Shown: positions 1-64,000 of the stretch, in pieces
Layout: the number at the start of each line of letters is the position of its first letter
How positions within the stretch are numbered: position 1 is the first letter of the stretch
From: a virus
Virus record (IMG/VR): IMGVR_UViG_3300047445_000153
Location: 17,906 to 81,905 of that record
DNA: 64,000 bases
Direction: 5' to 3' (one strand)
Notes under the pieces: model-generated
Told to the model about the DNA's origin: nothing
Database searches by the model: none
Seen by the model: the letters and a program-made list of their open reading frames with translations, nothing else
Program-made: the position numbers and the translations under genes

Positions 1-103
1 CGGCGTTCTTCGTGCGCCGGTTGATCTTGGCCCGCACCACAACCTGTTCGTGAACCTCGCGCGGCAGGCGCAACGTCGAAGCCACCATATCGTCCATTTC
101 CAT
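1..103 (-). CDS. Arc-like ribbon-helix-helix DNA-binding protein (partial, 3' end outside window)
   Basis: The gene starts at the ATG at 103 (reverse strand), preceded by an AGGAG ribosome-binding site at about 113-119, and runs off the left edge. The visible protein begins MEMDDMVASTLRLPREVHEQ and continues VVVRAKINRRTKNA. The pattern of a short beta strand (STLRLP) followed by a helix rich in charged residues is typical of Arc/Mnt-type ribbon-helix-helix repressors, which act as dimers on palindromic operators. It is divergent from the tail operon, so it could control that operon or itself. The family is inferred from about 34 residues only. Confidence 0.6.
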   Translation of the reverse strand, partial: MEMDDMVASTLRLPREVHEQVVVRAKINRRTKNA

Positions 104-199
104 AACTTGGTTCTCCTATCAACCAATAAAAACCTTTGATTCTCAAAGGTAGCACACGTAGCATCCGTGCTACCAGATTTTTCAACCGGAGAACTCACG
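104..199. promoter_or_regulatory. Divergent intergenic region with two inverted repeats
   Basis: This short gap separates the divergent Arc-like gene and the major tail protein gene. It holds a palindrome ACCTTTGA-TTC-TCAAAGGT at 132-150, then a second inverted repeat GGTAGCAC (148-155) / GTGCTACC (167-174) followed by AGATTTTTC. The first looks like a dimer operator. The second could be an operator half-site pair or a weak terminator hairpin. No convincing -35/-10 pair was found. Confidence 0.45.
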
Positions 200-991
200 A
201 TGGCTGGTGAAGCAAAGTCAAATAAGTTCATGCTGGGCACGGCCACCGTGATGATTGGCCCCCAGTCGGAACTGTTCAACCTGAACCCGCTCGAACACTC
301 GATCGGCCTCGTCAAGAACTTCACCATCAGCGGCGAACCGGCATACACCGAACTGACGCAGGGCGTGAAGAACTCGGTGGTGTACTCGGTGATGACCGGC
401 AACCCGGTCACGGCGACGATGGAAGTGTACGAACACACGTCGAAGAACTTGGCCTATGGCCTGGGGCTCGACGGCTCGACGTTCGACCCGACCACGGTCA
501 GCACCACGACCAACGCCGACATTCCGGCCAACCCGGCGGGTACGTCGCTGATCCCGGCGACGCTCGTCACGGGCTTCACGGAGGGCGACTGGCTTCAGGT
601 GCTGACCCCCGGCATCGCCGACAAGGTGCTCGTCGCCAAGATCAAGACGATCGACGCGACGGCGAAGACCTTCACGGTCGAGGATGAGCAGTCGTTCGAC
701 TACGCCATCCCGTCTGGCGCGGTCATCAAGAAGGTGAACGTGGTTGGTATCGGCTCGCGCTCGGACCAGCCGTTCCTGTCGGCAAAGGTCGTCGGCCAGC
801 TCGCGGACACCACGCCGGTCGCGCTGCTGATCCCGAAGATCCGTATCACGGGCGGCTTCACGCTGGCGTTCAAGTCGGACTCGTTCGGCAACCTGCCGTA
901 CAAGTTCCAGCCGTACGACCTGACGCTGGACGACCCGTTCTACGACACCTTCCTGCCGTTCGGTCAGGCGATGCTCGCAGCGGCAAACTAA
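200..991 (+). CDS. Major tail tube protein
   Basis: This 263-residue protein forms the tail tube around the tape measure in the likely role. The start at 200 is chosen over an upstream in-frame start at 167 because a purine-rich GGAGAA lies 8 bases before it. The N-terminus (MAGEAKSNKFMLGTATVMIG) and the repeated short beta-strand segments with little cysteine are typical of siphovirus tube proteins. The position immediately before the G/GT chaperones and the tape measure gene, as in lambda V-G-GT-H, supports this strongly. A hairpin terminator follows at 1029, consistent with this being the most highly expressed gene of the group. Confidence 0.8.
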   Translation: MAGEAKSNKFMLGTATVMIGPQSELFNLNPLEHSIGLVKNFTISGEPAYTELTQGVKNSVVYSVMTGNPVTATMEVYEHTSKNLAYGLGLDGSTFDPTTVSTTTNADIPANPAGTSLIPATLVTGFTEGDWLQVLTPGIADKVLVAKIKTIDATAKTFTVEDEQSFDYAIPSGAVIKKVNVVGIGSRSDQPFLSAKVVGQLADTTPVALLIPKIRITGGFTLAFKSDSFGNLPYKFQPYDLTLDDPFYDTFLPFGQAMLAAAN

Positions 992-1028
992 GGTTCTTCG
1001 CGGTACTAAAAAGATCCTTGATGCACCA

Positions 1029-1060
1029 AGCCACACGGTCTAAGATCCGTGTGGCTTTCT
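1029..1060 (+). terminator. Hairpin terminator after the major tail gene
   Basis: Perfect 10-bp stem AGCCACACGG (1029-1038) / CCGTGTGGCT (1047-1056), 8-base loop, then TTTCTCATTT. The U-tract is interrupted, so termination is probably partial, letting tube protein be made in excess over downstream genes. Confidence 0.6.
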
Positions 1061-1076
1061 CATTTCCGGATCAAAC

Positions 1077-1505
1077 ATGTCCACCACCACGAAGAAACCC
1101 ACAGCTCCCGTGCCGCGTCTGAAGGTCACCGTCAACGGCGAGCCGCGCGAGCTGTTCATGTCGTTCGGCTTGCTCAACGAGCTTTGCCGAGGCGTCGGCA
1201 ACGTCCAAGCCGCGATCCAGATCCCGGCCGACTCTGAGCTGCGCGACTACACCCTGATGGCCATCCTGTCGCCGCGCGATGCCCACGGCGAGGTCCAAGA
1301 CCCGATCAATCTACGCTTGCTGGACATGTCGCTCGACGACGCCGAAGCCGTGCTGACCTGGGCCTCGGAGCACTGTTGCGATTTTTTTCTGCGGACGATG
1401 GAGAGAATCGTCAAGACGCAGGAGAAAAATCTGGAGCGATACACGAAACTCGCACCAAAAAGCCAGGAAAGCTCACCGCCTTCACCGACTGGTTCCGCGA
1501 CCTGA
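1077..1505 (+). CDS. Tail assembly chaperone, short form (lambda gpG-like)
   Basis: A 142-residue protein lying between the tube and tape measure genes, the canonical place of the G/GT chaperone pair that coats the tape measure during tail assembly. The sequence is soluble, helical (LLNELCRGVGNVQAAI; LDMSLDDAEAVLTWASEHC) and ends in a short tail with TGSAT, common in this family. The last 50 codons overlap a second reading frame (-1) that continues to 1792 without its own good start. That is the hallmark of programmed frameshifting in this gene pair. Confidence 0.75.
   Translation: MSTTTKKPTAPVPRLKVTVNGEPRELFMSFGLLNELCRGVGNVQAAIQIPADSELRDYTLMAILSPRDAHGEVQDPINLRLLDMSLDDAEAVLTWASEHCCDFFLRTMERIVKTQEKNLERYTKLAPKSQESSPPSPTGSAT
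1455..1463 (+). other. Probable -1 ribosomal frameshift site
   Basis: The frame-0 codons are CCA AAA AGC. Slipping back one base re-pairs AAA on AAA and continues as AAG CCA in the -1 frame. It is not a perfect X XXY YYZ heptamer. A perfect one, T TTT TTT, exists at 1382-1388 in the same frame, but the -1 frame between 1390 and 1455 has poor codon use, which argues against that site. Confidence 0.5.
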
Positions 1506-1792
1506 GCTTCACGGAAGGGGTCTGCTGGGCGTTTGATGTAGTGCCCTCCCAGCTCTCCCGAATTATCTGGTCCTACACCCGCGAGGACATTAAAATTCGC
1601 ACACGCTTGAAGCTTGGCGAGGGTCAAGCGCATCATGTGCAGCAATTCCAGACGATCGCCACCCTTCTCTCCGGATTCTTAGGCTCTGATTCTGCCGACT
1701 CAAGTGGCTCAGATAGTGAGTCATCCTCATCGGTGCCGAAGAACTTCGAGGATGCGCAACGTCAACTAGCAGCAGTCTTCGGGAAATCGTAG
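1457..1792 (+). CDS. Frameshift extension of the tail chaperone (lambda gpT-like part of GT)
   Basis: This -1 frame reads KPGKLTAFTDWFRDLSFTEG and continues to a Ser/Asp-rich stretch and a stop at 1792, two bases before the tape measure start. It has no ATG near its beginning, only a TTG at 1376 without a clear ribosome site, so it is read as the C-terminal part of a G-GT fusion of about 238 residues. Codon use is GC-rich at third positions in frame 0 up to about 1455 and in frame -1 from about 1460, which places the shift there. In lambda the T part contacts the tail tube subunits. Confidence 0.7.
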   Translation, partial: KKPGKLTAFTDWFRDLSFTEGVCWAFDVVPSQLSRIIWSYTREDIKIRTRLKLGEGQAHHVQQFQTIATLLSGFLGSDSADSSGSDSESSSSVPKNFEDAQRQLAAVFGKS

Positions 1793-1793
1793 G

Positions 1794-4700
1794 ATGGCAG
1801 ATAAACAGCAGATCAAGGACTTCAAGATCGGTCTCGGCCCTGCCGAGGACACGTTCAAGAAGTACGACCAGCTCTCTGACGTTCTGAAGCAGGTCTACAA
1901 CGACCTTCTGAAGATCAAGGAAGTCGGTGCGAAGATCACCATCGGTGCGGTGGATCAAGCTTTCACCAGGGAGCTTGGTGGTCTGCAACGTGAGATGCGT
2001 ACGCTTCTCAACGCCCTCCGCTCCGGGAGCCCGAACGCACAGTTCAACTCCGCGACCCTCTCGGGCGCGAATCAGTCGCGTACCTTTCAGGACAAGAACG
2101 TCCCCCTGCTGGCGAACAAGCAGCTCAACGCCTACTACGAGCGGCGTGCGCTGCTCGACAAGAACCTCTCCGTCACGGCTGAGGCGAATCGCAAGTACGC
2201 CAAAGACCAGATCAGCCTCAACGGTGAGATCGAGAAGACGCTCAAGCGTGTCACCGCCGCGCAAGAGCAGTACAAGCAGGCGTTGATCGACGGCGACCGG
2301 GTGGTCTCGGATAGCGCCAAGCGTGAACTGCGCCAAGGCCGCGATCGCCTGGAACAACTTCAGAAAGAGCTAGAGCTGCGCCAGCTCGGCTCGAAGGTGC
2401 GCCTCGGGCGTGCACTCGATCAGGGGCAGCCGAAGGTCACGCAGGTTGCGCGTGATCAGCTTGAACAGCTCGACGCTGACAAGCAGACGCTCGCCCTGGC
2501 TCGTCGTGCGGCAGCGGCAGCGCAGCGCCAAGCCGAGTCTCAATCCAGGCAGGAGCTGGATCGCCTTGGCAGGCAGATGCAGAGCGCGCAGGTCGAGGAC
2601 AACCGGAGGACGGTCTCTGACTCCGTGAAGCTCGAAACGAACATCCGCCGCGCCGAGTTGTGGAAGCGGATGGACGACGCAAGGAAAGAAGCGGCGCTCG
2701 AAAAGGCAATGCGTCAGGCCTTCGCTGAAGACGCGCGTCGTGACCGCGCGCAAGAGGCACGACTCGATAGCCAGATCCGTCAAGCCGAACTCTGGAAGCG
2801 GATGGATGACGCGCAGAAGGAAGCCGCGCTAGAAAAGATGATGCGGCAGGCCGCTGCCGAGGACAAGCGCCGCACGCTCGCCCAAGCGAACGCGCTCGAA
2901 GCGAACGTGCGCCGCGCCGAGCTGTGGAAGCGGATGGACGATGCGAAGAAGGAAGCTGCGCTCGAAAAGGCAATGCAGCAGGCCTTCGCTGAAGACGCAC
3001 GCCGCACCCGGCAGCAGGACGCTCAGCTCGACGCGAATATTCGCCGCGCGCAAGTCTGGAAGCGGATGGATGACGCGAAGAAGGATGCTGCGCTTGAGAA
3101 GGCTCTGCGGCAGGCCTACGCCGAGGACGCACGTCGCGAGGCCGCGAAGCAGAATGCCACCCCCGCTGCGCAATCCGCACGCGACGCGCAGACGCGCCAG
3201 CGCCGTTACCGGCAGGCCTTCGGCGACGGTGGTGCTGCCATCGCGCTGACGCAGACTGCACTGCTCGCCAACTACACGATCACTCAGGGCTTCATCAATG
3301 CGTTTGCGAACGCGATCCGCTTCACCGTCGAGTACGAGGAAGCGCTGGCCCACCTGAAGACGATCGCTGGTGCCACGCAAGGCCAGATGACAGAGCTGTC
3401 GGCGACGATCGAGGGTGTCTCGAACGCGACCCGCTACAGCGCGGTGGACCTGACGAAAGCTGCTGCCGCCCTGTCGGAGACGGGTGTCACCGTGGGCCAG
3501 ATGGGCGTCGCGCTCAAGGGCGTGGCAGACCTCGCGACGGCAACAGGTGAGGACTTCAACCAGACTGTCGAGACCGTTACCGGCGCGCTCGGCGCGTTCA
3601 AGCTGTCAGCGACCGACACTGTCCAGATCACGAACCAGATCGCGCAGGCAGTCAACTCGTCGCGCCTGACAATGGACAAGCTGCGCACGTCGATCGAAAC
3701 GGCGGGCGAGACCGCGAGCGAAGCCGGTGTCTCGTTCAAGGACATGCTGGCTGCAACCGTGGCCATCACTGACAACGGCACCGCCTCGGGCGCAACGCTC
3801 GGCGGTGGTCTGCGCCAGTTGCTGATCGACCTTGAGAAGCCCAGCAAGGCGCTGAAGGCGATCCTCGACCAGCTCGGCCTCACGCAAGAGGACATCAGCG
3901 TCAAGACGCATGGCTTGGCGGGCGCGCTGCAAAACCTGAAGGACGCGGGCTTCACGTCGGCCGACGCGTTGCAGGCGTTCGAAGCACGTAGCGCCTCGGC
4001 GTTCACCGCGCTGTCGAACAACCTGCCCCGCATGGCTGAGTTCCAGCAGTCGCTGAACAACACCGACGCGGCGGCACGTGCCAACGCCGAGCAGTTCAAC
4101 ACGCTCGGCGCGCAGTTCGATCGCTTCAAGAATCAGGCAAGCGCGCTGGCGGGTGACGCGTTCAAGCCCCTGCTCGATGGCTTCAAGAATTTGCTGAAGG
4201 TGACCTCTGACGCGTCGGCCTTCTTGCGTGAGTTCGAGACAACTGTCGAGGTCGTCGGCATCGCGGTCGGAACCGGCACGCTCGCGGTGGGGATGGCCTA
4301 TTTGGGCAAATTGATCGGAGGCCTCTCGGGGCTCCTGTTCGTGAGCGCGGAGGCCTCGGTCGGGATGGCCGCGATGGGTGCTGCCATCGGCCCAGTCGTC
4401 GCCCTGATCGCGGGGCTCGGGGCGGGCATCGCCTACTTCGTGTCGAAGGCCAAGGAGGCTGAGGACACGTTCGACAAGCAGCGCACCGCCGTCAACGGCG
4501 CGAAGGACGCGATGCAGGAGTCGAAGCAGGCCTACGACAGCGTCGGCAAGCAGATCGACACGCTGCGCAGCAAGACGCAGGCCCTGAACAACGACAAGGG
4601 CGCGCTGAAGAGCGCAACTGATGACGCGGCGCAGCAGTTCGAGAAGTACGGCGTTCAGCTCGACAAAAGCGGGATCGAGAAGACGCAAGACCTGATCGAC

Positions 4701-7700
4701 AAGCTGGAGGACCTTCGCCACCAGCTGGCCAAGCGCTACGAGATGAACACCGACGTGCTCAGCTCGCAGCTGGGCGTCATGATCGACAAGGCGCGGGAAG
4801 CGGCGGGTGAGCGCGCGAGGGATCTTCAAGGGCGTGCGACCGCAGGCCCGAGCGACAAGATCCGAGCGGCGCTGGCAGGAGATGCCCCGAACGTCGACGT
4901 CGGCGAGGGCTTCCTCTCACAAAATGAGAAGAACCAGAGCCGCTTCGGGTTGCTGCCCGGTCGCAAGCAATCGCAGGGGTTCCTCCCGCTGGACACGGGC
5001 TTGACTGCCGAGACCATTCCGGCTGTCCTCCAGTACCTGAAGGATCTGGGTGTGGACGTGACGGAGCAGGTCAAGGCGGGCTTCGAGGACGTCGCGGGTA
5101 TCCACGGCCAGCCTAACAACCTCGTGGCCCAAGCAGCGGCTCGTACGGCCATCAGCGACGCCGTACAGAAGGCTGGCCAGCGCGGACGCGCGGCTGACGT
5201 CACCGTAGACGACAAGAAGATCGCAGCGGGGACCGTCCAGGCACTGACGAACCTGCTGGACAACGTTACGAAGGTGTCGCAGAGCGTCCAGGCCGCAGAG
5301 GGCTTCGAGCGCGACAAGAAGAACGCTGACAAGTCATCGGCAAACCAGAAGTTCGCGAACGGCAACCCCGACGCGCAGGCGCTCGCCGCTACCGTTAAGG
5401 CCGCAACGCAAGCCACGGAGAACGTACTCGGTGCCGCCTCTGGGCCGGTCGAGCGCGTCTGGTCTGCGCTCAAGCTTCAGGAGACGGGCAACCGCCAGTT
5501 CGACAAGTTCGGCAACCCGCAGAGGTCGATGCCGGGGGACCCTGACAGCCCGGTCGGCATCGCGCAGATCCGCCCGAGCACGGCCCGCGAGGTCGCCGCG
5601 AAGAACGGTATCCCGTTCGACCTGAACGCGCTCAACACGGACTCGGCCTACAACGAAAAGCTTGGCAAGCTCTACCTCGGGCAGCAGATTCAGCGGTACG
5701 GCGGCGACGTCAACCTCGGCCTTGCAGCCTACAACTGGGGGCCGGGGAAGTTCGACAACTTCCTCGGCCAGAAGACAAAGGACGGACGGTCTTATGACTA
5801 CCGCGACCCGACCGGTGTCACGAAGGACGAGTTCCTTCAGCTGCTCTCGCAGGCCAGCCCCGAGACTGGCCGGTACGTGTCGACGGTTGGACGTGGCATC
5901 GGCGCGCTTGGCCGTCTGAACAACCTTGAAGGCAACTCGGGCCTCATGAAGCAGAGCGAGGACAACAGCGCGCTGCTGCGTCAACTCGAAGCCAAACTGG
6001 CTGAGGCGACGACCGAGCCTGAAAAGGAGTTTCTGAAGGGGCAGATCGATGACCTGCAAACTGCACAGACCTCGATTCGTTCGAGGCTGGAGTCAGCTCG
6101 TGCTGAAGCCGCTACGGCACTGAAGAAGACCGATCAGGCCGCAGCCCGCGCGCTCAAGGCGCAGCTCGCCAAGACCGATCAGGAGATGCAGGGGACGCTG
6201 GATCCGGATAAGGCCGAGGCCCTTGGCGTGAAGGCCGTTACGCTCATCACGGACGAGTACAAAGGCCACATCGAAACGCTTGAACGGTCGAGCGCGAAGA
6301 TGGGCAAGACCGGTGAGTACTCGGATGAGGTCAAGGAACAACTTGAGTCGCTGCGCACCGAGATGGACGCAGCCGTCAAGACGCAGATCGAGAAGAACGC
6401 GCAGCACGTCGGAGCGCTGAAAGAGCGGATCCGACAGGAAGAGTTCAAGTCGGAGATGCGTGCGAGCGACCGGGCCTTCGCCTCCTTCATGAACAAGCTG
6501 AAGCAGGACGAGCAGACCCGTGCCGTGCAAATGGCCATTGACCTGAAGCAGAACGCTCGCCCGGTGACGGAGGACCAAGCGCAAGCTCAGTTCATGGGCG
6601 ACCCGCGCTTCGCCGGACGCTTCAGCGGCGTTCAACGCCAGAGCCTGTCCATGAAGGCTGCTGCGGATCAGGACGCCACCGACGCGAAGGACTTGGTCAC
6701 CTACTCAGCGAACCTACGCGCGCTTCAAGAGTTGCGAGCCAGGGCAGAGCGGGAACTCGCCAAGACGGCGGGACTGGGTGATGAAGGTGATGGGACGAAG
6801 GGCTCCGCGACGGGGCTGTTCGCGAAACGCGACGCGCTGGCACCAAGCCTGCGGCCGGAAGATCAGGCCGAGTTCAAGCGCACCGAGGATGAGATCACCC
6901 GCCTTTCGGCTAAACGCCAGCAGTCGCAGGCCGAGATCACTGACCTGAAGAACAAGGAAGTCTCGCTCACGGAGAAGCAAGCGCAGCTCGAAGCGAAGAT
7001 GGCCGCGAAGAACGAGGCAACTCCGTTTGGGCTGATGGAGGGGATCAACGCAGCGAACCAGAACTTCCTCACGACGCACGACCAGATGGCGCTGGCCCTC
7101 GACGACTACAACCAGCTGCTCAACCAGTCGACCAACGCCTTCGCCAAGTTCTTCGACGACATCCTCACGGGGTCGAAGAGCGCGGGCGAAGCGATCAAGG
7201 ATTTCGCGCGCTCGTTCCTGCAAGCGATGTTGCAGATCCTCGAACAGCAGGCCGCGCTGGCTGTCGTGAAGTCGATCATCGGAGCGTTCGGGGGTGGTGG
7301 GAGTGGTGTGGGCGGTGGCGCTGGGATGACGGGTGGCTTCGACTCAGCCGGTACGGCCTTCGCAATCCAAGGTGGTGTCGTGAGCGCAGGCGGCACCATT
7401 ACGCGCGGTGGTTCGATGCGCCGTTACATCGGCGGCGGCAAGGTGCAAGGTCCGATAAACACGCGCGACTCGGTCCACGCCCTGCTCCAACCGGGCGAAG
7501 TGGTGATGAACACGAGCGCGGTGGACTCGGTCGGGGAGGACTTCTTGAACGGCCTGAACGCGCAAGGCAACCGGGTGGTCTCGAAGAGCACACCGGCCCC
7601 GCAAGCGAAGCGCGAGAAGCAGCCTGACCACGTCAACGTCTGGGTAGTGGCGCCTGACCAGAAGCCGCAGCTCGGCCCGCGCGATGTCCTGGCCACGATC

Positions 7701-7769
7701 TCCGATGACATCATCCGCGGTGGCTCGACGAAACAGCTGATCAAGCAGGTAGCAATGGGACAAGTCTAA
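1794..7769 (+). CDS. Tape measure protein with lytic transglycosylase (SLT) domain
   Basis: At 1991 residues this is by far the longest tail gene; it sets tail length and is ejected into the host. Residues about 1-450 are coiled coil and include four tandem copies of a 44-residue unit. A hydrophobic part follows (about 820-890, VVGIAVGTGTLAVGM then VVALIAGLGAGIAYFVSK). Residues about 1220-1330 form a soluble lytic transglycosylase-like domain: catalytic Glu in KLQETGNRQF, then PVGIAQIRPSTAREVA and LAAYNWGPGKF. The C-terminus has the Gly-rich plus RRYIGGGKVQGP and LLQPGEVVMN pattern common in tape measures. The SLT part probably opens peptidoglycan locally during DNA entry. The start ATG follows the chaperone stop by one base. 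Confidence 0.92.
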   Translation: MADKQQIKDFKIGLGPAEDTFKKYDQLSDVLKQVYNDLLKIKEVGAKITIGAVDQAFTRELGGLQREMRTLLNALRSGSPNAQFNSATLSGANQSRTFQDKNVPLLANKQLNAYYERRALLDKNLSVTAEANRKYAKDQISLNGEIEKTLKRVTAAQEQYKQALIDGDRVVSDSAKRELRQGRDRLEQLQKELELRQLGSKVRLGRALDQGQPKVTQVARDQLEQLDADKQTLALARRAAAAAQRQAESQSRQELDRLGRQMQSAQVEDNRRTVSDSVKLETNIRRAELWKRMDDARKEAALEKAMRQAFAEDARRDRAQEARLDSQIRQAELWKRMDDAQKEAALEKMMRQAAAEDKRRTLAQANALEANVRRAELWKRMDDAKKEAALEKAMQQAFAEDARRTRQQDAQLDANIRRAQVWKRMDDAKKDAALEKALRQAYAEDARREAAKQNATPAAQSARDAQTRQRRYRQAFGDGGAAIALTQTALLANYTITQGFINAFANAIRFTVEYEEALAHLKTIAGATQGQMTELSATIEGVSNATRYSAVDLTKAAAALSETGVTVGQMGVALKGVADLATATGEDFNQTVETVTGALGAFKLSATDTVQITNQIAQAVNSSRLTMDKLRTSIETAGETASEAGVSFKDMLAATVAITDNGTASGATLGGGLRQLLIDLEKPSKALKAILDQLGLTQEDISVKTHGLAGALQNLKDAGFTSADALQAFEARSASAFTALSNNLPRMAEFQQSLNNTDAAARANAEQFNTLGAQFDRFKNQASALAGDAFKPLLDGFKNLLKVTSDASAFLREFETTVEVVGIAVGTGTLAVGMAYLGKLIGGLSGLLFVSAEASVGMAAMGAAIGPVVALIAGLGAGIAYFVSKAKEAEDTFDKQRTAVNGAKDAMQESKQAYDSVGKQIDTLRSKTQALNNDKGALKSATDDAAQQFEKYGVQLDKSGIEKTQDLIDKLEDLRHQLAKRYEMNTDVLSSQLGVMIDKAREAAGERARDLQGRATAGPSDKIRAALAGDAPNVDVGEGFLSQNEKNQSRFGLLPGRKQSQGFLPLDTGLTAETIPAVLQYLKDLGVDVTEQVKAGFEDVAGIHGQPNNLVAQAAARTAISDAVQKAGQRGRAADVTVDDKKIAAGTVQALTNLLDNVTKVSQSVQAAEGFERDKKNADKSSANQKFANGNPDAQALAATVKAATQATENVLGAASGPVERVWSALKLQETGNRQFDKFGNPQRSMPGDPDSPVGIAQIRPSTAREVAAKNGIPFDLNALNTDSAYNEKLGKLYLGQQIQRYGGDVNLGLAAYNWGPGKFDNFLGQKTKDGRSYDYRDPTGVTKDEFLQLLSQASPETGRYVSTVGRGIGALGRLNNLEGNSGLMKQSEDNSALLRQLEAKLAEATTEPEKEFLKGQIDDLQTAQTSIRSRLESARAEAATALKKTDQAAARALKAQLAKTDQEMQGTLDPDKAEALGVKAVTLITDEYKGHIETLERSSAKMGKTGEYSDEVKEQLESLRTEMDAAVKTQIEKNAQHVGALKERIRQEEFKSEMRASDRAFASFMNKLKQDEQTRAVQMAIDLKQNARPVTEDQAQAQFMGDPRFAGRFSGVQRQSLSMKAAADQDATDAKDLVTYSANLRALQELRARAERELAKTAGLGDEGDGTKGSATGLFAKRDALAPSLRPEDQAEFKRTEDEITRLSAKRQQSQAEITDLKNKEVSLTEKQAQLEAKMAAKNEATPFGLMEGINAANQNFLTTHDQMALALDDYNQLLNQSTNAFAKFFDDILTGSKSAGEAIKDFARSFLQAMLQILEQQAALAVVKSIIGAFGGGGSGVGGGAGMTGGFDSAGTAFAIQGGVVSAGGTITRGGSMRRYIGGGKVQGPINTRDSVHALLQPGEVVMNTSAVDSVGEDFLNGLNAQGNRVVSKSTPAPQAKREKQPDHVNVWVVAPDQKPQLGPRDVLATISDDIIRGGSTKQLIKQVAMGQV
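2640..3150 (+). repeat. Four tandem repeats of about 132 bp inside the tape measure gene
   Basis: Copies begin near 2640, 2772, 2904 and 3036. Each encodes a 44-residue unit around RRAELWKRMDDAKKEAALEK followed by AMRQAFAEDARR. The unit is a charged amphipathic helix. Repeat number in a tape measure directly affects tail length, so these look like recent in-frame duplications. Confidence 0.85.
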
Positions 7770-8161
7770 TGGCCATCTCGCCGACATTTGATTTTTCAAA
7801 CCACATGGTTGAGGAGAAGTACCCGGATCCGGGTACTACGGTCGTGCTCGGCAACTCATATCGGTTTGCTACGCCCCCAACGTCGCCCGATCAACGCATC
7901 TTCGTTCTCTCCTTTGAGTCGATGTGGCGCGGCATCACGGCCAACGGCGCGATGGACTCGACCACGAACTACAAGAACAACGCGGGGGCTCTGCTCCTGT
8001 TCTACGAGAACTACAAGCTTCACAAGACCTTCCAGTACCCCCACCCGTGGCTAGGCCTCCTGAACGTTCGCTTCAGCAAGCCGCTAGAACTTCCGAAGGG
8101 TGTGAAGGGTGGAGACGGCTGGACGGAAGGCTTCAGCCTTGAATTCGTGGAGATGCCATGA
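7769..8161 (+). CDS. Minor tail protein (lambda gpM-like)
   Basis: 130 residues; its ATG overlaps the tape measure stop (TAATG). The protein has the length and beta-rich character of lambda gpM, including a central conserved Arg/Trp region (MWRGITANGAMDSTTNY) and the ending GFSLEFVEM. It lies between the tape measure and the L-like gene, matching the lambda H-M-L order. gpM-like proteins join the tail tip complex to the tube. Confidence 0.7.
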   Translation: MAISPTFDFSNHMVEEKYPDPGTTVVLGNSYRFATPPTSPDQRIFVLSFESMWRGITANGAMDSTTNYKNNAGALLLFYENYKLHKTFQYPHPWLGLLNVRFSKPLELPKGVKGGDGWTEGFSLEFVEMP

Positions 8162-8655
8162 CGATCGACACAATTCCGCAGACCCACATCGACGATGCGT
8201 ACAAGCTTGATGCAGACGCGAAGATCGACTTGTTCAAGATCGTCCTCAACCAGATCGGTGGGAGCACCACTGTCTGCGTGACCGCGAGGAAGGATGTGGT
8301 GTGGCAGGGCCTGACGTTCGAGTCTATCCCGGTCAGCTTGACGCAGGAAGGTGCAAATGCAACCGGTGAGTGGAAGCGTCCGAAGTTCACGCTCGCAAAC
8401 CCTGACGGTGTCTGGTCAGCGTTCATCGCGCAGGGCAAGCTTGATGGTGCGCAGATCACACGCTACCGCGTGCTGCTCTCACACCTGATCGCAAACGCGG
8501 GCATCTTCCAGATGAACACGTGGCGTATCTCGAAACCTCTTCAGCTGAATAAGACCCTCGCGACATTCGAGCTGCGCTCGCCTCTCGACGGACAGCAGTT
8601 CCTGCTGCCGGGTCGAGCCTTCTATCCACCTGAATACCCGCATGTCTCTCTTTGA
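8158..8655 (+). CDS. Minor tail protein (lambda gpL-like) lacking the Fe-S C-terminus
   Basis: 165 residues, start overlapping the previous stop (ATGA). The segment KIDLFKIVLNQIGGSTTVCV followed by VVWQGLTFESIPVSLTQEG and LDGAQITRYRVLL resembles the N-terminal domain of gpL. Lambda gpL continues with a C-terminal domain carrying four cysteines and an iron-sulphur cluster. Here the protein stops soon after PLDGQQFLLPGRAFYPPEYP and has only one cysteine, so the cluster domain is absent. It remains a baseplate hub candidate by position. Confidence 0.7.
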   Translation: MTIDTIPQTHIDDAYKLDADAKIDLFKIVLNQIGGSTTVCVTARKDVVWQGLTFESIPVSLTQEGANATGEWKRPKFTLANPDGVWSAFIAQGKLDGAQITRYRVLLSHLIANAGIFQMNTWRISKPLQLNKTLATFELRSPLDGQQFLLPGRAFYPPEYPHVSL

Positions 8656-9160
8656 AAAGTACACCGAGGGCTACGAAGGCATCCCGTATGTAGTCGGACG
8701 AGACGACTGCTACGGTCTCGTGCGCCGCTGGATGGCCGACAAGTACGGCATGAAGCTGACCAACTACGCTCGACCGTTCGGATTCGACGATTCTGGCCTG
8801 AACCTCCTCACGGACTACTTCAACCGTGAGGGGTTTCAGATTGTGTGCGTGCCGTTCAATCGACTGGAGATCGGTGACCTGTTGATGATGCGGCTCGCGA
8901 ACCGGAGTGGCCACGCGAATCACATCGGGGTCTATGTCGGCAACGGCTACATGCTGCACCACTTGTTCAACCAGAAGTCGGTCGCGGACCCTCTCACTGA
9001 CAGATGGACGGGTCGCGTGCTGGACGTCATCCGCCATCCCGACATCACTGCGAAGAACCTGGAGCTGGTAGAGAAGGTCGACATCATGAACTTCCTACCT
9101 CCGCACTTGAGGGCAAGATATGAACGAATTACTGCTGGCTCTGTGGAACCCGCAGGTTGA
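8642..9160 (+). CDS. NlpC/P60-family tail tip cysteine peptidase (lambda gpK C-terminal part)
   Basis: 172 residues. The NlpC/P60 core is visible: catalytic Cys23 in GRDDCYGLVRRW, and His94 in HANHIGVYVG with a further His106-His107. Such tail tip enzymes cut peptidoglycan stem peptides during infection. In lambda gpK this domain is fused behind a JAB/MPN domain. Here the JAB domain is a separate protein encoded just downstream, so the order is reversed. The gene overlaps the L-like gene by 14 bases and the JAB gene by 41. Confidence 0.85.
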   Translation: MSLFEKYTEGYEGIPYVVGRDDCYGLVRRWMADKYGMKLTNYARPFGFDDSGLNLLTDYFNREGFQIVCVPFNRLEIGDLLMMRLANRSGHANHIGVYVGNGYMLHHLFNQKSVADPLTDRWTGRVLDVIRHPDITAKNLELVEKVDIMNFLPPHLRARYERITAGSVEPAG

Positions 9161-9485
9161 GCGCTGCGGCTTTGTGCTTGATGACGGGTCGATCGTCGAG
9201 TGTCCTAACGTTGATCCGAACCCCGAGAAATCCTTTGAAATCAGTCCGGACTCCATCGGACAATACGAGGGCCGCGTGTCGGCCACTTGGCACACGCACC
9301 CCCGAACTGGGCCGAACCTTTCGGTCGAGGACTATCGGGCCTTCCAAAGCTACCCCGACTGGTTCCACTACATCGTCAGCGAAAGCGAGGTCTGGTGCTA
9401 CTACGTACGGAACAAGGCGGTGATACTCCATGAAGACGATCTATCTGCATGGCTCCCTGAAGGAGCTGCATCCAGAACCGATTAA
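9120..9485 (+). CDS. JAB/MPN (Mov34) metallopeptidase-like tail protein (lambda gpK N-terminal part)
   Basis: 121 residues with a JAMM zinc motif: Glu14 in VERCGFVL, His58-x-His60 in TWHTHPRTGPNLS, then Ser68 and Asp71. In lambda-type tails this domain sits in gpK with NlpC/P60. As a stand-alone protein next to NlpC it most likely forms a tail-tip heterocomplex. All zinc ligands are present, so activity is plausible. Confidence 0.82.
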   Translation: MNELLLALWNPQVERCGFVLDDGSIVECPNVDPNPEKSFEISPDSIGQYEGRVSATWHTHPRTGPNLSVEDYRAFQSYPDWFHYIVSESEVWCYYVRNKAVILHEDDLSAWLPEGAASRTD

Positions 9486-10062
9486 GGTCCACGCCGACAC
9501 GGTGGCCGAAGCCCTGTCGATCTTGAGGCAGTACCCCGGCTTTGACGTGGAGAATCCCACCCCGGTACGCGTGAAGGGCGTAGAGTGCCGCGACGCCGTC
9601 TATGCGCCGACCGAGCTGGAAGAGCTGCACATCTACCCCGCTCTCGCTGGCTCGGGTGGCAACGGCGGTCTGTTTCAGATCATCATTGGCGTGGTGATGG
9701 TTATCGTCGGCATCGTGCTTAGCGTCTTCGGGTACGGCGCTGGCACACCGCTGATTACGAGCGGTGCGATGATGATCCTGGGGGGCATCCTCCAGATGCT
9801 CGCGCCAACCCCGAAGTCGAACACTGGCAGCTCAGACCAGTCGCTCTATGTCCCCTCGAACCAGAACACCGTGAAGATCGGCACGCGCATCCCGCTGATC
9901 TATGGCCGCGTGCGTCACTTCGGGCACTACCTGTCGTTCAACGTCGACTCGAAGCGCCTGGACGACAGCACCATGAACCTTGCTGGCTACTGTAGCGGTC
10001 GCACCGACGCCAACGGGAACCGATACTCCTACGGCCAGGATGGCCACTGCCTGCTCGCATAA
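9430..10062 (+). CDS. Tail assembly protein (lambda gpI-like)
   Basis: 210 residues, overlapping the JAB gene by 56 bases. The N-terminal half is a ubiquitin-like fold candidate (MKTIYLHGSLKELHPEPIKV). It is followed by a Gly/hydrophobic double segment at about 75-125 (GLFQIIIGVVMVIVGIVLSV, GAMMILGGILQML). The C-terminus carries NTVKIGTRIPLIYGRVRHFG, shared with gpI-like proteins. gpI is needed for tail tip assembly but is not abundant in the virion. It lies directly before the J-like gene, as in lambda. Confidence 0.85.
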   Translation: MKTIYLHGSLKELHPEPIKVHADTVAEALSILRQYPGFDVENPTPVRVKGVECRDAVYAPTELEELHIYPALAGSGGNGGLFQIIIGVVMVIVGIVLSVFGYGAGTPLITSGAMMILGGILQMLAPTPKSNTGSSDQSLYVPSNQNTVKIGTRIPLIYGRVRHFGHYLSFNVDSKRLDDSTMNLAGYCSGRTDANGNRYSYGQDGHCLLA

Positions 10063-10063
10063 T

Positions 10064-13000
10064 ATGACCGACGCCGTAATCAACTACCCGAAACTCAGCG
10101 GAGCCGGTGGGGGCCAGAAGCAGCCCAGCCGCACCGACGACAACCTTTTCTCGCGCGACGTGGTAGAGATGGTCTTCGCCCTCGGTGAAGGCCCGATTCG
10201 TGGCCCGGTCGATGGCATGAAGACGATCTACGTCGGCGGGACCCCGCTGATGTCTCAGGACGGGAGTGTCAACTTCGACAGCTTCAACGTCGGGATCATG
10301 CGGGGCCACGCGGGCGATCCCCCGGTCAACTACCGCCTCGGCGGTGAGACGTCGAATACCGCGGTGGGCGTGCGGCTCTTCCAAGGGACTTGGGTCAGCC
10401 GAGCCACCAATGATTCGTTGAAGGGCAAGGTTGACCAGCTGCAAGCGCGGATGCTCTTCAACACGTTGTACAAGTCGAATGACGATGGCACGTTCAATCA
10501 CACCGCGTCATTCGAGATCCAGTACCGCCAATCCACCAGCCCGAACTGGACGGCGGTCAACGGTGGAACGATCAACGTCACGGGCAAGACGACGGCGGGG
10601 TATGTCGTCGACTACGTGTGGGACGTGCCGCGTGTGAACGACACGTGGGTCATCCGGGTGAAGAAGAACAACCCTGATTCAAGCACCACAGATTTCGCCG
10701 ACTTCAGCTGGGAGTCCTTTCAAGAGGTCACGAAGGGCAACCGCACGTACGATCGCGTGGCGCTCATGCACGTCGTCGCGCTCGCGACTAGCCAGTTCGG
10801 CTCGGTTCCGGAAATCGGCCTCGATATTGACGGTCTTGAGATCTTGGTCCCGACGAACTACAACCCGGATCTGCGTACCTACTCTGGTGCCTGGGATGGG
10901 TCGTTCAAGCAGGCGTGGACGAACAACCCTGCGTGGGTTCTCTATGACCTGATCATGAACCCCAACTACGGGCTGCGAAAGTACTACCCGTGGTTGACCT
11001 GCAATCGCTTTGACTTCTACGACGCTGCGGTGTTTTGCGATACGCCAGTGGCGAACGGACGGGGTGGGGCGCAGCCGCGCTACACGTTCAACATGTCGAT
11101 CAAGGACCAGCAGTCTGGGCTGGACATGTTGCAATACGTGGCGGGCTCGTTCGGTGCGATCATCTTTGATGACGCGACTGGAATGGTCCATCTGCGCGTC
11201 GACAAGTGGGAAGAACCCACCCTGCTCTTCACTCCCGAGAACGTGACGCCCGAGGGCTTCACCTACACGTTCACGGACATGACGACTCGATACAACGATC
11301 TCACCGTCAAGTTCGTGAACCCAGATCTTGACTGGCAAGAGGACATTCGTCCCGCTCGCAGCCCGGACCACATCGCTCTGAACGGAAGCATTCCGCTCAC
11401 CTTCGATGCTGTTGGCTGTACCGACGAGCATGAAGCGCTGCGTCGTGCCCACTACCGCCTCATCACGGCGACGACGGAATGCGCCACGGTGACGTTCACG
11501 ACCGCGCGGCTCGGTGTCCTTCTCGACCCGTACAAGACGATCTACGTCGCCGACCCAGTGACGGGCTGGGCTACGAGCGGCCGGATCAAGTCGATCGCTA
11601 ACGGCAAGATCAACCTTCGTGACCCGATCTACTTCACGCAGAACCAGAACTTCGGCCTTCGCTTGCAAACGACCACCGGGCTCGTGAACCTCGTGGTCAA
11701 CCCAGGCAAGGTCGGCGCGGTGTACGAGCTGTTGATCGTGAGCGGCGTGCTGCCGCCTAACATCCCTGACCGCACCGTGTTCTCGATCGAGGACAACGGC
11801 GGCTTCGGCTTGGCCAAGCCGTTCCGCGTCATGTCGATTGAACCGGTCGACAACAACCCGAACCAGTTCACTATCACTGCTGTTGAGATGAACGTCAACA
11901 AGCAGTGGGCGGCAGACAACTGCATCCCAATTGGTTCGGTTCCCTACTCGTTCAAGAACCCGTTGATCCCGCCCCCGCCAACCAACCTCGTTGCCGAGTC
12001 CGGTACCGACATGCTGCTGCTCGGCCAGGATGGTTCGATCATGGCGCGGATCTTCGCGCACTGGGACCCACCGGGCAACGCGCTGGTCGAGAAGTACATC
12101 ATCCGCTGGCGCGAAAGCCTCCAGTCGACGTGGTTCGAGACGAACAGCACGGGTGAAGGCGTGATCCTTGCACCTTGCAAGACCGGTACCCTGTACGACA
12201 TCGTGGTGGAGGCGGTGAGCGCGTTCGGCTACCGCAGCGCGCAGCTCGCGATGTGGAACTACAAGTGTGTCGGCAAGGACCAGCCCCCGAGCAACGTGAA
12301 GAACTTCCGCTTCGAGCGGCGCGCACTCGACATCCTGCTGAGCTGGGACGCGATCCCTGACCTCGACCGCTTCGGCTACGAGATCCGGCTGGGAGACACG
12401 TGGGATACCGCGAAGGTTCTGATCACTGACTATGCGGCGACGAAGTATGCGTGGACGACGGATACGGGAGGCTCGTACAGCTTCCTGATCCGAGCGAAGG
12501 ATACGTCGGGTAACTACTCGCCGCAGGCCACGCTGTGCTTGGCGCTCCTCGCTGGACCGTCGCCGGTCAGCGGTGTGATCGCGGTTCAGTCGGGCAACTT
12601 CGTCGACATCCGCTGGGACCCGAATCCCGAGGACAACATTCTCGACTACGAGATCCGTGAAGGAGCTACCTGGGCCACCGCGATCTTTCTCGCGAAGGTC
12701 AAGTCTACGAGCTACCACGTGACGGCGGGCGCCGCGGGCACGCGCCTATTCTGGCTCAAGGCCATCGCTTCACCGGGGATCTACTCCGACAAGGCGACGT
12801 TCGTCACGACCGACATCGCGAAGTCCGACAACACCAACCTGCTGTACACGACCGACGAAGTGGTGAACAACTTCCAAGGTGCGAAGTACAACATGGTCAC
12901 GTACGGCCCGAACCAGCTGCGTATGGACGACGGCCAAACCAAGTCGGAGTACATGTTCTCGGTCGCGCTGCCCGATGTGTTCAAGGCGCAGAACAGCTTG

Positions 13001-13657
13001 TTCATCGGGCTGAACGCCATCGTCGACGACAAGACGACGTGGGCTCAATCCACGTTCCCCTGGAATGACCCGATCGCAAACAAGACATGGACGACGCCGG
13101 GTGACGTCGCCTCGATCGTGTATAGCATCCAGATCGCAATGTCGGTAGGACTCCCGGCTAATGTCCTGTACCAGTGGCGGCTCGACAACGTGCTCACCTA
13201 CGCGGGCACCGGCGAGGATGGTGCGGTGGTCGAGAACCAGACCGTCACCTACAAGCCGAGCAAGTTCGGGGCGGGCCTCTGGTGTCAGGTCGCGCCGCTT
13301 CAACCGCTGCCGACTAAGGTGAAGTACAGCACCAACGTGCCGAACGCTTTCTCGATGAGCTTCTGGATCCTTCCTGATGACCTGACCGACAAGGTCTTCG
13401 CCACCGTGGTTGGCCGGGATGGCAAGTTCATCCGCATCGGCTACACCGCAGCTACGCAGTCACTGTATGCGATCGACAACGATGGTACGAAGGTATCGAT
13501 GCCGGTTGGTCTGCTTGTCGGCCAGCGCTACCTCGTCGGCTTGTCGCAGGACTTGAACGATCGCCGGATCTACTTCGGCAAAGAGAATGGCGCGTGGTAT
13601 CGCGCGTCGATCGCGAAGGCTGGCATTGGTGCCGGAATCTACGTCCAACTGTATTGA
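10064..13657 (+). CDS. Central tail tip / host-specificity protein (lambda gpJ-like)
   Basis: 1197 residues from the ATG at 10064, one base after the gpI stop; the frame is open further upstream but lies inside gpI. The N-terminal region (SRDVVEMVFALGEGPIRGPV) and the hub part with FNTLYKSNDDGTFNHTASF and AWTNNPAWVLYDLIMNPNYG are characteristic of gpJ. From about 640 onward there are fibronectin type III-like units (PPTNLVAESG..., PPSNVKNFRFERRALDILL...). The last ~130 residues resemble a concanavalin/LamG-like beta sandwich (NAFSMSFWILPDDLTDKVFA). The C-terminus is expected to contact the host receptor. Confidence 0.9.
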   Translation: MTDAVINYPKLSGAGGGQKQPSRTDDNLFSRDVVEMVFALGEGPIRGPVDGMKTIYVGGTPLMSQDGSVNFDSFNVGIMRGHAGDPPVNYRLGGETSNTAVGVRLFQGTWVSRATNDSLKGKVDQLQARMLFNTLYKSNDDGTFNHTASFEIQYRQSTSPNWTAVNGGTINVTGKTTAGYVVDYVWDVPRVNDTWVIRVKKNNPDSSTTDFADFSWESFQEVTKGNRTYDRVALMHVVALATSQFGSVPEIGLDIDGLEILVPTNYNPDLRTYSGAWDGSFKQAWTNNPAWVLYDLIMNPNYGLRKYYPWLTCNRFDFYDAAVFCDTPVANGRGGAQPRYTFNMSIKDQQSGLDMLQYVAGSFGAIIFDDATGMVHLRVDKWEEPTLLFTPENVTPEGFTYTFTDMTTRYNDLTVKFVNPDLDWQEDIRPARSPDHIALNGSIPLTFDAVGCTDEHEALRRAHYRLITATTECATVTFTTARLGVLLDPYKTIYVADPVTGWATSGRIKSIANGKINLRDPIYFTQNQNFGLRLQTTTGLVNLVVNPGKVGAVYELLIVSGVLPPNIPDRTVFSIEDNGGFGLAKPFRVMSIEPVDNNPNQFTITAVEMNVNKQWAADNCIPIGSVPYSFKNPLIPPPPTNLVAESGTDMLLLGQDGSIMARIFAHWDPPGNALVEKYIIRWRESLQSTWFETNSTGEGVILAPCKTGTLYDIVVEAVSAFGYRSAQLAMWNYKCVGKDQPPSNVKNFRFERRALDILLSWDAIPDLDRFGYEIRLGDTWDTAKVLITDYAATKYAWTTDTGGSYSFLIRAKDTSGNYSPQATLCLALLAGPSPVSGVIAVQSGNFVDIRWDPNPEDNILDYEIREGATWATAIFLAKVKSTSYHVTAGAAGTRLFWLKAIASPGIYSDKATFVTTDIAKSDNTNLLYTTDEVVNNFQGAKYNMVTYGPNQLRMDDGQTKSEYMFSVALPDVFKAQNSLFIGLNAIVDDKTTWAQSTFPWNDPIANKTWTTPGDVASIVYSIQIAMSVGLPANVLYQWRLDNVLTYAGTGEDGAVVENQTVTYKPSKFGAGLWCQVAPLQPLPTKVKYSTNVPNAFSMSFWILPDDLTDKVFATVVGRDGKFIRIGYTAATQSLYAIDNDGTKVSMPVGLLVGQRYLVGLSQDLNDRRIYFGKENGAWYRASIAKAGIGAGIYVQLY

Positions 13658-13659
13658 TC

Positions 13660-14121
13660 ATGCCGCACACAATCTCTGACGTTACGATCAAGTCAACCCT
13701 GCTCGACGACGACAGCTTCCCGGCGTTGCTCTACGGCGACGCCCCAGCTGGCTTCTCGAAGTTCCAAAACTTCTTCGCGGGTGACTACACCTACAAGAAC
13801 GCGATCTTCCGCCTCGGGATGGAGTCGGAGAACGGGGACCGGGGCATCATCGAAAAGCTCCAGCTGGTCGTCGATGTCCCCGACATCTTCGACCGGGGCT
13901 CGAAGATCATCAACGTGGCGAACAGCGTGCACGTCAACTTCAACCGCACGTTCCACATTCCACCCACGATGGTCGTGGCCGTGGAGAGCGCGAGTGATGC
14001 GTGCGTGGCGCGCGTGGTGGACGGCTCGGTGACGAAGACGGGCTTCGACTGCTACCTCGAACGTACGGTGGACAAGGCGAAGATCACAGGCGCGCTGACC
14101 TGGGCTGCGCACGCGTACTAA
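13660..14121 (+). CDS. Tail-tip accessory protein, possible carbohydrate-binding domain
   Basis: 153 residues starting at the ATG at 13660, three bases after the J-like stop. The second half (FNRTFHIPPTMVVAVESASD ... TKTGFDCYLERTVDKAKITG) has the pattern of an H-type-lectin-like beta sandwich found in several phage tail proteins: a PP-containing strand, then a GF strand, and a terminal aromatic strand. This assignment is tentative. It is the last gene before the fibre transcription unit. Confidence 0.5.
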   Translation: MPHTISDVTIKSTLLDDDSFPALLYGDAPAGFSKFQNFFAGDYTYKNAIFRLGMESENGDRGIIEKLQLVVDVPDIFDRGSKIINVANSVHVNFNRTFHIPPTMVVAVESASDACVARVVDGSVTKTGFDCYLERTVDKAKITGALTWAAHAY

Positions 14122-14160
14122 AACTCCTTGGGCGCGCTGGCCCGCGCCCGTAAAATTCGG
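14121..14160 (+). promoter_or_regulatory. Putative late promoter of the fibre/radical SAM unit
   Basis: TTGGGC (14128-14133), 17-bp spacer, TAAAAT (14151-14156), preceded by AAACTC and followed by TCGG and a CACCACCAC run at 14172. The lysis operon has a matching set at 18238-18292. The spacer also forms a GGGCGCG/CGCGCCC hairpin, so it could partly terminate the tail operon instead. Confidence 0.5.
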
Positions 14161-14180
14161 GAACCAGAGGACACCACCAC

Positions 14181-15662
14181 ATGCAGCAATACACTCAGAT
14201 TCCAGACAGTGCGCGAGTCTCCGACTCGCTGCTGCCGCTCCTGAATAACGACCAGACCGCGATCTCGCGCAACTCCGGCCCGAACTTCCCGACCGTGGGG
14301 CTGGTCGTTGGCATGCCCTACTACAGCACGAGCCAGAACAAGCTCTATCGGCTGTCGAGCGTGTCACCGCTCACGTGGGTGGTCGAGCTGGATTACACGC
14401 GTCCCTTCGCCTATCAGGACAGCGTGGACGCGGCTAACGCGAACGCGAACGCGCGGGTGTCGCGAGCTGGCGACACCATGACCGGTTACCTGACGCTGGT
14501 CAACGACCCGGTCTCCGCGCTGCACGCCGCGTCGAAACGGTACGTCGATGCACAGGCAACGAATGCAATCAACAGCGCGAACTCGCGGGTCTCGCGTGGC
14601 GGCGACAGCATGTCGGGGTTCCTGACGCTGTACACCGATCCACAGCAGCCCTACCACGCCGCGACGAAGAACTACGTCGACTACCTCTACAACGTGGTGC
14701 AGGGCGCGAAGCTGAACCGTAACGGTGACACGCTCGGAGAGGTCTTCAACAACGGCTGGTACCGCTCGAACGGCGTGACGGGCTGGTACAGCCAGACCTT
14801 CGGCGGCGGGATCTTCATGCAGGATACGTCCAACGTGCGTATCTACGGCGGCAAGGGCTTCAGCACCGACTGGCACTCGCTCGAACAGGGCACGGGGATG
14901 ATTTGGACGAGTGGCTACGGCTGGCTTCACGAGCGCTTCGCGTCCAAGAGCGCCGAGGGCGCCCTGACTTCGGTCGGTACGCTGAACAGCCAGCCGAGTG
15001 GCGTCGTGCTGCCGCAGGCTTTCTACCTCCAGAAGAGCGGCAGTCAGGTGCAGCTGGTGCGTACGCTCGGCAACTGCAACTGCAACTGCGCCTGCACGTG
15101 CTTCCCGGCTGGGACGCGGATCCTGATGGGCGACCGCAAGACGTGGCGCACCGTTGAGTCGCTGATGGTTGGCGAGATCGTCATGACCCCCACCGGCCCC
15201 GAGCCGATCATCGAGATCGAGACGCCGTTCCTCGGCGAGCGCTCGATGTGCATGTTCGCCGACGGCTCGCTCAAGTGGACCGATGACCATGCGTTCTGGA
15301 CGCGCCGCGACGGCGTGGAAGGCTTCGCGGTGGTCGACAAGGCCTCGTTCATGAACGGGGTCCATGCGGGCGTCGTGAAGGGCCTGAATGACCATGACGA
15401 CCTACTGGAGCTGAACGACAAGCTCGACGAGTTCGCGCATCTCGATGGCTGGAAGAAGAAACGCGTGTTCCGCTACCCCGCCCCCGCCGAGACCAAGGTC
15501 TACCTGCCGATCGTCGGTGGCTCCCACATGATCATCGCGGAAGGCTTCGTCGTCAGCGCTGGCATGGACGAAGCCACCTTCGACTACGACAGCTTCGAGT
15601 GGAAGGGCATGGCCCTCGCCCACGTGCCGCTCAACAAGGAGCTGTTCAATGCTCGTCCATAA
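14181..15662 (+). CDS. Short tail fibre with C-terminal Hint (Hedgehog/intein) autoprocessing domain
   Basis: 493 residues. Residues about 80-200 carry two tail-fibre repeats (RVSRAGDTMTGYLTL..AASKRYVD and RVSRGGDSMSGFLTL..AATKNYVD). Residues 298-307 read GNCNCNCACTC: cysteines at 299, 301, 303, 305 and 307. Cys307 begins a Hint domain (CFPAGTRILMGD, TVESLMVGEIVMTPTGPEPI). It has the block-B T-x-x-H at Thr367-His370 (KWTDDHAFW) and a late HMIIAEGFVV at 449-458. In Hint domains the first Cys makes a thioester with the preceding residue, so cleavage before Cys307 would leave a fibre ending in CNCNCACT. No splicing C-extein junction (His-Asn then Cys/Ser/Thr) is seen. The gene overlaps its downstream neighbour by 14 bases. 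What the cleavage achieves is not known. Confidence 0.82.
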   Translation: MQQYTQIPDSARVSDSLLPLLNNDQTAISRNSGPNFPTVGLVVGMPYYSTSQNKLYRLSSVSPLTWVVELDYTRPFAYQDSVDAANANANARVSRAGDTMTGYLTLVNDPVSALHAASKRYVDAQATNAINSANSRVSRGGDSMSGFLTLYTDPQQPYHAATKNYVDYLYNVVQGAKLNRNGDTLGEVFNNGWYRSNGVTGWYSQTFGGGIFMQDTSNVRIYGGKGFSTDWHSLEQGTGMIWTSGYGWLHERFASKSAEGALTSVGTLNSQPSGVVLPQAFYLQKSGSQVQLVRTLGNCNCNCACTCFPAGTRILMGDRKTWRTVESLMVGEIVMTPTGPEPIIEIETPFLGERSMCMFADGSLKWTDDHAFWTRRDGVEGFAVVDKASFMNGVHAGVVKGLNDHDDLLELNDKLDEFAHLDGWKKKRVFRYPAPAETKVYLPIVGGSHMIIAEGFVVSAGMDEATFDYDSFEWKGMALAHVPLNKELFNARP

Positions 15663-16350
15663 AAGCCTGATCCCCACGGATCTCTCAGAAGAAGACGCCG
15701 CTCGAATCACCGACATCGTCACCGTGCTGCCTACGGAGACGGGCTTCGTCTTGCAGTGCGCATCGCTCAGCCTCTACTGGCAGTTCAACATGAACCTCGT
15801 CCAGTATGGTAACGACATCATGTACTTGACCCGCACGCGCGGAGGTACGTGGGCCGTGATGTGGGCGACGGATCTGCACGAGTCGCGTGACAGCTGGTCT
15901 GAGGCGATGCTGCGCAAGAACGTCGATGAGTTCCGCCCGGTGGTGATGATCGGCATCAACCCCGAGAAGACCGACTACACGGCGATCCTCTTCTGCAACA
16001 CACGCGAACCGAACAACCCGAACCCCACGGTCGACAACTCGACGGACAGCGGCGACATGGCCATGAAGCGGTTGATGCCGAGCATCGAACCGCTGCTGCA
16101 ACGGCACTGGGCCAAGCACAAGCTACTCAAGCACACGAAGACGAACGACTCGCTCGCGGCGCTTGAGGCCCAGGTCGATCTGCTGACGAGCTGGTTGATC
16201 GAGCTGCTGCCTGCTGAGAAGGTGCAGCGACTCATCGATGCGGGCGTGCTGACGCTGAAGGATGAAGCCGCTACCCTCGACGACGTGGTGGCCTTCAAGA
16301 CAGCCTTGCGAGAACGCCAGCAGGTCTACCTCACCACCATCGGCAAATGA
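15649..16350 (+). CDS. Unrecognised protein of the fibre-maturation unit
   Basis: 233 residues, not recognised. Residues 1-125 look mixed alpha/beta (LQCASLSLYWQFNMNLVQYG, GGTWAVMWATDLHESRDSW, EFRPVVMIGINPEKTDYTAI). Residues 140-233 are mostly helical (LEAQVDLLTSWLIELLPAEK). It overlaps the fibre gene by 14 bases and the radical SAM gene by 4 (ATGA), so the three are almost certainly co-translated. A chaperone or a recognition partner presenting the fibre to the enzyme is the simplest guess. No signal peptide, membrane segment or metal motif is visible. Confidence 0.6.
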   Translation: MLVHKSLIPTDLSEEDAARITDIVTVLPTETGFVLQCASLSLYWQFNMNLVQYGNDIMYLTRTRGGTWAVMWATDLHESRDSWSEAMLRKNVDEFRPVVMIGINPEKTDYTAILFCNTREPNNPNPTVDNSTDSGDMAMKRLMPSIEPLLQRHWAKHKLLKHTKTNDSLAALEAQVDLLTSWLIELLPAEKVQRLIDAGVLTLKDEAATLDDVVAFKTALRERQQVYLTTIGK

Positions 16351-17693
16351 CAACCTTCGTCCTCAAAACGGCCGAGGGCCGCGACTTCTTCTACAACAAC
16401 ATGCGCAGCACGCTGGTCGACGCCTGCACGGGTCGCCCCGTGCTCGCTCCGCGAGAGGTTGACACCCCTCGAAGCCCTGCCCCGCAAGACTTCCGCAAGT
16501 CGGAAACGATCCGGACGCTGAAGATCCAGATGGGTCTGTCGTGCAACTACAGCTGCGAGTATTGCTCGCAGCGGTTCGTGCCGCACGCGGAGCCCACCGG
16601 CCCCTACTCGGTCGATCACTTCATCTCGCGCCTGAGCTGGAACGCCTCGCTCGCGGACGACGCCACGGTGGAGTTCTGGGGTGGCGAGCCACTGGTCTAC
16701 TGGAAGACGCTGGTCCCGCTCGTCGAGCAGCTGCGCATTCGCTACCCGGCGCTGACCTTCAAGATGATCACGAACGGGTCGCTGCTCGATCCGATGAAGG
16801 CGAGCTGGCTGATCGCGAATGGCTTCCACATCGGCATCTCGCACGACGGTCCTGGCCAAGCCGCACGCGGGCCGGACCCGCTCGATGATCCCGAGAAGCG
16901 CGAGGCGATCCTGATGCTGTACCGGCGCCTGCGACCGCTCGGGCGTATCAGTTTTAATGCAATGCTGCACTCGCAAAATACATCGCGTGCGGCGATACAA
17001 CAGTTCTTCGTCCGGCTGACGAACGACGCGGAAGTGCCCATCGGCGAGGGCATGTTTGTGGATGCCTACGACGAGGGCGGCAGGGGTATGTCTTTCCTTG
17101 ACGCTCAGGATCACGTCGACTATCGTCGCAAGGCGTTCGACGAGCTGAAGGCGGGGATGGCTCTCAATTTCAGCTCGGTGACCGAGAAGATCTACGACTT
17201 CGCAGACTCCTTGCAAACGGGTCGCTTGGCGTCCACCGTTGGCCAGAAGTGCGGTTCCGATCGCTCCGACAGCCTCACGGTGACGCTCGACGGCGATGTC
17301 CTCACGTGCCAGAACGTATCGGCTGTCTCCGTCGCCCCGAACGGAAAGAGCCACCGGGCTGGCTCGATCGAAGACATGGCTGCGGTGCGCGTGCAGTCCT
17401 CGCGCCACTGGTCGACCCGCGAGCACTGTTCCAGCTGCCCTGTCGTGCAGCTATGCAAAGGCTCTTGCATGTTCCTCGAAGGCGATCTCTGGGATGTCAC
17501 GTGCGATACCGCCTACAGCGATAACGTCGTGTTCCTGGCGACTGCCCTCTTGGAGCTGACAGGCTGTACGTTGCAACGCATCGAGCCGATGACTGGTTCG
17601 CTGCCCGAAACCCGCCAGAGTGTCTTCGGACCTCTGGCGCATAAGCGGACCACCACCCGCAAAATCATACGGATCGAAACGGAAAAATCATGA
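16347..17693 (+). CDS. Radical SAM/SPASM peptide- or protein-modifying enzyme
   Basis: 448 residues. The radical SAM cluster motif is C66-x3-C70-x2-C73 (CNYSCEYC), followed by WGGEPL (the GGE SAM-binding motif) and MITNGSLL. The C-terminal SPASM domain is complete: C302, then GDVLTC ending at C321, and C361-x2-C364-x5-C370-x3-C374 with C386. This seven-cysteine layout binds two auxiliary 4Fe-4S clusters in enzymes such as anSME and RiPP maturases. Substrates of such enzymes are usually encoded next door. The adjacent fibre with its CNCNCACTC segment is the obvious candidate. Radical SAM enzymes of this type are rare in phage tail modules. The start overlaps the upstream stop (ATGA). Confidence 0.9.
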   Translation: MTTFVLKTAEGRDFFYNNMRSTLVDACTGRPVLAPREVDTPRSPAPQDFRKSETIRTLKIQMGLSCNYSCEYCSQRFVPHAEPTGPYSVDHFISRLSWNASLADDATVEFWGGEPLVYWKTLVPLVEQLRIRYPALTFKMITNGSLLDPMKASWLIANGFHIGISHDGPGQAARGPDPLDDPEKREAILMLYRRLRPLGRISFNAMLHSQNTSRAAIQQFFVRLTNDAEVPIGEGMFVDAYDEGGRGMSFLDAQDHVDYRRKAFDELKAGMALNFSSVTEKIYDFADSLQTGRLASTVGQKCGSDRSDSLTVTLDGDVLTCQNVSAVSVAPNGKSHRAGSIEDMAAVRVQSSRHWSTREHCSSCPVVQLCKGSCMFLEGDLWDVTCDTAYSDNVVFLATALLELTGCTLQRIEPMTGSLPETRQSVFGPLAHKRTTTRKIIRIETEKS

Positions 17694-18079
17694 GCACACC
17701 GCAAGCACCACAGCCACAGCAAGACCCGATGCCCCTCATCCGCACGTTGCAGGCGCAGCGCAACATGGCGCTCGACCAGCTGGCCGACACCAGCGCCGCG
17801 CTCGAACACGTGCAAGCCGTACTGCGTGGCACGCAGGAACTGGCCGCGAAGCAGCAGTCGGAGATCGACGATCTGAACATGCGGATGGGCAAGACGCTCG
17901 CCGCGCTGGCGAGCATGCAAGACTGCAACGCGAAGCTCACCGAGCAGAACCTCGATCTGCAAATCGATCTGGACGAGGCCCGTCGAGTTCCGGACGCGGA
18001 GATCGCGGTGGCCGTAGAGTCACCGGCAGGCGTGCTGACGCTGCCGGTGGCTTATCCGTCTGCTTCGGACGAGCTGTAA
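17690..18079 (+). CDS. Coiled-coil protein of the fibre-maturation unit
   Basis: 129 residues, ATGA overlap with the radical SAM gene. N-terminal Pro/Gln-rich 12 residues, then a long amphipathic helix (about 15-105) with heptad character, ending in a hydrophobic tail. No catalytic motif. It has two Met/Cys-poor halves and one Cys (QDCNAKL). It could be structural or an assembly factor; function unknown. Confidence 0.6.
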   Translation: MSTPQAPQPQQDPMPLIRTLQAQRNMALDQLADTSAALEHVQAVLRGTQELAAKQQSEIDDLNMRMGKTLAALASMQDCNAKLTEQNLDLQIDLDEARRVPDAEIAVAVESPAGVLTLPVAYPSASDEL

Positions 18080-18081
18080 TC

Positions 18082-18168
18082 ATGCCCGTCTTCTTGGTCA
18101 TGTGGCTGTTCTGGTCGGTGATCCTGTCGCCGACCCGGCCTTCGGGATACGACCTGCCGAAGCCCTGA
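18082..18168 (+). CDS. 28-residue hydrophobic peptide
   Basis: ATG two bases after the coiled-coil gene stop. The peptide MPVFLVMWLFWSVILSPTRP ends YDLPKP and consists of one hydrophobic segment and a polar tail. It lies just before the terminator at 18194. It may be a small membrane peptide. Coding status rests on position and composition only. Confidence 0.4.
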   Translation: MPVFLVMWLFWSVILSPTRPSGYDLPKP

Positions 18169-18193
18169 TACCACGCTGGTTCAAGCTGGTTCC

Positions 18194-18219
18194 AAAGGAC
18201 ACCGAACGGTGTCCTTTTT
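18194..18219 (+). terminator. Strong rho-independent terminator of the fibre unit
   Basis: Perfect 11-bp stem AAAGGACACCG / CGGTGTCCTTT with an AA loop at 18205-18206, running into TTTTTC. It separates the fibre/radical SAM unit from the lysis operon. Confidence 0.9.
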
Positions 18220-18237
18220 CGTTTGTGGTGCAAAGAA

Positions 18238-18299
18238 ACTCTTTGGACCAACGTAAACGCTCCCCTTAAAATTTCGGCACTCACCACCACCACGAGTGC
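18238..18299 (+). promoter_or_regulatory. Putative promoter and leader hairpin of the lysis operon
   Basis: TTGGAC (18243-18248), 18-bp spacer, TAAAAT (18267-18272), preceded by AAACTC as at 14121. The leader then forms a hairpin GCACTC / GAGTGC (18277-18299) whose loop is the CACCACCACCAC run, just upstream of the endolysin start. Confidence 0.55.
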
Positions 18300-18302
18300 T
18301 CG

Positions 18303-18836
18303 ATGTCCATCACCGCCGCCCAGCTCCAGAGGGTTTGGAAGCGCGCGCCGGCCGCGCGCTGTGCCCTGTTCGCCCCACTTCTCTCCGACGCGATGGCTCG
18401 CTTCGGTATCGACACGCTCGAAGAGACGGCCGAGTTCATCGCGCAGGTCTCGCACGAGTCTGGAGAAGGCCAGTGGCTTGAAGAGATTGCGAGCGGCAAG
18501 GCCTATGAAGGCCGCTTGGATCTCGGCAATACCGAGCCGGGGGACGGGGAAAAGTTTAAGGGTCACGGGATGATCCAGTGTACTGGCCGCAAGAACCATC
18601 TCTTGATGGGAATGCTGCTTGGCCTGGACCTCATCGCCAACCCTCGCCTGCTGTGTGAACCGAAGAACGCGTGTGACAGCGCTGCGGCTTTCTGGTGGAA
18701 CCACAAGCTCGACGACCTCGCGGCCAAGAAGGACTTCGTCAAGGTGACGAAGGTGGTCAACGGCGGTACGAACGGTCTAGCGGAACGGCAAGCCTACCTT
18801 GCACTCGCCCGCGCAGCGCTCACGGAGATTGCATAA
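18303..18836 (+). CDS. Endolysin, glycoside hydrolase family 19 (chitinase-like lysozyme)
   Basis: 177 residues. FIAQVSHESGEGQWLEEIAS contains the catalytic Glu of the GH19 fold. KFKGHGMIQCTGRKNHL, NACDSAAAFWWNHKLDDLAA and VVNGGTNGLAERQAYL follow the family's usual order. It would cleave the glycan strands of peptidoglycan at the end of infection. There is no signal peptide, so release depends on the adjacent holin genes. It is the first gene of the lysis/spike operon. Confidence 0.92.
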   Translation: MSITAAQLQRVWKRAPAARCALFAPLLSDAMARFGIDTLEETAEFIAQVSHESGEGQWLEEIASGKAYEGRLDLGNTEPGDGEKFKGHGMIQCTGRKNHLLMGMLLGLDLIANPRLLCEPKNACDSAAAFWWNHKLDDLAAKKDFVKVTKVVNGGTNGLAERQAYLALARAALTEIA

Positions 18837-19223
18837 ATGAACCGGAAAGACTTCTTCTTCAGAGCAGCTTTCACGACATGGGCGTTGATCGTAGCTGGAA
18901 TCGCCGTGGTGAATTCGATGGATGTCGGTGGTTGGACCTTCACCGGAATCATGGTGGCAGTAAGCGTCCTGCTGGTTGCTGACCTGCTGGTCAATGACCT
19001 TCTACCAGAGCGTTTTGTTTTCAAGCGGGCTATGGAGTGGCGGCAATGGGCCTACACGCTCGCGGCATTTTCCTACGCGTCACACCTGTTCGTTGCTGAG
19101 CAGTCAACTAGAAGCGTGCGTATAGACATGCTCGTTATTTACAGCTCGATGTCGATATTCGCTTTGATGTTGAGCTTCCGAAATCTTTTTCACGTACGGG
19201 GTCGAGCGTGCAGAGAACAATAA
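18837..19223 (+). CDS. Four-helix membrane protein, possible holin or antiholin
   Basis: 128 residues beginning directly after the endolysin stop. Four hydrophobic segments are visible (AAFTTWALIVAGIAVV, FTGIMVAVSVLLVADLL, WAYTLAAFSYASHLFV, VIYSSMSIFALMLSF). It has no recognised family motif. Its position between endolysin and the second membrane protein suggests a role in lysis timing. Confidence 0.6.
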   Translation: MNRKDFFFRAAFTTWALIVAGIAVVNSMDVGGWTFTGIMVAVSVLLVADLLVNDLLPERFVFKRAMEWRQWAYTLAAFSYASHLFVAEQSTRSVRIDMLVIYSSMSIFALMLSFRNLFHVRGRACREQ

Positions 19224-19609
19224 AGCAGTGGGCCGTACTTCTTAGCCTCATGTGGTCGGTGACTGCGTATGCAGCCACTCACTCGGATGTCGCGTTCGGG
19301 GCTGACTTGGCCAGCATCCCGGTGATCGCCTACATGATCACCGTGATCCTGAGTGGCATCGGTGGTGCGGCCTTCACGCTTCAGCGCTTGTCAGCCGCCC
19401 CCGATCTATCGCGGTGGAAGCTTGAAGTCTCGAAGGATCTCGTGTGCGGGGTCGCCGCGGGTCTTGTCACGTTCTTCTTCTGCGAAGCAATGCACTGGTC
19501 TTCGACGAGTGAGGCTGGTGCGATCACGGTCGCTGGTTACGGCAGCTCGAAGGTACTTGACCTGTTCCTCAACCGCTTCACTCAGCAAGCCGGGGATGCC
19601 AAGCCGTGA
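19208..19609 (+). CDS. Holin (superfamily III / LydA-like)
   Basis: 133 residues from a GTG start. It begins with a signal-like hydrophobic segment ending AYAATHS, then has two further membrane segments (VIAYMITVILSGIGGAAFTL and VCGVAAGLVTFFFCEAMHW) and a polar tail with SKVLDLFLNR. This layout and the position between endolysin and spanin genes fit class LydA holins. It overlaps the previous gene by 16 bases. Confidence 0.75.
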   Translation: MQRTIKQWAVLLSLMWSVTAYAATHSDVAFGADLASIPVIAYMITVILSGIGGAAFTLQRLSAAPDLSRWKLEVSKDLVCGVAAGLVTFFFCEAMHWSSTSEAGAITVAGYGSSKVLDLFLNRFTQQAGDAKP

Positions 19610-20103
19610 AAATCACCTTGATCGTTTCAGCCATAGTCGGATTGCTTGGGACTGCTATGGGATGGGGACTCACGCACGGTTATTACCGCAGCGTGCTGGC
19701 TGAGAACGCATTGGCCCTCTCTCAAGCGCAGCAACGCGCGGATTCACTCGCGCTCTTCGCACAAACCCAGTCGACGCTGGTCATCAACCAGATCGACGCG
19801 ACCTATCAGGAAAAGCTCCATGAACAAGATGCTCTCCACGCTCGCGATCTCGCTGATGTTCGTTCCGGTGCTCTGCGGTTGCGGGACTCCGGCGCCAAGT
19901 GCCCCGCCCAAGTTTCAGCTGCCCCCGGCGCCAGCGTCGGTGACGGTCAAGCAGGAGCCGAACTTTCGGCTGCGGCTACTGAATTTCTTCTCAGTGAAGC
20001 CGAACGAGCTGACCGCGTCGCCATTCAGCTTGGCGCCTGCCAACAAGTAATCGAGTCCGACCGCAAGACCCTTGACCAACTCTTCAACAGGATTTCTGAA
20101 TGA
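19606..20103 (+). CDS. Rz: Inner-membrane spanin (Rz-like)
   Basis: 165 residues from a GTG start that overlaps the holin stop (GTGA). A single N-terminal membrane anchor (ITLIVSAIVGLLGTAMGWGL) is followed by a long helical periplasmic domain, as in Rz. The Rz1 lipoprotein gene is nested inside it in the +1 frame. Spanins join inner and outer membranes and fuse them in the last step of lysis. Confidence 0.88.
   Translation: MKITLIVSAIVGLLGTAMGWGLTHGYYRSVLAENALALSQAQQRADSLALFAQTQSTLVINQIDATYQEKLHEQDALHARDLADVRSGALRLRDSGAKCPAQVSAAPGASVGDGQAGAELSAAATEFLLSEAERADRVAIQLGACQQVIESDRKTLDQLFNRISE
19820..20050 (+). CDS. Rz1: Outer-membrane spanin lipoprotein (Rz1-like), nested in Rz
   Basis: 76 residues wholly within the Rz gene in another frame. 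MNKMLSTLAISLMFVPVLCG leads to the lipobox Leu-Cys-Gly-Cys. The mature part is Pro-rich (TPAPSAPPKFQLPPAPAS), which is typical of Rz1. The predicted mature protein is anchored to the outer membrane and pairs with Rz. Confidence 0.85.
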   Translation: MNKMLSTLAISLMFVPVLCGCGTPAPSAPPKFQLPPAPASVTVKQEPNFRLRLLNFFSVKPNELTASPFSLAPANK

Positions 20104-23100
20104 CAACGAATACCGGCGTTCCAACAAACCCGGATGGCCAGACACTGGCGCTCGTCGTGGCGCCAGTCCTCTCCACCACGCCGCACGCTGCGAGCAAGAT
20201 CCTGTACGGGTCTGGCGCACCTTCGGCTTCCATCGGCGTTGACGGTGACTTCTACCGCAACCTCGACAACGACGACATGTATGGCCCGAAACTGGCTGGG
20301 GCATGGCCGGATGGGTACTCCATCCGCGGCTTCCAGGGGGACCCCGGTCCGGCTGGACCTGCTGGTCTTCTGGACCCCGAACAACTGGACGACATCGAGA
20401 CGTCGGCCGAGGCAGCGGCAGCGAGCGCAGCGGCATCGGCGCAAAGCGCCGTAGCAGCTGCGGCAAGCGCGACGGCGGCGAACACGTCGAAGGTCGCAGC
20501 GGGCACGAGCGCAACAAACGCCGCAGCCTCCGAGACGGCCTCGAACGCGAGCAAGGTCGCGGCAGCAGCGAGCGCAACCGCAGCATCTGGATTCGCCACG
20601 CAGGCTGCATCTAGCAACACTGGTGCGACCACTGCTGCGACAGACTCGGCCGCAAGCGCAACCGCCGCGAACGCCTCGAAGATCGCAGCAGGGATCTCGG
20701 AAACGAACGCAGCCGCCTCAGCCGTGGCAGCGAACACGTCGAAGGTCGCAGCGGGCGTCTCGGAAGGCAACGCGGCAGCAGCTGCTGTCGCAGCGGGCAT
20801 CGCTCGGGATGAAGCACAGACGGCAGCGCAGCAGGCCCTGCAAGGCGCCGCGCCGATCGTGTCCCCTGCTTTCACCGGCAACCCGACCGCACCGACACCG
20901 GCGACTTCCGACAACGATACTTCGGTCGCGACCACCGCGTTCGTGAAGGCAGCAATCGCAGCAGCGGGTGGTGGCGGCGGCGGCGCAGTGTCGACCGTCG
21001 CGGGCCGCACGGGCGACATCCTGCTCACAATCGCAGACGTGACGGGCGGCGCACCGCTGGCCTCCCCCACCTTCACGGGAGATCCGAAGGCACCGACCCC
21101 GGCAACCAGCGACAACGACACGTCGATCGCGACCACCGCGTTCGTGAAAGCGCAGGCCTACGCCCCGCTCTTGTCGCCTGCCCTGACGGGTACGCCGACT
21201 GCACCGACTGCGGCGGCTGGGACCAGCACAACCCAGCTGGCCACCACCGCGTTCGTCACCGCAGCAATGGCAGCGGGCGCAGGCAGCGGCGATGCGGGTG
21301 TGCGCTTCGTCGAGTCGTTCCCCTCGGGCGGCACCGACGACACGACCCAGCTGACCAACGCGCTCGCGTGGCTTCAGGCTGCTCCGCGTCGCACGCTGGC
21401 GATGCAGCACAACAAGGCCTACACGCTCGGCCACCAGATCACGGTGCAAGGCGCGTCGTGGTTCCGCATCGAAGTCAACGGCGCGACCATCAAGGCAGCG
21501 AATGGCATGCCCTGCCAGTTCGGTGACTGGATGCTGAACTTCGTGAGCTGTACGGATGGTGTGATCGTCGACCTGAACTTGGACGGCAACCGCGCGAACC
21601 GCCCGGTGGTCGTTGGTCTGCAAGAGGCACACAACATCCGCGTGTGGAACAACTGCAAGCGCATCACGTTCGTGCGTACCCAGTCCGACAATGGGTGCTG
21701 TGACGGCTTCTACATCGGTGCGGACGACGTGACGAACCTGTCCACGTTCCCGACCGACATCCGGCAGATCGATTGCGGCGCAAACAACTCGTTCCGCAAC
21801 GGGCTGTCGCTGATCAACTCGGTCAACTTCGAGGACTACAGAGGCGCCTACAACAACTCGGTCGGCACGGCGCCTGAAGATGGTGTGGATTGCGAACCGA
21901 ACGGTGACGTGGCTTCTGGTGACCTGGGCAACATCAACCCGCGCTTCTACCACACGACGGCCAACGGCAACAGCGGTCTCGGGTTCCAGATCTTCCTCGA
22001 CTCCAACCACGGTGTGAAGCTGTACGACGTCACGGCCAGCGGCAACATCTCGGGTGCAGTCAGCGCATTCCGCGGTGGTGTCGAGATCTACGGCATCACG
22101 CTGGAAGGTAGGCCGGGGATGGATACCGACCGGGGGGTGATCGACTTGGCGGGTGCTGGCGCGGGCTTGAGCGTCATCAAGGACGTCGTGGCGCGTGACT
22201 ACATCACGAACGACAACGACCTCCGTCCGATTGTCTTCGTCGACGTCGACGTGGCGGGACCTGTCACGGTCGATAACGTGAAGACGTTCGACTGTGACTG
22301 CCCGATCCTGATTGCCAACTCCCCGGTTGAGCTGGCGCAGAACCTCGAAGCGCATGGCCAGATGGGTGGCTACACCGTCAAGCTGATGGCGGGGGCTGAC
22401 CAGTCTACGCTCAAGGGCATCACGGCCCACGACGGCCAGCTGGGCGTGTACGTCAACGCACCGGATGTCTCGGTGAACGACGTGAAGCTCCACAATCTGG
22501 AAGTCACCGCCCCGTTGATCGTGTTCGACACGGGCGCGCTGCGGCCCTCGCTCGACGGTGTCGAGCTGTTCCAAGACGCGGGCGTGCCGTCCGGCCAGAT
22601 CGGGGTGTCCTTCGCACAGGCTCCGGTACGCGCGACCAACATCGTCGGTCACGTGCGGACTGGCACGGCCTGGACGCCGACGACGCTCATCTCGTTCGCA
22701 GGCGGCACCACGGGCTCGCTGATCGCCAACAACTCGCCGTCGACGGTCAGCTCGGGTGTGGCTCCGCTCGCCTCCCCGGCTTTCACTGGCAACCCCACCG
22801 CGCCCACCCCGGCGACGTCCGACAACGATACATCGGTCGCGACGACCGCTTTCGTGAAGGCGGCAATCGCCGCAGCTGGCACGGGTAGTGGCGCACCGCT
22901 CGACTCCCCGGTCTTCACCGGCAACCCGACCGCACCGACACCGGCCACGTCGGACAACGACACGAGCCTCGCGACGACGGCGTTCGTGAAAGCGCAGGCG
23001 TACGCACCGCTCGCCTCCCCCGCCTTCACCGGCAACCCGACCGCGCCCACTCCGAGCGCTGGTGACAACGACACGTCGGTCGCGACGACGGCCTTTGTCA

Positions 23101-24317
23101 CGGCTGCGATCGCAGCTGCGGGCACGGGTGGTGGCGGCACGACCACGGTGCGGCAGACGGCGCTGCGCAACTGGAAGAAGTCGAACACCAGCAAGATCGC
23201 GGCGCTCATGGGCCGTGGCCAGTCTGGTTTCGGCCGTGGCCGGATCCTCGGCATCGGCGACTCGTTCACGGCGGGGTTCGCGGGAGCAGGCACGTCCTTC
23301 ACGAACGGACGCTCGCAGTCGTTCCTCACGCATCTCGCCCGAGCGATGGCCGCACGGGGCATGAAGGCGACGGCGGATTGGGCGGTGGGTGACGGCAACT
23401 CGGGCGACGTGCCGCTGGTCTACGATCCGCGACTGGTGCTCAGCGGGGGTGCGAGCCTGCTGGATACCTCTTTCAAGTGCCTCGGTGGCAGCGGCTGGAC
23501 GATGGATGGTACCGGCAACCGGATCACCTTCACGCCGGTGGACGCGGCAGGCGTGGCGATTGCGTTCGACACGGTCGAAGTGCTGGTGATGTGTAACAAC
23601 AACACCGGGGTGTCGGGCAACTTCGACGTGTTCTACAACGGCAATTTCACCACGCCTGCGCAGACGGTCACCAGCAACGACATCATGGGCGTGAAGAAGG
23701 TCACGCTCACGGTGCCCGGTGCGGCTGGCACGACGGCGAACTCGGTGACGTTCCAGCGCAAGACCAATACGACGTTCATCGCGGCGGTCGGCACGCGGGT
23801 TGCATCCAAACCCGGCATCGAGATCATCAACGCGGGTAGCACGGGCACGCCGCTGGCGACGTATGCAGCAGCCCCCGGCTCTACCAGCGGCTCGGGTGAC
23901 TCGAACACGTGGAACACGCGTGCAGCGGCGAACGTGCTGATGGACACGAACGCGGTCAACGTGACGTTTATCAACGGCTGGTACAACGACAAGGATGCAG
24001 CCTCGACGATCGCCGCCACGCAGACGCAGCTCGCCAACCTGATCACCGCCGCGAAGGCTTGGGGTGATGTGGTCTTCATCGGCTACGCGCCGCTCGACCC
24101 GAGCGACACCACGCTGACCCTCTACAACCAGTGGCAGGATGCGATGTATGCGACGTGTATCGCCGCTGACATCCCGATCATCGATCCGCCCGCACTGCTG
24201 CCGGTGTATGCAACCGGCGTGTCGTACGGGCTGTACGGTGACTCGCTGCACTTGAACGGTTCCGGCCATGCGCTCATCGCGCGATCCATCCTCGAAGCTA
24301 TGAGTGACATCGCGTAA
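20100..24317 (+). CDS. Tail spike with beta-helix and C-terminal SGNH (GDSL) hydrolase domain
   Basis: 1405 residues, ATGA overlap with Rz. Order: N-terminal attachment region (1-80), short collagen-like GDPGPAGPAG, Ala-rich coiled coil (about 100-250), three repeats of the type PAFTGNPTAPTPATSDNDTS..ATTAFVK (about 255-385), a right-handed beta-helix-like region (about 395-880; many N-G turns, NGATIKAANGM, LDLNLDG-type strands), three more of the same repeats (890-1000), and an SGNH hydrolase (1045-1405) with GIGDSF (Asp1054, Ser1055) and DSLHLNG (Asp1381, His1384). Such domains typically cut or deacylate capsule or O-antigen. Hence this is a likely surface-polysaccharide receptor and depolymerase. 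It sits in the lysis operon rather than with the J-like gene. Confidence 0.87.
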   Translation: MTTNTGVPTNPDGQTLALVVAPVLSTTPHAASKILYGSGAPSASIGVDGDFYRNLDNDDMYGPKLAGAWPDGYSIRGFQGDPGPAGPAGLLDPEQLDDIETSAEAAAASAAASAQSAVAAAASATAANTSKVAAGTSATNAAASETASNASKVAAAASATAASGFATQAASSNTGATTAATDSAASATAANASKIAAGISETNAAASAVAANTSKVAAGVSEGNAAAAAVAAGIARDEAQTAAQQALQGAAPIVSPAFTGNPTAPTPATSDNDTSVATTAFVKAAIAAAGGGGGGAVSTVAGRTGDILLTIADVTGGAPLASPTFTGDPKAPTPATSDNDTSIATTAFVKAQAYAPLLSPALTGTPTAPTAAAGTSTTQLATTAFVTAAMAAGAGSGDAGVRFVESFPSGGTDDTTQLTNALAWLQAAPRRTLAMQHNKAYTLGHQITVQGASWFRIEVNGATIKAANGMPCQFGDWMLNFVSCTDGVIVDLNLDGNRANRPVVVGLQEAHNIRVWNNCKRITFVRTQSDNGCCDGFYIGADDVTNLSTFPTDIRQIDCGANNSFRNGLSLINSVNFEDYRGAYNNSVGTAPEDGVDCEPNGDVASGDLGNINPRFYHTTANGNSGLGFQIFLDSNHGVKLYDVTASGNISGAVSAFRGGVEIYGITLEGRPGMDTDRGVIDLAGAGAGLSVIKDVVARDYITNDNDLRPIVFVDVDVAGPVTVDNVKTFDCDCPILIANSPVELAQNLEAHGQMGGYTVKLMAGADQSTLKGITAHDGQLGVYVNAPDVSVNDVKLHNLEVTAPLIVFDTGALRPSLDGVELFQDAGVPSGQIGVSFAQAPVRATNIVGHVRTGTAWTPTTLISFAGGTTGSLIANNSPSTVSSGVAPLASPAFTGNPTAPTPATSDNDTSVATTAFVKAAIAAAGTGSGAPLDSPVFTGNPTAPTPATSDNDTSLATTAFVKAQAYAPLASPAFTGNPTAPTPSAGDNDTSVATTAFVTAAIAAAGTGGGGTTTVRQTALRNWKKSNTSKIAALMGRGQSGFGRGRILGIGDSFTAGFAGAGTSFTNGRSQSFLTHLARAMAARGMKATADWAVGDGNSGDVPLVYDPRLVLSGGASLLDTSFKCLGGSGWTMDGTGNRITFTPVDAAGVAIAFDTVEVLVMCNNNTGVSGNFDVFYNGNFTTPAQTVTSNDIMGVKKVTLTVPGAAGTTANSVTFQRKTNTTFIAAVGTRVASKPGIEIINAGSTGTPLATYAAAPGSTSGSGDSNTWNTRAAANVLMDTNAVNVTFINGWYNDKDAASTIAATQTQLANLITAAKAWGDVVFIGYAPLDPSDTTLTLYNQWQDAMYATCIAADIPIIDPPALLPVYATGVSYGLYGDSLHLNGSGHALIARSILEAMSDIA

Positions 24318-24347
24318 CAACCCTGTTGTTTCCGTAGTCGTCCGTTT

Positions 24348-24373
24348 GGGAGCCTTCGTGGCTCCCTTTTTTT
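24348..24373 (+). terminator. Rho-independent terminator after the tail spike gene
   Basis: Stem GGGAGCC (24348-24354) / GGCTCCC (24360-24366), TTCGT loop, then seven T. It ends the lysis/spike operon. Confidence 0.92.
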
Positions 24374-24383
24374 ATGTATGATG

Positions 24384-24415
24384 AACTAGTCGACGGCCTA
24401 GCTAGCTAGCTAGTT
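24384..24415. repeat. CTAG tandem array within an inverted repeat
   Basis: Four tandem CTAG tetramers occupy 24398-24413, and the segment is bounded by AACTAG and CTAGTT. CTAG is usually scarce in enterobacterial and related genomes, so a run of four is unusual. It lies between the spike terminator and the parA promoter and could be a protein-binding site. Confidence 0.6.
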
Positions 24416-24460
24416 TGTTGTCAAGCGTGCGTCTAATCGGGTCAACCTCCATCCACGGAG

Positions 24461-24489
24461 TTGAACTCCACCGCTCGATAGTCTATCCT
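24461..24489 (+). promoter_or_regulatory. Putative sigma-70-type promoter of the partition/replication module
   Basis: TTGAAC (24461-24466), 17-bp spacer, TATCCT (24484-24489), about 33 bp before the parA start codon. Confidence 0.5.
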
Positions 24490-24522
24490 CCTGCAACAAT
24501 CCATCATAACTAGGAGCGCAGG

Positions 24523-25191
24523 ATGACTGTCGTTGCGTTAGCCGTAGAGAAGGGTGGTGTGGGGAAAAGCAACCTGACGGAATCGTTAGCCGCGCTGCGC
24601 GCTGGGTTGAAGTACCGCGTGGCGATCTTGGACCTAGACCGTCAGGCGTCCACCAGCAAGTGGGGCTTGCGAAGAAAGGACACAGGAGGTCTTCCTCACG
24701 TCCACATAGAGAGGGGGGCGGGTGTCGACGAGGTCGTCGTGCTGGAGGACTTTAGGCGTCGGTTGTCGGACCTGAAGCAAGCGTATCAGGACGTGTTCAT
24801 TGATGTCGGGGGGCAGGACAACGGGCTGTTCCGCGAAACGCTTTTGTTGGCGGATAAGGTCGTGGCCCCGTTGGTGCCTGGACCCGCAGAAGCCGACACA
24901 GTCATCGACCTTGCGAACACGCTGCGCGGCATGAGGCAACGCCCGGACGTCCGCGTGGTGCTGAACATGGTCAGCGGGATGCCGAACCTGTTACGCGTCA
25001 TGCAAAGCACACTGGACGACCACAAGGATGTCTTGCCGACCGTTGGCTTCACGATCGGTCGGCGCGTCGCGTTCCCGTACGCGAGCGCGGCAGGGAAGGG
25101 CGTGAGCGAGCTGGCCACCCGCAAGGAAGGGTTTGATCCTGCTGCTGCAAATGATCTGCGCAGCCTTTACTTGGAGATTTTCGGAAAATGA
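24523..25191 (+). CDS. parA: ParA-family partition ATPase
   Basis: 222 residues. Deviant Walker A KGGVGKS with both lysines (Lys10, Lys15), then VAILDLDRQAS (switch I/Walker A' region with DLD) and FIDVGGQDN (Walker B-like). The size fits type Ib ParA proteins of plasmids, which lack an N-terminal DNA-binding domain. It moves replicon copies apart before cell division together with the DNA-binding partner encoded immediately downstream (ATGA overlap). This is unusual in a phage unless it persists as a plasmid. Confidence 0.9.
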   Translation: MTVVALAVEKGGVGKSNLTESLAALRAGLKYRVAILDLDRQASTSKWGLRRKDTGGLPHVHIERGAGVDEVVVLEDFRRRLSDLKQAYQDVFIDVGGQDNGLFRETLLLADKVVAPLVPGPAEADTVIDLANTLRGMRQRPDVRVVLNMVSGMPNLLRVMQSTLDDHKDVLPTVGFTIGRRVAFPYASAAGKGVSELATRKEGFDPAAANDLRSLYLEIFGK

Positions 25192-25586
25192 GCACAGCCC
25201 GATTCAACGCGAAGAGCAAGAAGGAGTTTTCCGATCTCGCGCCCGCAGAGGAGGGCGCACAGGCGGCTCCGGAGACCCCACCCGCTACTCAGCCCTCAGC
25301 AGAGCCTCAGCAGCCCGCTGTGGCCCCTCCTGTGCAGCAGCTGGTGGCAAACCACCCTCCTGCGAAACCGCCTTTGACTGCTCCAGCGTTGCCGCAGGGC
25401 TACGTCAAGAAGCGCGGTGTTCGAGACCGTGGCCAGCCGCTGAACGTGTTGATCCCGTCGCCACTGTTCGACAAGCTCCAGCAGACGGCGCGCGACCTGG
25501 GCGTCACGCAGAAGGACATCGTGGCCAAGGCGATCGAGAAGGAGCTGAAGCTGATCGAGTTCGAACTGGGGCAACCGGGCGGGTGA
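25188..25586 (+). CDS. Partition site-binding protein, ribbon-helix-helix (ParB-like, type Ib)
   Basis: 132 residues. A disordered Pro/Ala-rich N-terminus (about 20-75) leads to a C-terminal ribbon-helix-helix (PLNVLIPSPLFDKLQQTARD, then GVTQKDIVAKAIEKELK). Small RHH partners of type Ib ParA bind the centromere and stimulate the ATPase. The start overlaps the parA stop. The first residues (MSTARFNAKSKKEF) resemble the ParA-interacting basic end of such proteins, which is an inference. Confidence 0.75.
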   Translation: MSTARFNAKSKKEFSDLAPAEEGAQAAPETPPATQPSAEPQQPAVAPPVQQLVANHPPAKPPLTAPALPQGYVKKRGVRDRGQPLNVLIPSPLFDKLQQTARDLGVTQKDIVAKAIEKELKLIEFELGQPGG

Positions 25587-25935
25587 CCGTGGATTTGCCC
25601 TATTGGGAGGATTTCCGGGTTGCGTTAGTTCGGAGGAAATGGTTATCCACAAACGCTCGCGCGGGGTTTGTAGACGTTTGTATACGTTTGTAGGAGGCTG
25701 AGACCCTTCACCAGTAAGGCTTTGCTGGGAGCTATTGGGAGGATTTCCAGACGCATTGGGAGAATTTCCAGACGAACTGGGAGGATTTCCGGGTTGGTGA
25801 TTGGGAGGATTTCCAGACGAATGCCTGTTATCCACAGGTTTTGCCCGGAAATCCTCCCAGTGACAACGGATCGGGAGGGATGATAATCTAAACCCTCCCA
25901 GTCATCCGGCCTGCGACAACCCGGAAATCCTCCCA
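25587..25935. other. Plasmid-type replication origin region (iterons, DnaA boxes)
   Basis: This 349-bp non-coding stretch lies between the partition operon and the Rep gene. It holds two perfect DnaA boxes TTATCCACA (25643-25651 and 25828-25836), four or five direct iterons and two inverted copies, and three tandem 10-mers GTTTGTAKAC-like (25666-25695). This is the classical layout of an iteron-regulated plasmid origin. An AT-rich melting region is not obvious; the tandem 10-mers are the best candidate. Confidence 0.85.
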
Positions 25936-25936
25936 A
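25603..25936. repeat. Iterons (TTGGGAGGATTTCC)
   Basis: Direct copies: 25603-25616, 25735-25748, 25756-25769 (GAATTTCC variant), 25777-25790 (CTGGGAGG variant) and 25801-25814. The spacing of 21, 21 and 24 bp from 25735 onward places them on about the same helix face. Inverted copies: 25847-25860 and 25923-25936, the latter touching the Rep start codon. Rep_3 initiators bind direct repeats as monomers and inverted ones as dimers. Confidence 0.9.
25666..25695. repeat. Three tandem 10-bp repeats in the origin
   Basis: GTTTGTAGAC, GTTTGTATAC, GTTTGTAGGA in direct succession, 15 bp after the first DnaA box. Possible DNA-unwinding or protein-binding array. Confidence 0.6.
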
Positions 25937-26691
25937 TGAAACTCAAGCACGCGAAGGCTGCGATCGATTTAGTCGATCGGCATGTGACCCTGCATAACGA
26001 CCTTGTCGTTGCCTCGCATGGGCTGAAGACCCTGGCTGAACAGCGCATCGTGAAGTCGTGCGCGGCCAAGATCGACTCCGTGCGGCTTGAGAACAATCGA
26101 TACAAGATCAAGCTAAACGCGAGAGAGTATGCAGAGACCTTCGGGCTGGATATGGCCACCGCCTACGAGCAGCTGAAGAGCGGGTGCACAGAGCTGACTG
26201 AGCGGTGGATCGAGTGGTCGGAGACGGTGGTGAAGGAGAGGGGAGTCATCGCGCGGCATAAGGACCGCTGGGTGAGCGGTGCGACGTACGTCGACAAGGC
26301 GGGTTGGATCGAGCTGCGGTTCACGCCGGAAGCGACGCCGTTCCTGAACGTGCTCCGTGGCAACCACACGACCTACTTGCTGCGGCAGGCTGCGTCGTTG
26401 CGGTCGATCTACTCATGGCGGCTGCTGGAGCTGCTGATGCAGTTCAAGGACACTGGCTGGCGGCAGATGCCGATCAAGGACTTCCTCCGCGCGATGGACG
26501 CGAAGCCGAGCCATATGCAGAACTTCAAAGATGCTCGGAGGCAGATCATCGAAGTCGCGGTGAAGGAGTTGCAAGAGAAGGACGGGTGGATGATCGATTG
26601 GGATACCGTCCGGGAGGGGCGGAAGGTTGTAGGTATCAAGTTCAACTTCAAACGTGATCCTCAAGGAAAACTGGCCTTCACAGAGGCCTGA
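25936..26691 (+). CDS. repA: Replication initiator, Rep_3 family
   Basis: 251 residues. Two winged-helix domains typical of Rep_3 initiators are suggested: the N-terminal NDLVVASHGLKTLAEQRIVK, and the C-terminal LLRQAASLRSIYSWRLLELL followed by WRQMPIKDFLRAMDAKPSHM and FKDARRQIIEVAVKELQ. It would bind the iterons just upstream and recruit DnaA and helicase. The start codon at 25936 is the end of an inverted iteron, so dimeric Rep probably blocks its own translation or transcription. Confidence 0.88.
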   Translation: MKLKHAKAAIDLVDRHVTLHNDLVVASHGLKTLAEQRIVKSCAAKIDSVRLENNRYKIKLNAREYAETFGLDMATAYEQLKSGCTELTERWIEWSETVVKERGVIARHKDRWVSGATYVDKAGWIELRFTPEATPFLNVLRGNHTTYLLRQAASLRSIYSWRLLELLMQFKDTGWRQMPIKDFLRAMDAKPSHMQNFKDARRQIIEVAVKELQEKDGWMIDWDTVREGRKVVGIKFNFKRDPQGKLAFTEA

Positions 26692-26694
26692 CTT

Positions 26695-26910
26695 ATGCCA
26701 AAGCTTGCCCAGCTCGCTGGCCAACGATTCGGCCGACTGGTCGCGGTCGAGCGTGTACAACCCGAAATCCCGAGGGCTCAATGGCTCTGCGTGTGTGACT
26801 GCGGCGCCACAACTGTCACGTACGCGGAGAACCTTAAACGTGGCCGGACCAAATCCTGCGGGTGCCTCCCTCGGGAACGCGTGCGGATTTTTAAACTTCA
26901 AAAGACATGA
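26695..26910 (+). CDS. Small zinc-binding phage protein
   Basis: 71 residues, four bases after the Rep stop. LAGQRFGRLVAVERV then WLCVCDCGATTVTYAENLKR and KSCGCL form a compact Cys-rich beta unit (C-x-C-x-C ... C-x-C). The same unit is frequently found alone in phages or at the N-terminus of AP2/HNH-type DNA-binding proteins. Likely zinc-binding and possibly DNA-binding; the role is unknown. Confidence 0.75.
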   Translation: MPKLAQLAGQRFGRLVAVERVQPEIPRAQWLCVCDCGATTVTYAENLKRGRTKSCGCLPRERVRIFKLQKT

Positions 26911-27260
26911 CCCAGACGTTGCAGGAGATGGAGGCTGAGCTGGCCGCGCTGTACGCGAAGGTACAGGCAGAGAAGACGCGCGTACGTACGACCGCGCTCG
27001 AAGGCATTAAAGCCATGCTGGAGTCGGGCACGCTGACGGCTGACGATCTGCGGGAGCTGCTACCCCCACCCCCGCCTCCTGAGCGTCCCAGGCGGGACTA
27101 CAGGAGGCCTCCGAAGTATCGCGACCCTGAGAGCGGCGGCACGTGGACGGGGCAGGGGGCCGAGCCGAACTGGATCAAGGGCAAGAACCGAGACCAGTTC
27201 TTGATCGATCAGCGCTCCTCGATCTCGACCAGCTCGGGCTCGAACGTGAAGGGCTCGTAG
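26907..27260 (+). CDS. H-NS-like nucleoid protein (copy 1)
   Basis: 117 residues, ATGA overlap with the preceding gene. The N-terminal 55 residues are a coiled-coil oligomerisation helix (QEMEAELAALYAKVQAEKTR). A Pro linker (LLPPPPPPERP) leads to the DNA-binding domain: KYRDPESGGTWTGQGAEPNW, the typical motif of beta-proteobacterial H-NS proteins. It may silence phage or host genes or shield the replicon in the lysogenic/plasmid state. The tail overlaps the convergent downstream gene by 52 bp. Confidence 0.85.
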   Translation: MTQTLQEMEAELAALYAKVQAEKTRVRTTALEGIKAMLESGTLTADDLRELLPPPPPPERPRRDYRRPPKYRDPESGGTWTGQGAEPNWIKGKNRDQFLIDQRSSISTSSGSNVKGS

Positions 27261-27550
27261 GTCACCAGTGTGATGCCCCATGAGCCATTGAGTGGTGGCC
27301 ACCCTTCGACCTCGCCGCTGTTGAAGCGCTGCTCGGGGTCGAAGTGTTCAGCGCTCTCGGCCATGAACGTTGCGCAGAACATCTTCAGCACAGCGTCGAG
27401 GGGCGTGTCGTGCCTCAGCCGGTACTCGTGACCACCCCAGAAACTATTGATTTCGAGCAGCTTGTCTTCGGTCAAGATCTCGTGGTCGATCTCGACGGTC
27501 ATCTGGTAGCCGTCAGCGTAGATCAGGTTGTAGCGCTTTTTATTAGTCAT
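27209..27550 (-). CDS. Conserved phage protein (DUF2528-like)
   Basis: 113 residues from the ATG at 27550, which has AAGGAG 7 bases upstream; a longer frame to 27583 lacks this. The sequence YNLIYADGYQMTVEIDHEIL and FWGGHEYRLRHDTPLDAVLK resembles the DUF2528 family as recalled. It is the last gene of the long minus-strand region and its 3' end overlaps the H-NS gene tail. Confidence 0.6.
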   Translation of the reverse strand: MTNKKRYNLIYADGYQMTVEIDHEILTEDKLLEINSFWGGHEYRLRHDTPLDAVLKMFCATFMAESAEHFDPEQRFNSGEVEGWPPLNGSWGITLVTYEPFTFEPELVEIEER

Positions 27551-27791
27551 GAAACATCTCCTTGAACGCTTGGCGCTTCGCACGAACCGTCTCTAGCAAC
27601 TCGCGCTCTTTCTGTTTGTCCCGCTTGAGCATCGGCGCCCATGCGAGGTAGTGCTCACCGACTTCGCCGATCCACGTGCCGGTGACGAGGATGCCGCCGA
27701 CCGTCAGCAGCATGCACTTGGCGAGGCCGTGCTTGGGCTTCTCGTAGGTCCAGGCCACGGTCTGCGCGGCCACGTATTCTTGTGCTGTCAT
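27543..27791 (-). CDS. Hypothetical protein
   Basis: 82 residues, overlapping the next gene by 8 bp. N-terminal half contains GLAKCMLLTVGGILVTGTWI (beta-rich), the rest is a charged helix. Not recognised. Confidence 0.6.
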   Translation of the reverse strand: MTAQEYVAAQTVAWTYEKPKHGLAKCMLLTVGGILVTGTWIGEVGEHYLAWAPMLKRDKQKERELLETVRAKRQAFKEMFHD

Positions 27792-28069
27792 GCCACATAC
27801 TCCTCGAATGAGAGTGCGACGTGCCCGTCCTTGAGGCCGTAGCCCGACTGCACGTGCGTAATGAGAAGGGTCTGGATCCAGCCGGTGTAGATGAGGGGAG
27901 CACCAGCTTGCATCTCCTCGAAGCTGTGCTGCGTCTGGTACAGCTCCAGAACGTCCCCCACCCGATAGCCCCGGTCGTTGAAGCGGATCTCGGCCCGCTT
28001 CAACCCATTGGCGACGTCGTCGAAGGTTTGAGGATCAGCCTTCAACAGATGAATTCTGCGTGTGGTCAT
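27788..28069 (-). CDS. DUF3850 / ASCH-like domain protein
   Basis: 93 residues. HLLKADPQTFDDVANGLKRA then EIRFNDRGYRVGDVLELYQT follows the DUF3850 pattern, a small PUA/ASCH-like beta-barrel thought to bind RNA or modified nucleic acid. Common in phages. ATGA overlap with its downstream partner. Confidence 0.75.
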   Translation of the reverse strand: MTTRRIHLLKADPQTFDDVANGLKRAEIRFNDRGYRVGDVLELYQTQHSFEEMQAGAPLIYTGWIQTLLITHVQSGYGLKDGHVALSFEEYVA

Positions 28070-28276
28070 CTAATCTTCCTCCCTGAACGCTGTGCGCCGC
28101 GCGTGATGGCTCACTTCGAACCAGCCGCCGCAGCGGTGTTTGAACTGCTCGCCTTTGAAGTCACCCGCTTCCAGCTCACCGAGCTGGTTGCAGTGCGGGC
28201 AGTACACGTAGATGTCATTGCTGTTGCTCTCACGGTGATACTCCTTCACCGTGAGGATTTCGTCGGTTACGCTCAT
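28070..28276 (-). CDS. Small zinc-ribbon-like protein
   Basis: 68 residues. CPHCNQLGELEAGDF and a later Cys plus two His (RCGGWFEVSHHARR) could bind zinc. Adjacent genes abut or overlap. Function unknown. Confidence 0.55.
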   Translation of the reverse strand: MSVTDEILTVKEYHRESNSNDIYVYCPHCNQLGELEAGDFKGEQFKHRCGGWFEVSHHARRTAFREED

Positions 28277-28587
28277 TTGTTCTCCGTCACGATGGTTTCG
28301 GTCTCGTCGCGGCGACAGTTCTTGCCGCAGTTGACCGTGTAGTTGCGATCAGTCGTGACCTTGGCGTTCGGGCAGCTGGTGAAGAAGTGATCCGTTCTAT
28401 CAACCCGGAAGGCGTAAACCTTGCAGCCGTCCGCTTCACGGATCACGTGCGGCGTAGCCTCGCGCTTTTCGTCAGCTCTGCGCTGGCGTTCGCTCTCCTG
28501 ATGCCACTCGGACTGGTCGCAGCGGTACAGGCCGAAGCCAACAAGACCGATCACCCCGATGGTGATAGTGAAGTCTTTCCAGCTCAT
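28273..28587 (-). CDS. Membrane-anchored Cys-rich protein (DUF4884-like)
   Basis: 104 residues. An N-terminal membrane segment (FTITIGVIGLVGFGLYRC) precedes a soluble part with READGCKVYAFRVDRTDHFF, SCPNA, and CGKNCRRDE. Small proteins of this layout recur in phage early regions. The domain is probably periplasmic. Cysteines could form disulfides there. Confidence 0.6.
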   Translation of the reverse strand: MSWKDFTITIGVIGLVGFGLYRCDQSEWHQESERQRRADEKREATPHVIREADGCKVYAFRVDRTDHFFTSCPNAKVTTDRNYTVNCGKNCRRDETETIVTENK

Positions 28588-29156
28588 GCTGCCTCCGTGA
28601 CGTGTGGTTTGCGCTTACGCACCGTGCCAGACGGCGACATGTAAAGCTCGTCTTGCGCGGCGCGCAGCAGGTTGAACTTGCGGTGTGCGTGGTGCTCGAC
28701 ATCGACGCCCGCGACGTACTCCAGATCGCGCAGGCACAGCAGCACGTCGGCCGCTTCACCACCGACTTCCTTCGCGTCGTACTCCTCGGATACCTCGCTC
28801 GGGAACACGGTCTTGCCCGTCACGCGCGAAGCCTTCAACGCCTGATTGGCCAGCGAGTCGCCGACAACCAGATGGATTGCGCCGGGGTGCGCGCCCGTGG
28901 CCAGACACAGCTCGACACACTCTTCGAGCGCACGCATTGCGATGGCCTGGGGCGTGCGCCTCGGGACGTCGAACCGCGTGCCGATGAAGTCGACGAAGAG
29001 ACCGATGTCGTCCGGCCGCACTTGATACTTCTGGAGGAACGACTGGAGTTTGACGCGCGTCTCGCGAACGGCCTTGCACATCTCTCCGGTCTTGTTGGCC
29101 TTATCGGCGATGTGGTCGACCATCTCAAGGACTCGACCGATGGCTGCGGGTGTCAT
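28584..29156 (-). CDS. MazG-like NTP pyrophosphohydrolase
   Basis: 190 residues. The all-alpha NTP-pyrophosphatase motif is seen as ALEECVELCLATG (E-E-x-x-E) and GGEAADVLLCLRDLEYV (E-x-x-D). Such enzymes hydrolyse NTPs or ppGpp and are common in phages. The C-terminus adds a basic extension. Start overlaps the stop of the 35-residue gene upstream. Confidence 0.72.
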   Translation of the reverse strand: MTPAAIGRVLEMVDHIADKANKTGEMCKAVRETRVKLQSFLQKYQVRPDDIGLFVDFIGTRFDVPRRTPQAIAMRALEECVELCLATGAHPGAIHLVVGDSLANQALKASRVTGKTVFPSEVSEEYDAKEVGGEAADVLLCLRDLEYVAGVDVEHHAHRKFNLLRAAQDELYMSPSGTVRKRKPHVTEAA

Positions 29157-29260
29157 GCTTTCCTCACGAAATGTTTTTCAGACGGCAGACAACACTTCTG
29201 TCCGGCTTCGAGTTCCCGCGTGCACCACCAGCAACGGTGGTCGTAGCGACAGAGCTTCAT
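29153..29260 (-). CDS. 35-residue Cys-rich peptide
   Basis: MKLCRYDHRCWWCTRELEAG is followed by QKCCLPSEKHFVRKA. Five cysteines and two histidines suggest a minimal zinc ribbon. GGAG lies 7 bases before the ATG, and the stop overlaps the MazG-like start (ATGA), so it is a real translated gene in all likelihood. Confidence 0.65.
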   Translation of the reverse strand: MKLCRYDHRCWWCTRELEAGQKCCLPSEKHFVRKA

Positions 29261-29263
29261 GGT

Positions 29264-29455
29264 TCACTCCGGTCGGGTGAACTCGCGCTTGGGCCAGACA
29301 CGGATCACCGGCATGTGATTGCCGGTGGCGAGCGGTTCCAGTGGCTCGCGGGTGACTTCGAAGTTCACGCCATGCTTGTCTGCGTAGTCGACCAGATCAG
29401 CAATTGTCGAGATGATCACGCGCTCGACTGCCGGGTCAATAAGGACGTTCTTCAT
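29264..29455 (-). CDS. Hypothetical protein
   Basis: 63 residues, MKNVLIDPAVERVIISTIAD start. Not recognised; a helix with D/E/K and a beta end. It lies in frame-tight order with its neighbours. Confidence 0.55.
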   Translation of the reverse strand: MKNVLIDPAVERVIISTIADLVDYADKHGVNFEVTREPLEPLATGNHMPVIRVWPKREFTRPE

Positions 29456-29500
29456 AGGATGCCTAATGAAAAGTTGATCATCGGTATTATGTCTAGTCGC

Positions 29501-29791
29501 CTAGACCCCACCGAAGGACTCGTACGGGCTGACGGCCTCGCGTTGCAGGATCGGCCCGATGCGGTCTACTTCCAGCTGGCGAGCCCCACCGTACGGGAAG
29601 CACATCGCATCCCAGGCCTCCGGCAGCTGGGTGTAGTGCCGGACCTGCTCGGGCGCGCTGTACTTGATCCCGTCGCCGTAGGCGTCGTTGAAGATCTCGC
29701 GCTTCTCGCGCTCGGCGACCCGACGTGCATGCGCCTCGTTGTCGGCCTCTACCACGACTGGGATCGTGATGTTGAGTTTGAAGATCGGCAT
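29501..29791 (-). CDS. Hypothetical protein
   Basis: 96 residues. MPIFKLNITIPVVVEADNEA then HARRVAEREKREIF looks like a small ferredoxin-like domain found in several phage proteins of unknown role. The ATG shares a base with the stop of the dNMP kinase gene. Confidence 0.55.
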   Translation of the reverse strand: MPIFKLNITIPVVVEADNEAHARRVAEREKREIFNDAYGDGIKYSAPEQVRHYTQLPEAWDAMCFPYGGARQLEVDRIGPILQREAVSPYESFGGV

Positions 29792-30390
29792 CAGTCGGCC
29801 TCCAACTCAAGCACCCGCTCCAAGAGGCAGTCAGCCTGATGGTGCAGACCCGCCAACTCGTTCTCACGATTGGTGATGATGAAGTCGTAGAGCCAGTCGT
29901 CGAGACCACCTTCGCTGCTGTGGTCGCGCACAGCAGGCGGCACCCCCGGTCGATTCACGCGCACGAAGGTGACATCCACGTCGCCCGCGAGCATCCGGCC
30001 ACCTTCACCTTCCGGGTAGCGCCAGTCGTCGATGACGTACACGCGCGAGGGGTCCGCCCGGTGGTCGATGCGGATGCGGGTCATGGTGATACTGGCCCAG
30101 AACTCCGGGTGGATCTCGCGGCCGATGTCCCCGATCGAGCGCATGAGCTGGCGCGGCGTGATGCCGTACAGCTCGCTGATCGGCAGGTTCTTCATCTCCG
30201 GATCTTCCACGATGATCGCGGCATGCTCCGGTCGTACACCGGCTTCGATCAGCAGCTGTACGACGAGCGCCTTGATCGGGCCAGCGAAGCGGTGACGCCG
30301 CACACCGTGCGTGCGCTCCAGATACTTCGCGACGGTCGTCTTGCCGTGGTGCATGTCGCCTGCGAGGGCGATGATTCGTGGCTTGCTCAT
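29791..30390 (-). CDS. Deoxynucleoside monophosphate kinase
   Basis: 199 residues. P-loop GDMHHGKTTVAKYL at the N-terminus, RHRFAGPIKALVVQLL (substrate-binding region of phage dNMP kinases), PRQLMRSIGDIGREIHPEFW and VYVIDDWRYPEGEG (the DxR motif). Similar to T4 gp1-type kinases, which convert dGMP, dTMP and modified dCMP to diphosphates. It follows the ThyX gene with ATGA overlap, making a dTMP to dTDP pair. Confidence 0.85.
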   Translation of the reverse strand: MSKPRIIALAGDMHHGKTTVAKYLERTHGVRRHRFAGPIKALVVQLLIEAGVRPEHAAIIVEDPEMKNLPISELYGITPRQLMRSIGDIGREIHPEFWASITMTRIRIDHRADPSRVYVIDDWRYPEGEGGRMLAGDVDVTFVRVNRPGVPPAVRDHSSEGGLDDWLYDFIITNRENELAGLHHQADCLLERVLELEAD

Positions 30391-31370
30391 CGCAGGTCCT
30401 CCACGAACACGCGCTCGAACGGGCGCTCCAGATGGGCGTGGTCCATCATCACGCGCAGGCCGTTCAGCTGTGCCCCGGTCAACGGCGTGTTGGCCATCTT
30501 GTCGGTCTCGGCCAGCGTCATCGAACGACGCAGGCGCGGCGGTGTCGGCAGGCCCTTGAGGGAGATCTCGACGTCCTTGCGGTGCTGGTGCCAGCCGCGC
30601 AGATTGCCGGACGTCGCGGTCGACGTCAGCATCGGCGTGGCCTGATGTTCAGTGGGTGATGCATGGATGGGATGTGATCCGACGAGCTTGCTGTAGCGAT
30701 CCCGCTCCTTTTCCTGCGAGGGGTTGCCGTCGAATGGTTCATAGCTGATACGCGCGCAGCGTGCAGCCGAAAACTGGAGCTGGTCGTTGAGCGACAGCTT
30801 GCGGCGCTCTTCGGTGAGAACATACGGGAGATGCCACTCGTTGTAGCGGAGCAGCTTCGGCACGCTGGTCTCGATCGCGGTCATGATCTCGATCGCGAGG
30901 TCGCGCATCGTCGGATCCGCGTCGGGATGGCAGCGCAGCATGTCGAAGTTGTCCCAGTCCGTCGCCGTGATCAACACGTCGAGGTACTGGTACGGCTCGG
31001 TCACGCGGTTGGCGATTTGCTTGTGTGCGCCGAGCATCATCAGCCCCCAGCTGTGCAGAGCCGCAAACAGCGACGCTGACTTCCAGATGGCCTTGGCCCC
31101 CTTCAACCGCCAGCCGGTGAGCTGTGCGCCCGCCTGCATACCTGGCTTGTTGGTGCCCCACTCCGTGGGACAGGCAGGGTCGAAGATGACTTGATCAAGC
31201 ATCTTGCTGATCGGCTTGGCACGCGAGGAGCCCGAGTTCTGAGAGAACGCTCGATGTCGGAGCAGTTCCGCCGCGACGATGCGCGGGAAGCGGACTTTCA
31301 CAGTGGTGATACGGACGCCATGCTGTGCGATGGAGTCCTCGATTACTTCGGCCAGAATTGTTGGTTTCAT
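30387..31370 (-). CDS. thyX: Flavin-dependent thymidylate synthase
   Basis: 327 residues. The ThyX signature R-H-R-x2-S-x-N-x2-S-x-R is present as RHRAFSQNSGSSRAKP, and a later ARCARISYEPFDGN region is also typical. It is longer than many bacterial ThyX enzymes. ThyX methylates dUMP with FAD and folate and needs no separate dihydrofolate reductase. A CCACCACC run lies in the leader just upstream. Confidence 0.93.
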   Translation of the reverse strand: MKPTILAEVIEDSIAQHGVRITTVKVRFPRIVAAELLRHRAFSQNSGSSRAKPISKMLDQVIFDPACPTEWGTNKPGMQAGAQLTGWRLKGAKAIWKSASLFAALHSWGLMMLGAHKQIANRVTEPYQYLDVLITATDWDNFDMLRCHPDADPTMRDLAIEIMTAIETSVPKLLRYNEWHLPYVLTEERRKLSLNDQLQFSAARCARISYEPFDGNPSQEKERDRYSKLVGSHPIHASPTEHQATPMLTSTATSGNLRGWHQHRKDVEISLKGLPTPPRLRRSMTLAETDKMANTPLTGAQLNGLRVMMDHAHLERPFERVFVEDLR

Positions 31371-31424
31371 TGTTCGATTCAGGAGCGGTGGTGGACGCCC
31401 CTTTGCCTGTTAAAAGTTTTGTTT

Positions 31425-32003
31425 TTAGGAGTTACGTGCGTCGAGCCCGCCCTTGTCTGCCCGTGCTTCAGCAGCGACATTCGAATACTTGTCGGGGAAA
31501 CGCTCTTGAAGCTTCGCGATGTTCTCCGCCATGAGATCTTCGATCGTGAAAGCTTGCAAGGCATCGCAGGCATGAGTCACTGCGGCAACGATGTTGATCA
31601 GGCTGCGCATGACGAACTCCCGGCTGGCAGGGCTGTCAAGCAGAGGAGCCTGGAAGGCAATGAAGCCGATTTCCATCGCGATGCGGCACGCGATCATGTT
31701 CAACTGCGTGGCCGTGCCGAAGCGCGAGAAGTCTTCGAACAGGCCCTGACCTGTCGGGACGTCGCAGTCGATCGCGTCAGCTGCGATGGCCACGTACCAG
31801 AGGAGATCTCCAAGCTCCTCGCGCATGTGACCGATGAACTCAACCGACAACGGCTTTTCATAGATCGCGATGCGTTTGACTACGGTTGTGAATTCGCCGT
31901 TCTCGGTGGCCAGACCAAGGATGGCGTGATTGAGACGCAGGTGAGTCGTAGCTAACGGCTTCTCGGTGCGTAGTGCCAAAGGCTTGTATTGCTGAAAGTT
32001 CAT
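31425..32003 (-). CDS. MazG-like NTP pyrophosphohydrolase (second copy type)
   Basis: 192 residues. LGLATENGEFTTVVKRIAIY (E-x-G-E) and FIGHMREELGDLLWYVAIAA (E-E-x-x-D) are the paired metal-binding motifs of MazG/dUTPase-like all-alpha enzymes. It differs from the protein at 28584, so the phage has two enzymes of this superfamily. The C-terminal KLQERFPDKYS is a common MazG ending. Confidence 0.85.
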   Translation of the reverse strand: MNFQQYKPLALRTEKPLATTHLRLNHAILGLATENGEFTTVVKRIAIYEKPLSVEFIGHMREELGDLLWYVAIAADAIDCDVPTGQGLFEDFSRFGTATQLNMIACRIAMEIGFIAFQAPLLDSPASREFVMRSLINIVAAVTHACDALQAFTIEDLMAENIAKLQERFPDKYSNVAAEARADKGGLDARNS

Positions 32004-32024
32004 AGTCGTTGTGGTGGTGATCGG

Positions 32025-32375
32025 TTAATAAGTTTCAGGCGGTGCTGTGAACCACAGACGGCGCCTTTCTGTTGCTACCGCAGGCAGTGCGTACTGAATC
32101 AGGAACCCCTCCTGATCCTTCTTCTGCATCAGCGTTACCAACCCCTCGTCATGTTTGATGCGAGCAACAAACAAGGTATGGAGATCCCGCTGATTCCATC
32201 TGTACTCACCCGGTTGCCTACGGGCGATGATGAATCGATACAGCTGCGGGTCTCCCCAGTTGGAGAGATCAAGCTCCTTCATCTCTTCAACTACGCGCTC
32301 CACGGTGGTGGCGAGGAGCGCAGCGATATACGGGGGCGTACAGTTTTGATCCAACAGCGTCTTGATGTTTTCCAT
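32025..32375 (-). CDS. Hypothetical protein with possible helix-turn-helix
   Basis: 116 residues. CTPPYIAALLATTVERVVEE at 12-31 resembles a helix-turn-helix. The rest is mixed. Located between SbcC-like and MazG-like genes. Function unknown. Confidence 0.55.
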   Translation of the reverse strand: MENIKTLLDQNCTPPYIAALLATTVERVVEEMKELDLSNWGDPQLYRFIIARRQPGEYRWNQRDLHTLFVARIKHDEGLVTLMQKKDQEGFLIQYALPAVATERRRLWFTAPPETY

Positions 32376-32387
32376 GATCCCCTTATT

Positions 32388-34415
32388 TCATGCGGCTTCC
32401 TTGAGAGGTAGCGTGAAAACGTGATCAGCGATCGGGCGCTTGTGCGTCACCACGATGACCTGCTTGATCGTCTCCTTCAACCGCTGGAGACATTCCGCCG
32501 TATAACGTGCGCGTTCCTCGTCCATGCTTTCATCAAATTCATCCGCCATGAACACGGAAAACACACCATTGGTCAGCACTTGGCCCAGCCCGATTCGCAA
32601 CGCGAGATTGGCGACTGCCTTGCCCGACCCAGACAACGTTTGAACCTGCTGACCGTCGACCGTGATATTGAATTCGTCGTCGACGATGATCGAGCTGCGT
32701 GCGCCGCCCGTCATCTGGTTCAGCAGCAGGCTCGCCACCTTGTTCAACGACGGGATCAGGAACGACTTGATCACCGTCTTGGCTTCGACGATGGCCGCTT
32801 TGGCCTTCGTGTAATCCTCAGCCTGTGCGAGCAGGCCGTCCAGCTTTTCTTTATCCACCGCGTAGGTCGCAGCAGAAGCCTCGTACGCGGCTTGCGCCTG
32901 CTCGTAGGCACGCGAGGTCACGAGCTTGCCTTCCAGCCCCTTCAGCTGCCCTTCCACGGGCTCCAGCTCGGCGATGCGCGCTTCGCGCTCGGCCAGCTTG
33001 TCGAAGAACTGCTTGTACGCCAGCATCTGCGCGCCGTGGGCCAGCATCGCGCCTTCGTACTTCTGGCGTGCAGCGATCTTCGCCGACTGGTCCGGGTTCG
33101 TCTTCAGCAGCTCATCGAGCTGGACGATCTGCTTGGCGTTCGCGTCGAACTCGTCCTGCTTCGCGTCGATCTCCTTCACCTTTTCTTTGAGCTTGGCTTG
33201 CAGCTCGGTATGCTCGTCCGCGAGCCGGTGATTCAGCTGCTCAATAGACAGTTCGAGGTCCGTCTTGCGCTGGATGTTGCCTTGCAGCGAGCGCTGGGCG
33301 TTCAGGTAGCCGCCTGAGAACTCCGATGCTGGCGTCTCGACCACGTCGGCGTAGGCGTCAAGCGCGTGGCTCGCGAGCGGCCACTGGTGGGCGCACGCGG
33401 GGCACGTGTGGTTACCCTGCCCCAGCAGCTTCTGCTTCGCTGACCAGCGGTTGTGCATCTCCTGCTGCGCGAAGGCCGCGTCGATCTCCTCGGTGGTCAT
33501 CGTCGGCATCACCAGAGCAGCGAGATCCTGCTTCGCGCGCGCCAGCTCCTTCGCCGTCCGCGACTCCCCGTTCATCTCGCCGTGGATCCTCAGCAGCTCA
33601 CATTCGAGCGCCGTCCGCTGGCGCATGATCGTCGAGGCGTTGGTGTCGGCCAGCTTGCGTGCGTCCAGCAGGCCCGTACGCACGCCCTGGAGGCCTTGCA
33701 GCGTCTCGATGGTCTCTGTGACCTCGCACGTCGGCGCGACCGGCTCAGCGGGCTTGTGAGCGACCATGCCACGCAGCTGGTTCAGTTCCGTGGCGAAGGC
33801 GACGGCAAGGGCGCGGCACTGTTCCAGCGTCGTGCTGCTTTCGTAGTCGGCCGGCGCTTCAGGCTGCACCGGCTCGCGCAGCACGCTCGCGATGCCCTCC
33901 GCTTGGCGGCGGAACGTGAGCGCAGTCTCGCCCGCGTCCTTGGCCAGCTCATCGAGCACGTTCAGGCCGATCGTCTGGTCGACGATCTTCTTGCGCTCAG
34001 TCGGCTTCGCGTCCGACAGCTTCTCGATCTGGCCTTGCAGGCAGGCGTTCGCCATCGTGAACACGTCGAAGTCGTAGCCGAAGATCTCCTTCATCTTGGC
34101 GTTCACCGGCTTCGTGCCGACCGCGACGTCCTCAACGTCCTCGTCGGTCAAACGTCGGAGCTTGGCGTTCTTGATCGTGCGCGTCACGCGGTACTGCACG
34201 CCCTTGACCATGAAGTCGAGGCTCACTTCGAGCTTCTTGTAGTCCTCGGCCGCGCCACGCAGCGCGACGGTACCCCACAGCGCGAACAGGATCATCTCCA
34301 GCGTGACGCTCTTGCCGGACTCGTTCTTGCCCGTGATGGCGGTCTGCCCATTCTGAAAATGGAAGATCGAGTTCGGATGACGGTAACCGTTCGTGATTCG
34401 CAGTTGTTGGAGCAT
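32388..34415 (-). CDS. SbcC/Rad50-like recombination endonuclease, ATPase subunit
   Basis: 675 residues. Walker A GKNESGKSVT at the N-terminus; long coiled coils; a CPAC zinc-hook-like motif in the middle (GNHTCPACAHQWPL); ABC signature LSGSGKAVANLALRIGLGQ; Walker B VFMADEFDESMDEERA. It pairs with the SbcD-like nuclease just upstream (T4 gp46/gp47 equivalent) to resect DNA ends for recombination-driven replication. The coiled coil is short, which is usual for phage versions. Confidence 0.9.
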   Translation of the reverse strand: MLQQLRITNGYRHPNSIFHFQNGQTAITGKNESGKSVTLEMILFALWGTVALRGAAEDYKKLEVSLDFMVKGVQYRVTRTIKNAKLRRLTDEDVEDVAVGTKPVNAKMKEIFGYDFDVFTMANACLQGQIEKLSDAKPTERKKIVDQTIGLNVLDELAKDAGETALTFRRQAEGIASVLREPVQPEAPADYESSTTLEQCRALAVAFATELNQLRGMVAHKPAEPVAPTCEVTETIETLQGLQGVRTGLLDARKLADTNASTIMRQRTALECELLRIHGEMNGESRTAKELARAKQDLAALVMPTMTTEEIDAAFAQQEMHNRWSAKQKLLGQGNHTCPACAHQWPLASHALDAYADVVETPASEFSGGYLNAQRSLQGNIQRKTDLELSIEQLNHRLADEHTELQAKLKEKVKEIDAKQDEFDANAKQIVQLDELLKTNPDQSAKIAARQKYEGAMLAHGAQMLAYKQFFDKLAEREARIAELEPVEGQLKGLEGKLVTSRAYEQAQAAYEASAATYAVDKEKLDGLLAQAEDYTKAKAAIVEAKTVIKSFLIPSLNKVASLLLNQMTGGARSSIIVDDEFNITVDGQQVQTLSGSGKAVANLALRIGLGQVLTNGVFSVFMADEFDESMDEERARYTAECLQRLKETIKQVIVVTHKRPIADHVFTLPLKEAA

Positions 34416-34427
34416 GATGTTCCCCGG

Positions 34428-35432
34428 TTAAGCGTTACGTTTTTCGAGATACTTCGCGAGGAAGTCGCTGGATACATCAGCGCTCACCCCATGCTTCGTG
34501 AAGCAGCGGCCCAGGATGTCCTGCATGTCGAAGCTCTCGACCTGCATGGTGATGTCGACGAACTCCTCGCCGTTATCAGCGATAGGCTTCGTCGTGACCG
34601 ACCACGCATCGATCGGGAAGTCGATCTGTTCACCCGGCTTGAGCAGCACGCGCACGGCCATGTCATGGAAGAGAGTCGGGTCGGACATGAGCGCCGTCTT
34701 CACGTCTTCGAGGCTCATGGTCACGTACATCGACTCGTCGGGATCTTCACCGTGGCTATACGGTTGCATCGAGCCGGGGAACACCACGCGGATGCCGTTG
34801 ATCTCTTCGTCGAACGGACGGTGATCATGGCCGCTGACCACCAGCTTCGTGAACGGGCGCAGCTCGAACAGGGGGATCGCGTTGTGCGGCGACTCCTCGA
34901 ACGTCACGCGGTCCCAGTGGCCGACGACGAGGTCGTACTCGCGGTAGTCTGCGCCCCCGCCCAGATTGCGCGCCATCTCCTTCGAGTTGATGAAGGGATG
35001 CCACGGTACGATGCCCAGACGAAAGATGCCGTGTTCGAGGATTTCGACTTGGTCCTTCACGACGATCACGCCGCTGTCTTTCAGCAGCTCGTACAGCAGA
35101 TCGAAGGAGCTTGCTTTGTCCGCGTCGCGGGAGGCGTCATGGTTGCCGCGCAGGAGCACGAACCACGTCTTCGGGTTCTGCTTGACCGCATGCCGGTACT
35201 GGTCAGCAACACGCAGCACGTACTCGGGCGCGACCACGTACTGATCGAAGATGTCGCCCAGGCAGATATTGACATCGAGGTCGGGTGTCGCCAGCTCGCA
35301 CACGAACTGATTGAAGACTGAAGCTTCACGCTCCCCTTGCCGTTCAAGCGGGACACCCGTCTTAAACGAACGGCCAAGGTGCACGTCTCCAATAAAGCCA
35401 ACGCGGGCGTTGGCAATTTCCATGACCTTCAT
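34428..35432 (-). CDS. SbcD/Mre11-like recombination endonuclease, nuclease subunit
   Basis: 334 residues with the calcineurin-like phosphoesterase motifs in order: GDVHLG, LGDIFDQ, LRGNHD, VVGHWD and SGHDHRPF. Together with the SbcC-like protein encoded next to it this forms the end-processing complex. The C-terminal 100 residues probably contact the ATPase. Confidence 0.92.
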   Translation of the reverse strand: MKVMEIANARVGFIGDVHLGRSFKTGVPLERQGEREASVFNQFVCELATPDLDVNICLGDIFDQYVVAPEYVLRVADQYRHAVKQNPKTWFVLLRGNHDASRDADKASSFDLLYELLKDSGVIVVKDQVEILEHGIFRLGIVPWHPFINSKEMARNLGGGADYREYDLVVGHWDRVTFEESPHNAIPLFELRPFTKLVVSGHDHRPFDEEINGIRVVFPGSMQPYSHGEDPDESMYVTMSLEDVKTALMSDPTLFHDMAVRVLLKPGEQIDFPIDAWSVTTKPIADNGEEFVDITMQVESFDMQDILGRCFTKHGVSADVSSDFLAKYLEKRNA

Positions 35433-35442
35433 GATTTACCCC

Positions 35443-35559
35443 TTAATGGGTCAGTGTGTATCCGAAAAGGAAGACCACCCCGGTGGTGAACAGCGAGGCG
35501 GTTACTACCTGGACCAGCTTGAGGAGCTGGTCCACTTTGTTGATTTCAGCTTGGGACAT
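35443..35559 (-). CDS. 38-residue membrane peptide
   Basis: MSQAEINKVDQLLKLVQVVT followed by ASLFTTGVVFLFGYTLTH. One helix, then one membrane segment. It overlaps the exonuclease gene end by 14 bp and ends 10 bp before the SbcD start, consistent with translational coupling. Confidence 0.55.
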   Translation of the reverse strand: MSQAEINKVDQLLKLVQVVTASLFTTGVVFLFGYTLTH

Positions 35560-36154
35560 CGACAACTTGACCGGCAACAGAGAGGGAGGGATGCTTCGTG
35601 GAATGCTCGCGCACCGCGTAGATCACCTTCAACTGATGGAACACGTCGAACAGCGCGCTGTGTGCATCGCCGACGAACGGGATCTCGCGCTCGAACGCGG
35701 GCGGCTCCTGCGGCCAGTAGCGGCCACGGATCCACGAGTTCATGTCGTTGGTGTAGCGAAAGTGGAACGGGTTCGCGACCTCGAACTGGCGGAAGTAGCT
35801 TTCGAGGAACGGGAACTCGAAGTGAGAGGGCTTGGCCCACAGACGCAGCGTGTCGTTGTACGGGTCGGTCCCCACCTTGCACCACGTCACGAAGTCTTCG
35901 AGCACCTTCTTCGGTTGCTCGGAACGCTGCATGATGCTGGTCAGGATGTGACGCTTGTCCTTCAGCCACCACGCGCGTGTGTCTTCGTCGAAGTAGCGCT
36001 TCGGGGGGATCATCAGGCAACGGTCGAACGTCTCGGGCATGATCTCACCCGAGGCGAAGTCGAAGCGCACTGCTGCGATTTGGATGATCGCCGACGAACC
36101 GGGTTCGGTACCCGTCGTTTCGAGGTCGACCATTACGTCAAGATACTTTGTCAT
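35546..36154 (-). CDS. DnaQ-like 3'-5' exonuclease (DEDDh)
   Basis: 202 residues. MVDLETTGTEPGSSAIIQIA supplies the D-x-E of Exo I. FVGDAHSALFDVFHQL supplies the H-x4-D of Exo III. The middle has YNDTLRLWAKPSHFEFPFLE (Exo II Asp region). Length and motifs fit stand-alone proofreading or exoribonuclease-type enzymes. It could process RNA or DNA ends in replication. Confidence 0.8.
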   Translation of the reverse strand: MTKYLDVMVDLETTGTEPGSSAIIQIAAVRFDFASGEIMPETFDRCLMIPPKRYFDEDTRAWWLKDKRHILTSIMQRSEQPKKVLEDFVTWCKVGTDPYNDTLRLWAKPSHFEFPFLESYFRQFEVANPFHFRYTNDMNSWIRGRYWPQEPPAFEREIPFVGDAHSALFDVFHQLKVIYAVREHSTKHPSLSVAGQVVDVPS

Positions 36155-36602
36155 TACTTTGGCCAGATAGAAGAAGTGCGAATCGTGGATGATTCGAGAA
36201 TAGGTGGTGGGCTATCTCGGACCACTTCACCGACATTGCATCATGGTCGATGAGAAACGCTGCGTTGATCACATACCACTCGCCGGTTGATTCCCGACGA
36301 ATGATGAATAGGTACTGCCCGCCAGCTGTGATAGCTTTGCGCGCGGCACGCCATTGGTTTTTGGAGATCATGCTGAGGCGAAACGACGGCTCGTGAGCCG
36401 TGCTCTTCACTTCAGCGTAGAACATCATCCCGTCCCACGTCACGACGAAGTCGGCGGGCTGGGCGTCCTTGATTGATTTCTTGAGACCAGTTGCTCCGCG
36501 CACGTAGGCGGTATCGGTCAGGCGCTCGACAGCCGCGCGCTTCCCGAATGGCGCAAAGAACGAGACGAACTCATCCTCCGCGTCTTTCCAGACGTGCTTC
36601 AT
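36138..36602 (-). CDS. PD-(D/E)XK nuclease, possible Holliday junction resolvase (RecU-like)
   Basis: 154 residues. The nuclease core is PADFVVTWDGMMFYAEVKST: Asp, then Glu-x-Lys. QWRAARKAITAGGQYLFII follows as in RecU-like proteins and VRR-type nucleases. Likely acts on branched or linear phage DNA, in line with its recombination neighbours. It overlaps the exonuclease gene by 17 bp. Confidence 0.7.
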   Translation of the reverse strand: MKHVWKDAEDEFVSFFAPFGKRAAVERLTDTAYVRGATGLKKSIKDAQPADFVVTWDGMMFYAEVKSTAHEPSFRLSMISKNQWRAARKAITAGGQYLFIIRRESTGEWYVINAAFLIDHDAMSVKWSEIAHHLFSNHPRFALLLSGQSNDKVS

Positions 36603-36687
36603 TTTTCTTTGACTTTTACCAGTGGTGGTGGTGTCTGAGGATTATAAACAAGATGCAAGCTTTAAGGATCAATGTTGTAAAAAAGTT

Positions 36688-38010
36688 TTACACGACCTTG
36701 TCAGTCCTGAATCTCGTATATACGGGATTGCGCAGTGCGCCACCCGAGGTTACCTCCATGTACTCACACTCCAGCACCCAGCCAAGCATCTCCTCGCGCT
36801 CGGCCCAGAACTTGGCACGCTCCTCGGGCGTGAAGCCGCCGCCGACGTTGGTTCGGAAAGGCATGCCGTCTTCGAGCTTGCCCTCGATAGTGAAGCCACC
36901 AAGCACGTGCTCGAAAGCCCCCTTCTTCTTGCCGTTGTAGTAGGCGACGATCTTGCCCTCGGCCGTGTGCAGCGGCTTGCCCTTCAACCAGAACGGGGAG
37001 CGGCCCCAGACGTACGGCGCGTCGAGCTGCTTGAGCATGAAGCCTTCGAAGCCCTGCGCGACGGCGGTGTTGAAGAAGGCGTTGACTTCCTCGCGGCTGT
37101 GGACCACTTCCTTGTAGCTCGGGTACAGCTTGCCGTGCCAATCCACACCATACTCGACCTCCGTCGAGCAGACCTTCGCCAGCGCCGCGTCGAGCTGCGC
37201 ACTGCGCTCCTGCTGCGGGCGCAGACAGACCTGCTGGTCCCACTCCGTGCGGGTGAGCCAGTCGTACGCATAGAAGCGCACAGCTGACCGATCCGCGCCC
37301 TCCTTCTTGGCCTCCATCGTCGCCGTCCACGAAGGGTGCTTCTTGCTCGGGTCGATGATGTGGATCATCGCTTCGCCGTCCAGCACCATCGGCTGGTCGC
37401 CGACCAGCTCCTGACGCAGTGCCTGCATCTCGCCGTCGAAGAGCCCACCGAGCCAGTACGTCTGGTCCAGGCCGTCGCGCGAGTAGCCGACCACCGGCCG
37501 GTCGGGGGTGATGAAGAACGTGACCCGCTGGCCATCCATCTTGAACTCGATCTGCGCCGGGAACGCCGGGTCGTGGTCGCCGTACTTCTCTGCCAGCATC
37601 ACGTCGAACACCGGGATCAGGCCGGGGAAGACCTTGTTGATCTCCTTCGCGCCGATGCCGATGCGCAAGTTCTTGCGGAGCACAGCCGCGAGGTTGTCGG
37701 CGGTCTCGACGGTGTACTGCGCCAGTGTGCAGCGGATCGCATCCTTCGCGGCATTGCCAGTCAGGCTCCGGGTCGACAGGCTAAGAAGCAGCTGGATGAA
37801 CTCCTCACCGTTGTCGACGTCTTCGACGCGGGCCGTCAGCGGCATCTCGAAGTCCTTCACGCCGTACGTCACGAACGGGCTCAACGCCGCGACCAGCATC
37901 GTCTTGGCGAACTCGTTCGGATCGGCGCCGAGCTTGGTCAAAGCTTCCGTCTTCGCGGTCTTGCTAGTGGTGGCCTTGCACTCGGCCATCAGTCGGTTGA
38001 AGCGTCTCAT
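36688..38010 (-). CDS. ATP-dependent DNA ligase
   Basis: 440 residues from the ATG at 38010, which overlaps the GntR-like stop (ATGA); a longer frame to 38073 lies inside that gene. Motif I is EFKMDGQRV with adenylated Lys; motif III VRFYAYDWL; motif IV QGFEGFMLKQ; motif V GKIVAYY. The N-terminal helical domain resembles that of larger ligases. It seals nicks during phage replication. The lysine set is complete. Confidence 0.92.
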   Translation of the reverse strand: MRRFNRLMAECKATTSKTAKTEALTKLGADPNEFAKTMLVAALSPFVTYGVKDFEMPLTARVEDVDNGEEFIQLLLSLSTRSLTGNAAKDAIRCTLAQYTVETADNLAAVLRKNLRIGIGAKEINKVFPGLIPVFDVMLAEKYGDHDPAFPAQIEFKMDGQRVTFFITPDRPVVGYSRDGLDQTYWLGGLFDGEMQALRQELVGDQPMVLDGEAMIHIIDPSKKHPSWTATMEAKKEGADRSAVRFYAYDWLTRTEWDQQVCLRPQQERSAQLDAALAKVCSTEVEYGVDWHGKLYPSYKEVVHSREEVNAFFNTAVAQGFEGFMLKQLDAPYVWGRSPFWLKGKPLHTAEGKIVAYYNGKKKGAFEHVLGGFTIEGKLEDGMPFRTNVGGGFTPEERAKFWAEREEMLGWVLECEYMEVTSGGALRNPVYTRFRTDKVV

Positions 38011-38288
38011 GCTTTGTGTTCCTTGTAGGCGCGCTGTTGCCAATCGATCACATCGTCGTTGCGCGTTTTCCATTCGGCGGGCGGGTTGATGATCGTGCCG
38101 GTCTTGGGACGAACCAGCACCACGTTGAGAAATTCCAGCTTGCTCATCGCCTCCCGCAAAACCGTGCGGCTCACGCCGAGCTGTTTCGCCAGTTGGTCTT
38201 GGGCGGGGAGCTGTTCCCCATGCCCGGTTTCGATGATCAGGTCCACCAGCTGGTCGAGCGCTCTGCCGACCATAGACTGCGTACTCAT
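38007..38288 (-). CDS. Small GntR-type winged-helix regulator
   Basis: 93 residues: only the GntR winged helix (GEQLPAQDQLAKQLGVSRTV, LREAMSKLEFLNVVLVRPKT) without an effector-binding domain. Full-length GntR proteins are over 200 residues. It sits inside the replication operon with 4-bp overlaps on both sides, so it may regulate early/late switching without a small-molecule signal. Confidence 0.78.
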   Translation of the reverse strand: MSTQSMVGRALDQLVDLIIETGHGEQLPAQDQLAKQLGVSRTVLREAMSKLEFLNVVLVRPKTGTIINPPAEWKTRNDDVIDWQQRAYKEHKA

Positions 38289-38515
38289 GACACTTTCTCC
38301 TTCAAGTATTCTTCGACTGCGGCCTTAGCTTCGGCGACGAGACGAACTGCCTCGTCGCCTTCGCCGTTGATCGTCAACACCCGCGCGATCTCGCGCAGCG
38401 CGCCCTTGAGGGGCAGCGTTGCGTCATCGCTGCTGTTGCTCCATGTTTCCTCCGACACGTAGCCGGTGTCGGTGTCGAACGCAACCTGCACACGGCTTTT
38501 CACGATGGTGCTCAT
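38285..38515 (-). CDS. Hypothetical protein
   Basis: 76 residues, beta strands then a helix (LKGALREIARVLTINGEGDE). Overlaps neighbours by 4 bp. Not recognised. Confidence 0.55.
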   Translation of the reverse strand: MSTIVKSRVQVAFDTDTGYVSEETWSNSSDDATLPLKGALREIARVLTINGEGDEAVRLVAEAKAAVEEYLKEKVS

Positions 38516-38769
38516 GCTGCTTGCCCCTGTGGAATGCTGAAGGTGTACGTCGCGACCGGGTACTGGATCGTCAACATATGCTTCACATAGAACTTCCCAG
38601 CATCCGTGATGACTAGCCCTGTCAGGCTGTTCATCTCAGCTACGCCCGCATCGACGAGGCGACGGGCGGCTTCACCGTGGGTCACGGAGCGCGTGTAATT
38701 AACGGGCTCCCCGGAGTAATACAGCTGGAGCAACATCTCCAGCTCGGCAACGTTGCGCGGCCTGCTCAT
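38512..38769 (-). CDS. Hypothetical protein
   Basis: 85 residues starting MSRPRNVAELEM at 38769, overlapping the polymerase stop (ATGA). A possible winged-helix feature at 28-60 (THGEAARRLVDAGVAEMNSL). Not recognised. Confidence 0.55.
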   Translation of the reverse strand: MSRPRNVAELEMLLQLYYSGEPVNYTRSVTHGEAARRLVDAGVAEMNSLTGLVITDAGKFYVKHMLTIQYPVATYTFSIPQGQAA

Positions 38770-41471
38770 GCGGTGCACTCCTCTTCTTGTTCGACGGGCA
38801 TGCCGTCGAGGATGTAATCCAAAATCGCCTTGCGCTCTTCCCGCGTGGCATGCTTGCCCCAGCGGTCTTCAGAGACACACGGCAACCCCTTTTGCATTTC
38901 CATCAGTTCGACCTGACCGCTGGTCGACGTCTTCGGGTTCCACGCCTGCAACGTCTTGCCGATCGCAAGCGATGAGTCCAGCATCAAGTTCTTGATCAGG
39001 CCGCTGTCCTTGATCATCTCCTCATACAGCACGTCGAGGAAGTCGAGCACTTGCGAGCGCGGCACGCTGTAAACCAGCTCATCGTGGATCAGCAGGTAGA
39101 AGCGCGCACGGAAGGCCTCAGCCTTGATGCGATCGTTCATGCGCGCCATCGTCCGCTTAGCAAGCGCAGCACACAGCCCCTGCACCTTCGCGTTCACACA
39201 CTGGTTGCCAGCACGGCGATTGATCTTCTTGATGACCAGTTCACCGAACGCCGCGATGGCCGGGTCACCATAGGACTGGAACTTCATCCGCATGATGTTG
39301 ACCCACTCGTCGGTCGACTCGAAGCGGTCCCGCCGATGATGGTCCGGCAGCTCGACGTAGCCCAGCTCGCGCGCCTCGTTGATGGTGCCGATGCGCCACT
39401 CCTCGGCCACGGGGAACGTCGCACGGTACTTGTCCGTCATCTCCCACATGGTCTCGCTCGACCACCCCAGGACCTCGGCCGTCGTGCCGAGCGCACCTGA
39501 GTACCAGTACCCGAAGTTCGCTGGCTTGCCCACGTCGGTGCGCAGCTGCTTCTTGTTCGGGTTGTTCTCGTACTCTTCGTCGGTCAGCCCCATCAGACCG
39601 GTGACGGCCTCCTTGTGCAGATCGTCGTGCGGACGCTGGCCATAAGCCTTGCGGAACTTCGGATCGTTCGAGTAATCCCCGATGATCACCAGCTCCACTG
39701 CCGACCAGTCGGCCGATACCAGCACGTGCTCCTCGCCCTCTGCGTCGTCGTCATCGGCCTCGAAGAAGCCCCGGACATACGCCGCCTCACCGAACTTGCT
39801 GAGCTGCTGGCCGTTCGGGTTCTGGCACGAGCTGCGGCGGGTCGCCAGCAGCGACGACAGCTGCGGATACACGCGACCGGTGTCCGGGTCCACCAGCAGC
39901 AGGTACGGGGTCAGGTACAGCTTCACGCGCTGCGCGAGGCTCGCCATCGCCTTGTACGTGCGGAAGACCGTGAGGCCTGCCTCGTAGCGCTCGATTACCG
40001 AGATCTTGTTGAGCGTCAGGCCTAGCTTCAGCTTCAGCGCCGGGGCCACTTCGCCCTTGTCGTCGATCTCCAGGCCTGCGTCGCGGTGCTGCTTGATCCA
40101 GCGGCGCTCCAGCTCATCACGGCAGTCGCCATCGCTCTGCGTCTTGCCATCAGCCTGCATGTACGAGCCGCGCAGCAGGTCATAGATGACCGTGCGCATC
40201 GGCATGTAGTGGACCAGATTCACGCCGCTCGATTCCTTCATGCCGCGCTCGGTCGCCCACGCGGCCGACACCGGGCTGCGGACCTGATAGCACTGCTCGA
40301 AGTCGTCGTCGCTATCCGGTGACAGCGCCCACTTCTCGATCTGCTGGCGGTACTTCTTGTAGCCCGTCGAGCCCTTGACCGGGTCGACATACCACTTGTC
40401 GTACTTGGCCAGCTTCTCGTGTGGCTCGTCATCGAACGGCAGCAGCGCCTTGATCGCGGCCTTCATGGTGCGAAGGTGACGTGCCTCGTTCGAGCGCTCG
40501 ATGTCGCGGCGTTCGAGCACCGCCTTGCCGTTGAGCTTGATGCCATGCTGCCACGCCTCGGAGGCCGAGCGAACGAACGGCATCTCCTGCTGCATGAACG
40601 TGTTGAAGACCGGTGGGTTGGTCTGCATGATGTACTGCATGAGGCGGTGGAACAGCTGCACACACCAGTACGCATCGTCCACGCCGTACTCGTAGACCTG
40701 CTCGCCGGTCAGCATGCCCATGTGGACTTCGTCGCCCAGCGTCTCGTCGAAGGTCGCCATCTTGTAGCCGAACCAGCTCAGCACCGCGCGCTTCAGGTCG
40801 TAGCCGATCTTGATCGACGCGACGTAGCCGTTGTAGCTGTGCGCTGAAGTCGACTCCTTGGCCGTGACCTTGAAGACCAGATCTTCTTGGTCCGCGTTCA
40901 GCGTCATGCCCTGCTCGTAGCCCGCGAACTTGCGCGAGACGATCGGCAGCAGCTTCTCGATGCCCCCGAGTCCAGGCTCGCGGAACGTGTCCTTGAAGTA
41001 GGTGTCGGGCGAGTACGCGGACACGGCCATCTGCAACGTGCAGATGACCTTGGTGCCCAGGTCGTAGCCGAGGGACTTCATCATCATCGTCCACTCGAAG
41101 CCCGCGTTGTGGATCAGCCAGTAGGCGTCCGGCGCCTTCGCATCGAGCAGGCGCTTGGCTTGGCTCCAAGGCACACGGTTCTCAACGTCCGCGTGCTTCA
41201 GGTTGATGTAGTAGCCCAGCTCGTTGCCGTCCGGGTAGATCGAGAAGCCCGTGACGTTGGTCCGGTTCGTGTCGAAGACGAGGCGCGTGGACGAGGACTT
41301 CTTGCCTTCGTCGTTGACCTTCATGAAGAGGTTCAAGCCTTCATGACGTTCGCTGTCCTCGGTCTCGATGTCGAAGCCGACAAAGCCGACCGACGCAATC
41401 TCCGAGATGAGCGCTTCCGCGTAGTCATCCCAGTTGCGCGCGTCGATCAGAATTTTCCGATCGCGATCCAT
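38766..41471 (-). CDS. Family A DNA polymerase (PolA-type) with 3'-5' exonuclease domain
   Basis: 901 residues. The exonuclease domain starts with GFDIETED (Exo I) and IHNAGFEWTMMM (Exo II region) and YGVDDAYWCVQLF (Exo III). The polymerase palm/fingers motifs are: A, VSADWSAVELVIIGDYS (where DYSQIELR is usual); B, RTDVGKPANFGYWYSG; C, LLIHDELVYSV. No 5' nuclease domain is present; that is encoded separately at 41688. This is the replicative polymerase of the phage, as in T7/T5-like groups. Motif A deviates at Tyr, Gln and Arg positions. Confidence 0.93.
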   Translation of the reverse strand: MDRDRKILIDARNWDDYAEALISEIASVGFVGFDIETEDSERHEGLNLFMKVNDEGKKSSSTRLVFDTNRTNVTGFSIYPDGNELGYYINLKHADVENRVPWSQAKRLLDAKAPDAYWLIHNAGFEWTMMMKSLGYDLGTKVICTLQMAVSAYSPDTYFKDTFREPGLGGIEKLLPIVSRKFAGYEQGMTLNADQEDLVFKVTAKESTSAHSYNGYVASIKIGYDLKRAVLSWFGYKMATFDETLGDEVHMGMLTGEQVYEYGVDDAYWCVQLFHRLMQYIMQTNPPVFNTFMQQEMPFVRSASEAWQHGIKLNGKAVLERRDIERSNEARHLRTMKAAIKALLPFDDEPHEKLAKYDKWYVDPVKGSTGYKKYRQQIEKWALSPDSDDDFEQCYQVRSPVSAAWATERGMKESSGVNLVHYMPMRTVIYDLLRGSYMQADGKTQSDGDCRDELERRWIKQHRDAGLEIDDKGEVAPALKLKLGLTLNKISVIERYEAGLTVFRTYKAMASLAQRVKLYLTPYLLLVDPDTGRVYPQLSSLLATRRSSCQNPNGQQLSKFGEAAYVRGFFEADDDDAEGEEHVLVSADWSAVELVIIGDYSNDPKFRKAYGQRPHDDLHKEAVTGLMGLTDEEYENNPNKKQLRTDVGKPANFGYWYSGALGTTAEVLGWSSETMWEMTDKYRATFPVAEEWRIGTINEARELGYVELPDHHRRDRFESTDEWVNIMRMKFQSYGDPAIAAFGELVIKKINRRAGNQCVNAKVQGLCAALAKRTMARMNDRIKAEAFRARFYLLIHDELVYSVPRSQVLDFLDVLYEEMIKDSGLIKNLMLDSSLAIGKTLQAWNPKTSTSGQVELMEMQKGLPCVSEDRWGKHATREERKAILDYILDGMPVEQEEECTA

Positions 41472-41473
41472 GC

Positions 41474-41659
41474 TTACTCCATCGTGCTTGCGGCGACTTC
41501 CGAGCCGACCAGCGCGACGGCGAACATGCCGATGCCGTCATCGCGCTTGATGATGGAGCGGATCTCATCTGCTGCTGCCTGGATCTTCGCCTGCGTGTCT
41601 GCATCTTGCTTGCCGATCTCGTCCTTGACGATGAGCAGCTGAATGTATTCCGGTGCCAT
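41474..41659 (-). CDS. Hypothetical protein
   Basis: 61 residues: MAPEYIQLLIVKDEIGKQDA then helices. Lies between exonuclease and polymerase genes. A CCACCACCACCAC run is found in its leader at 41675-41687. Not recognised. Confidence 0.55.
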   Translation of the reverse strand: MAPEYIQLLIVKDEIGKQDADTQAKIQAAADEIRSIIKRDDGIGMFAVALVGSEVAASTME

Positions 41660-41687
41660 TGTTTCGATCCTGTTGTGGTGGTGGTGG

Positions 41688-42470
41688 TTACAGCATGAAA
41701 TCTTTCAGCACATCGTTGAGCACGCGATCATCGCGCTGGCCGACAACGAGGTTGTCGAAGATGTCTTGGAGCGGCACGTCGTAGAAGCCCGTGATCTCCC
41801 ACATAGCCTTGAGCGTCGCTTCGTTGGCCTTGACCCATTCGATGGTCTTCTTGCCGAGATTGAAGCTGCCAGCTTCGCTGTCCCAGCACGGCGTATAGTC
41901 TTCCGTGAAGTACTGAAGCCAGCGCTCGCGGTCGCAGTGCTCCCACGCCTTCGGGCCGAAGCCAGGGATGCCGGGGATCTTGTCCGAGCTGTCACCGACC
42001 AGCGTCTTCATCAACCGGACTTCGGTGAAGTCGGTGTGGGCGTAGCCGTTCTTCTTCGAGCCGATCATCGTCGTGTGCTGGCCGTCACACACGGCGAAGT
42101 AGTCGCCGTCAGTAGAGTGAATCCTGATGGCGTCCGTGCTCGGCTTGTAGTGGTTGGCAAGCTTGACGATCACGTCATCTGCTTCCCACCCCTTCAGCTC
42201 CAGCGACATGCAGCGCGTGAAGCGCAGCACCTGCTTGAACAGATCCGCTGTCTTGTAGAACTGGTCAGGCGCCGGTTGGCGTCCGACCTTGTAGCCGGGG
42301 AAGACCTTGCGACGACGCTCTTTAGCGCCGTGGCCATCCCAGCACCAGATGATCGTATCGAACATGGGGAGCATGTTCATCTCATACAACACGTCGCGGA
42401 TCGTGCCGTTCGCTTCGAACTTGATTCGAAACTGGTTGTTGCCATCTATCAGATGGAGAGTGCGTTGCAT
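41688..42470 (-). CDS. 5'-3' exonuclease (FEN/PolI N-terminal type)
   Basis: 260 residues. LIDGNN (D of the first metal site), WCWDGHGAKERRRKVFPGYK (clamp region), GWEADDVIVKLANHY, IHSTDGDYFAV and LVGDSSDKIPGIPGFGPKA (metal site plus helix-hairpin-helix). It supplies the primer-removing activity that the polymerase lacks. The start is at 42470. Confidence 0.92.
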   Translation of the reverse strand: MQRTLHLIDGNNQFRIKFEANGTIRDVLYEMNMLPMFDTIIWCWDGHGAKERRRKVFPGYKVGRQPAPDQFYKTADLFKQVLRFTRCMSLELKGWEADDVIVKLANHYKPSTDAIRIHSTDGDYFAVCDGQHTTMIGSKKNGYAHTDFTEVRLMKTLVGDSSDKIPGIPGFGPKAWEHCDRERWLQYFTEDYTPCWDSEAGSFNLGKKTIEWVKANEATLKAMWEITGFYDVPLQDIFDNLVVGQRDDRVLNDVLKDFML

Positions 42471-42492
42471 GGTTGACCTCGCAGGGGCGTAG

Positions 42493-42525
42493 AAAAAGCC
42501 GCGAACTTTCCCAAGTTCGCGGCTT
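42493..42525 (-). terminator. Terminator of the 42543-43280 gene
   Basis: Perfect 13-bp stem AAGCCGCGAACTT (42496-42508) / AAGTTCGCGGCTT (42513-42525), loop of 4. Read on the minus strand it ends in TTTTTC. It separates the abundant-looking protein upstream from the exonuclease/polymerase genes. Confidence 0.9.
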
Positions 42526-42542
42526 CCGATGACGCTAGGCGG

Positions 42543-43280
42543 TTAGGCCGTCGCGCCTTCTTCCTGCTCTACTTCTGCGTACTCGCCCAGCGACTCCCAG
42601 CACATCACGCCCCAGGCGTTGCCCGCCTTGTTCGTCATCCGCTTCGAGGTCACCTTGACCGCCACTTGCGCGCCGATCAGGCCTTCCTGCATGACCCGCT
42701 GGTAGAAGTCCTGCCATTCCCGCCAGTTGGTCGTCGACGTGGCGTAGCCCACGCGGGTACCCGCCTTGGCCAGCAGCACGCCCTTCGGCGACACGACGTC
42801 TTTCGTCAGGACCATCGGGACGTCGACCGAACGATACGGCTTCTGCTTGTTGTCGATGGTGGTCGCTTTCGTGATCGCCTCGACCCAGCTGATGCCCTTG
42901 TCGCTCTGCACGCCGTCGTACGTCGACCAGTACTGCGCGGGGTTCCCCGCCTTGATCGACATCTTCGGCGCGAAGCCGATGCCTTCGGTCATGTCGATGT
43001 AGGCGTCGAACTCTTGAATGAGTTCTTCGCCGCCGACGAGCATGCCGTATTCCTTGACCTTCGCCCAGATGTCGACGTTCATCGCGCCGGTCATCAGCTG
43101 GTCCATCGAGAGCTTCTGACCCGGCGTACCCGGCATGGCTACTGCACCGGGTTGAGCGACTGCCACGGCCCCGCCTGCTGCTGCGGTTGCTGCCGCGTTC
43201 GATGCTGCTGCGCCTGCTGCTGCGGCGATTTGGCCTGCTGCTGCTTGGGCCTTTTCGATTGCTTGTTGGATCGGATCCAT
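42543..43280 (-). CDS. Phage replication-associated protein, candidate single-strand DNA-binding protein
   Basis: 245 residues from the ATG at 43280 with AAAGGAAAAGG upstream; the frame is open to 43373 without a ribosome site. N-terminal 60 residues are an Ala-rich low-complexity helix (AAGQIAAAAGAAASNAAATA). The rest is a mixed domain (WAKVKEYGMLVGGEELIQEF, GISWVEAITKATTIDNKQKP, VAVKVTSKRMTNKAGNAWGV) with an acidic end EVEQEEGATA. An acidic C-terminus, its own terminator, a strong ribosome site and the place between helicase and polymerase genes resemble phage SSBs. No motif proves it. Confidence 0.5.
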   Translation of the reverse strand: MDPIQQAIEKAQAAAGQIAAAAGAAASNAAATAAAGGAVAVAQPGAVAMPGTPGQKLSMDQLMTGAMNVDIWAKVKEYGMLVGGEELIQEFDAYIDMTEGIGFAPKMSIKAGNPAQYWSTYDGVQSDKGISWVEAITKATTIDNKQKPYRSVDVPMVLTKDVVSPKGVLLAKAGTRVGYATSTTNWREWQDFYQRVMQEGLIGAQVAVKVTSKRMTNKAGNAWGVMCWESLGEYAEVEQEEGATA

Positions 43281-43399
43281 AATGCCTTTTCCTTTGAAAT
43301 GTGAAAGCGCCAGTTTCGGGTTCGTAAAACCTCGCGACTGAGTGGTGGGATCAGCAGCGAGTTCGAAGATCATAGCTTCGATCTTCTAACCATTCAATC

Positions 43400-43418
43400 G
43401 GAACTAGACGATAGTTCC
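43400..43418. repeat. Inverted repeat GGAACTA-GACGA-TAGTTCC
   Basis: Perfect 7-bp arms with a 5-bp centre, 12 bases beyond the helicase stop. The 17-bp core is repeated at 50829-50845 in the same position after another operon. Possible operator. Confidence 0.7.
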
Positions 43419-43430
43419 AAAAGAATTTTC

Positions 43431-44873
43431 TTACATAAAGTCAGCCATCGCGATCTTGCGTGCGGTGGCCTTGCTCTTGTCAAACAGCTCCACCTCCTCC
43501 TGCCGTCGTTGCTCTGACAGCTTGAAGATCTCTTTGGTCGGATCGACCTTGTGTGCTTCTCTCGACTTCTGCTCGATGATCTGCATGATGCGTTGATCGA
43601 TCGAGTCACGGTATTCGAGTACGTAGATCAGCAGCGCGCTGGTACGAGCGCCACGGATGCCACGTCGATACGCCTGGACGAAGCTATCGTCCATGTAGTT
43701 GAGCGACGTGAAGACCATCACCGACAGGTGGTGCCAGTTAAAGCCCACGCCTGCTGTATCCGGTGAGGCCACCACGCAATCGAGCTGGCCCGCACGGAAG
43801 GCCTGATCGATCGCAGCGCGGCGCGACGACGATACGTTGCCGTTGATCAGCGCCGTGCGCAAGCCCATCGACTTGGCGAGCGCAACGATGCGCTCCATCT
43901 CCGGGATCAGCGCGGCGAAGATCGCGATCGGCTCGCCCGACTGAACCGCGTCGGCCAAGTGGATGATCAGACGTTCGTCCTTGCCGGTCTTCTCACCCTT
44001 CGCGATCCCGAACGTCTCGGGGTGCGACATGATCTGACGGCAGCGCATCGCGTTGACGGCGGGTGTCGCTCCCTCAAGGAACTCATCGGTCAGCTCGACG
44101 AGTGCTTCATCCTCCATCTCTTCATAAGCTTTGCGCTGCTTGGGCGACATGTCACACAACTCGGTCACGATCACCTTCGCTTCTTCCCCGTGGACCTCGG
44201 TGAAGGTGTGGCGCACCGCGACGCGGGCCAGGATCTGAGCCAGCTTGTCGTGGTTGGTCCAGCCGATGGTCGTGCCGTACTCGTCTTGCAGCCGGTGATA
44301 CCCGAGGAAGCCGCCGAACGTGCCGTAGAAGCGCGGCTCGATGACCTCAATCGTGGGGTACGCACTGCCGATGTTCCCCTTGATGATGGTCCCCGTCATG
44401 CCGAGGTTGTACGTGATCTGGCGCATCGCGAGGATCCAGTTCGTCGTGCGCTTCGCGTTGTACCCGGCATAGCCGAGATGCAGTTCGTCTACCACGCACG
44501 CATCCAGCTCGGAGTGCAGGCCCTTCATCTTCTGCCACTCATCCGAGAAGCGCTGGAAGCCCATCAGGAACACCTTGGCATTCGGGTTGCGCATCTGGTT
44601 GTCACGCCGCTTCGTGTCGCCGTCGATGATCTGGATCTCCTCGGGCTTGAAGTTCGTGAACTCAAGGAGTTCGTCCTTGTTCTTTCGCAACAAACTCATC
44701 GGCATCACGAACGCGGTCTTGACCTTCAGCACGCTCCACAGGTACCAAATGTACATGCAGGCTGATCCCGTCTTCTGGCAGGCCGGGTCGCTCAGGTTCA
44801 GACACCGCTTGGTCGCGATGTAGAACGCGAGATCTGCGATCTGGTGGTCGCGGGGGACCTTCTTCTCGATCAT
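43431..44873 (-). CDS. Snf2-like superfamily 2 helicase/ATPase
   Basis: 480 residues from the ATG at 44873 (ATGA overlap with the upstream stop). Motif I is unusual: LSDPACQKTGSACMYIWYL, where DxGxGKT is usual; Lys and Thr remain. Motif II CVVDELHLGYAGY, III NLGMTGTIIKG, then SPDTAGVGFNWHHL (motif V) and DSFVQAYRRGIRGARTS (motif VI). These fit Snf2-type DNA translocases. It is likely used in replication or recombination. Confidence 0.82.
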   Translation of the reverse strand: MIEKKVPRDHQIADLAFYIATKRCLNLSDPACQKTGSACMYIWYLWSVLKVKTAFVMPMSLLRKNKDELLEFTNFKPEEIQIIDGDTKRRDNQMRNPNAKVFLMGFQRFSDEWQKMKGLHSELDACVVDELHLGYAGYNAKRTTNWILAMRQITYNLGMTGTIIKGNIGSAYPTIEVIEPRFYGTFGGFLGYHRLQDEYGTTIGWTNHDKLAQILARVAVRHTFTEVHGEEAKVIVTELCDMSPKQRKAYEEMEDEALVELTDEFLEGATPAVNAMRCRQIMSHPETFGIAKGEKTGKDERLIIHLADAVQSGEPIAIFAALIPEMERIVALAKSMGLRTALINGNVSSSRRAAIDQAFRAGQLDCVVASPDTAGVGFNWHHLSVMVFTSLNYMDDSFVQAYRRGIRGARTSALLIYVLEYRDSIDQRIMQIIEQKSREAHKVDPTKEIFKLSEQRRQEEVELFDKSKATARKIAMADFM

Positions 44874-45136
44874 TGAACCCCCCGGAATGCAGGCACTGTC
44901 TTGACCCTCACGAACTCTCGCGGCTGGACGTTGTAGAGCGCGATGTACATGCCGCTTTCGAGCCAAGCCACTGGCTCGCGGGTGGTATCTCCGAACTTCG
45001 CATCGTCCGGGTCCAGGTAGTCCCTTTGCACACGGAGCACCAGTCGGGGCACGCCGTGGAGGCTGTCCATCCAGTGGACGTTGCTGTTACGTCGCAGCGT
45101 CATCTTGGCCAGCTGGTCGATCTGGTCGTCAGTCAC
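44870..45136 (-). CDS. Hypothetical protein
   Basis: 88 residues, ATGA overlaps at both ends. Beta-rich after an N-terminal helix (RLVLRVQRDYLDPDDAKFGD). Not recognised. Confidence 0.55.
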   Translation of the reverse strand: MTDDQIDQLAKMTLRRNSNVHWMDSLHGVPRLVLRVQRDYLDPDDAKFGDTTREPVAWLESGMYIALYNVQPREFVRVKTVPAFRGVQ

Positions 45137-46338
45137 GAGCGCGCCTCCTTCACTTCGAGTGTGACCCTGTCGATTAGAGCCTCCCTGTCGGCTGCGGCGA
45201 GTAGGTCTTCAATCTTGCTCGCCCATCCGTTGTGAATGTGCACGCCTTTGTACTCGTCGGCGGCCGGGTTGTACGTGCGCAACTCGTGCGCGATTCGCAT
45301 CAGCGCCGCATCCTTTTCGGCGTCCGCACGCTCAAACAGCCACGTCATCGCGTCTTGGACAGATTGAATCGTGCGCGGCGCTTCGCTCATTTCTGTCTCA
45401 ATATTGGCACCCCAAATGCGCAGAACGAAGTCCGGGTAAATCGTCACTTTCCGCTCGCCGTGCCAAACCTCAACCGGCTTATCTTCGGCGTCCGCACGCT
45501 CATTACTCGCGCCTGCTGTGGCTAGGGCGTCGCGGATCATCAAAATCACTTCGCCGATCTTGTCTGCGGTGTTCGATGCTCGATCAGCGCGCAAGTCGCC
45601 ATATGACTGAATCGCCTCTATTATTTCCTTGCTCACCGGAAACGCCCCCGCTGTGTCGGCGTCAGCACGCGGGGCAGGTACGGGCGAAAAATCCTCGATC
45701 GCGTCGATCATTCCGGAGCCGTAAGACTTCGAACGCGGGGCGATAGGTGCGGTGACAAGGACCACATCATGTGGTGCGGGCTTGTATCCGTCGAATGCCC
45801 ACAGCAAGCACGGCTCTTTGCTACGCCCGTCGTAAAATGCCACCGCCTCACGCGGGGCAGGCACCGGAGCGAAATCCTCAATCGCGTCGATCATTCCGGA
45901 GCCGTAAGACTTCGAATGTGGGGCGATAGGGGCGGCGTAAAGCTTCGTCCCGATTGGCAACGTCTTAAGCACTTCCTCTTGAATCACCAGATCACGCTCT
46001 GCGAACGCGTCAGGGTCGCCATACTTATTGACCACTTCCGCCACCGCCTCACTCTTGCCGCCCTCGGCGCAGCCTGCCGACCTCCATTCGCCGGTAACGG
46101 GATCTGCCGTGACGTGTGCGTCGTCCCCGCCTGCATGCGTATCGCCCTTGTCTATAGCAGCGCGGGCTTGCCATGCGGTCCACCATGCGGTGACGTTCAG
46201 GTCGATATACCAGCCGTGCGGAACCTCGCGTTCCAAAAGATGCGCTCGACCGGAAGCGGAAACCCACGCCTTGAAGCGCTCCCGCTCTCCCGCGCCTGCT
46301 GATCCGTCACCGCCTGCGCAGCGTTTGTCGTTGTTCAT
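45133..46338 (-). CDS. Phage protein with WW-AWQAR motif and an internal duplication
   Basis: 401 residues. The N-terminal motif WYIDLNVTAWWTAWQARAAI is common to many small phage proteins of unknown role. The middle holds two copies of SKSYGSGMIDAIEDF.PVPAP from an 82-bp imperfect duplication. The C-terminal 120 residues (DAALMRIAHELRTYNPAADE) are helical. Function unknown. Confidence 0.65.
   Translation of the reverse strand: MNNDKRCAGGDGSAGAGERERFKAWVSASGRAHLLEREVPHGWYIDLNVTAWWTAWQARAAIDKGDTHAGGDDAHVTADPVTGEWRSAGCAEGGKSEAVAEVVNKYGDPDAFAERDLVIQEEVLKTLPIGTKLYAAPIAPHSKSYGSGMIDAIEDFAPVPAPREAVAFYDGRSKEPCLLWAFDGYKPAPHDVVLVTAPIAPRSKSYGSGMIDAIEDFSPVPAPRADADTAGAFPVSKEIIEAIQSYGDLRADRASNTADKIGEVILMIRDALATAGASNERADAEDKPVEVWHGERKVTIYPDFVLRIWGANIETEMSEAPRTIQSVQDAMTWLFERADAEKDAALMRIAHELRTYNPAADEYKGVHIHNGWASKIEDLLAAADREALIDRVTLEVKEARS
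45666..45930. repeat. 82-bp imperfect direct repeat inside the 45133 gene
   Basis: Copies at 45666-45747 and 45849-45930, same length, differing at several positions. In frame, so they encode two repeats of about 27 residues. A recent local duplication. Confidence 0.8.
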
Positions 46339-46601
46339 GTCTTAAGAGCCTCGTCGATACGCTCGAAAAGCTCGCGAGGCATATTGAGCGTGATGTGGTT
46401 TCTCGGCCCATGCGGACGAGCTGCATGGTCATAGCGCTTCAACGCGGCGACCTCGGTGAGCAGCGACCGCAGCGGGGCTGTGCAATGAGCATGCACCGTG
46501 CGCCCCCACCGGCCGGGTTGCAACTCGAAGTACCCCGCGCCCTTCAGCACGAGTTGCTTGCAGCGGTCGCACGTGCCGGGGAATCGGTTTCGGTTTCTCA
46601 T
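46335..46601 (-). CDS. Zinc-ribbon and HTH-like small protein
   Basis: 88 residues from the ATG at 46601, with AGGAAGG upstream. CDRCKQLVLKGAGYF then VHAHC makes a zinc ribbon (C-x2-C ... H-x-H-C). The C-terminal part (HITLNMPRELFERIDEALK) resembles a ribbon-helix-helix strand and helix. Possible DNA-binding protein. Confidence 0.6.
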   Translation of the reverse strand: MRNRNRFPGTCDRCKQLVLKGAGYFELQPGRWGRTVHAHCTAPLRSLLTEVAALKRYDHAARPHGPRNHITLNMPRELFERIDEALKT

Positions 46602-46612
46602 GGCCTTCCTAA

Positions 46613-46816
46613 TTACGACGTTGTGACAGTCGGGTGGCAACCAATGATCCAGTGGCATGTCGGATGCTGAACGGTCGCGAGATGCCACACTTGCAGTGCC
46701 TGCTTCAAGCTCTCGCAGTCCTGGCCGAACTGTTCGTAATCCATGCCGCCCTCATTGGCCATGTACTCCTCGACCCTGAAGACGACGCTGAACTCGGTTT
46801 TAACTTCTAGCTTCAT
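46613..46816 (-). CDS. Hypothetical protein
   Basis: 67 residues from MKLEVKTEFSVVFRVEEYMA at 46816, with GGGAGC upstream. Ends in CHWIIGCHPTVTTS. Not recognised. Confidence 0.6.
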   Translation of the reverse strand: MKLEVKTEFSVVFRVEEYMANEGGMDYEQFGQDCESLKQALQVWHLATVQHPTCHWIIGCHPTVTTS

Positions 46817-46832
46817 GCTTTTGCTCCCTTTG

Positions 46833-47048
46833 TCAGTTATCCATGTCATATGCAAGGTTGAGCAGCGCAGTCGTCGCTTCCTCGAAGCGACGTTCTGCCT
46901 TGCGCAGCTTGCGGTAGGCCTCGACCCAATCCGGATGCTCGCGTTCGAGCGCGGGCAGCAGGCTCTCGAAGTCGACCATGCTCTCGGGCCGCTTCTCCTT
47001 GGCGAAGTAGCAGAGGCTGAGGAGGTCGCTGGATTTCAGTATGCTCAT
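46833..47048 (-). CDS. Hypothetical helical protein
   Basis: 71 residues. MSILKSSDLLSLCYFAKEKR then long charged helices. ATGA overlap with the upstream gene. Not recognised. Confidence 0.6.
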   Translation of the reverse strand: MSILKSSDLLSLCYFAKEKRPESMVDFESLLPALEREHPDWVEAYRKLRKAERRFEEATTALLNLAYDMDN

Positions 47049-47770
47049 GCTCCCCTCCCCTTCGGCGCCGGGAGGTCGGAGAGCGGATCTTCGCGCCGCG
47101 CGTGCCGCTTCAGCACCGTCATACCCAGCGCTTCGAGCGGCAGCGACACGATGTGCTGCTCTTCCCCGGCCAGCAGCGCGGTACGCAGCCGCATGGCGGG
47201 CTTGCTGACGATCAGGTCGGCCGTACCCGTCACGATCACGCGGCGGGCGCTGTAACGCGCCTGCTCGATGATTCCGTTGAGCAGCTTCTGGTGCTTCGGG
47301 TTCGCGCCCGTGAGCACCAGCGGCTGGACGTTCGTGCGGTCCATCTCGACGTTCAGCTCGCTCGGCGAGTAATGCCAGATCGGCCGCACGATCGGAGCCA
47401 GCGGGCTGCTCATGCGCGACAGGACGAGCAGCGTGAGCGTCATCTCGTCGTTCGTGTCTTCCATCACGTACACGCCCGCCTCGTTGTCCAACTTCGGCAG
47501 CGGCAGCATGGCCTGCACGAGCGGGTCGCGGGCCAGCGCCTGGAACTGGCCCCAGTGCATCGGGTCGGGCACGGCGGCGCCGGTCGGGAACAGGTGGTTG
47601 CACATCATCCGCTTCGCGGGGATAACCACGAACGGAGACACGGCCTTGAGCGACAGGAAGTTCAGCGACGAGCGGCCTTGATGCAGGTACGCGATCCCGT
47701 CTTCGGTCCAGTGCAGCCCGTATGTGCCGAGCGTGATCTTGTGTTCAGGTTCAGGTTTCGTAGTGGTCAT
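47045..47770 (-). CDS. Hypothetical protein
   Basis: 241 residues. The N-terminal half (KITLGTYGLHWTEDGIAYLH, FVVIPAKRMMCNHLFPTGAA) is beta-rich. The second half has RRVIVTGTADLIVSKPAMRL. Not recognised. It lies between an XRE-like regulator and small genes, with 4-bp overlaps. Confidence 0.6.
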   Translation of the reverse strand: MTTTKPEPEHKITLGTYGLHWTEDGIAYLHQGRSSLNFLSLKAVSPFVVIPAKRMMCNHLFPTGAAVPDPMHWGQFQALARDPLVQAMLPLPKLDNEAGVYVMEDTNDEMTLTLLVLSRMSSPLAPIVRPIWHYSPSELNVEMDRTNVQPLVLTGANPKHQKLLNGIIEQARYSARRVIVTGTADLIVSKPAMRLRTALLAGEEQHIVSLPLEALGMTVLKRHARREDPLSDLPAPKGRGA

Positions 47771-48165
47771 GGTTTGATCAACTCCTCAATCGGCCGCTTC
47801 AAGTAGCCGACCAGATCCAACAGATCCGACAGGGTGGGGTCGAAGTGACCACCCTCGATGGATGCAACCTTGTGCGGTGTCCAGCCCAGGCAATCCGCGG
47901 CTTCGCGGCGCGACTGCTTGAGTTCGAGCATACGGAACGAGGACACTATTTCACCGAGCCGTTCGTGTGTACGGCTCAGGGCACGGCGCAATTTTTTCGT
48001 TTTCACAGTCGCGTTCTCTTCGCTTTGCATCCGCTTCACGCCCGCCGCACGGATAATCGCCCTGATGGCCGGAACCGACAGGGAGAAATCCCGTGAGAGG
48101 GAGGGGGCGGAATGCCCAGACGTGTAGAGAGACGCGATCTGTTGATCGCGTTCTGTCTTACACAT
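47767..48165 (-). CDS. Regulator with two helix-turn-helix segments (XRE-like C-terminus)
   Basis: 132 residues. Residues 6-45 (DQQIASLYTSGHSAPSLSRD) form a resolvase-like HTH. Residues 75-130 (LELKQSRREAADCLGWTPHK, then VASIEGGHFDPTLSDLLDLV) form an XRE/Cro-type HTH. Two DNA-binding segments in one short protein is unusual. It probably regulates this early region. The stop overlaps the next start. Confidence 0.75.
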   Translation of the reverse strand: MCKTERDQQIASLYTSGHSAPSLSRDFSLSVPAIRAIIRAAGVKRMQSEENATVKTKKLRRALSRTHERLGEIVSSFRMLELKQSRREAADCLGWTPHKVASIEGGHFDPTLSDLLDLVGYLKRPIEELIKP

Positions 48166-48175
48166 GTCGTGGGCC

Positions 48176-48403
48176 TTAAACCTTCTGGTACGGGAACGCG
48201 GTCGGGTTCTTTTTGATCAGGGAGCTGAACGTGCTGCCGAAGGATGCCGCCGTGGTCAGCGCGTCGACCGTTGCTTGATCAACGTTGCTGTACTGATACT
48301 CGTCGCCGTTCTTCACGAAGACGATGTTCAGCTTCTTCGAGGCGGGTTCGTAGGCATATGCGGAGATCTGTGACGACGTCACAGGTGTGTAGCCAGGTTT
48401 CAT
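48176..48403 (-). CDS. KTSC-domain protein
   Basis: 75 residues from the ATG at 48403. PVTSSQISAYAYEPASKKLN, then FVKNGDEYQYSNVDQATVDA and SFGSTFSSLIKKNPTAFPYQ match the KTSC pattern (SS..I..Y......V.F..G..Y.Y). KTSC domains occur in phages and next to nuclease-like proteins and are thought to bind RNA or DNA. A CCACCACC run and AAACAGTAT-like sequence lie upstream. Confidence 0.85.
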   Translation of the reverse strand: MKPGYTPVTSSQISAYAYEPASKKLNIVFVKNGDEYQYSNVDQATVDALTTAASFGSTFSSLIKKNPTAFPYQKV

Positions 48404-48478
48404 GATTCGATCCGTTTGATTGAAATTGTTATTCAGCGTCTCAGGTGGTGGTGTCACCAGTCGATACTGTTTTGCAGC

Positions 48479-48760
48479 TTAGAACACGTGGGTGATGTGC
48501 TCCTTAGTCACGGTGTGGCTCAGGTGAACGGATACGACGGGGTGCGAGCTGCCATAGATCGTCAGGCAGATCGGGTCCCCCGCGTTGAGTCGTGCCAGCT
48601 CTTCCTCGGTCGGCAACCAGAAGGACGAGATCGTCGAGTAACCGCCTTCCTCTTTTTCACGCACGACCGGAAGCGTCAAGCACTGCCCATCTCGCTCGTG
48701 GTTCCAGTCCGCTGGCGCACCGAGTCGATCGGTGGTCAGGATCGTATCTGCAATGTTCAT
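48479..48760 (-). CDS. Conserved phage hypothetical protein
   Basis: 93 residues, MNIADTILTTDRLGAPADWN then CLTLPVVREKEEGGYSTISS and FWLPTEEELARLNAGDPICL. This sequence type recurs in phages of proteobacteria; function unknown. Confidence 0.65.
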   Translation of the reverse strand: MNIADTILTTDRLGAPADWNHERDGQCLTLPVVREKEEGGYSTISSFWLPTEEELARLNAGDPICLTIYGSSHPVVSVHLSHTVTKEHITHVF

Positions 48761-49053
48761 GTGCTCCTCTTGAAAATTCCGATCACTTGGGGGTCCTCGT
48801 CATCACGCCCGAAGACGAACTCCTCCCCAATCTTCTCGTTGATGATCACTTCAATATCCGCCCACATCTTCAGACCTTCGTTGTGCCAGAACAGATGGTC
48901 CTTGCGCCTGATCGCTTTCTTCAGGCCCAGCGGGAGGTACTTGTCCTTCAGGTCGACGAACGCGTTGATGTCAACCTGCAACAAGACTTGGAGGCCGACA
49001 TCTACGACATCACGTGGATGGGTGCTGTCGGCCCGGTACGCAACGACGTCCAT
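48757..49053 (-). CDS. Hypothetical protein
   Basis: 98 residues, ATGA overlap. Beta strands with DINAFVDLKDKYLPLGLKKA; not recognised. Confidence 0.6.
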   Translation of the reverse strand: MDVVAYRADSTHPRDVVDVGLQVLLQVDINAFVDLKDKYLPLGLKKAIRRKDHLFWHNEGLKMWADIEVIINEKIGEEFVFGRDDEDPQVIGIFKRST

Positions 49054-49054
49054 G

Positions 49055-49267
49055 TCAGCTCGTTACCACCGCGTTCTCGGGAAAGTACGCGACTGGGATC
49101 AGGTCGTACTTCTCGATCACACCAAGCGACTTCAGCGTGCTCATCGTCGCGACCCACGAGGCAACAACTGCTGCGTCCTCGAAGTAGCGAGCGACGACCG
49201 GGCCGTCGACGTAGGTGCTGAGCATCACAAGCTTTTTACTGGCAGAGATGGTCCTTTCCGATGCCAC
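49055..49267 (-). CDS. Hypothetical protein
   Basis: 70 residues from a GTG at 49267 with AAGGAGG 7 bases upstream; an in-frame ATG at 49225 has none, so GTG is chosen. It overlaps the HNH-like gene by 32 bp. Not recognised. Confidence 0.6.
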   Translation of the reverse strand: MASERTISASKKLVMLSTYVDGPVVARYFEDAAVVASWVATMSTLKSLGVIEKYDLIPVAYFPENAVVTS

Positions 49268-49784
49268 GTAATACCTCCTTGATGACTGCGGGTTGAAAAT
49301 CCATCATATACGGATGATTCTGGATGTCATCAAAACAACGCGGCTGGGTGACAGCCAGCAGCGCTTCCAGCAACTCCTCACAGTCCCGCCTGAGCATCAG
49401 CTCGGGATCGACCGGGGCAGCAGCCGACGCGGCTTTGGCCGCTTCTTCTGCTTCTCGATCTCGCATGAGCCAGTGCTCTGGGTTACAGCATAGCGTGTCG
49501 CGGCACTGGTTATAAAGCCGGTATGTCGGGGACTTCTCGATTTGCGGGGTCGACCACTCATAGACGACCTTGTGAACTGGCCAGCGTTTGCCCTCTATTC
49601 TCACGAGGCCAAAGGGGCGGACATTTACGGGCTGGTAATACGGAATTCGAGCGCTGTCGTACATCTTCTGCACACGCGGCCCAGAAACAGTATGCGCACC
49701 CGTCCAAAGCCAGCACTCTCCAGGTGTCAGAAAATTGGTGATACGCCCCTTGATGCGTTCAATGACGGCATCGAGGTCTACCAT
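49236..49784 (-). CDS. HNH-endonuclease-like protein with incomplete active site
   Basis: 182 residues from the ATG at 49784, with AAGGA upstream. CWLWTGAHT, GLVRIEGKRWPVHKVVYEWS and YNQCRDTLCCNPEHWLM follow the zinc-binding HNH layout (CWxWxG ... H.C....CxNPxHL). The first His of the H-x-C pair appears as Asn (YNQC), so catalysis is doubtful. The C-terminal 70 residues are helical and unrecognised. It may be a decayed homing nuclease or a binding protein. Confidence 0.65.
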   Translation of the reverse strand: MVDLDAVIERIKGRITNFLTPGECWLWTGAHTVSGPRVQKMYDSARIPYYQPVNVRPFGLVRIEGKRWPVHKVVYEWSTPQIEKSPTYRLYNQCRDTLCCNPEHWLMRDREAEEAAKAASAAAPVDPELMLRRDCEELLEALLAVTQPRCFDDIQNHPYMMDFQPAVIKEVLRGIGKDHLCQ

Positions 49785-49810
49785 GTTGACTGTCCTTGTC
49801 AGTGGCAAGT

Positions 49811-49838
49811 GAAAAGCCGCGCTTCAAAAGCGCGGCTT
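49811..49838 (-). terminator. Terminator after the 49855 gene
   Basis: Stem AAGCCGCGCTT (49814-49824) / AAGCGCGGCTT (49828-49838), CAA loop, followed on the minus strand by TTTTC. Confidence 0.88.
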
Positions 49839-49854
49839 CACTTCTACACGGGGC

Positions 49855-50265
49855 TTAATGCGCCGACTTGATGAGCGTCGGGATCAGCTTGAAGTGCTTC
49901 GACAGATACGTGAGGACGTGATCGCCGTTGTCCGCGAGGTTCGCGAGCAGCTGCGCTTCCGTGATCGACGCGTCGAGCACGCGGCTCTCGGCGATGATGT
50001 TGCCGTGCTCGTCCTTGATCCCGTCGACCGTGTGGACTTCGTTGCCCTTGAACAGCAGCTTCGTGATTTGCTTCAGCGACTCCGTGCGTTCGGTAATGAA
50101 CGCAAGGCGTGCCTTTTCCATCTCGGCGAATGCCTTTTCCTGCGCCGCAGTCCAGTTCGTTGCGGCCTTCGGTGCCCCGCGCAATGCACGGGGCGATTTA
50201 CCGTCATTACCACCCTTATTCTGCTTCTTCGGGGCGGCTGCGGTTTTCGTGTTGTTGGTTTCCAT
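49855..50265 (-). CDS. Hypothetical protein with basic N-terminus
   Basis: 136 residues. A Lys/Ala-rich disordered start (KTAAAPKKQNKGGNDGKSPR) is followed by helical segments (EKAFAEMEKARLAFITERTE). It has its own leader with CCACCACC at 50341 and its own terminator, so it is likely highly expressed. Function unknown. Confidence 0.6.
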   Translation of the reverse strand: METNNTKTAAAPKKQNKGGNDGKSPRALRGAPKAATNWTAAQEKAFAEMEKARLAFITERTESLKQITKLLFKGNEVHTVDGIKDEHGNIIAESRVLDASITEAQLLANLADNGDHVLTYLSKHFKLIPTLIKSAH

Positions 50266-50290
50266 AATCGTTTCTCGAAGCTGGTTTATT

Positions 50291-50318
50291 AAAAATGAGC
50301 ACGGCGCATCCGCCGTGC
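50291..50318 (-). terminator. Terminator after the 50382 gene
   Basis: Stem GCACGGCG (50299-50306) / CGCCGTGC (50311-50318), CATC loop, minus-strand tail TCATTTTT. Confidence 0.8.
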
Positions 50319-50381
50319 CGAAAACCCCGGTGATTAACCGGGTGGTGGTGAGTGAAGCACTAAACGCGAATTACAGCCGGA

Positions 50382-50615
50382 TTACAGCGAACGACTTGCC
50401 AGCACCGCATTGAATGCGCGGCCACGCGCGGTATTGCCGCGCAGCGCGTACTCAACGTCGGGATCTTGAAACTGCTGGGCGATGAAGGCCTGGAGTTCGA
50501 CACCGTCCCACTCCGGGGGCATCGTCTCGACCGCCTGGATGACCTTGTCGGTCACCGCTTTCATCTGATCTTTCACGTACTTCTTCTTCTGGGCCAGTGT
50601 CAACAGGGAAGACAT
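50382..50615 (-). CDS. Hypothetical protein
   Basis: 77 residues from the ATG at 50615, with AAGGA upstream. Helical: KKKYVKDQMKAVTDKVIQAV and WDGVELQAFIAQQFQDPDV. Own terminator. Not recognised. Confidence 0.6.
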   Translation of the reverse strand: MSSLLTLAQKKKYVKDQMKAVTDKVIQAVETMPPEWDGVELQAFIAQQFQDPDVEYALRGNTARGRAFNAVLASRSL

Positions 50616-50855
50616 ACTTACATCCTTCAATGATCAAATCTTACAATGCCGCGCGAAATCTGTGGTGGGAGATTGCGCGGGAAGATGTGTGGTAAATACG
50701 ACATCCGGGAAAACCTGACCGCTTGAACAGGTTGACACCGGATTTCGTCCGGTTTCAGCGTCTGTATAAAGCGCTACCAGACACAGAAGGATCAGATTGT
50801 AAGTTAGAACCTTGAAGGACGCACCTACAACTAGACGATAGTTCCGAAAAATATT
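50616..50855. promoter_or_regulatory. Intergenic regulatory region with several inverted repeats
   Basis: About 240 bp without a gene. It contains ACCGGA-TTTCG-TCCGGT (50737-50753), AACCTG/CAGGTT (50712-50733), a GGTGGG element, and the repeated AACTAGACGATAGTTCC (50829-50845). Minus-strand promoter elements are likely here for the 50382 gene but no strong -35/-10 pair stands out. Confidence 0.45.
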
Positions 50856-51596
50856 TCAAAGTGTTTCAACGTCGCGCTCGGCCCAGTAAATTCTCTCGAT
50901 TTCCTCACGAGCCGCCGCCGCCTGCTTCTCGTGGTAAACACGGACGATATTACCGGCGTTCTCGTACGCAACCTCCATGTGGTAGTCGTCGAAGGTCTCG
51001 ACTCCCCACAGCGAGTCCTCCAGCTCGGGGTCATCCGACTCGACCAGCTCGCCATCTTCGTCCTCGACCATCAGCGTCACAGTCACGCCGACGTAGCTCC
51101 ACTGGTCGTTGCACCAGCCGCGCAGGAACTCGTAATCCTTGCGCACGGCCTCGGCGGTAATCTCGCCCTTCGTGAGCGGCTTGCTCGGGTCGCGGCCGGT
51201 GATCGTGACTACCTCAGTTGTGACCGTGCGCTGCTGCAACAGCCCACCGAAACGTTGCTCGACCTCCCCGACCCGCTTCTTTCGGCGCACAGTGGTCTTC
51301 TGTGCGAGCCGCAAGATCAGCGCGGCCTTGTCCTCGTCGGTCAGACCCCAGCCCTCTTGTTTCGCGCGCTTCATGGTCTCCTGCCAGTCGTAGTAGCGCT
51401 TGCTGCCACGGTCGCTGCACAGCGTGCGCTCACCGGGGCGCTTGTCGCGGCTCGTCCAGTCCGACACGATGCCGTAGCCGTCGCCTTGCTCCCACGGCGG
51501 GCCGGAGTCAATGTCCGTCTCATATTTGACTTTGAACGTCAGACCTTCGACCTCGAAGGTGTCCCCGTCATACAGATACAGTTGTTTGCGGTCCAT
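50856..51596 (-). CDS. Conserved phage hypothetical protein
   Basis: 246 residues. YLYDGDTFEVEGLTFKVKYE then WEQGDGYGIVSDWTSRDKRP and CSDRGSKRYYDWQETMKRAK. The C-terminal part is acidic (VEDEDGELVESDDPELEDSL). The same N-terminal motif set is known in other phages, function unknown. It follows ArdA and could take part in defence evasion, which is speculative. Confidence 0.65.
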   Translation of the reverse strand: MDRKQLYLYDGDTFEVEGLTFKVKYETDIDSGPPWEQGDGYGIVSDWTSRDKRPGERTLCSDRGSKRYYDWQETMKRAKQEGWGLTDEDKAALILRLAQKTTVRRKKRVGEVEQRFGGLLQQRTVTTEVVTITGRDPSKPLTKGEITAEAVRKDYEFLRGWCNDQWSYVGVTVTLMVEDEDGELVESDDPELEDSLWGVETFDDYHMEVAYENAGNIVRVYHEKQAAAAREEIERIYWAERDVETL

Positions 51597-51608
51597 GATC
51601 TTCCCCTA

Positions 51609-52250
51609 TTAGTCGTTGTAGAAGATGTGACCCTGTTCTTCGTAGAAGCTGTGGCTGAGATCCGCGTTCCAGTAGTGCTCCCAGTTGATGTAGCTGAACA
51701 TCGGGTGGTCTTCCGCGATCATCCCTGTCTCGACCGCCCAGTCCTCGGCGAAGTCCTTCGGGTTGTCCCAGTGGCCTTGATACGCGTTGCGGAACTTGCT
51801 GACCGTCACGTCCTTGATGTCGCCGCCCTGGCAGTCGTTGACGTAGATCATGAAGGCCTCGATCTCGTCGTCGCCGCTCAGCTCGCTCAGCTTCTCTTCG
51901 AGATCCGCGATCTCCGACATCGACGTGTACTCGCCAATCAGGCCGCGCGGGAAGCCTTCGTGGTCGTGGATCGCGTACTCCTCGGAGGCCGGCAGCTTTC
52001 CGGCACCGTGGCAGCGCTTGCACTCGATATGCTCGCCGGTATTGATGTCAACGTCGTAGCCATCTCCCTCGCAATCGGGGCAGTTGATCTCGACGTTCGG
52101 AAAGCGGCTTGTAAGGAAAACCTTGTCGCGGATCTCGTTCGAGAGATCATCGGCGTCCATGCCCTCGGTGTCGATCCACGTCCCGTGGAGGACACCATTG
52201 TTGTAAGAGGCCAGACAGGCGACGTAGATACGGCGTGTGGTGGTGGTCAT
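51609..52250 (-). CDS. ardA: ArdA-family antirestriction protein with inserted zinc finger
   Basis: 213 residues from the ATG at 52250 (AAGGAAGG upstream). IYVACLASYNNGVLHGTWID, EEYAIHDHEGFPRGLIGEYT and AYQGHWDNPKDFAEDWAVET are ArdA hallmarks; ArdA mimics DNA and blocks type I restriction enzymes. Typical ArdA is about 165-170 residues. Here about 35 residues are inserted between the first two segments: CPDCEGDGYDV ... CKRCHGAGKLP, a DnaJ-type C-x2-C-x-G-x-G zinc finger. The protein is otherwise acidic as expected for a DNA mimic. Confidence 0.88.
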   Translation of the reverse strand: MTTTTRRIYVACLASYNNGVLHGTWIDTEGMDADDLSNEIRDKVFLTSRFPNVEINCPDCEGDGYDVDINTGEHIECKRCHGAGKLPASEEYAIHDHEGFPRGLIGEYTSMSEIADLEEKLSELSGDDEIEAFMIYVNDCQGGDIKDVTVSKFRNAYQGHWDNPKDFAEDWAVETGMIAEDHPMFSYINWEHYWNADLSHSFYEEQGHIFYND

Positions 52251-52277
52251 GATGCCTTCCTTGGCAGTAATGGAAAT

Positions 52278-52303
52278 GAAAACAGCGCCCGAGTGGGCGC
52301 TGT
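52278..52303 (-). terminator. Terminator between 52339 gene and ardA
   Basis: Stem ACAGCGCCC / GGGCGCTGT with GAGT loop (52282-52303), minus-strand tail TTTTC. It isolates ardA from the upstream small gene. Confidence 0.85.
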
Positions 52304-52338
52304 CTCTAGCTTGCAGCTTGCTTGTGGTGGTGAGCTTT

Positions 52339-52563
52339 TTAATACGTCGCCATGTTCTCACGGATGGCGGCTTCGGTCCCGCGAGCGTCGGCGTCAACCT
52401 GGGCTTGCAGGCGGCGCTCACGCGTCTTGAGCGCCGTCACCCGGCCTTCCCAGTGCTCCTTCGCCGCGTTGGCTTCCAGCAGTTCCAACTTGGTCACGCG
52501 GAGTTGATCCATCGCTTCCTTCGCGGGGCTCTTGACGAGCGCCTTGGCCAGAAAATTCAGCAT
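52339..52563 (-). CDS. Coiled-coil hypothetical protein
   Basis: 74 residues, mostly one charged helix (MDQLRVTKLELLEANAAKEH). Start preceded by AGGATCGAAG and a CCACCACCAC run. Its own terminator lies just behind. Function unknown. Confidence 0.6.
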   Translation of the reverse strand: MLNFLAKALVKSPAKEAMDQLRVTKLELLEANAAKEHWEGRVTALKTRERRLQAQVDADARGTEAAIRENMATY

Positions 52564-52602
52564 CTTCGATCCTTCAATGTGGTGGTGGTCGGGGATATTA
52601 CA

Positions 52603-52956
52603 TCATGCAGCCTTCTTCTTCGACTTCTCGTGATCGATCAGATAATCGTCCCGATTGCCTTCGATCCAGTGCGGCTGATGCCCCCGCCCGCTCCACGTTT
52701 TCCCAGAAGCTGGGTCGCGGTATTTCGGAGGGGCAGCAGGACTCGGAACTTTCACGGAGAAGGTTTTAGCCTTCGGGTCCTTCTTCGCTTTAACGTGCTG
52801 AGTCTTAATGAACCCGAGGTCGTGCGCAGTCAACTCGTATTCATTAATGATAGCCATCGCCTTCTTAATGCCCTCGGCGCGCTCTTCCGCCAAAGCCATG
52901 TCGGCTTGCCGCATCAGTTCTTCGGCCTGAAGTCTCAACTCTTTGTAACTTGCCAT
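52603..52956 (-). CDS. H-NS-like nucleoid protein (copy 2)
   Basis: 117 residues from the ATG at 52956. The N-terminal helix (YKELRLQAEELMRQADMALA) is the oligomerisation part. A basic linker (VKAKKDPKAKTFSVKVP) leads to PPKYRDPASGKTWSGRGHQP and HW, the canonical H-NS DNA-binding motif. It differs enough from the 26907 copy to be an independent acquisition or old duplicate. Placed in the early operon, it may act at once after infection. Confidence 0.9.
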   Translation of the reverse strand: MASYKELRLQAEELMRQADMALAEERAEGIKKAMAIINEYELTAHDLGFIKTQHVKAKKDPKAKTFSVKVPSPAAPPKYRDPASGKTWSGRGHQPHWIEGNRDDYLIDHEKSKKKAA

Positions 52957-53028
52957 GTTCAACCCCTCATGATTCCGGTTACGCACCGGGAAAGCGATAG
53001 GGCAGAACATTACAACTCCAAGGATGTT

Positions 53029-53247
53029 TCAGCAAGCGTCTGCGGTAAGCGTTTGTGTAATTTCGTAGCCGCACTCACGCATCCATTCCAAAACGATGTT
53101 AGCCCAGCGATCGTCCCCCATTTCCCAGGCGAAAAGCAATTCGAGTTTTTCGATCGGAGACATCGCAAGTATCTCCGTGTCTTTACTCGGGTCGGTCGCG
53201 TCAAGCTCTTTCATTTGACGCAGGTTTTGAAGTAGGTCGATTCTCAT
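53029..53247 (-). CDS. Hypothetical protein
   Basis: 72 residues from MRIDLLQNLRQMKELD; the start shares a base with the upstream stop (TAATG). Helical. Not recognised. Confidence 0.55.
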   Translation of the reverse strand: MRIDLLQNLRQMKELDATDPSKDTEILAMSPIEKLELLFAWEMGDDRWANIVLEWMRECGYEITQTLTADAC

Positions 53248-53498
53248 TATGATTGCGTCTCCAGTTTTTCCAGTCGGAGGCCTTGATTGTTCAGGCGGTC
53301 GACGATCTTGTCCAGCAGGGCCTTGTGCTCGTCCAGAACCTCCCACTGATGCGCGCCTGCTTCGGCCTGCACGCCCATCTGTTTGGCGAACACGACGACG
53401 GCCTTTTCAACGGCCGTCATCCGCTTCTTCAGCTCTTCTTGCCCGCTCAACACGCGGTCGAGCCGCGTGAGGATCAGGCTGCTCATCTCATCTGTCAT
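53247..53498 (-). CDS. Coiled-coil hypothetical protein
   Basis: 83 residues with heptad-like LTRLDRVLSGQEELKKRMTA and ALLDKIVDRLNNQGLRLEKL. ATGA overlap with the gene upstream. Possibly forms hetero-oligomers with the adjacent coiled-coil proteins. Confidence 0.6.
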   Translation of the reverse strand: MTDEMSSLILTRLDRVLSGQEELKKRMTAVEKAVVVFAKQMGVQAEAGAHQWEVLDEHKALLDKIVDRLNNQGLRLEKLETQS

Positions 53499-53674
53499 GA
53501 TCCCTCCGAGAGTTCGAGACGGCGCTCGATGCGCTCGATGCGCTGAGCGAGCTGAGAAAGGCGACCCTCGACGTTGCGGAACCCTTCGCGCATCTCTTCT
53601 CGCATCGAGCGCACTTCGTTCCGAAAACCGATGATCAGTTCTTTCAGCATCTCGTTCGACACGTTCTCAGACAT
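53495..53674 (-). CDS. Coiled-coil hypothetical protein
   Basis: 59 residues: MSENVSNEMLKELIIGFRNE then VRSMREEMREGFRNVEGRLS and QRIERIERRLEL. One long heptad helix. Both ends overlap or touch neighbours. Three consecutive small coiled-coil genes (53247, 53495, 53682) suggest a joint structure. Confidence 0.6.
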   Translation of the reverse strand: MSENVSNEMLKELIIGFRNEVRSMREEMREGFRNVEGRLSQLAQRIERIERRLELSEGS

Positions 53675-53681
53675 GGCGACG

Positions 53682-53885
53682 TCATCCTTTCAAGAACAGG
53701 GCTACAGCCCCACCGACAAGCGCGGTCACATACGCTGCTGTGACCAGAACCGGGTACCAGCGCCATTCGCGCCCCATCTTCTGGCGCTCGATGATCAGCT
53801 TCTCGGTCTCGGCCATCAGCTTCGAGATGTTCGCCCGAATCAGCTGTATTTCCAGCTGCTCGCGGGTGCTTTCATCTGTGGACAT
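53682..53885 (-). CDS. Small membrane-anchored coiled-coil protein
   Basis: 67 residues. N-terminal 40 form a helix (REQLEIQLIRANISKLMAET), then a C-terminal membrane segment (WYPVLVTAAYVTALVGGAVA). Tail-anchored layout. Function unknown. Confidence 0.65.
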   Translation of the reverse strand: MSTDESTREQLEIQLIRANISKLMAETEKLIIERQKMGREWRWYPVLVTAAYVTALVGGAVALFLKG

Positions 53886-53923
53886 GGCATCTTCTCCTTT
53901 CCCAGCTTGATTATGCGCCGGTT

Positions 53924-54610
53924 TCAGGCCGTGCTGCCTTGGCGCACCAGATCGTCGGTGCCGAGGTACAGCTCGACGCTGCCATCGTTGTGCGCGGCCT
54001 CGGTCAGCTTGTCGCCAAGCTCACCCAGGCCACGATCCCAGAACCCGGCGCCGTGATGGTTGCGTGTAAGCCAGTAGTCATGGCCCGCACGTTCGGCGGT
54101 GTAGCCGTTGCGCTTGAGCGCTTTGAGCAGCAGCGGCTCGGCATAATCGACGAACTGTCTGCAATCTTCGCGCATCTCGGCCTTCGTGTCCGGATGCAGC
54201 TCGTATTCGTCGAGTTCGACATTCTTCTCGCCCCCCGTCTCCTTGTCGAAGACCGTGTCGGTGCTCGACCAGAGCGCGGCGACCTCGTACGCCGTCACGA
54301 AGTCCTCGAACCAAGCCTCGCGCGGGGTGTCCACAATATGGACATTCGGATACTCGGCGCGGACGGCCTCCAGCGCCTCCCAGCGGTCCTTGGCGCGGAG
54401 GAAGAACTCCACGGGGCCGTCCAGCTCGACAGCCCGCCACAGGGGCTCTCCAGCGCCCCAGTAGGCCCCTCCCGAGTCGTAGTCACCGTCCTCGAACGGG
54501 AGATGGTGGACGATCAGCTGGATCGGCTCGTCGGGGTCGCCGTGAACGTCCTGGCGCCCCATTGGAGCGCCGCGAGCGTTGCTGACGTCGGAAAGCGGTC
54601 GAAAGGTCAT
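53924..54610 (-). CDS. Conserved phage hypothetical protein
   Basis: 228 residues. QFVDYAEPLLLKALKRNGYT, ERAGHDYWLTRNHHGAGFWD and RGLGELGDKLTEAAH is a motif set found in many phage early proteins of unknown function. The N-terminal half is different and unrecognised; it may be a fusion. Confidence 0.7.
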   Translation of the reverse strand: MTFRPLSDVSNARGAPMGRQDVHGDPDEPIQLIVHHLPFEDGDYDSGGAYWGAGEPLWRAVELDGPVEFFLRAKDRWEALEAVRAEYPNVHIVDTPREAWFEDFVTAYEVAALWSSTDTVFDKETGGEKNVELDEYELHPDTKAEMREDCRQFVDYAEPLLLKALKRNGYTAERAGHDYWLTRNHHGAGFWDRGLGELGDKLTEAAHNDGSVELYLGTDDLVRQGSTA

Positions 54611-54786
54611 TTGCAGTTCTCCAAGTGCTTGCGCAGCGCGTCGGTCGCTTTGGCGACGCGCAGCTCAGCTTGTGCGAGGGCTACCTTGTTCTCAGGTAGG
54701 CTCTTCTTGATTCCGAGGCGGTAGCAGCGCGCCGTGGCCATGAGGCTTGCGAGGCGCATTGCTTCGTCGATCTGCTCAGTGGTCAT
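54607..54786 (-). CDS. Hypothetical helical protein
   Basis: 59 residues, MTTEQIDEAMRLASLMATAR to RKHLENCK. ATGA overlaps at both ends prove close coupling. Confidence 0.6.
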   Translation of the reverse strand: MTTEQIDEAMRLASLMATARCYRLGIKKSLPENKVALAQAELRVAKATDALRKHLENCK

Positions 54787-55277
54787 GTTGGCACCCCAAG
54801 CTCGTCGGGCACTTCGACTTCAGCACCCAGTTTAGATGCGACATAACAGCGCATGGCGGCGATGAGTGGCGTCGGGCCGTAAATCACCTCGCTCGTGTAG
54901 ATCTGGTACATCGGTTCGTGCTGCTGGTGCTCTGTGGACACGTCCCACGAGTGCTGCCCGGTCGTGGCGCACCACACCGGGATACGGACGTTGTTGCAGA
55001 AGCCCTTGTCATCGACGCCCCAGTCATCGTCGCAGCGAATGATGCTGACCCCTTCGCTCTCGATGATCTCCACACCCTGCTCGCGGTCGGTCGAGGGGCC
55101 GAAGCGGTGGTAGTGCGGTGCGCTTCCCGGCGCGTTCTCACGCTCGATCCATGCAGGGGCCGTCTCTTCGCGGCGGCACACCTTGATGACGCGGTCTTCC
55201 TTCCACTGCTTGTTGAGCGCGGCGGCGACAGCCCAGTCGAGCGCCGCGCCGATCAGCTCATGTGTCTTGATCTTCAT
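54783..55277 (-). CDS. DUF2591 / NinX-like phage protein
   Basis: 164 residues. THELIGAALDWAVAAALNK, FGPSTDREQGVEIIESEGVS and GPTPLIAAMRCYVASKLGAE follow the P22 NinX (DUF2591) pattern, here with an extended middle. Function unknown, common in lambdoid ninR-like regions. Confidence 0.85.
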   Translation of the reverse strand: MKIKTHELIGAALDWAVAAALNKQWKEDRVIKVCRREETAPAWIERENAPGSAPHYHRFGPSTDREQGVEIIESEGVSIIRCDDDWGVDDKGFCNNVRIPVWCATTGQHSWDVSTEHQQHEPMYQIYTSEVIYGPTPLIAAMRCYVASKLGAEVEVPDELGVPT

Positions 55278-55285
55278 GACGATCC

Positions 55286-55687
55286 CTATGCGAACTTGAT
55301 GTCGTTGTACAACCCGGCCTGCACGATCGAGTCGAGCAGTTCGTCGTCGATGTCGCCCATGTCGTCGTGAATGACGGCATACAGCAAGTCACCGAGATGC
55401 CGTGCATTGCAGTCAACGTCACCGTTGAGGAGCCGTGCGATGCCGTCGTGCAGGACCATACCCGTGATCGTCTGCTGCTTGTCGAATCCCGGCACGGGCT
55501 CCTCATCGACGAGGATGCGGATCTCCATCAGGTACACGCCGTCGTACGTCTTGAACTCGTCCTGGCTGTCGAAGTCTGGATTCGCCCAGCCCCCAATGCC
55601 CGGCGAGTCCGCCACTTGGTTCATCAGCGCGTTGATGAAGTCGTTGTCGACCTCACGGTTGAATTGAAACTGGATTGGCATAACCAT
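55286..55687 (-). CDS. Hypothetical protein
   Basis: 133 residues from the ATG at 55687 with AAGGGG upstream. Acidic, mixed fold (PIQFQFNREVDNDFINALMN). Not recognised. Confidence 0.6.
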   Translation of the reverse strand: MVMPIQFQFNREVDNDFINALMNQVADSPGIGGWANPDFDSQDEFKTYDGVYLMEIRILVDEEPVPGFDKQQTITGMVLHDGIARLLNGDVDCNARHLGDLLYAVIHDDMGDIDDELLDSIVQAGLYNDIKFA

Positions 55688-55691
55688 GTCG

Positions 55692-56012
55692 TTACCCCTT
55701 GATGATGCCTGCGGCCCGCAACGCCTTCGGCCACCAGCGGCGGGCGCGGTCGTTGGCGGGGTGCAGGGAGATGTTGCGGTAGTCACCAGTCTTGAAGTCG
55801 GCGTCGCCGTAGCTGGTGATCCACTCGGGAACTCCGCGGCTGCTGCTCGGCTCCGCGCCGCAATACGTACGTTCGAGCATGTGGACCAGCTCGCGGAACT
55901 CGTACGGCATGTCTTCCCAGTCGAAGCCGCGCTCTTCGGCGTCGCCGTGCTCGGCGCTCTCTTCCGTGATGACCTCGTAGGTCTGGTGGAACTTCATCGG
56001 TTCGAGTGCCAT
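55692..56012 (-). CDS. Hypothetical protein
   Basis: 106 residues from MALEPMKFHQTYEVITEESA; the start overlaps the upstream stop (TGATG). ISLHPANDRARRWWPKALRA near the end. Similar proteins occur in other phages by memory; function unknown. Confidence 0.6.
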   Translation of the reverse strand: MALEPMKFHQTYEVITEESAEHGDAEERGFDWEDMPYEFRELVHMLERTYCGAEPSSSRGVPEWITSYGDADFKTGDYRNISLHPANDRARRWWPKALRAAGIIKG

Positions 56013-56257
56013 CACTGTTTCTCCTCGATCTTGATGATCGGGTAGTTGAGCGTGGTGATGCGCGCGGGGAACGAGGGCGTGATGATCGCAACGCGCATCC
56101 CGACCTTGACCTCGGGGAAGTCGACGACCCACGTGCCGTTCCACACATCACCCTGAAACGGGCGGCAGTCGACGACGATGCCCTTGTCGTCGATATCCCA
56201 TTCGAGGAAGTCCTGGCCACGGTCCTCGAACTCGATGGTGGTGGTCTTAGCGCTCAT
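56012..56257 (-). CDS. Hypothetical protein
   Basis: 81 residues from MSAKTTTIEFEDRGQDFLEW; an adjacent ATG at 56260 is equally possible, AGGA lies just upstream. Beta-rich; not recognised. Confidence 0.6.
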   Translation of the reverse strand: MSAKTTTIEFEDRGQDFLEWDIDDKGIVVDCRPFQGDVWNGTWVVDFPEVKVGMRVAIITPSFPARITTLNYPIIKIEEKQ

Positions 56258-56558
56258 CATCTTCCTCGTCGTCATCTTCATCTGTGACGGGGACCATGCG
56301 CGTGCCAGCGAAGTGCTCGTCCAGCGTCTGCTGCACTTCCCGCGCTGCGTCGCGCCATGCCAGCGGGTGGATGAAGCCAAGATTGCTGAACTTCGCCTCG
56401 GCTTCCTCATCGGTGAGCGCGGCGACGGTGGTTGCGAACTTGCGCAGCGAGTCCATGACGAAGAGCTGAACGATCGGGCCGCTCTTGGCCCAGTTCATCA
56501 GGTGCTCGACCGTCTCAGCGTTGGTCGCGTGGCGCATCCGTTTCTGTTTCGTGTTCAT
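56247..56558 (-). CDS. Hypothetical protein
   Basis: 103 residues, helical with a strongly acidic end (PVTDEDDDEEDDER). Upstream of it is one copy of a duplicated leader (56556-56606). Not recognised. Confidence 0.6.
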   Translation of the reverse strand: MNTKQKRMRHATNAETVEHLMNWAKSGPIVQLFVMDSLRKFATTVAALTDEEAEAKFSNLGFIHPLAWRDAAREVQQTLDEHFAGTRMVPVTDEDDDEEDDER

Positions 56559-56989
56559 GATTCCAATCCCTGTGGTGGAAGGGTGAAAGTGCGACGGTCG
56601 AACTTAGCTGTAGTACTTCACGGAGTCGATGATGCGCTCTTTGAAGGCGTCTTCGACATCGAGCTTTTCCACAAACGCTGTCAGCTGCGTTCGCGCGGCC
56701 TCGATCTTCGCCCTGCGCGCCGTTTCAGCTGCCCCGTTCTTGCAGTCGATCGTAGTCTCGATGCTGCTGAAGTTCGGGATGTAGCGGTCGCGTCGGCCGC
56801 AGGCGAAGTGGATATGCTCCCAGCGGCCACCGTGGGCGTGCTCGCGGATTTTACCGTTGCGGTCGGCTTCGACCCCGACAGTAACAGCGGGGGCACCGCA
56901 TTCGGGGCACGTCGTGTACTTGATGTACTGGAGTTGCATGATTTCAAGTCCCTGTGGTGGAAGGGTGAAAGTGCGACGGTCGAACTTTA
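56556..56989. repeat. Duplicated intergenic leader of about 51 bp
   Basis: Copies at 56556-56606 and 56937-56989 are nearly identical and each lies just upstream of a minus-strand start (56558 and 56939 genes). Each contains TGTGGTGGAAGGGTGAAAGT and the imperfect palindrome AAGTGCGAC-G-GTCGAACTT. It probably carries the same regulatory site. Confidence 0.85.
56604..56939 (-). CDS. Zinc-ribbon hypothetical protein
   Basis: 111 residues. TTCPECGAPAVTVGVEAD and HIHFACGRRDRY supply C-x2-C and a later Cys with His residues. The rest is helical. Function unknown. Confidence 0.6.
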   Translation of the reverse strand: MQLQYIKYTTCPECGAPAVTVGVEADRNGKIREHAHGGRWEHIHFACGRRDRYIPNFSSIETTIDCKNGAAETARRAKIEAARTQLTAFVEKLDVEDAFKERIIDSVKYYS

Positions 56990-57613
56990 GAACAGCTGGA
57001 TGTCAGCGCCGCACAGATTGTGAATCCGGCACTGTTCGATGGTCCACTGCTCGACCTCTTCCAGCGTCTCGATCGAGCGAATGCGCGTCTCACGGCAGTA
57101 GTCGCGAATGATGCCGTCAGCGTTGCGGATCTTGAAGACGACCTGCCAGTTGGCGTCCTTCTTCCATTCGGACTTCAGATCTTGGTCCGTGAAGCGGTAC
57201 GTGATCTCGGGCACCGTGAGGCCTTGCGGGAACTGGATCATGACGTTGCCCTGGTAGTGCTCGTCCATCCGCTCGCGGATCTCGTCCCAGTCCTCATCGT
57301 CCGGATGCTCCTCCTCGCCGCGATCGTAGAAGTGACCGGCCGGGAGGTTGTCGATCGTGTGGCAGTGGATGTAGATCGGTTCACCGGTCTCTTCCTGCCG
57401 GATCAGCGCGTCGACGTTCCCCTCCTCGTCGTCCTTCCACGGCGTCGTGTAGAGCGGGAACATCTCATACGACGGCGTCAGCTCACAAGCGTGGACCTGA
57501 CGCAGTGAGTCGAACAGATACGCCCGATAGATCGCATGTCCGGCCTTGCGAACGATGGCTGGGTTCCAGTAGCGCGTCTCGTTGCGCACGAAGATCTTGA
57601 AGTGGGTCTTCAT
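56987..57613 (-). CDS. Hypothetical protein
   Basis: 208 residues from MKTHFKIFVRNETRYWNPAI at 57613, with GAGG upstream. The same frame is open to an ATG at 57697 that overlaps the upstream stop, but those codons look non-coding. The middle is acidic (DRGEEEHPDDEDWDEIRERM). Not recognised. Confidence 0.6.
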   Translation of the reverse strand: MKTHFKIFVRNETRYWNPAIVRKAGHAIYRAYLFDSLRQVHACELTPSYEMFPLYTTPWKDDEEGNVDALIRQEETGEPIYIHCHTIDNLPAGHFYDRGEEEHPDDEDWDEIRERMDEHYQGNVMIQFPQGLTVPEITYRFTDQDLKSEWKKDANWQVVFKIRNADGIIRDYCRETRIRSIETLEEVEQWTIEQCRIHNLCGADIQLF

Positions 57614-57693
57614 TACATCCTCACGAAGTAGGTGGCGCTGTTGAAGTGAACTTGGCTGTAGTCCTGCGTGAGCGCGCTGGCCGCTGGTGATGC

Positions 57694-58188
57694 TCATGAC
57701 CGTTCTCCGTTCGCTAGAGCCTTCGCCTTGTTGTAATGGGCGCGCTCGGGCGCGTCCTCTTCGTAGCAGTCTTCGAAGCGCGGCTTCAGCTCGTCGACCG
57801 CCCAGCGCAACTCACGCTCCAGTTGCCAGATGCGGTAGCGCAGCTGCTCCTTCTTAGCCTCTTCGCGTTCCAGCGTGTGCCGCATGAACTCCGCTTCTTT
57901 GATGTCCAGAAACTCGTCGGAGTACACACCACCACCGCGATGGCGGCTGACGCGGTATCGCGGGCACGATCCCTCGCGCTGCAACGTCTCGACGACGAAC
58001 GGGAGCGCGTTGTACGCTGGGGGCTTGAGCCCCCGCTTGAACCCCAGCTCGCGGTTGTGCAGCTTGACGATGTACTTCACGTCTTCGAAGTTCATCCCGC
58101 TCGCGATCCGCACGTCCGTCTCTTGCGTGTGGAGGCTGCTGTTGTCGCCGCGCTCGATCCACGACCACAGTTGGTCTTGGCGGCTCAT
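57694..58188 (-). CDS. Hypothetical protein
   Basis: 164 residues with charged helices (MRHTLEREEAKKEQLRYRIW). ATGA overlap with the upstream gene. Not recognised. Confidence 0.6.
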   Translation of the reverse strand: MSRQDQLWSWIERGDNSSLHTQETDVRIASGMNFEDVKYIVKLHNRELGFKRGLKPPAYNALPFVVETLQREGSCPRYRVSRHRGGGVYSDEFLDIKEAEFMRHTLEREEAKKEQLRYRIWQLERELRWAVDELKPRFEDCYEEDAPERAHYNKAKALANGERS

Positions 58189-58682
58189 GAGACCTCCTTC
58201 ACCAACGCGTTGAACTTCTCGACGGCGAAGTTGGACACTTCGCTGATGTAGTTATCGCGGCGCTCGTCGTCCTCGGGCAGCGCTTCCCAGAACACGTCGA
58301 ACTCTTTCGCCCAGTCGACGACCAGCTCCATCAGGCCACGCGAGCCCTCGTGCTTGTCCATGATGGCTTGACACAGCTCGATGTCCAGCGGGCGCCAGAT
58401 GTGGCCGACTTCGAAGCCGATGTCGGCGATGATCTCCTGCTGACGCTTGAGCGCCTTCTCCCGGTCGAAAACGTCGCCGAGGGCGATGGTCGTCATGCAG
58501 AGTTCGCTGCACAACTCAGCGTGCTTGTTGACGGCCTGCGCGACGAAGTCGGCGTGCTCGCGCATCTGCGGCGTCTGGTCGAACTCGCAGATGACTTGAC
58601 CGGGGACTTCCTTCATCAGCAGGCCGACGCCTTCGTTGCTCGACTCTTGAATGACGACGGGGGTTTTGAATGGGGACTTCAT
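58185..58682 (-). CDS. Hypothetical protein
   Basis: 165 residues, helical and acidic (MRGLMELVVDWAKEFDVFWE region). Overlaps neighbours by 4 bp. Not recognised. Confidence 0.6.
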   Translation of the reverse strand: MKSPFKTPVVIQESSNEGVGLLMKEVPGQVICEFDQTPQMREHADFVAQAVNKHAELCSELCMTTIALGDVFDREKALKRQQEIIADIGFEVGHIWRPLDIELCQAIMDKHEGSRGLMELVVDWAKEFDVFWEALPEDDERRDNYISEVSNFAVEKFNALVKEVS

Positions 58683-59116
58683 GGCTTATATTCCTTCATC
58701 TTTTGTGCAAACCACGGTTGATAGGGTTCACCGACTTCGCTGAAGTTGTCGAACACACAGCCGAAGTCTTCGGTGTCGTAGTGAAAGCGCAGCGTTGCAG
58801 GGAACGCCCACTGGTACGTGAGCACGTACGAGACGCCATCGATCACTTCGTCAGCGATGAGCTTGTAGCGCTTTCCCTTCTTCTTGTAGAACCGGTTCAC
58901 TTCCCCGAGATGGGTGTCGTGCAGCTCCCAATCCTTGTTGACGTTCTCGTCCTTGAGCCACACCCAGGCCTGGACGAAGCAGCCGTCATCACCACGCGAG
59001 ACCAGCGCGTTGTCGTCGATCTCGATGTTGTCATCGGAACCGAACGCGTACAGCTCACGAGCGCGCTGGATCTCTTCGGGTGTGGCCTGTTCGGTGTATA
59101 TGGTTTCGTGGCTCAT
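58679..59116 (-). CDS. Hypothetical protein
   Basis: 145 residues from MSHETIYTEQATPEEIQRAR at 59116. RFYKKKGKRYKLIADEVIDG in the middle. Not recognised. Confidence 0.6.
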   Translation of the reverse strand: MSHETIYTEQATPEEIQRARELYAFGSDDNIEIDDNALVSRGDDGCFVQAWVWLKDENVNKDWELHDTHLGEVNRFYKKKGKRYKLIADEVIDGVSYVLTYQWAFPATLRFHYDTEDFGCVFDNFSEVGEPYQPWFAQKMKEYKP

Positions 59117-59121
59117 GACAG

Positions 59122-59367
59122 TCATTCCAACCAGTTGATGCGGCACCAGAGGATGTAGGAGGTGGTGAAGAACTCCAGTCGATCGGTCTCCTCATCGTTT
59201 TCCCAGATGACGATCGCGATACCGCCGTCCTGCTCGACATCTTCGGCCTTGCTCGCTACCGCGCCAATGACCTTGCGGCCATAGCGCATGGTCAGCTCGA
59301 TCAGGTACGCTCGATCGGAGTTTTCATGCTGATTGGCGTGTCGGAGTGCTGCGAGGACTGCACTCAT
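59122..59367 (-). CDS. Hypothetical protein
   Basis: 81 residues from MSAVLAALRHANQHENSDRA; ATGA overlap with the upstream gene. Beta-rich second half. Not recognised. Confidence 0.6.
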   Translation of the reverse strand: MSAVLAALRHANQHENSDRAYLIELTMRYGRKVIGAVASKAEDVEQDGGIAIVIWENDEETDRLEFFTTSYILWCRINWLE

Positions 59368-59609
59368 GCGGCCTCCGCAATAAGTGCGACGTCGCACTTC
59401 TTGACGGCTTGGTCGCTGTGCCACACGGCTTCGGTGCGCGCCCCGCCCATGAAGCCGGGTGCATACGACTGGCGCTCGATGTAGCCGGTTGCGCCTTCGT
59501 TGACCATCTGGGTCGCCCACTTGATGGCGTTGACTTGGGAGGCGAACTCACGGACTCGATAGTCACCCTTCTTGGTCGTGAGGCGGGCACGATAGATCGG
59601 TTTGCTCAT
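59364..59609 (-). CDS. Hypothetical protein
   Basis: 81 residues from MSKPIYRARLTTKKGDYRVR at 59609, preceded by a CCACCACCAC run. The end of the gene contains the palindrome AAGTGCGACGTCGCACTT (59382-59399). Not recognised. Confidence 0.6.
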   Translation of the reverse strand: MSKPIYRARLTTKKGDYRVREFASQVNAIKWATQMVNEGATGYIERQSYAPGFMGGARTEAVWHSDQAVKKCDVALIAEAA

Positions 59610-59635
59610 GGTTGGTTCTCTGGTGGTGGTGAGGT

Positions 59636-59857
59636 TTAAGGACGGTTTAGCTCTTTCCATGCTGCGCTCTGCGCTTGGCGGCTCGACATACCTTGAGCCT
59701 GAAACTTCGCCTTCAGGTGGCGCAGATCCCGACGTGCCGCAACTTCCGGGATCGTGTAGAGATAGTGCTCCAGATCACGAATGCGGAGCAGCGCTTGATT
59801 GAGATGCGCTTCGAGCTTGGCGATGCGATCAAGCGGATCAAGATGCTCGTTGCTCAT
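59636..59857 (-). CDS. Coiled-coil hypothetical protein
   Basis: 73 residues, one long helix (DRIAKLEAHLNQALLRIRDL). Not recognised. Confidence 0.6.
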   Translation of the reverse strand: MSNEHLDPLDRIAKLEAHLNQALLRIRDLEHYLYTIPEVAARRDLRHLKAKFQAQGMSSRQAQSAAWKELNRP

Positions 59858-59862
59858 GGCTG

Positions 59863-60198
59863 TTATCCCGCCTGTGCGTTGTCGATCGATTCGAGCGCTT
59901 CGTCCAGGTCGATGTCGCTGAAGTCGATGTCTCCGATCGCAGACAGGGCTTCGAGCGCGGTGTCCATCGCGCTGACAGCTTCTTCAGCCGTCGTGCCCTT
60001 CTCCCCGTTCTGGAACGACTCGGGCATGTTGTCGTAATACTCCTGCTCTTCGTCGCGCAGTGACTCCAGTTCACCGTGGAGTTCATCGGCCTCTGCCTTC
60101 AGGCCGTCGAGTTGTTCGGTCCATTCAGCCCAGCGAGTCTGGAACGCGCTGACACGTTCGTGGAGCGCACTCAGCTGCTTGCGTCGATCGTTGTTCAT
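59863..60198 (-). CDS. Coiled-coil acidic protein
   Basis: 111 residues. A helix (RWAEWTEQLDGLKAEADELH) followed by an acidic tail (IGDIDFSDIDLDEALESID). ATGA overlap upstream. Common type of phage early protein; function unknown. Confidence 0.6.
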   Translation of the reverse strand: MNNDRRKQLSALHERVSAFQTRWAEWTEQLDGLKAEADELHGELESLRDEEQEYYDNMPESFQNGEKGTTAEEAVSAMDTALEALSAIGDIDFSDIDLDEALESIDNAQAG

Positions 60199-60317
60199 CG
60201 GTCAGCCCTCGTGAAGTAGGCCCACGACTGGCCGATCTCCTTGCGGACCAGTCGTGGGTTGGAGAAGCCACCGAGGCGGTAGAACTCGGCCTTGGTGATG
60301 CGGGTGTAGCCGATCAC
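60195..60317 (-). CDS. 40-residue conserved phage peptide
   Basis: GTG start at 60317 overlapping the upstream stop (GTGA). Sequence (M)IGYTRITKAEFYRLGGFSN then PRLVRKEIGQSWAYFTRADR. The FYRLGGFSNPRL..K/R..G..W.YF pattern is recalled from other phages. Both ends overlap neighbouring genes. Confidence 0.7.
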   Translation of the reverse strand: MIGYTRITKAEFYRLGGFSNPRLVRKEIGQSWAYFTRADR

Positions 60318-60664
60318 AGTGAAGCCTCGATCTCATCGGCCAGCTCGGTGGCGGGCTTGACCAGCTCGTTGGTGACCGGGTTGTCGCTGTGGTCGCAGAT
60401 CACGTCGTAGCCGTCGTTGCCATAGACGAGATAGACGACGCCCATGCAGCGGCGCTTGCCCTCGACCTTCTCGGCCGAATAGAAGGACAAGCTTTCCTCA
60501 TCGGTCGCGAACATCTCCTTCATGATCGCGTCCTTGTTCGAGCAGAAGCGAATCGCCCACTCCTCGCCGTCGAAGACGCTGACGAGGTAGCCCGCAGCGA
60601 GCGCGGTGTCGATGAGCTGAGCGATGATGCGGCGCTCGATGGCTTGACGTTCTTGAACGTTCAT
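60314..60664 (-). CDS. Hypothetical protein
   Basis: 116 residues, MNVQERQAIERRIIAQLIDT start. VYLVYGNDGYDVICDHSDNP in the second half. Preceded by a GGAGATCTGA ribosome site. Function unknown. Confidence 0.6.
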   Translation of the reverse strand: MNVQERQAIERRIIAQLIDTALAAGYLVSVFDGEEWAIRFCSNKDAIMKEMFATDEESLSFYSAEKVEGKRRCMGVVYLVYGNDGYDVICDHSDNPVTNELVKPATELADEIEASL

Positions 60665-60972
60665 TTCAGATCTCCAGTTTTGACCTCGTTGTCCATCTGT
60701 TGCGCGAGACGCACGGCGCGAAGGTGGTCGTTGATGTGCTCGTAGTATGTATCGGCGATACGCTGGCCGAAGTCATCCCCGAACGGCATCGTGACCATGA
60801 ATGTGTACAGCTCTGCTCCCTCGGGGGCGTTGAGCTGTTCACGCGTGATCGTGTTAGCAGATGCATAATCGAAGACGTATTGGAAGTCGCCCCCCTCCTC
60901 GTCGATCCATGCCACGACAAACACGGTCTGAGTGTCGGAGCTGGTCAAGTCCAGCTCGTGGAGTTCAATCAT
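60661..60972 (-). CDS. Hypothetical protein
   Basis: 103 residues ending VKTGDLK, the same end as the protein encoded at 60969, because the end of each gene holds the repeated ribosome-site block of the next gene. Not recognised. Confidence 0.6.
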   Translation of the reverse strand: MIELHELDLTSSDTQTVFVVAWIDEEGGDFQYVFDYASANTITREQLNAPEGAELYTFMVTMPFGDDFGQRIADTYYEHINDHLRAVRLAQQMDNEVKTGDLK

Positions 60973-61211
60973 TTCAGATCTCCGGTCTTGACAGCCAGGA
61001 CCAGCTCGCAGTCCTTAGCATATCCGTGGGGGAACGTGTACACAGCGAGATGCGTGTACCGCTTCGTGAGCCACTGCTCGTTGTGTGCGCGCTGCATGAA
61101 CTTCAGCGCGTTGTGCGGGCTCACGTACACGCCGATGCCAAGGATGTCGTTCATGCCGACAGGCTTGACCTTGGGCGGCTTACCGCTGCAACCTTCGAGG
61201 ATGTAGCGCAT
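60969..61211 (-). CDS. Hypothetical protein
   Basis: 80 residues from MRYILEGCSGKPPKVKPVGM at 61211. Ends VKTGDLK. Not recognised. Confidence 0.6.
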   Translation of the reverse strand: MRYILEGCSGKPPKVKPVGMNDILGIGVYVSPHNALKFMQRAHNEQWLTKRYTHLAVYTFPHGYAKDCELVLAVKTGDLK

Positions 61212-61212
61212 G

Positions 61213-61599
61213 TCACCAGATCTCCTCAAGTTGGTTGCGGTAAATCTCAACGATAGCGGCGTGGTTCTTCACGTCGCCGTGCTTGTACATGTAGCGCAGC
61301 AGCGCCTTGACCATGACGCCCTGATGCAGCAGCGAGCTGTAATAGTCGGGGCCGTCATCGCTCCAGCGGGCGCCCGTGCAGACGTCCGTGAAGTCGGGGT
61401 TGCCGAAGTCGGGGCGCAGCACGTAGCACTCGACTTCCTCCCCACCGAAGTATGAGTCTCGATCCGACGGGCCGACGATCAGGCGGTCGGCCAGGATGAA
61501 GCGCTCCATGATCTCGGTCGGTACCTTGATCATGCGGTCGGTGTTGTGGTGCGGCGTGAACTTCCACTCGCGGCCGAACTTGTCGATGTGCTTAGTCAT
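61213..61599 (-). CDS. Hypothetical protein
   Basis: 128 residues from MTKHIDKFGREWKFTPHHNT at 61599. Mixed fold (GEEVECYVLRPDFGNPDFTD). Not recognised. Confidence 0.6.
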   Translation of the reverse strand: MTKHIDKFGREWKFTPHHNTDRMIKVPTEIMERFILADRLIVGPSDRDSYFGGEEVECYVLRPDFGNPDFTDVCTGARWSDDGPDYYSSLLHQGVMVKALLRYMYKHGDVKNHAAIVEIYRNQLEEIW

Positions 61600-61876
61600 C
61601 GCTGTCTCCGTACGCAGACTCGATCTTGTTGTTGGTGTGGGAGCAGTACAGCTCGGTGTCTTCCCAGTTGATGTCGAGCGCGACGACGTGCCAGCCGCTC
61701 TTATCGTTCGCGATGATCGCGTCACGGATGAGGCCAGCGTTCTCGACAGCTGCATCCCACGACAGAGCTTCGCCGTCGTGGCAGATGAAGTAGCAGGGAT
61801 AGCCACCGGGCCATGCGTACTTGCGGGACGGATCATTGATGATCGCGTTGAATTCCCAGAGGGTGTTGATGTACAC
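61592..61876 (-). CDS. Hypothetical protein
   Basis: 94 residues, MYINTLWEFNAIINDPSRKY then CYFICHDGEALSWDAAVENA. Similar small proteins occur in other phages. Unknown. Confidence 0.6.
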   Translation of the reverse strand: MYINTLWEFNAIINDPSRKYAWPGGYPCYFICHDGEALSWDAAVENAGLIRDAIIANDKSGWHVVALDINWEDTELYCSHTNNKIESAYGDSDD

Positions 61877-61931
61877 GATGCAGTCCTTTGGCCCGCCGAA
61901 GCGGGCAAATGGGTAACAGGTTGTGGTTGGT

Positions 61932-62204
61932 TCAGTAGTGCGCGTAGACGACCTTGCCTTCGTGCTGCACGTCGATGCTGATGTTGCCGTCGTAGTCGCG
62001 GCGAAGGGTCCAGATGCTCGCGCCGGTCTCGCGCTCGAAGTCGCGCAGCATAGCTTCCATCTTCAAGGCCGTGAGCTTGCTGAGCGTCTTCAGCTCGCGC
62101 TCGTGGTACGGAAGCTTTTCGGGCTTGATGACGACTTCAGCAGGCAGAGCTGCCAGCTCGGTGGATTCGAGGGCTTCGGTTTCGGTGGTGTTGAGCATGT
62201 TCAT
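61932..62204 (-). CDS. Hypothetical protein
   Basis: 90 residues; the leader (62205-62266) has CCACCAC, the palindrome AAGTGCGAC-A-GTCGCACGT (62224-62242) and AGGATCGAAA. Not recognised. Confidence 0.6.
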   Translation of the reverse strand: MNMLNTTETEALESTELAALPAEVVIKPEKLPYHERELKTLSKLTALKMEAMLRDFERETGASIWTLRRDYDGNISIDVQHEGKVVYAHY

Positions 62205-62223
62205 GGCGTTTCGATCCTTTCAA

Positions 62224-62252
62224 AAGTGCGACAGTCGCACGTTGTGGTGGTG
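62224..62252 (-). promoter_or_regulatory. Palindrome plus CCACCACC leader element
   Basis: AAGTGCGAC-A-GTCGCACGT followed on the plus strand by TGTGGTGGTG. On the minus strand the order is CCACCAC, palindrome, ribosome site AGGATCGAA, ATG at 62204. Candidate operator. Confidence 0.5.
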
Positions 62253-62266
62253 TACTGCGGTGACGC

Positions 62267-62605
62267 TTACTTGCGCAGCTTCGCTGCCTTACGAGCGCGC
62301 TTCGCCTCAGCTGCTGCGATGCGCTCGATGTCTTGTTGCGAGGGCGCCTTGTTGACCAGCTCCCGCGCACCAAACGTCTGCACGGGGTGGTTGTGCTCGC
62401 GAGCCGGGAGCGTGGCCCTCGCTCCCATCAACGCAGCGGTGCGCAGACCACGCGGCACCACGTCGTATTGAGGCCGGACGATCACGACCTCGACGATGCG
62501 GCCATAGGTGGTGGCATCCTCTGACTTGACGCCGTCAACCTCGATGTCGGTCACAGTGCCGAGACGGTCGCCATAGACATCGAACAGTTCGCCGGTGACC
62601 TTCAT
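62267..62605 (-). CDS. Hypothetical protein
   Basis: 112 residues. N-terminal beta barrel-like part (VTGELFDVYGDRLGTVTDIE) and a basic C-terminal helix (AAEAKRARKAAKLRK). Possibly nucleic acid-binding. Unknown. Confidence 0.6.
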   Translation of the reverse strand: MKVTGELFDVYGDRLGTVTDIEVDGVKSEDATTYGRIVEVVIVRPQYDVVPRGLRTAALMGARATLPAREHNHPVQTFGARELVNKAPSQQDIERIAAAEAKRARKAAKLRK

Positions 62606-62889
62606 AGTTCCGCCTGTTCGAAGGGCTCGCCGAACAGTTCAGCCTCGGTGAGCTTGTACGTGTATTGGGGACGGCCGTGGTAGTACTGCGTGGCGATCAC
62701 CAGACCACATTGCTTGGCCAGCCGGTCGATGATCTCCTCCGCGTCGTGCCGACCGTGGTAGTCCATGTGCAGATAGATCTGCTCTTCGAGCGCGGCATGG
62801 AATGCTGCCTCGACGTAGGGTGCCCGTTGTATCGCGTCGATCATTGCGCTTTGGAACGTCGCGAACGGGCCGTATGTGGTGGTGGTCAC
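62602..62889 (-). CDS. Hypothetical protein
   Basis: 95 residues from a GTG at 62889 with AGGATCGAA upstream; the frame remains open to 63024 but overlaps another gene. MTTTTYGPFATFQSAMIDAI start. Possible winged-helix content (AEEIIDRLAKQCGLVIATQY). Unknown. Confidence 0.55.
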   Translation of the reverse strand: MTTTTYGPFATFQSAMIDAIQRAPYVEAAFHAALEEQIYLHMDYHGRHDAEEIIDRLAKQCGLVIATQYYHGRPQYTYKLTEAELFGEPFEQAEL

Positions 62890-62899
62890 GGCTTCGATC

Positions 62900-63283
62900 C
62901 TAGTTGGTTGTGGGAAGTGCGACGGTCGCACTTTGCTTTTTCTTGCGTGCTGCAATTGCCTTCGCCTCAACCTCACCAAGCGGCGTGAGGGTGTAGACGT
63001 AGTACCACGTGGGTTCACCCTCACGGCGCAGCGTGGTGTTCATCTGCGAGCGCAGCACTTGCCCGCGTTCTGCGAGTTCGTTCAGGTCCTCGTAGATCGC
63101 GAAGCAGCGTGCGCCGTGCCTTGTCTTAACCATCCCGGTCAGGGTCGCGACCATGTAGGCTTCGACAAGCTTTGTGTTGCGTGTGCTTGCAAACGGGCCG
63201 AAGTGGCCCGAGTTGATCGCGATGAGCAACCACTCAAGCCGCTCGCGAAGCGGTAGCTTGGTGCGTCCGTGAAGGGCGTTCAT
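62900..63283 (-). CDS. Hypothetical protein, possible winged helix
   Basis: 127 residues. TKLVEAYMVATLTGMVKTRH then YEDLNELAERGQVLRSQMNT and YYVYTLTPLGEVEAKAIAAR suggests a winged-helix DNA-binding domain. The 3' end holds the palindrome AAGTGCGAC-G-GTCGCACTT (62915-62933). Confidence 0.6.
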   Translation of the reverse strand: MNALHGRTKLPLRERLEWLLIAINSGHFGPFASTRNTKLVEAYMVATLTGMVKTRHGARCFAIYEDLNELAERGQVLRSQMNTTLRREGEPTWYYVYTLTPLGEVEAKAIAARKKKQSATVALPTTN

Positions 63284-63372
63284 TTCTTCTTGTCTCCTTT
63301 GAGGAACTTGCAGAGGTTTACGATCTCCTGCCAGCAGCGGTTGAGGCCCAAAACGAAGGTGAACGCGATCAT
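63280..63372 (-). CDS. 30-residue peptide
   Basis: MIAFTFVLGLNRCWQEIVNL then CKFLKGDKKK. Stop overlaps the next start (AAATGA), and the start is three bases after the upstream stop. Amphipathic with a basic end. Coding by context. Confidence 0.5.
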   Translation of the reverse strand: MIAFTFVLGLNRCWQEIVNLCKFLKGDKKK

Positions 63373-63375
63373 GGG

Positions 63376-63747
63376 CTAGGGCGTGTCTTCCTTCGCCCGG
63401 TCAAGGATCAGCTGTGCCAGCTCAACCGTGCTCAGCCCGTGATCGTCGAGCGACACGTAGGGTATGAGCTTGATCAAGAGCGCTGAGGGTTTCACGATGG
63501 GCTCGGGCTCGGGGATGAGGGGCGGGAGCGTCGCAGCATCCACGATGTCGTACTCGATGTCGAAGCCGTCGACTGAGCCGGTGATCGTGGGGTCCGGGTC
63601 ACAGAGGCTTGAGCCCTCGTCGGTGTCGAGGTAGCGCTGGACCCACTCGTCGTAGTCCTCGGGTGCGATGTCATCCGGGACCGTGATCATCAGGGTCTCT
63701 TGCTCCCACACCGCTTGCGTGCGGTGTACAGTCAGAAGCTTAGGCAT
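63376..63747 (-). CDS. Hypothetical protein
   Basis: 123 residues. Acidic, Pro-rich middle (LPPLIPEPEPIVKP). MPKLLTVHRTQAVWEQETLM start. Not recognised. Confidence 0.6.
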   Translation of the reverse strand: MPKLLTVHRTQAVWEQETLMITVPDDIAPEDYDEWVQRYLDTDEGSSLCDPDPTITGSVDGFDIEYDIVDAATLPPLIPEPEPIVKPSALLIKLIPYVSLDDHGLSTVELAQLILDRAKEDTP

Positions 63748-63925
63748 GGTCAGCCACCTGCACGGCCTTGATGTAATTCAGCGCGGTATCGCAGCCGTCG
63801 CAGTGACCGTTGTCGTAGCTACACGTGATTTCCCAGTCCTGCATCTCGACGGACCAGCGCGTGGTCGCGTCCCTGCTCACGTCATCGCTGCCACAGTACG
63901 GGCAGACCATCTTGATCTTAGGCAT
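63740..63925 (-). CDS. Zinc-ribbon protein
   Basis: 61 residues from the ATG at 63925. MVCPYCGSDDVSRDATTRWS, then CSYDNGHCDGCDTALNYI: two C-x2-C pairs typical of zinc ribbons. Possibly transcription-related. Confidence 0.7.
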   Translation of the reverse strand: MPKIKMVCPYCGSDDVSRDATTRWSVEMQDWEITCSYDNGHCDGCDTALNYIKAVQVADHA

Positions 63926-64000
63926 TGATCGGCTCCAGTGGCAGATGAAGGGACGCCGTCGAGAACTCATCGAGGGTGTCGCGGATGATGCGGGCGTTGC
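63918..64000 (-). CDS. C-terminal end of an unknown gene (partial, 5' end outside window)
   Basis: Visible residues NARIIRDTLDEFSTASLHLP then LEPINA and stop TAA at 63918. Overlaps the zinc-ribbon start by 8 bp. The rest lies beyond the right edge. Confidence 0.6.
   Translation of the reverse strand, partial: NARIIRDTLDEFSTASLHLPLEPINA

Follow-up and report, generated by a model that had tools for sequence, protein, structure and literature searches.

A phage gene cassette joining a Hint-capped, cysteine-tailed tail fibre and a radical SAM/SPASM enzyme

Described counterparts and the phage cassette

The anSME, CteB/SCIFF and PapB maturases combine radical SAM and SPASM cysteines with a Cys-containing target encoded next door, and in these features they resemble the locus described here. 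However, the substrate proposed here is a phage structural protein, at its C-terminus, and no leader or cleavage signal is seen; to our knowledge, no virion protein has been described as a substrate of a radical SAM enzyme. A second likeness is to the Hint superfamily (hedgehog Hog, BIL domains and inteins), and comprises the fold, the first cysteine (Cys1), the T/SxxH motif and an N-terminal partner directly upstream, whereas here there is neither an HN/C-extein nor splicing, and the domain is proposed to be a cap over the Cys tail of a phage fibre. The T4 gp37 fibre has HxH iron sites, and T4-like HxH tips and gp38-type adhesins share with this locus the alternating ligand residues that end the fibre and a gene for a partner protein next to it; here, the residues are Cys rather than His, and a radical SAM enzyme is almost always present.

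The same cassette occurs in Achromobacter phage JWF (genes 28-30; KP202971), which is cultured and UV-inducible (PMC3899368), and in phage 2-1, with 48% identity to the fibre and 55-58% identity to the enzyme studied here. In the JWF record, these genes are annotated separately, as a Hom_end-associated Hint protein, a hypothetical protein and an anaerobic sulfatase-maturating enzyme, and no functional link is drawn among them. Nothing on Hint together with radical SAM in phage tails, or on the NC tail, was found in the open literature (subscription papers and preprints lying outside the scope), and the novelty of a Hint-capped tail maturation scheme is provisional.

The window analyzed (64,000 nt) comes from a phage contig of 81.9 kb in IMG/VR, and the features of its cassette are given in Table 1. 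The radical SAM gene is two genes downstream of the fibre gene, and the genes overlap at 15649-15662, 16347-16350 and 17690-17693, as the first-pass annotation had reported. That annotation also described one promoter-like and one terminator signal shared by the genes: the terminator was recovered as a strong terminator-like hairpin, while the promoter was not, as the scan gave no promoter-like site ahead of the fibre start (14181) and the two matches found elsewhere were both near the shuffle mean. In addition to JWF and 2-1, relatives of the cassette occur in a Burkholderia paludis prophage and several IMG/VR phages; the coiled-coil-like protein has similarity in some close relatives only. 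Upstream of the cassette, a 153-aa ORF (13660-14121) shows weak similarity to H-type lectins (PF09458, at E 9.5e-4, which is below cut-off), and a gene in this position is also present in JWF and 2-1. A second fibre-like protein with repeats (1405 aa; 20100-24317) has a weak C-terminal match to GDSL lipase/acylhydrolase.

Table 1. Positions in the window of the cassette features.
Feature	Position	Strand	Remarks
Tail-fibre protein, 493 aa	14181..15662	+	PHROG tail fibre; 97-98% of length aligned to JWF and 2-1 homologues
Cys tail NCNCNCACT, aa 298-306, proposed radical SAM substrate	15072..15098	+	Tail shared with relatives
Hint domain, aa 307-493, proposed self-cleaving cap	15099..15662	+	Family profile, predicted fold
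Partner protein of family M, 233 aa	15649..16350	+	Beta domain and C-terminal helices
Radical SAM/SPASM enzyme, 448 aa	16347..17693	+	phrog_1802 1.9e-60; TIGR04085 above cutoff
CxxxCxxC radical SAM cluster motif, C66/C70/C73	16542..16565	+	
SPASM region, seven Cys, C302-C386	17250..17504	+	
Coiled-coil-like protein, 129 aa	17690..18079	+	Overlaps radical SAM gene
Intrinsic-terminator-like hairpin, 10-bp stem	18194..18217	+	Closes cassette

The fibre, its cysteine tail and the Hint domain

The fibre protein is composed of a conserved N-terminal fibre module, two repeats (RVSRxGDxMxGxLTL; aa 92-106 and 136-150), the Cys tail NCNCNCACT and the Hint domain, and its assignment as a phage tail fibre is given by PHROG tail fibre matches, these repeats and its place after tail-tip genes. 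Cysteines occur only at positions 299, 301, 303, 305, 307 and 357, and the string N-C-N-C-N-C-A-C-T directly precedes Hint Cys307; the alternating cysteines, the TxxH motif (367-370) and the two repeats that were first noticed in this DNA were all found in the ORF. The full-length fibre is 54 kDa (53 kDa in JWF), and the computed mass of the 306 residues that precede the Hint domain is 33.3 kDa.

The tail is encoded by mixed codons (AAC/AAT for Asn and TGC/TGT for Cys), which argues against a meaningless Cys run made by slippage of a DNA repeat and shows that it is the protein sequence that has been retained. Tails have 3-10 Cys, and in those selected through the enzyme the residue preceding a Cys is most often Asn (114), followed by Ala (38) and Asp (23), then Thr and Gln; the first three such positions are mostly Asn. 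Tail carriers are mostly 94-616 aa in length (only some are 72-95 aa), and many are fibre-like. Their bodies form several groups with no BLAST relation to one another at 1e-4, so the tail has the character of a portable tag. Neither in Pfam nor in NCBIfam was a curated family for the tail proteins found.

The window fibre alone is too divergent for a Hint match in Pfam, and the Hint call therefore rests on the family: Hom_end_hint is matched by 17 of 20 family members (best 7e-13), and the family profile matches the PI-SceI Hint domain at 2.6e-10. The AF2 model (pLDDT 85) resembles the Hint folds of BIL domains, inteins and hedgehog (Foldseek: BIL2, 1.4e-7; hedgehog 1at0, 8.9e-5). Cys1 and the His (here Cys307 and the His of T367xxH370) are invariant in the 20 members, while the Thr is Ser or Val in some (Val in L224-L229). 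The residues for N-terminal cleavage are kept, and a C-terminal HN or C-extein nucleophile is absent, with the protein ending soon after block G (GFVVSAG); the lack of the HN rules out a splicing intein.

Fibre-like proteins without a Hint domain lie upstream of enzyme relatives that are ∼45-55% identical, and end in the same string (...YNCNCNCNCTCK-stop in L011, ...YNCNCACDCC-stop in L015 and ...NCNCNCDCCC-stop in L174), which indicates that the tail is normally the C-terminus itself. Most tails are of this kind, at the very C-terminus with no Hint domain, yet they are accompanied by the same enzyme family. Where Hint domains occur, they start 0 to about 5 residues past the last tail-like Cys, and within one fibre family the Hint-bearing L013 and the Hint-less L034/L037 have the N-terminal module and tail in common, with the latter stopping exactly at the aligned start of the L013 Hint domain. 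On the radical SAM tree, Hint presence is scattered over branches and requires at least 6-7 changes, as expected of an accessory cap. These observations suggest that the Hint domain is an optional self-cleaving cap, whose predicted cleavage would make the tail the C-terminus. Exposure of the tail by Hint removal had been suggested for this fibre from the start; the idea gains from the homologues that end precisely at this point, and from the retention of cleavage residues without those for splicing.

Linkage of the tail to the radical SAM/SPASM enzyme

The enzyme has all 3+7 cluster cysteines, and its initial description as a complete radical SAM/SPASM protein with seven SPASM cysteines thus holds. 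C66, C70 and C73, together with SPASM residues C302, C321, C361, C364, C370, C374 and C386, are invariant in 15 diverse relatives, as is G316, and they follow the pattern CX9-15GX4C...CX2CX5CX3C...C. Profile matches in the PDB are to the sulfatase-maturating enzyme anSME (4k36) and to 5wgg, and the best NCBIfam neighbours are RiPP maturases, including PapB, with scores far below every equivalog cut-off shown (e.g., 57.7 bits against 340 for the PapB equivalog, NF047865). An identity as an anaerobic sulfatase-maturating enzyme, the annotation of JWF gene 30, was rejected (TIGR03942, 46.6 bits against 349.45), and no sulfatase match was found among the neighbouring genes scanned. The SPASM clusters place the enzyme among peptide- and protein-modifying enzymes.

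To score the pairing from the side of the enzyme, loci were chosen by enzyme similarity, irrespective of tails, with 5 kb of upstream sequence required, and a tail was called where a same-strand ORF ended in, or was capped after, an alternating Cys run. An upstream tail ORF was present in 15 of 17 viral loci and in 51 of 62 bacterial-genome loci (a mild bias applies, as the genome-scan query, A1, held some seeds first found via the tail scan), with 0-1 in each of the opposite-strand and downstream controls for these loci. One viral miss (L013) is Hint-capped and escaped the regular expression, and at the other (L012) the contig appears to begin inside the tail, read from another frame; L195 and L241 are also misses in this test. 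For non-redundant phage and prophage loci, an upstream same-strand tail was found at 39 of 47 (counting L011, where the ORF scored is a chance one and the true tail ORF lies 5.4 kb upstream, just beyond the limit), compared with 0/47 for the opposite strand (Fisher 1.5e-18) and 1/38 for the downstream side (Fisher 4e-15); the 8/47 loci that show no tail are the more distant ones. Further distant homologues in bacterial genomes (L243, L244, L246, L247, L250 and L252), with no detectable NC tail nearby, are possibly related cellular maturases with other substrates.

The reverse direction was covered by a blind scan of IMG/VR DNA for NCNCNCxC alone, which gave, among the matches listed, 69 in-frame C-terminal or pre-Hint ORFs (L149 is the record of L010). 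Within these listed matches, a radical SAM gene is in the locus for 52 of the 69, always downstream and on the same strand. Of the 17 left, nine have the gene on the full record, in fragmentary form or as a more distant homologue, and the contig ends within 1.2 kb for the remaining eight. Held-out scans for NCNCxCxC-stop added 90 new ORFs, of which 75 have a radical SAM gene (67 in the locus and 8 on the record, including one partial match at a contig edge) and 12 are on contigs that end within about 2.5 kb. The three with no radical SAM gene on the record are small proteins (67-70 aa, NCNCSCSC or NCNCQCPC), and off-frame control matches have the enzyme in 2/115. Taken together, both blind tail scans find a downstream enzyme for essentially all tails on contigs that continue. 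One apparent exception, L143, consists of a stop-to-stop frame of 41 residues in sequence that does not look coding. Unrelated small proteins (MKCKNCNCNCHCSLKEHGD...; L060, L061, L062, L063, L094 and L161), which have an N-terminal NCNCNC, further Cys later and no radical SAM gene, resemble small metal-binding proteins.

These linkage tests in both directions rule out a single-genome coincidence: the alternating [N/A/D]-Cys tail is genetically tied to the radical SAM/SPASM enzyme, and the two occur together repeatedly, in both phages and prophages, across Burkholderiales, Rhodospirillales, Rhodobacteraceae and other groups. The pairing of enzyme and tail put forward in the first-pass annotation, for which a lack of linkage in relatives had been named beforehand as grounds for rejection, is strongly supported by linkage across many lineages.

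The slot between the tail gene and the radical SAM gene is nearly always filled, by a protein of family M (30 loci, including the window) or family A (114 loci), never by both, and hhalign found no relation that would make them one family. The AF2 model of M (84 pLDDT) had no PDB or viral match at E<=0.001. Family A proteins are about 270 aa (e.g., L015:6431-7288, L187:5137-5964 and L235:5372-6277), with no Pfam match in five tested and a C-terminal part that looks Ig-like to our eye. Additionally, a 2OG-FeII_Oxy_5-like protein is encoded between the tail fibre and the radical SAM enzyme in 87 loci (e.g., L174:7399-7956, L187:5961-6548 and L147:4754-5392(-)), with none found in the window although most relatives have one, and may tailor the Cys tail as a second enzyme.

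A proposed route of fibre-tip maturation and its alternatives

We propose, with a probability of roughly 0.7, that the cassette serves to build the tail-fibre tip and to mature it chemically, with the radical SAM enzyme modifying the Cys tail and the Hint domain acting as a removable cap. Judging from sequence, the enzyme would modify the tail most likely via Cys or the preceding Asn/Asp/Ala, for example by thioether cross-links; the chemistry is a prediction, and thioether formation is favoured because PapB, taken as the analogue, joins Cys to Asp or Glu (PMC9413430). The enzyme may instead epimerise residues, form a different C-S or C-C link or assist in assembling a metal site, and the product may be unlike known thioethers. 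In this phage, the Hint domain would carry out an N-S acyl shift at Cys307 and, as it lacks the C-terminal residues for splicing, would release the 306-aa fibre by hydrolysis, uncovering a tail that most relatives encode already exposed. More speculatively, the modified tip, perhaps cross-linked or metal-binding, could stabilise the end of the trimeric fibre or contact the host, and the 233-aa protein (family A elsewhere) could be a tip partner or a substrate-presenting factor. We also lean, somewhat past even odds, toward a broader scheme of dedicated virion-protein modification, in which radical SAM enzymes, often with a 2OG oxygenase-like protein and sometimes with further radical SAM enzymes, remodel [N/A/D]-Cys repeats at fibre tips, with the self-removing Hint domain optional; the presence of several maturation enzymes in one cassette fits such a tailored modification. 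If the enzyme does modify the tail, phages would chemically finish the fibre region that probably makes contact with the host, by an unrecognised route that may bear on adsorption and would provide a new substrate class for radical SAM chemistry. The sequence pairing of enzyme and tail is itself simple and near-universal.

In a beta strand, every second side chain faces the same side, and a CxCxC run in a trimer would suit metal binding, such that the tip might be an unmodified metal-binding or disulfide structure, comparable to the iron sites of T4 gp37, with the enzyme acting on the M/A protein, which nearly always accompanies it, or on a host molecule. We consider this unlikely: M and A are unrelated occupants of one slot, whereas the tail and the enzyme are the constant pair, tails occur on unrelated bodies, and at some loci the tail ORF is 16-19 nt from the radical SAM gene with nothing between. 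A SPASM maturase beside a Cys-rich C-terminus is also the usual layout of a RiPP system, in which the tail would be a core peptide freed as a small diffusible toxin or signal and the fibre body would be its leader, and both the NCBIfam neighbours of the enzyme and the short tandem tail proteins (72-95 aa; L147, L228 and L251) agree with this. Such a reading is nevertheless quite improbable, given that the bodies are usually fibre-like (PHROG tail fibre) and lie inside tail gene clusters, and that no protease or exporter is evident in the cassettes listed. Furthermore, the Hint domain is C-terminal to the tail, so its cleavage would free the C-terminus of the tail and leave the tail joined to the body; instead of a small precursor with a leader and a released core, the tail is found at the retained end.

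Hint chemistry passes through a thioester, and the invariant Cys1 and His would permit the fibre to be joined covalently to itself or the host surface, as was suggested at first, akin to the cholesterol transfer of hedgehog. This suggestion is weakened, and now seems very improbable, because most relatives manage without a Hint domain: their tails end at the same point and can form no such thioester, yet have the same enzyme, and the coming and going of the Hint domain on the radical SAM tree indicates that the system needs none.

Several loci depart from the layout of the window. A second, shorter radical SAM gene lies beside the main one in L021:6798-7814, L209:6708-7796 and L120:5437-6459, and in L075 and L162 a short NC-tail protein is accompanied by three or four radical SAM genes. 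Short NC-tail proteins are encoded in tandem, two or three of them ahead of one radical SAM gene, in L147:6202-7114(-), L228:7482-7975, L251:5165-5629 and L101:758-2084, and in L101 one of these tandem proteins is Hint-capped.

Follow-up and report, generated by a model that had tools for sequence, protein, structure and literature searches.

Does the group of plasmid-type genes that follows the late genes of this phage serve to maintain it in a dormant host as a plasmid? A sequence-only reading of the 64-kb window (the whole stretch of DNA analyzed, 64,000 nucleotides, running from base 17906 to base 81905 of a virus record of 81,905 bp, here called G000) had proposed that ParA, an RHH partner, iterons with DnaA boxes, and a Rep_3 initiator form a plasmid module next to the late genes. 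Each of these parts was confirmed. Our comparisons of sequence indicate, with a probability of about 0.86, that G000 is a temperate siphophage of the JWF type and that it persists in lysogens as a low-copy plasmid.

The backbone of G000 resembles that of Achromobacter phage JWF. The TerL proteins are 63% identical; the TerL, portal-region, and tail genes, which provide the structural and packaging functions of a phage, are homologous to those of JWF, as are the replication genes; and the tail, lysis, and early replication genes are collinear in the two phages. Further relatives were Achromobacter 2-1, Xylophilus Lumi, Caulobacter Seuss, Pseudoalteromonas KB12-38, and Acinetobacter EAb13/TCUP2199. 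The lytic replisome that had also been noted is the set present in JWF as well (genes for PolA, ligase, SbcCD-type proteins, and 5'-3' exonuclease, and for a P4-type primase that is encoded to the left of the window). Family scans of G000 early proteins revealed no recognizable CI-like repressor. The early operon also contains a 401-aa minus-strand ORF (window positions 45133-46338) with no PHROG match and no JWF homologue at the threshold used.

The replication and partition module

The whole module occupies positions 24386-26691 of the window. It lies in a slot between the last late gene and the first conserved gene of the early operon, with the features listed here (record G014 and loci L004-L009 are described below).

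20100-24317, + strand: tail spike/fiber gene, the final late gene and left flank of the slot
24348-24373, + strand: terminator-like hairpin closing the late operon; a similar hairpin is upstream of parA in G014
24386-24413, no strand assigned: candidate centromere (parS) made up of five CTAG boxes within 28 bp
24457-24469, no strand assigned: 13-nt palindrome GGAGTTGAACTCC that overlaps the -35 box of parA
24461-24489, + strand: parA promoter TTGAAC-17-TATCCT, read by eye; adjoining bases are conserved in G014
24523-25191, + strand: ParA ATPase, 222 aa, without an N-terminal HTH (type Ib-like)
25188-25586, + strand: predicted RHH partner (ParB/ParG-like), 132 aa, disordered N-terminus; overlaps parA by 4 bp
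25604-25616, + strand: solitary upstream iteron
25643-25651, + strand: DnaA box TTATCCACA
25666-25692, + strand: three GTTTGTA repeats with a 10-bp period, candidate unwinding element
25736-25814, + strand: four tandem iterons TGGGAGGATTTCC (25736, 25757, 25778, 25802; periods 21, 21, 24)
25828-25836, + strand: second DnaA box; L004-L009 have a DnaA-like box in the same place
25847-25859, - strand: inverted iteron abutting the rep -35 box, conserved in L004-L009
25860-25887, + strand: rep promoter GTGACA-16-GATAAT, from a consensus scan (10 of 12 consensus positions)
25923-25935, - strand: inverted iteron immediately upstream of the rep ATG
25936-26691, + strand: Rep_3 initiator, 251 aa
26695-26910: zinc-ribbon-like ORF, 71 aa, PHROG HNH family, outside the replicon
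26907-27260, + strand: H-NS-like accessory protein downstream in the slot (PF00816, 2.6e-11; phrog_10171)
27209-27583, - strand: first conserved early-operon gene, right flank of the slot

The module had originally been drawn from 24461 to 26910; this extent holds as far as 26691, and the remainder (26695-26910) is the separate zinc-ribbon-like ORF. A second H-NS-like protein of phrog_10171 is encoded at window positions 52603-53010.

The origin has the organization of an iteron replicon, with tandem iterons near a 20-22 bp period and two DnaA boxes. Seven copies of the iteron with at most one mismatch were found, all in the module; 0.08 would be expected in the 64-kb window. Perfect DnaA boxes occur just twice in the window (0.16 expected), both times in the origin. 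The GTTTGTA repeat stretch is 49% AT, versus 39% for the window, and the repeats are conserved in L004-L009 and not clearly in G014. The scan that identified the rep promoter would give 0.7 sites by chance in the region, and its output did not include the parA promoter. Rep has two winged-helix domains, Rep3_N (1e-35) and Rep3_C (8e-15), and resembles the solved RepA/RepE initiators. The Rep_3 protein, iterons, and DnaA boxes thus constitute an initiator with its origin, as in phage-plasmids.

Maintenance genes of a phage-plasmid are represented by ParA, the predicted RHH partner, and the candidate centromere. ParA matched the CbiA (7e-11), AAA_31 (1e-10), and PHROG ParA-like (8e-27) profiles and had a weak sequence match to ParF. 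Assignment of the partner as an RHH protein rests on a weak Pfam hit (RepB-RCR_reg, 2.6e-5), a four-sequence alignment, and an AlphaFold model, in which two confident helices at residues 91-126 match CopG/Arc/ParG-type RHH folds; no Foldseek match of the model reached an E value of 0.001, which is unsurprising given the shortness of the domain. A small ParA without an HTH and a partner with a predicted RHH fold point to a type Ib (ParF/ParG type) system. The window contains 31 copies of CTAG, five of which are in the candidate centromere; the maximum in 200 simulated windows was 3 per 30 bp, compared with the observed 5 per 28 bp. G014 has five CTAG in 48 bp upstream of parA. Such clusters were found upstream of parA in G000 and G014 only, and other phages have other boxes. 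The palindrome GGAGTTGAACTCC is a possible operator for the RHH protein.

From these features we infer roles for the module in replication, partition, and lysogeny, and for the CTAG cluster as parS. Rep would bind the tandem iterons and, together with host DnaA, open the adjacent region; theta replication would then start and be run by host enzymes. The inverted iterons around the rep promoter would allow Rep to repress its own expression. ParA and the RHH protein would act on the CTAG boxes upstream of parA to distribute the copies.

Contents of the slot in JWF-like phages

The absence of an integrase, first noted for the window, holds for the whole record. A functional integrase with an attP outside the window would have spoken against a plasmid state; all 81,905 bp were searched, and no tyrosine (PF00589) or serine (PF00239) recombinase match was found in the record, which is linear without end overlap and whose completeness is judged from its extent relative to JWF.

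The flanks of the slot could be followed in related genomes. Homologues of the gene at 27209-27583 lie past the module or integrase in G012, G015, G016, and G017. The tail spike/fiber gene has a 55% identical counterpart in G012; in G014-G017, the Burkholderia paludis MSh1 prophage, JWF, and 2-1, conservation is confined to the N-terminal part. Between these flanks, G012 (TerL 90% identical to that of G000; 127-bp circular end overlap) has a different ParA, a partner, and a 189-aa winged-helix protein that is RepL-like, with a RepL match barely above the family cut-off. The slot of JWF-like G014 contains its own diverged ParA-RHH-iteron-Rep_3 set: its Rep is 41% identical to the G000 Rep, its iteron is TGGGACATTTTCC, and its layout is that of G000, with a solitary copy, a gap of ~130 bp, and four copies 20-22 bp apart. 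Judging from this pair, Rep and iteron sequences appear to co-vary. The slots of G015, G016, G017, and the MSh1 prophage have a tyrosine integrase (77%, 66%, and 65% identical to that of G016 in G015, G017, and MSh1, respectively). In JWF the slot is occupied by an SGNH hydrolase gene, and in 2-1 by other genes.

In G015 (L141:2027-5085) an AlbA_2/Schlafen-type protein, a 341-aa ParA-like ATPase, and a 203-aa protein adjoin the integrase, possibly as an accessory or defense cassette; this odd ParA-like protein beside an AlbA_2 protein was not counted as a partition system. The more distant JWF-like records G043 (L147:4273-5264) and G031 (L146:4638-5273) encode VirC1/ParA-type ATPases elsewhere in the genome and gave no integrase match.

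Relatives in bacterial genomes were found with a TerL profile scan; a portal-protein scan of bacterial genomes yielded nothing. The closest relative detected in a bacterial genome contig was the B. paludis MSh1 prophage, which is JWF-like (TerL 73%) and, unlike G000, is integrated, with an integrase in the slot and a flanking 16-bp repeat. It extends from 182,993 to 261,933 on a 290-kb contig, between copies of TGGAACATCTGGTCCG, with host-type genes on both sides (a porin and a methyltransferase on one, a GntR-aminotransferase on the other). Because the integrase is at one end of the prophage and the late genes are at the opposite end, attP must have been in the slot. The same 16-mer is found near the contig end of G017, past the late genes, at the junction that circularization would form with the integrase. 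A tRNA att site was considered and dropped; since the region contains no tRNA, the 16-bp repeat is the preferred att.

In the TerL tree (39 members) G000 and G012 were sisters (100/99) with different replicons, and the pair sister to these two had integrases. Four members of a seven-member clade (100/99) had an integrase, three had partition genes, and none lacked both. The three labels (integrase, partition, neither) required 11 changes on the tree versus 16.9 in shuffles. Integrase and partition genes avoided each other (Fisher p 0.008, or 0.044 when the G015 ParA-like protein was counted), p values that are indicative only because the records are related and incomplete. No serine recombinase was found in 33 records. 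The cassette stands in place of the integrase and attachment site that relatives have in the same slot, and this position makes dormancy as a free circular plasmid very probable. We consider it an even bet that the JWF-like phages of Burkholderiales reserve one slot for maintenance functions, in which int-attP and several unrelated complete plasmid replicons have been traded repeatedly. Iterons and centromeres would have diversified in the process, plausibly because co-resident phage-plasmids thereby avoid being incompatible.

Conservation of the module in other phages

The module is also present in phages with unrelated backbones (Rep 76-79% identical). Scanning viral contigs with the G000 Rep identified six loci at 75-78% identity; of the window proteins tested, only Rep, ParA, and, weakly, the ligase had matches at these loci. 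ParA, iterons, a DnaA-like box, and Rep are retained in L004, L005, L008, and L009, and a small RHH-like gene is present in L004 and L005, the loci examined for it. Rep dN/dS relative to G000 was 0.08-0.14, values that are approximate because synonymous changes are near saturation; the module thus appears to be conserved under purifying selection in several phages. L005, L008, and L009, on viral contigs that measure 107-216 kb, have genes for a DnaB helicase and CobT-like proteins, with a CI-like regulator adjoining the module; they are likely a second phage-plasmid group. One more viral contig with the iteron motif, L169, was set aside as a chance match (one copy, no Rep).

Plasmid matches to Rep were common, all of them less than 60% identical, and the origin DNA had no plasmid match. 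Three plasmids with Rep relatives, from P. fungorum (83.9 kb), Pandoraea (80.8 kb), and S. denitrificans (86.6 kb), had sizes that suggested phage-plasmids but were rejected; the stretches read contained conjugation or metabolic genes and no phage genes.

The proposed lysogenic state and known systems

Other explanations of the module were weighed against a plasmid lysogen. Rep and its iterons might instead fire an early round of lytic replication, with ParA and the RHH protein as regulators or bystanders. The phage replication set encoded in G000 and the failure to recognize a repressor would fit such a role; however, JWF and 2-1 have the shared lytic replication genes without Rep, the module swaps with integrases, which are a lysogeny function, partition genes have no evident lytic use, and KS14, which has a homologous Rep, is a plasmid prophage. 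We therefore regard a purely lytic role as unlikely. The module might also be a piece of a plasmid that the phage acquired recently, either as mere cargo or as a means of displacing resident plasmids by incompatibility. We judge this very unlikely: although Rep relatives are common on plasmids and the slot is variable, as in JWF and 2-1, every part is intact and apparently under purifying selection, the close kin detected for the module are in other viral contigs, and the record has no integrase.

An assembly chimera of plasmid and phage deserves mention, since the record is of metagenome type and does not come from a known isolate. The JWF gene order nevertheless continues on both flanks, and analogous cassettes are found in the same slot of the independent contigs G012 and G014, which makes an artifact highly improbable. 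Slot exchange, conservation of the module, the KS14 plasmid prophage, and circular JWF-like elements all favor the extrachromosomal lysogeny originally suggested for G000. In this phage lineage of Proteobacteria, the choice between chromosomal integration and plasmid lysogeny would lie in a swappable cassette, so that the two lifestyles can be weighed for their costs in phages that are otherwise nearly alike. The comparisons also indicate that plasmid replicons move between unrelated phages. A missing integrase does not mean that such phages are strictly lytic, a point to consider when phages are selected for therapy against Achromobacter and Burkholderia.

The backbone of JWF and 2-1 is that of G000 (TerL 61-63%), and both phages match it in gene order and size; they differ in having a slot without integrase, ParA, or Rep. 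JWF was described as turbid, UV-reinducible, and temperate (PMC3899368), although its genome (NC_029075.1; L002, L003) yielded no gene for a tyrosine integrase, ParA, or Rep_3 protein; module and lifestyle are thus not perfectly linked. Later papers inferred possible lysogeny for JWF relatives (PMC9228384, PMC9959647).

A search of genomes for circular plasmid prophages of this type had been proposed as a check; circular JWF-like elements do occur in bacterial genomes, as distant relatives only. The plasmid pMaq22A_3p of Methylobacterium aquaticum, complete and circular (85.7 kb), has JWF-like TerL (40%), PolA, SbcC-like, and tail genes and a ParA; unlike in G000, ParA adjoins the primase and no Rep_3 initiator is annotated. 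An 84,253-bp contig of Methylorubrum suomiense (L037, NZ_BPRE01000020.1) with 111-bp overlapping ends has JWF-like phage genes, ParA, and no integrase match, and is likely a phage-plasmid, not so labeled in its record title. These Methylobacteriaceae relatives are far from G000 (TerL ~40% identical, ParA elsewhere), and their circular ends could also stem from packaged phage DNA.

Lysogens of the P2-like Burkholderia phage KS14 yielded the prophage as plasmid DNA (PMC3091744). Like G000, KS14 has a ParA, a Rep_3 initiator (43.7% identical over 98%), and iterons of related sequence before rep, with four iteron-like copies 21-22 bp apart; unlike G000, its backbone is P2-like and 32 kb, and rep and parA are apart on opposite strands. 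In cluster A mycobacteriophages a parABS cassette is colinear with the integration cassette of close relatives, and the prophage is extrachromosomal (PMC7157519). Exchange of an integrase for partition and replication genes is thus already known, and G000 shares it with these phages, which are unrelated, have actinobacterial hosts, and use different RepA or RNA-based origins. In the open-access literature we found no description of phage-plasmids in the JWF lineage or of the slot exchange. As far as we have searched, what is new is the occurrence of this swap in a proteobacterial lineage, in which one slot holds an integrase or any of three replicons.
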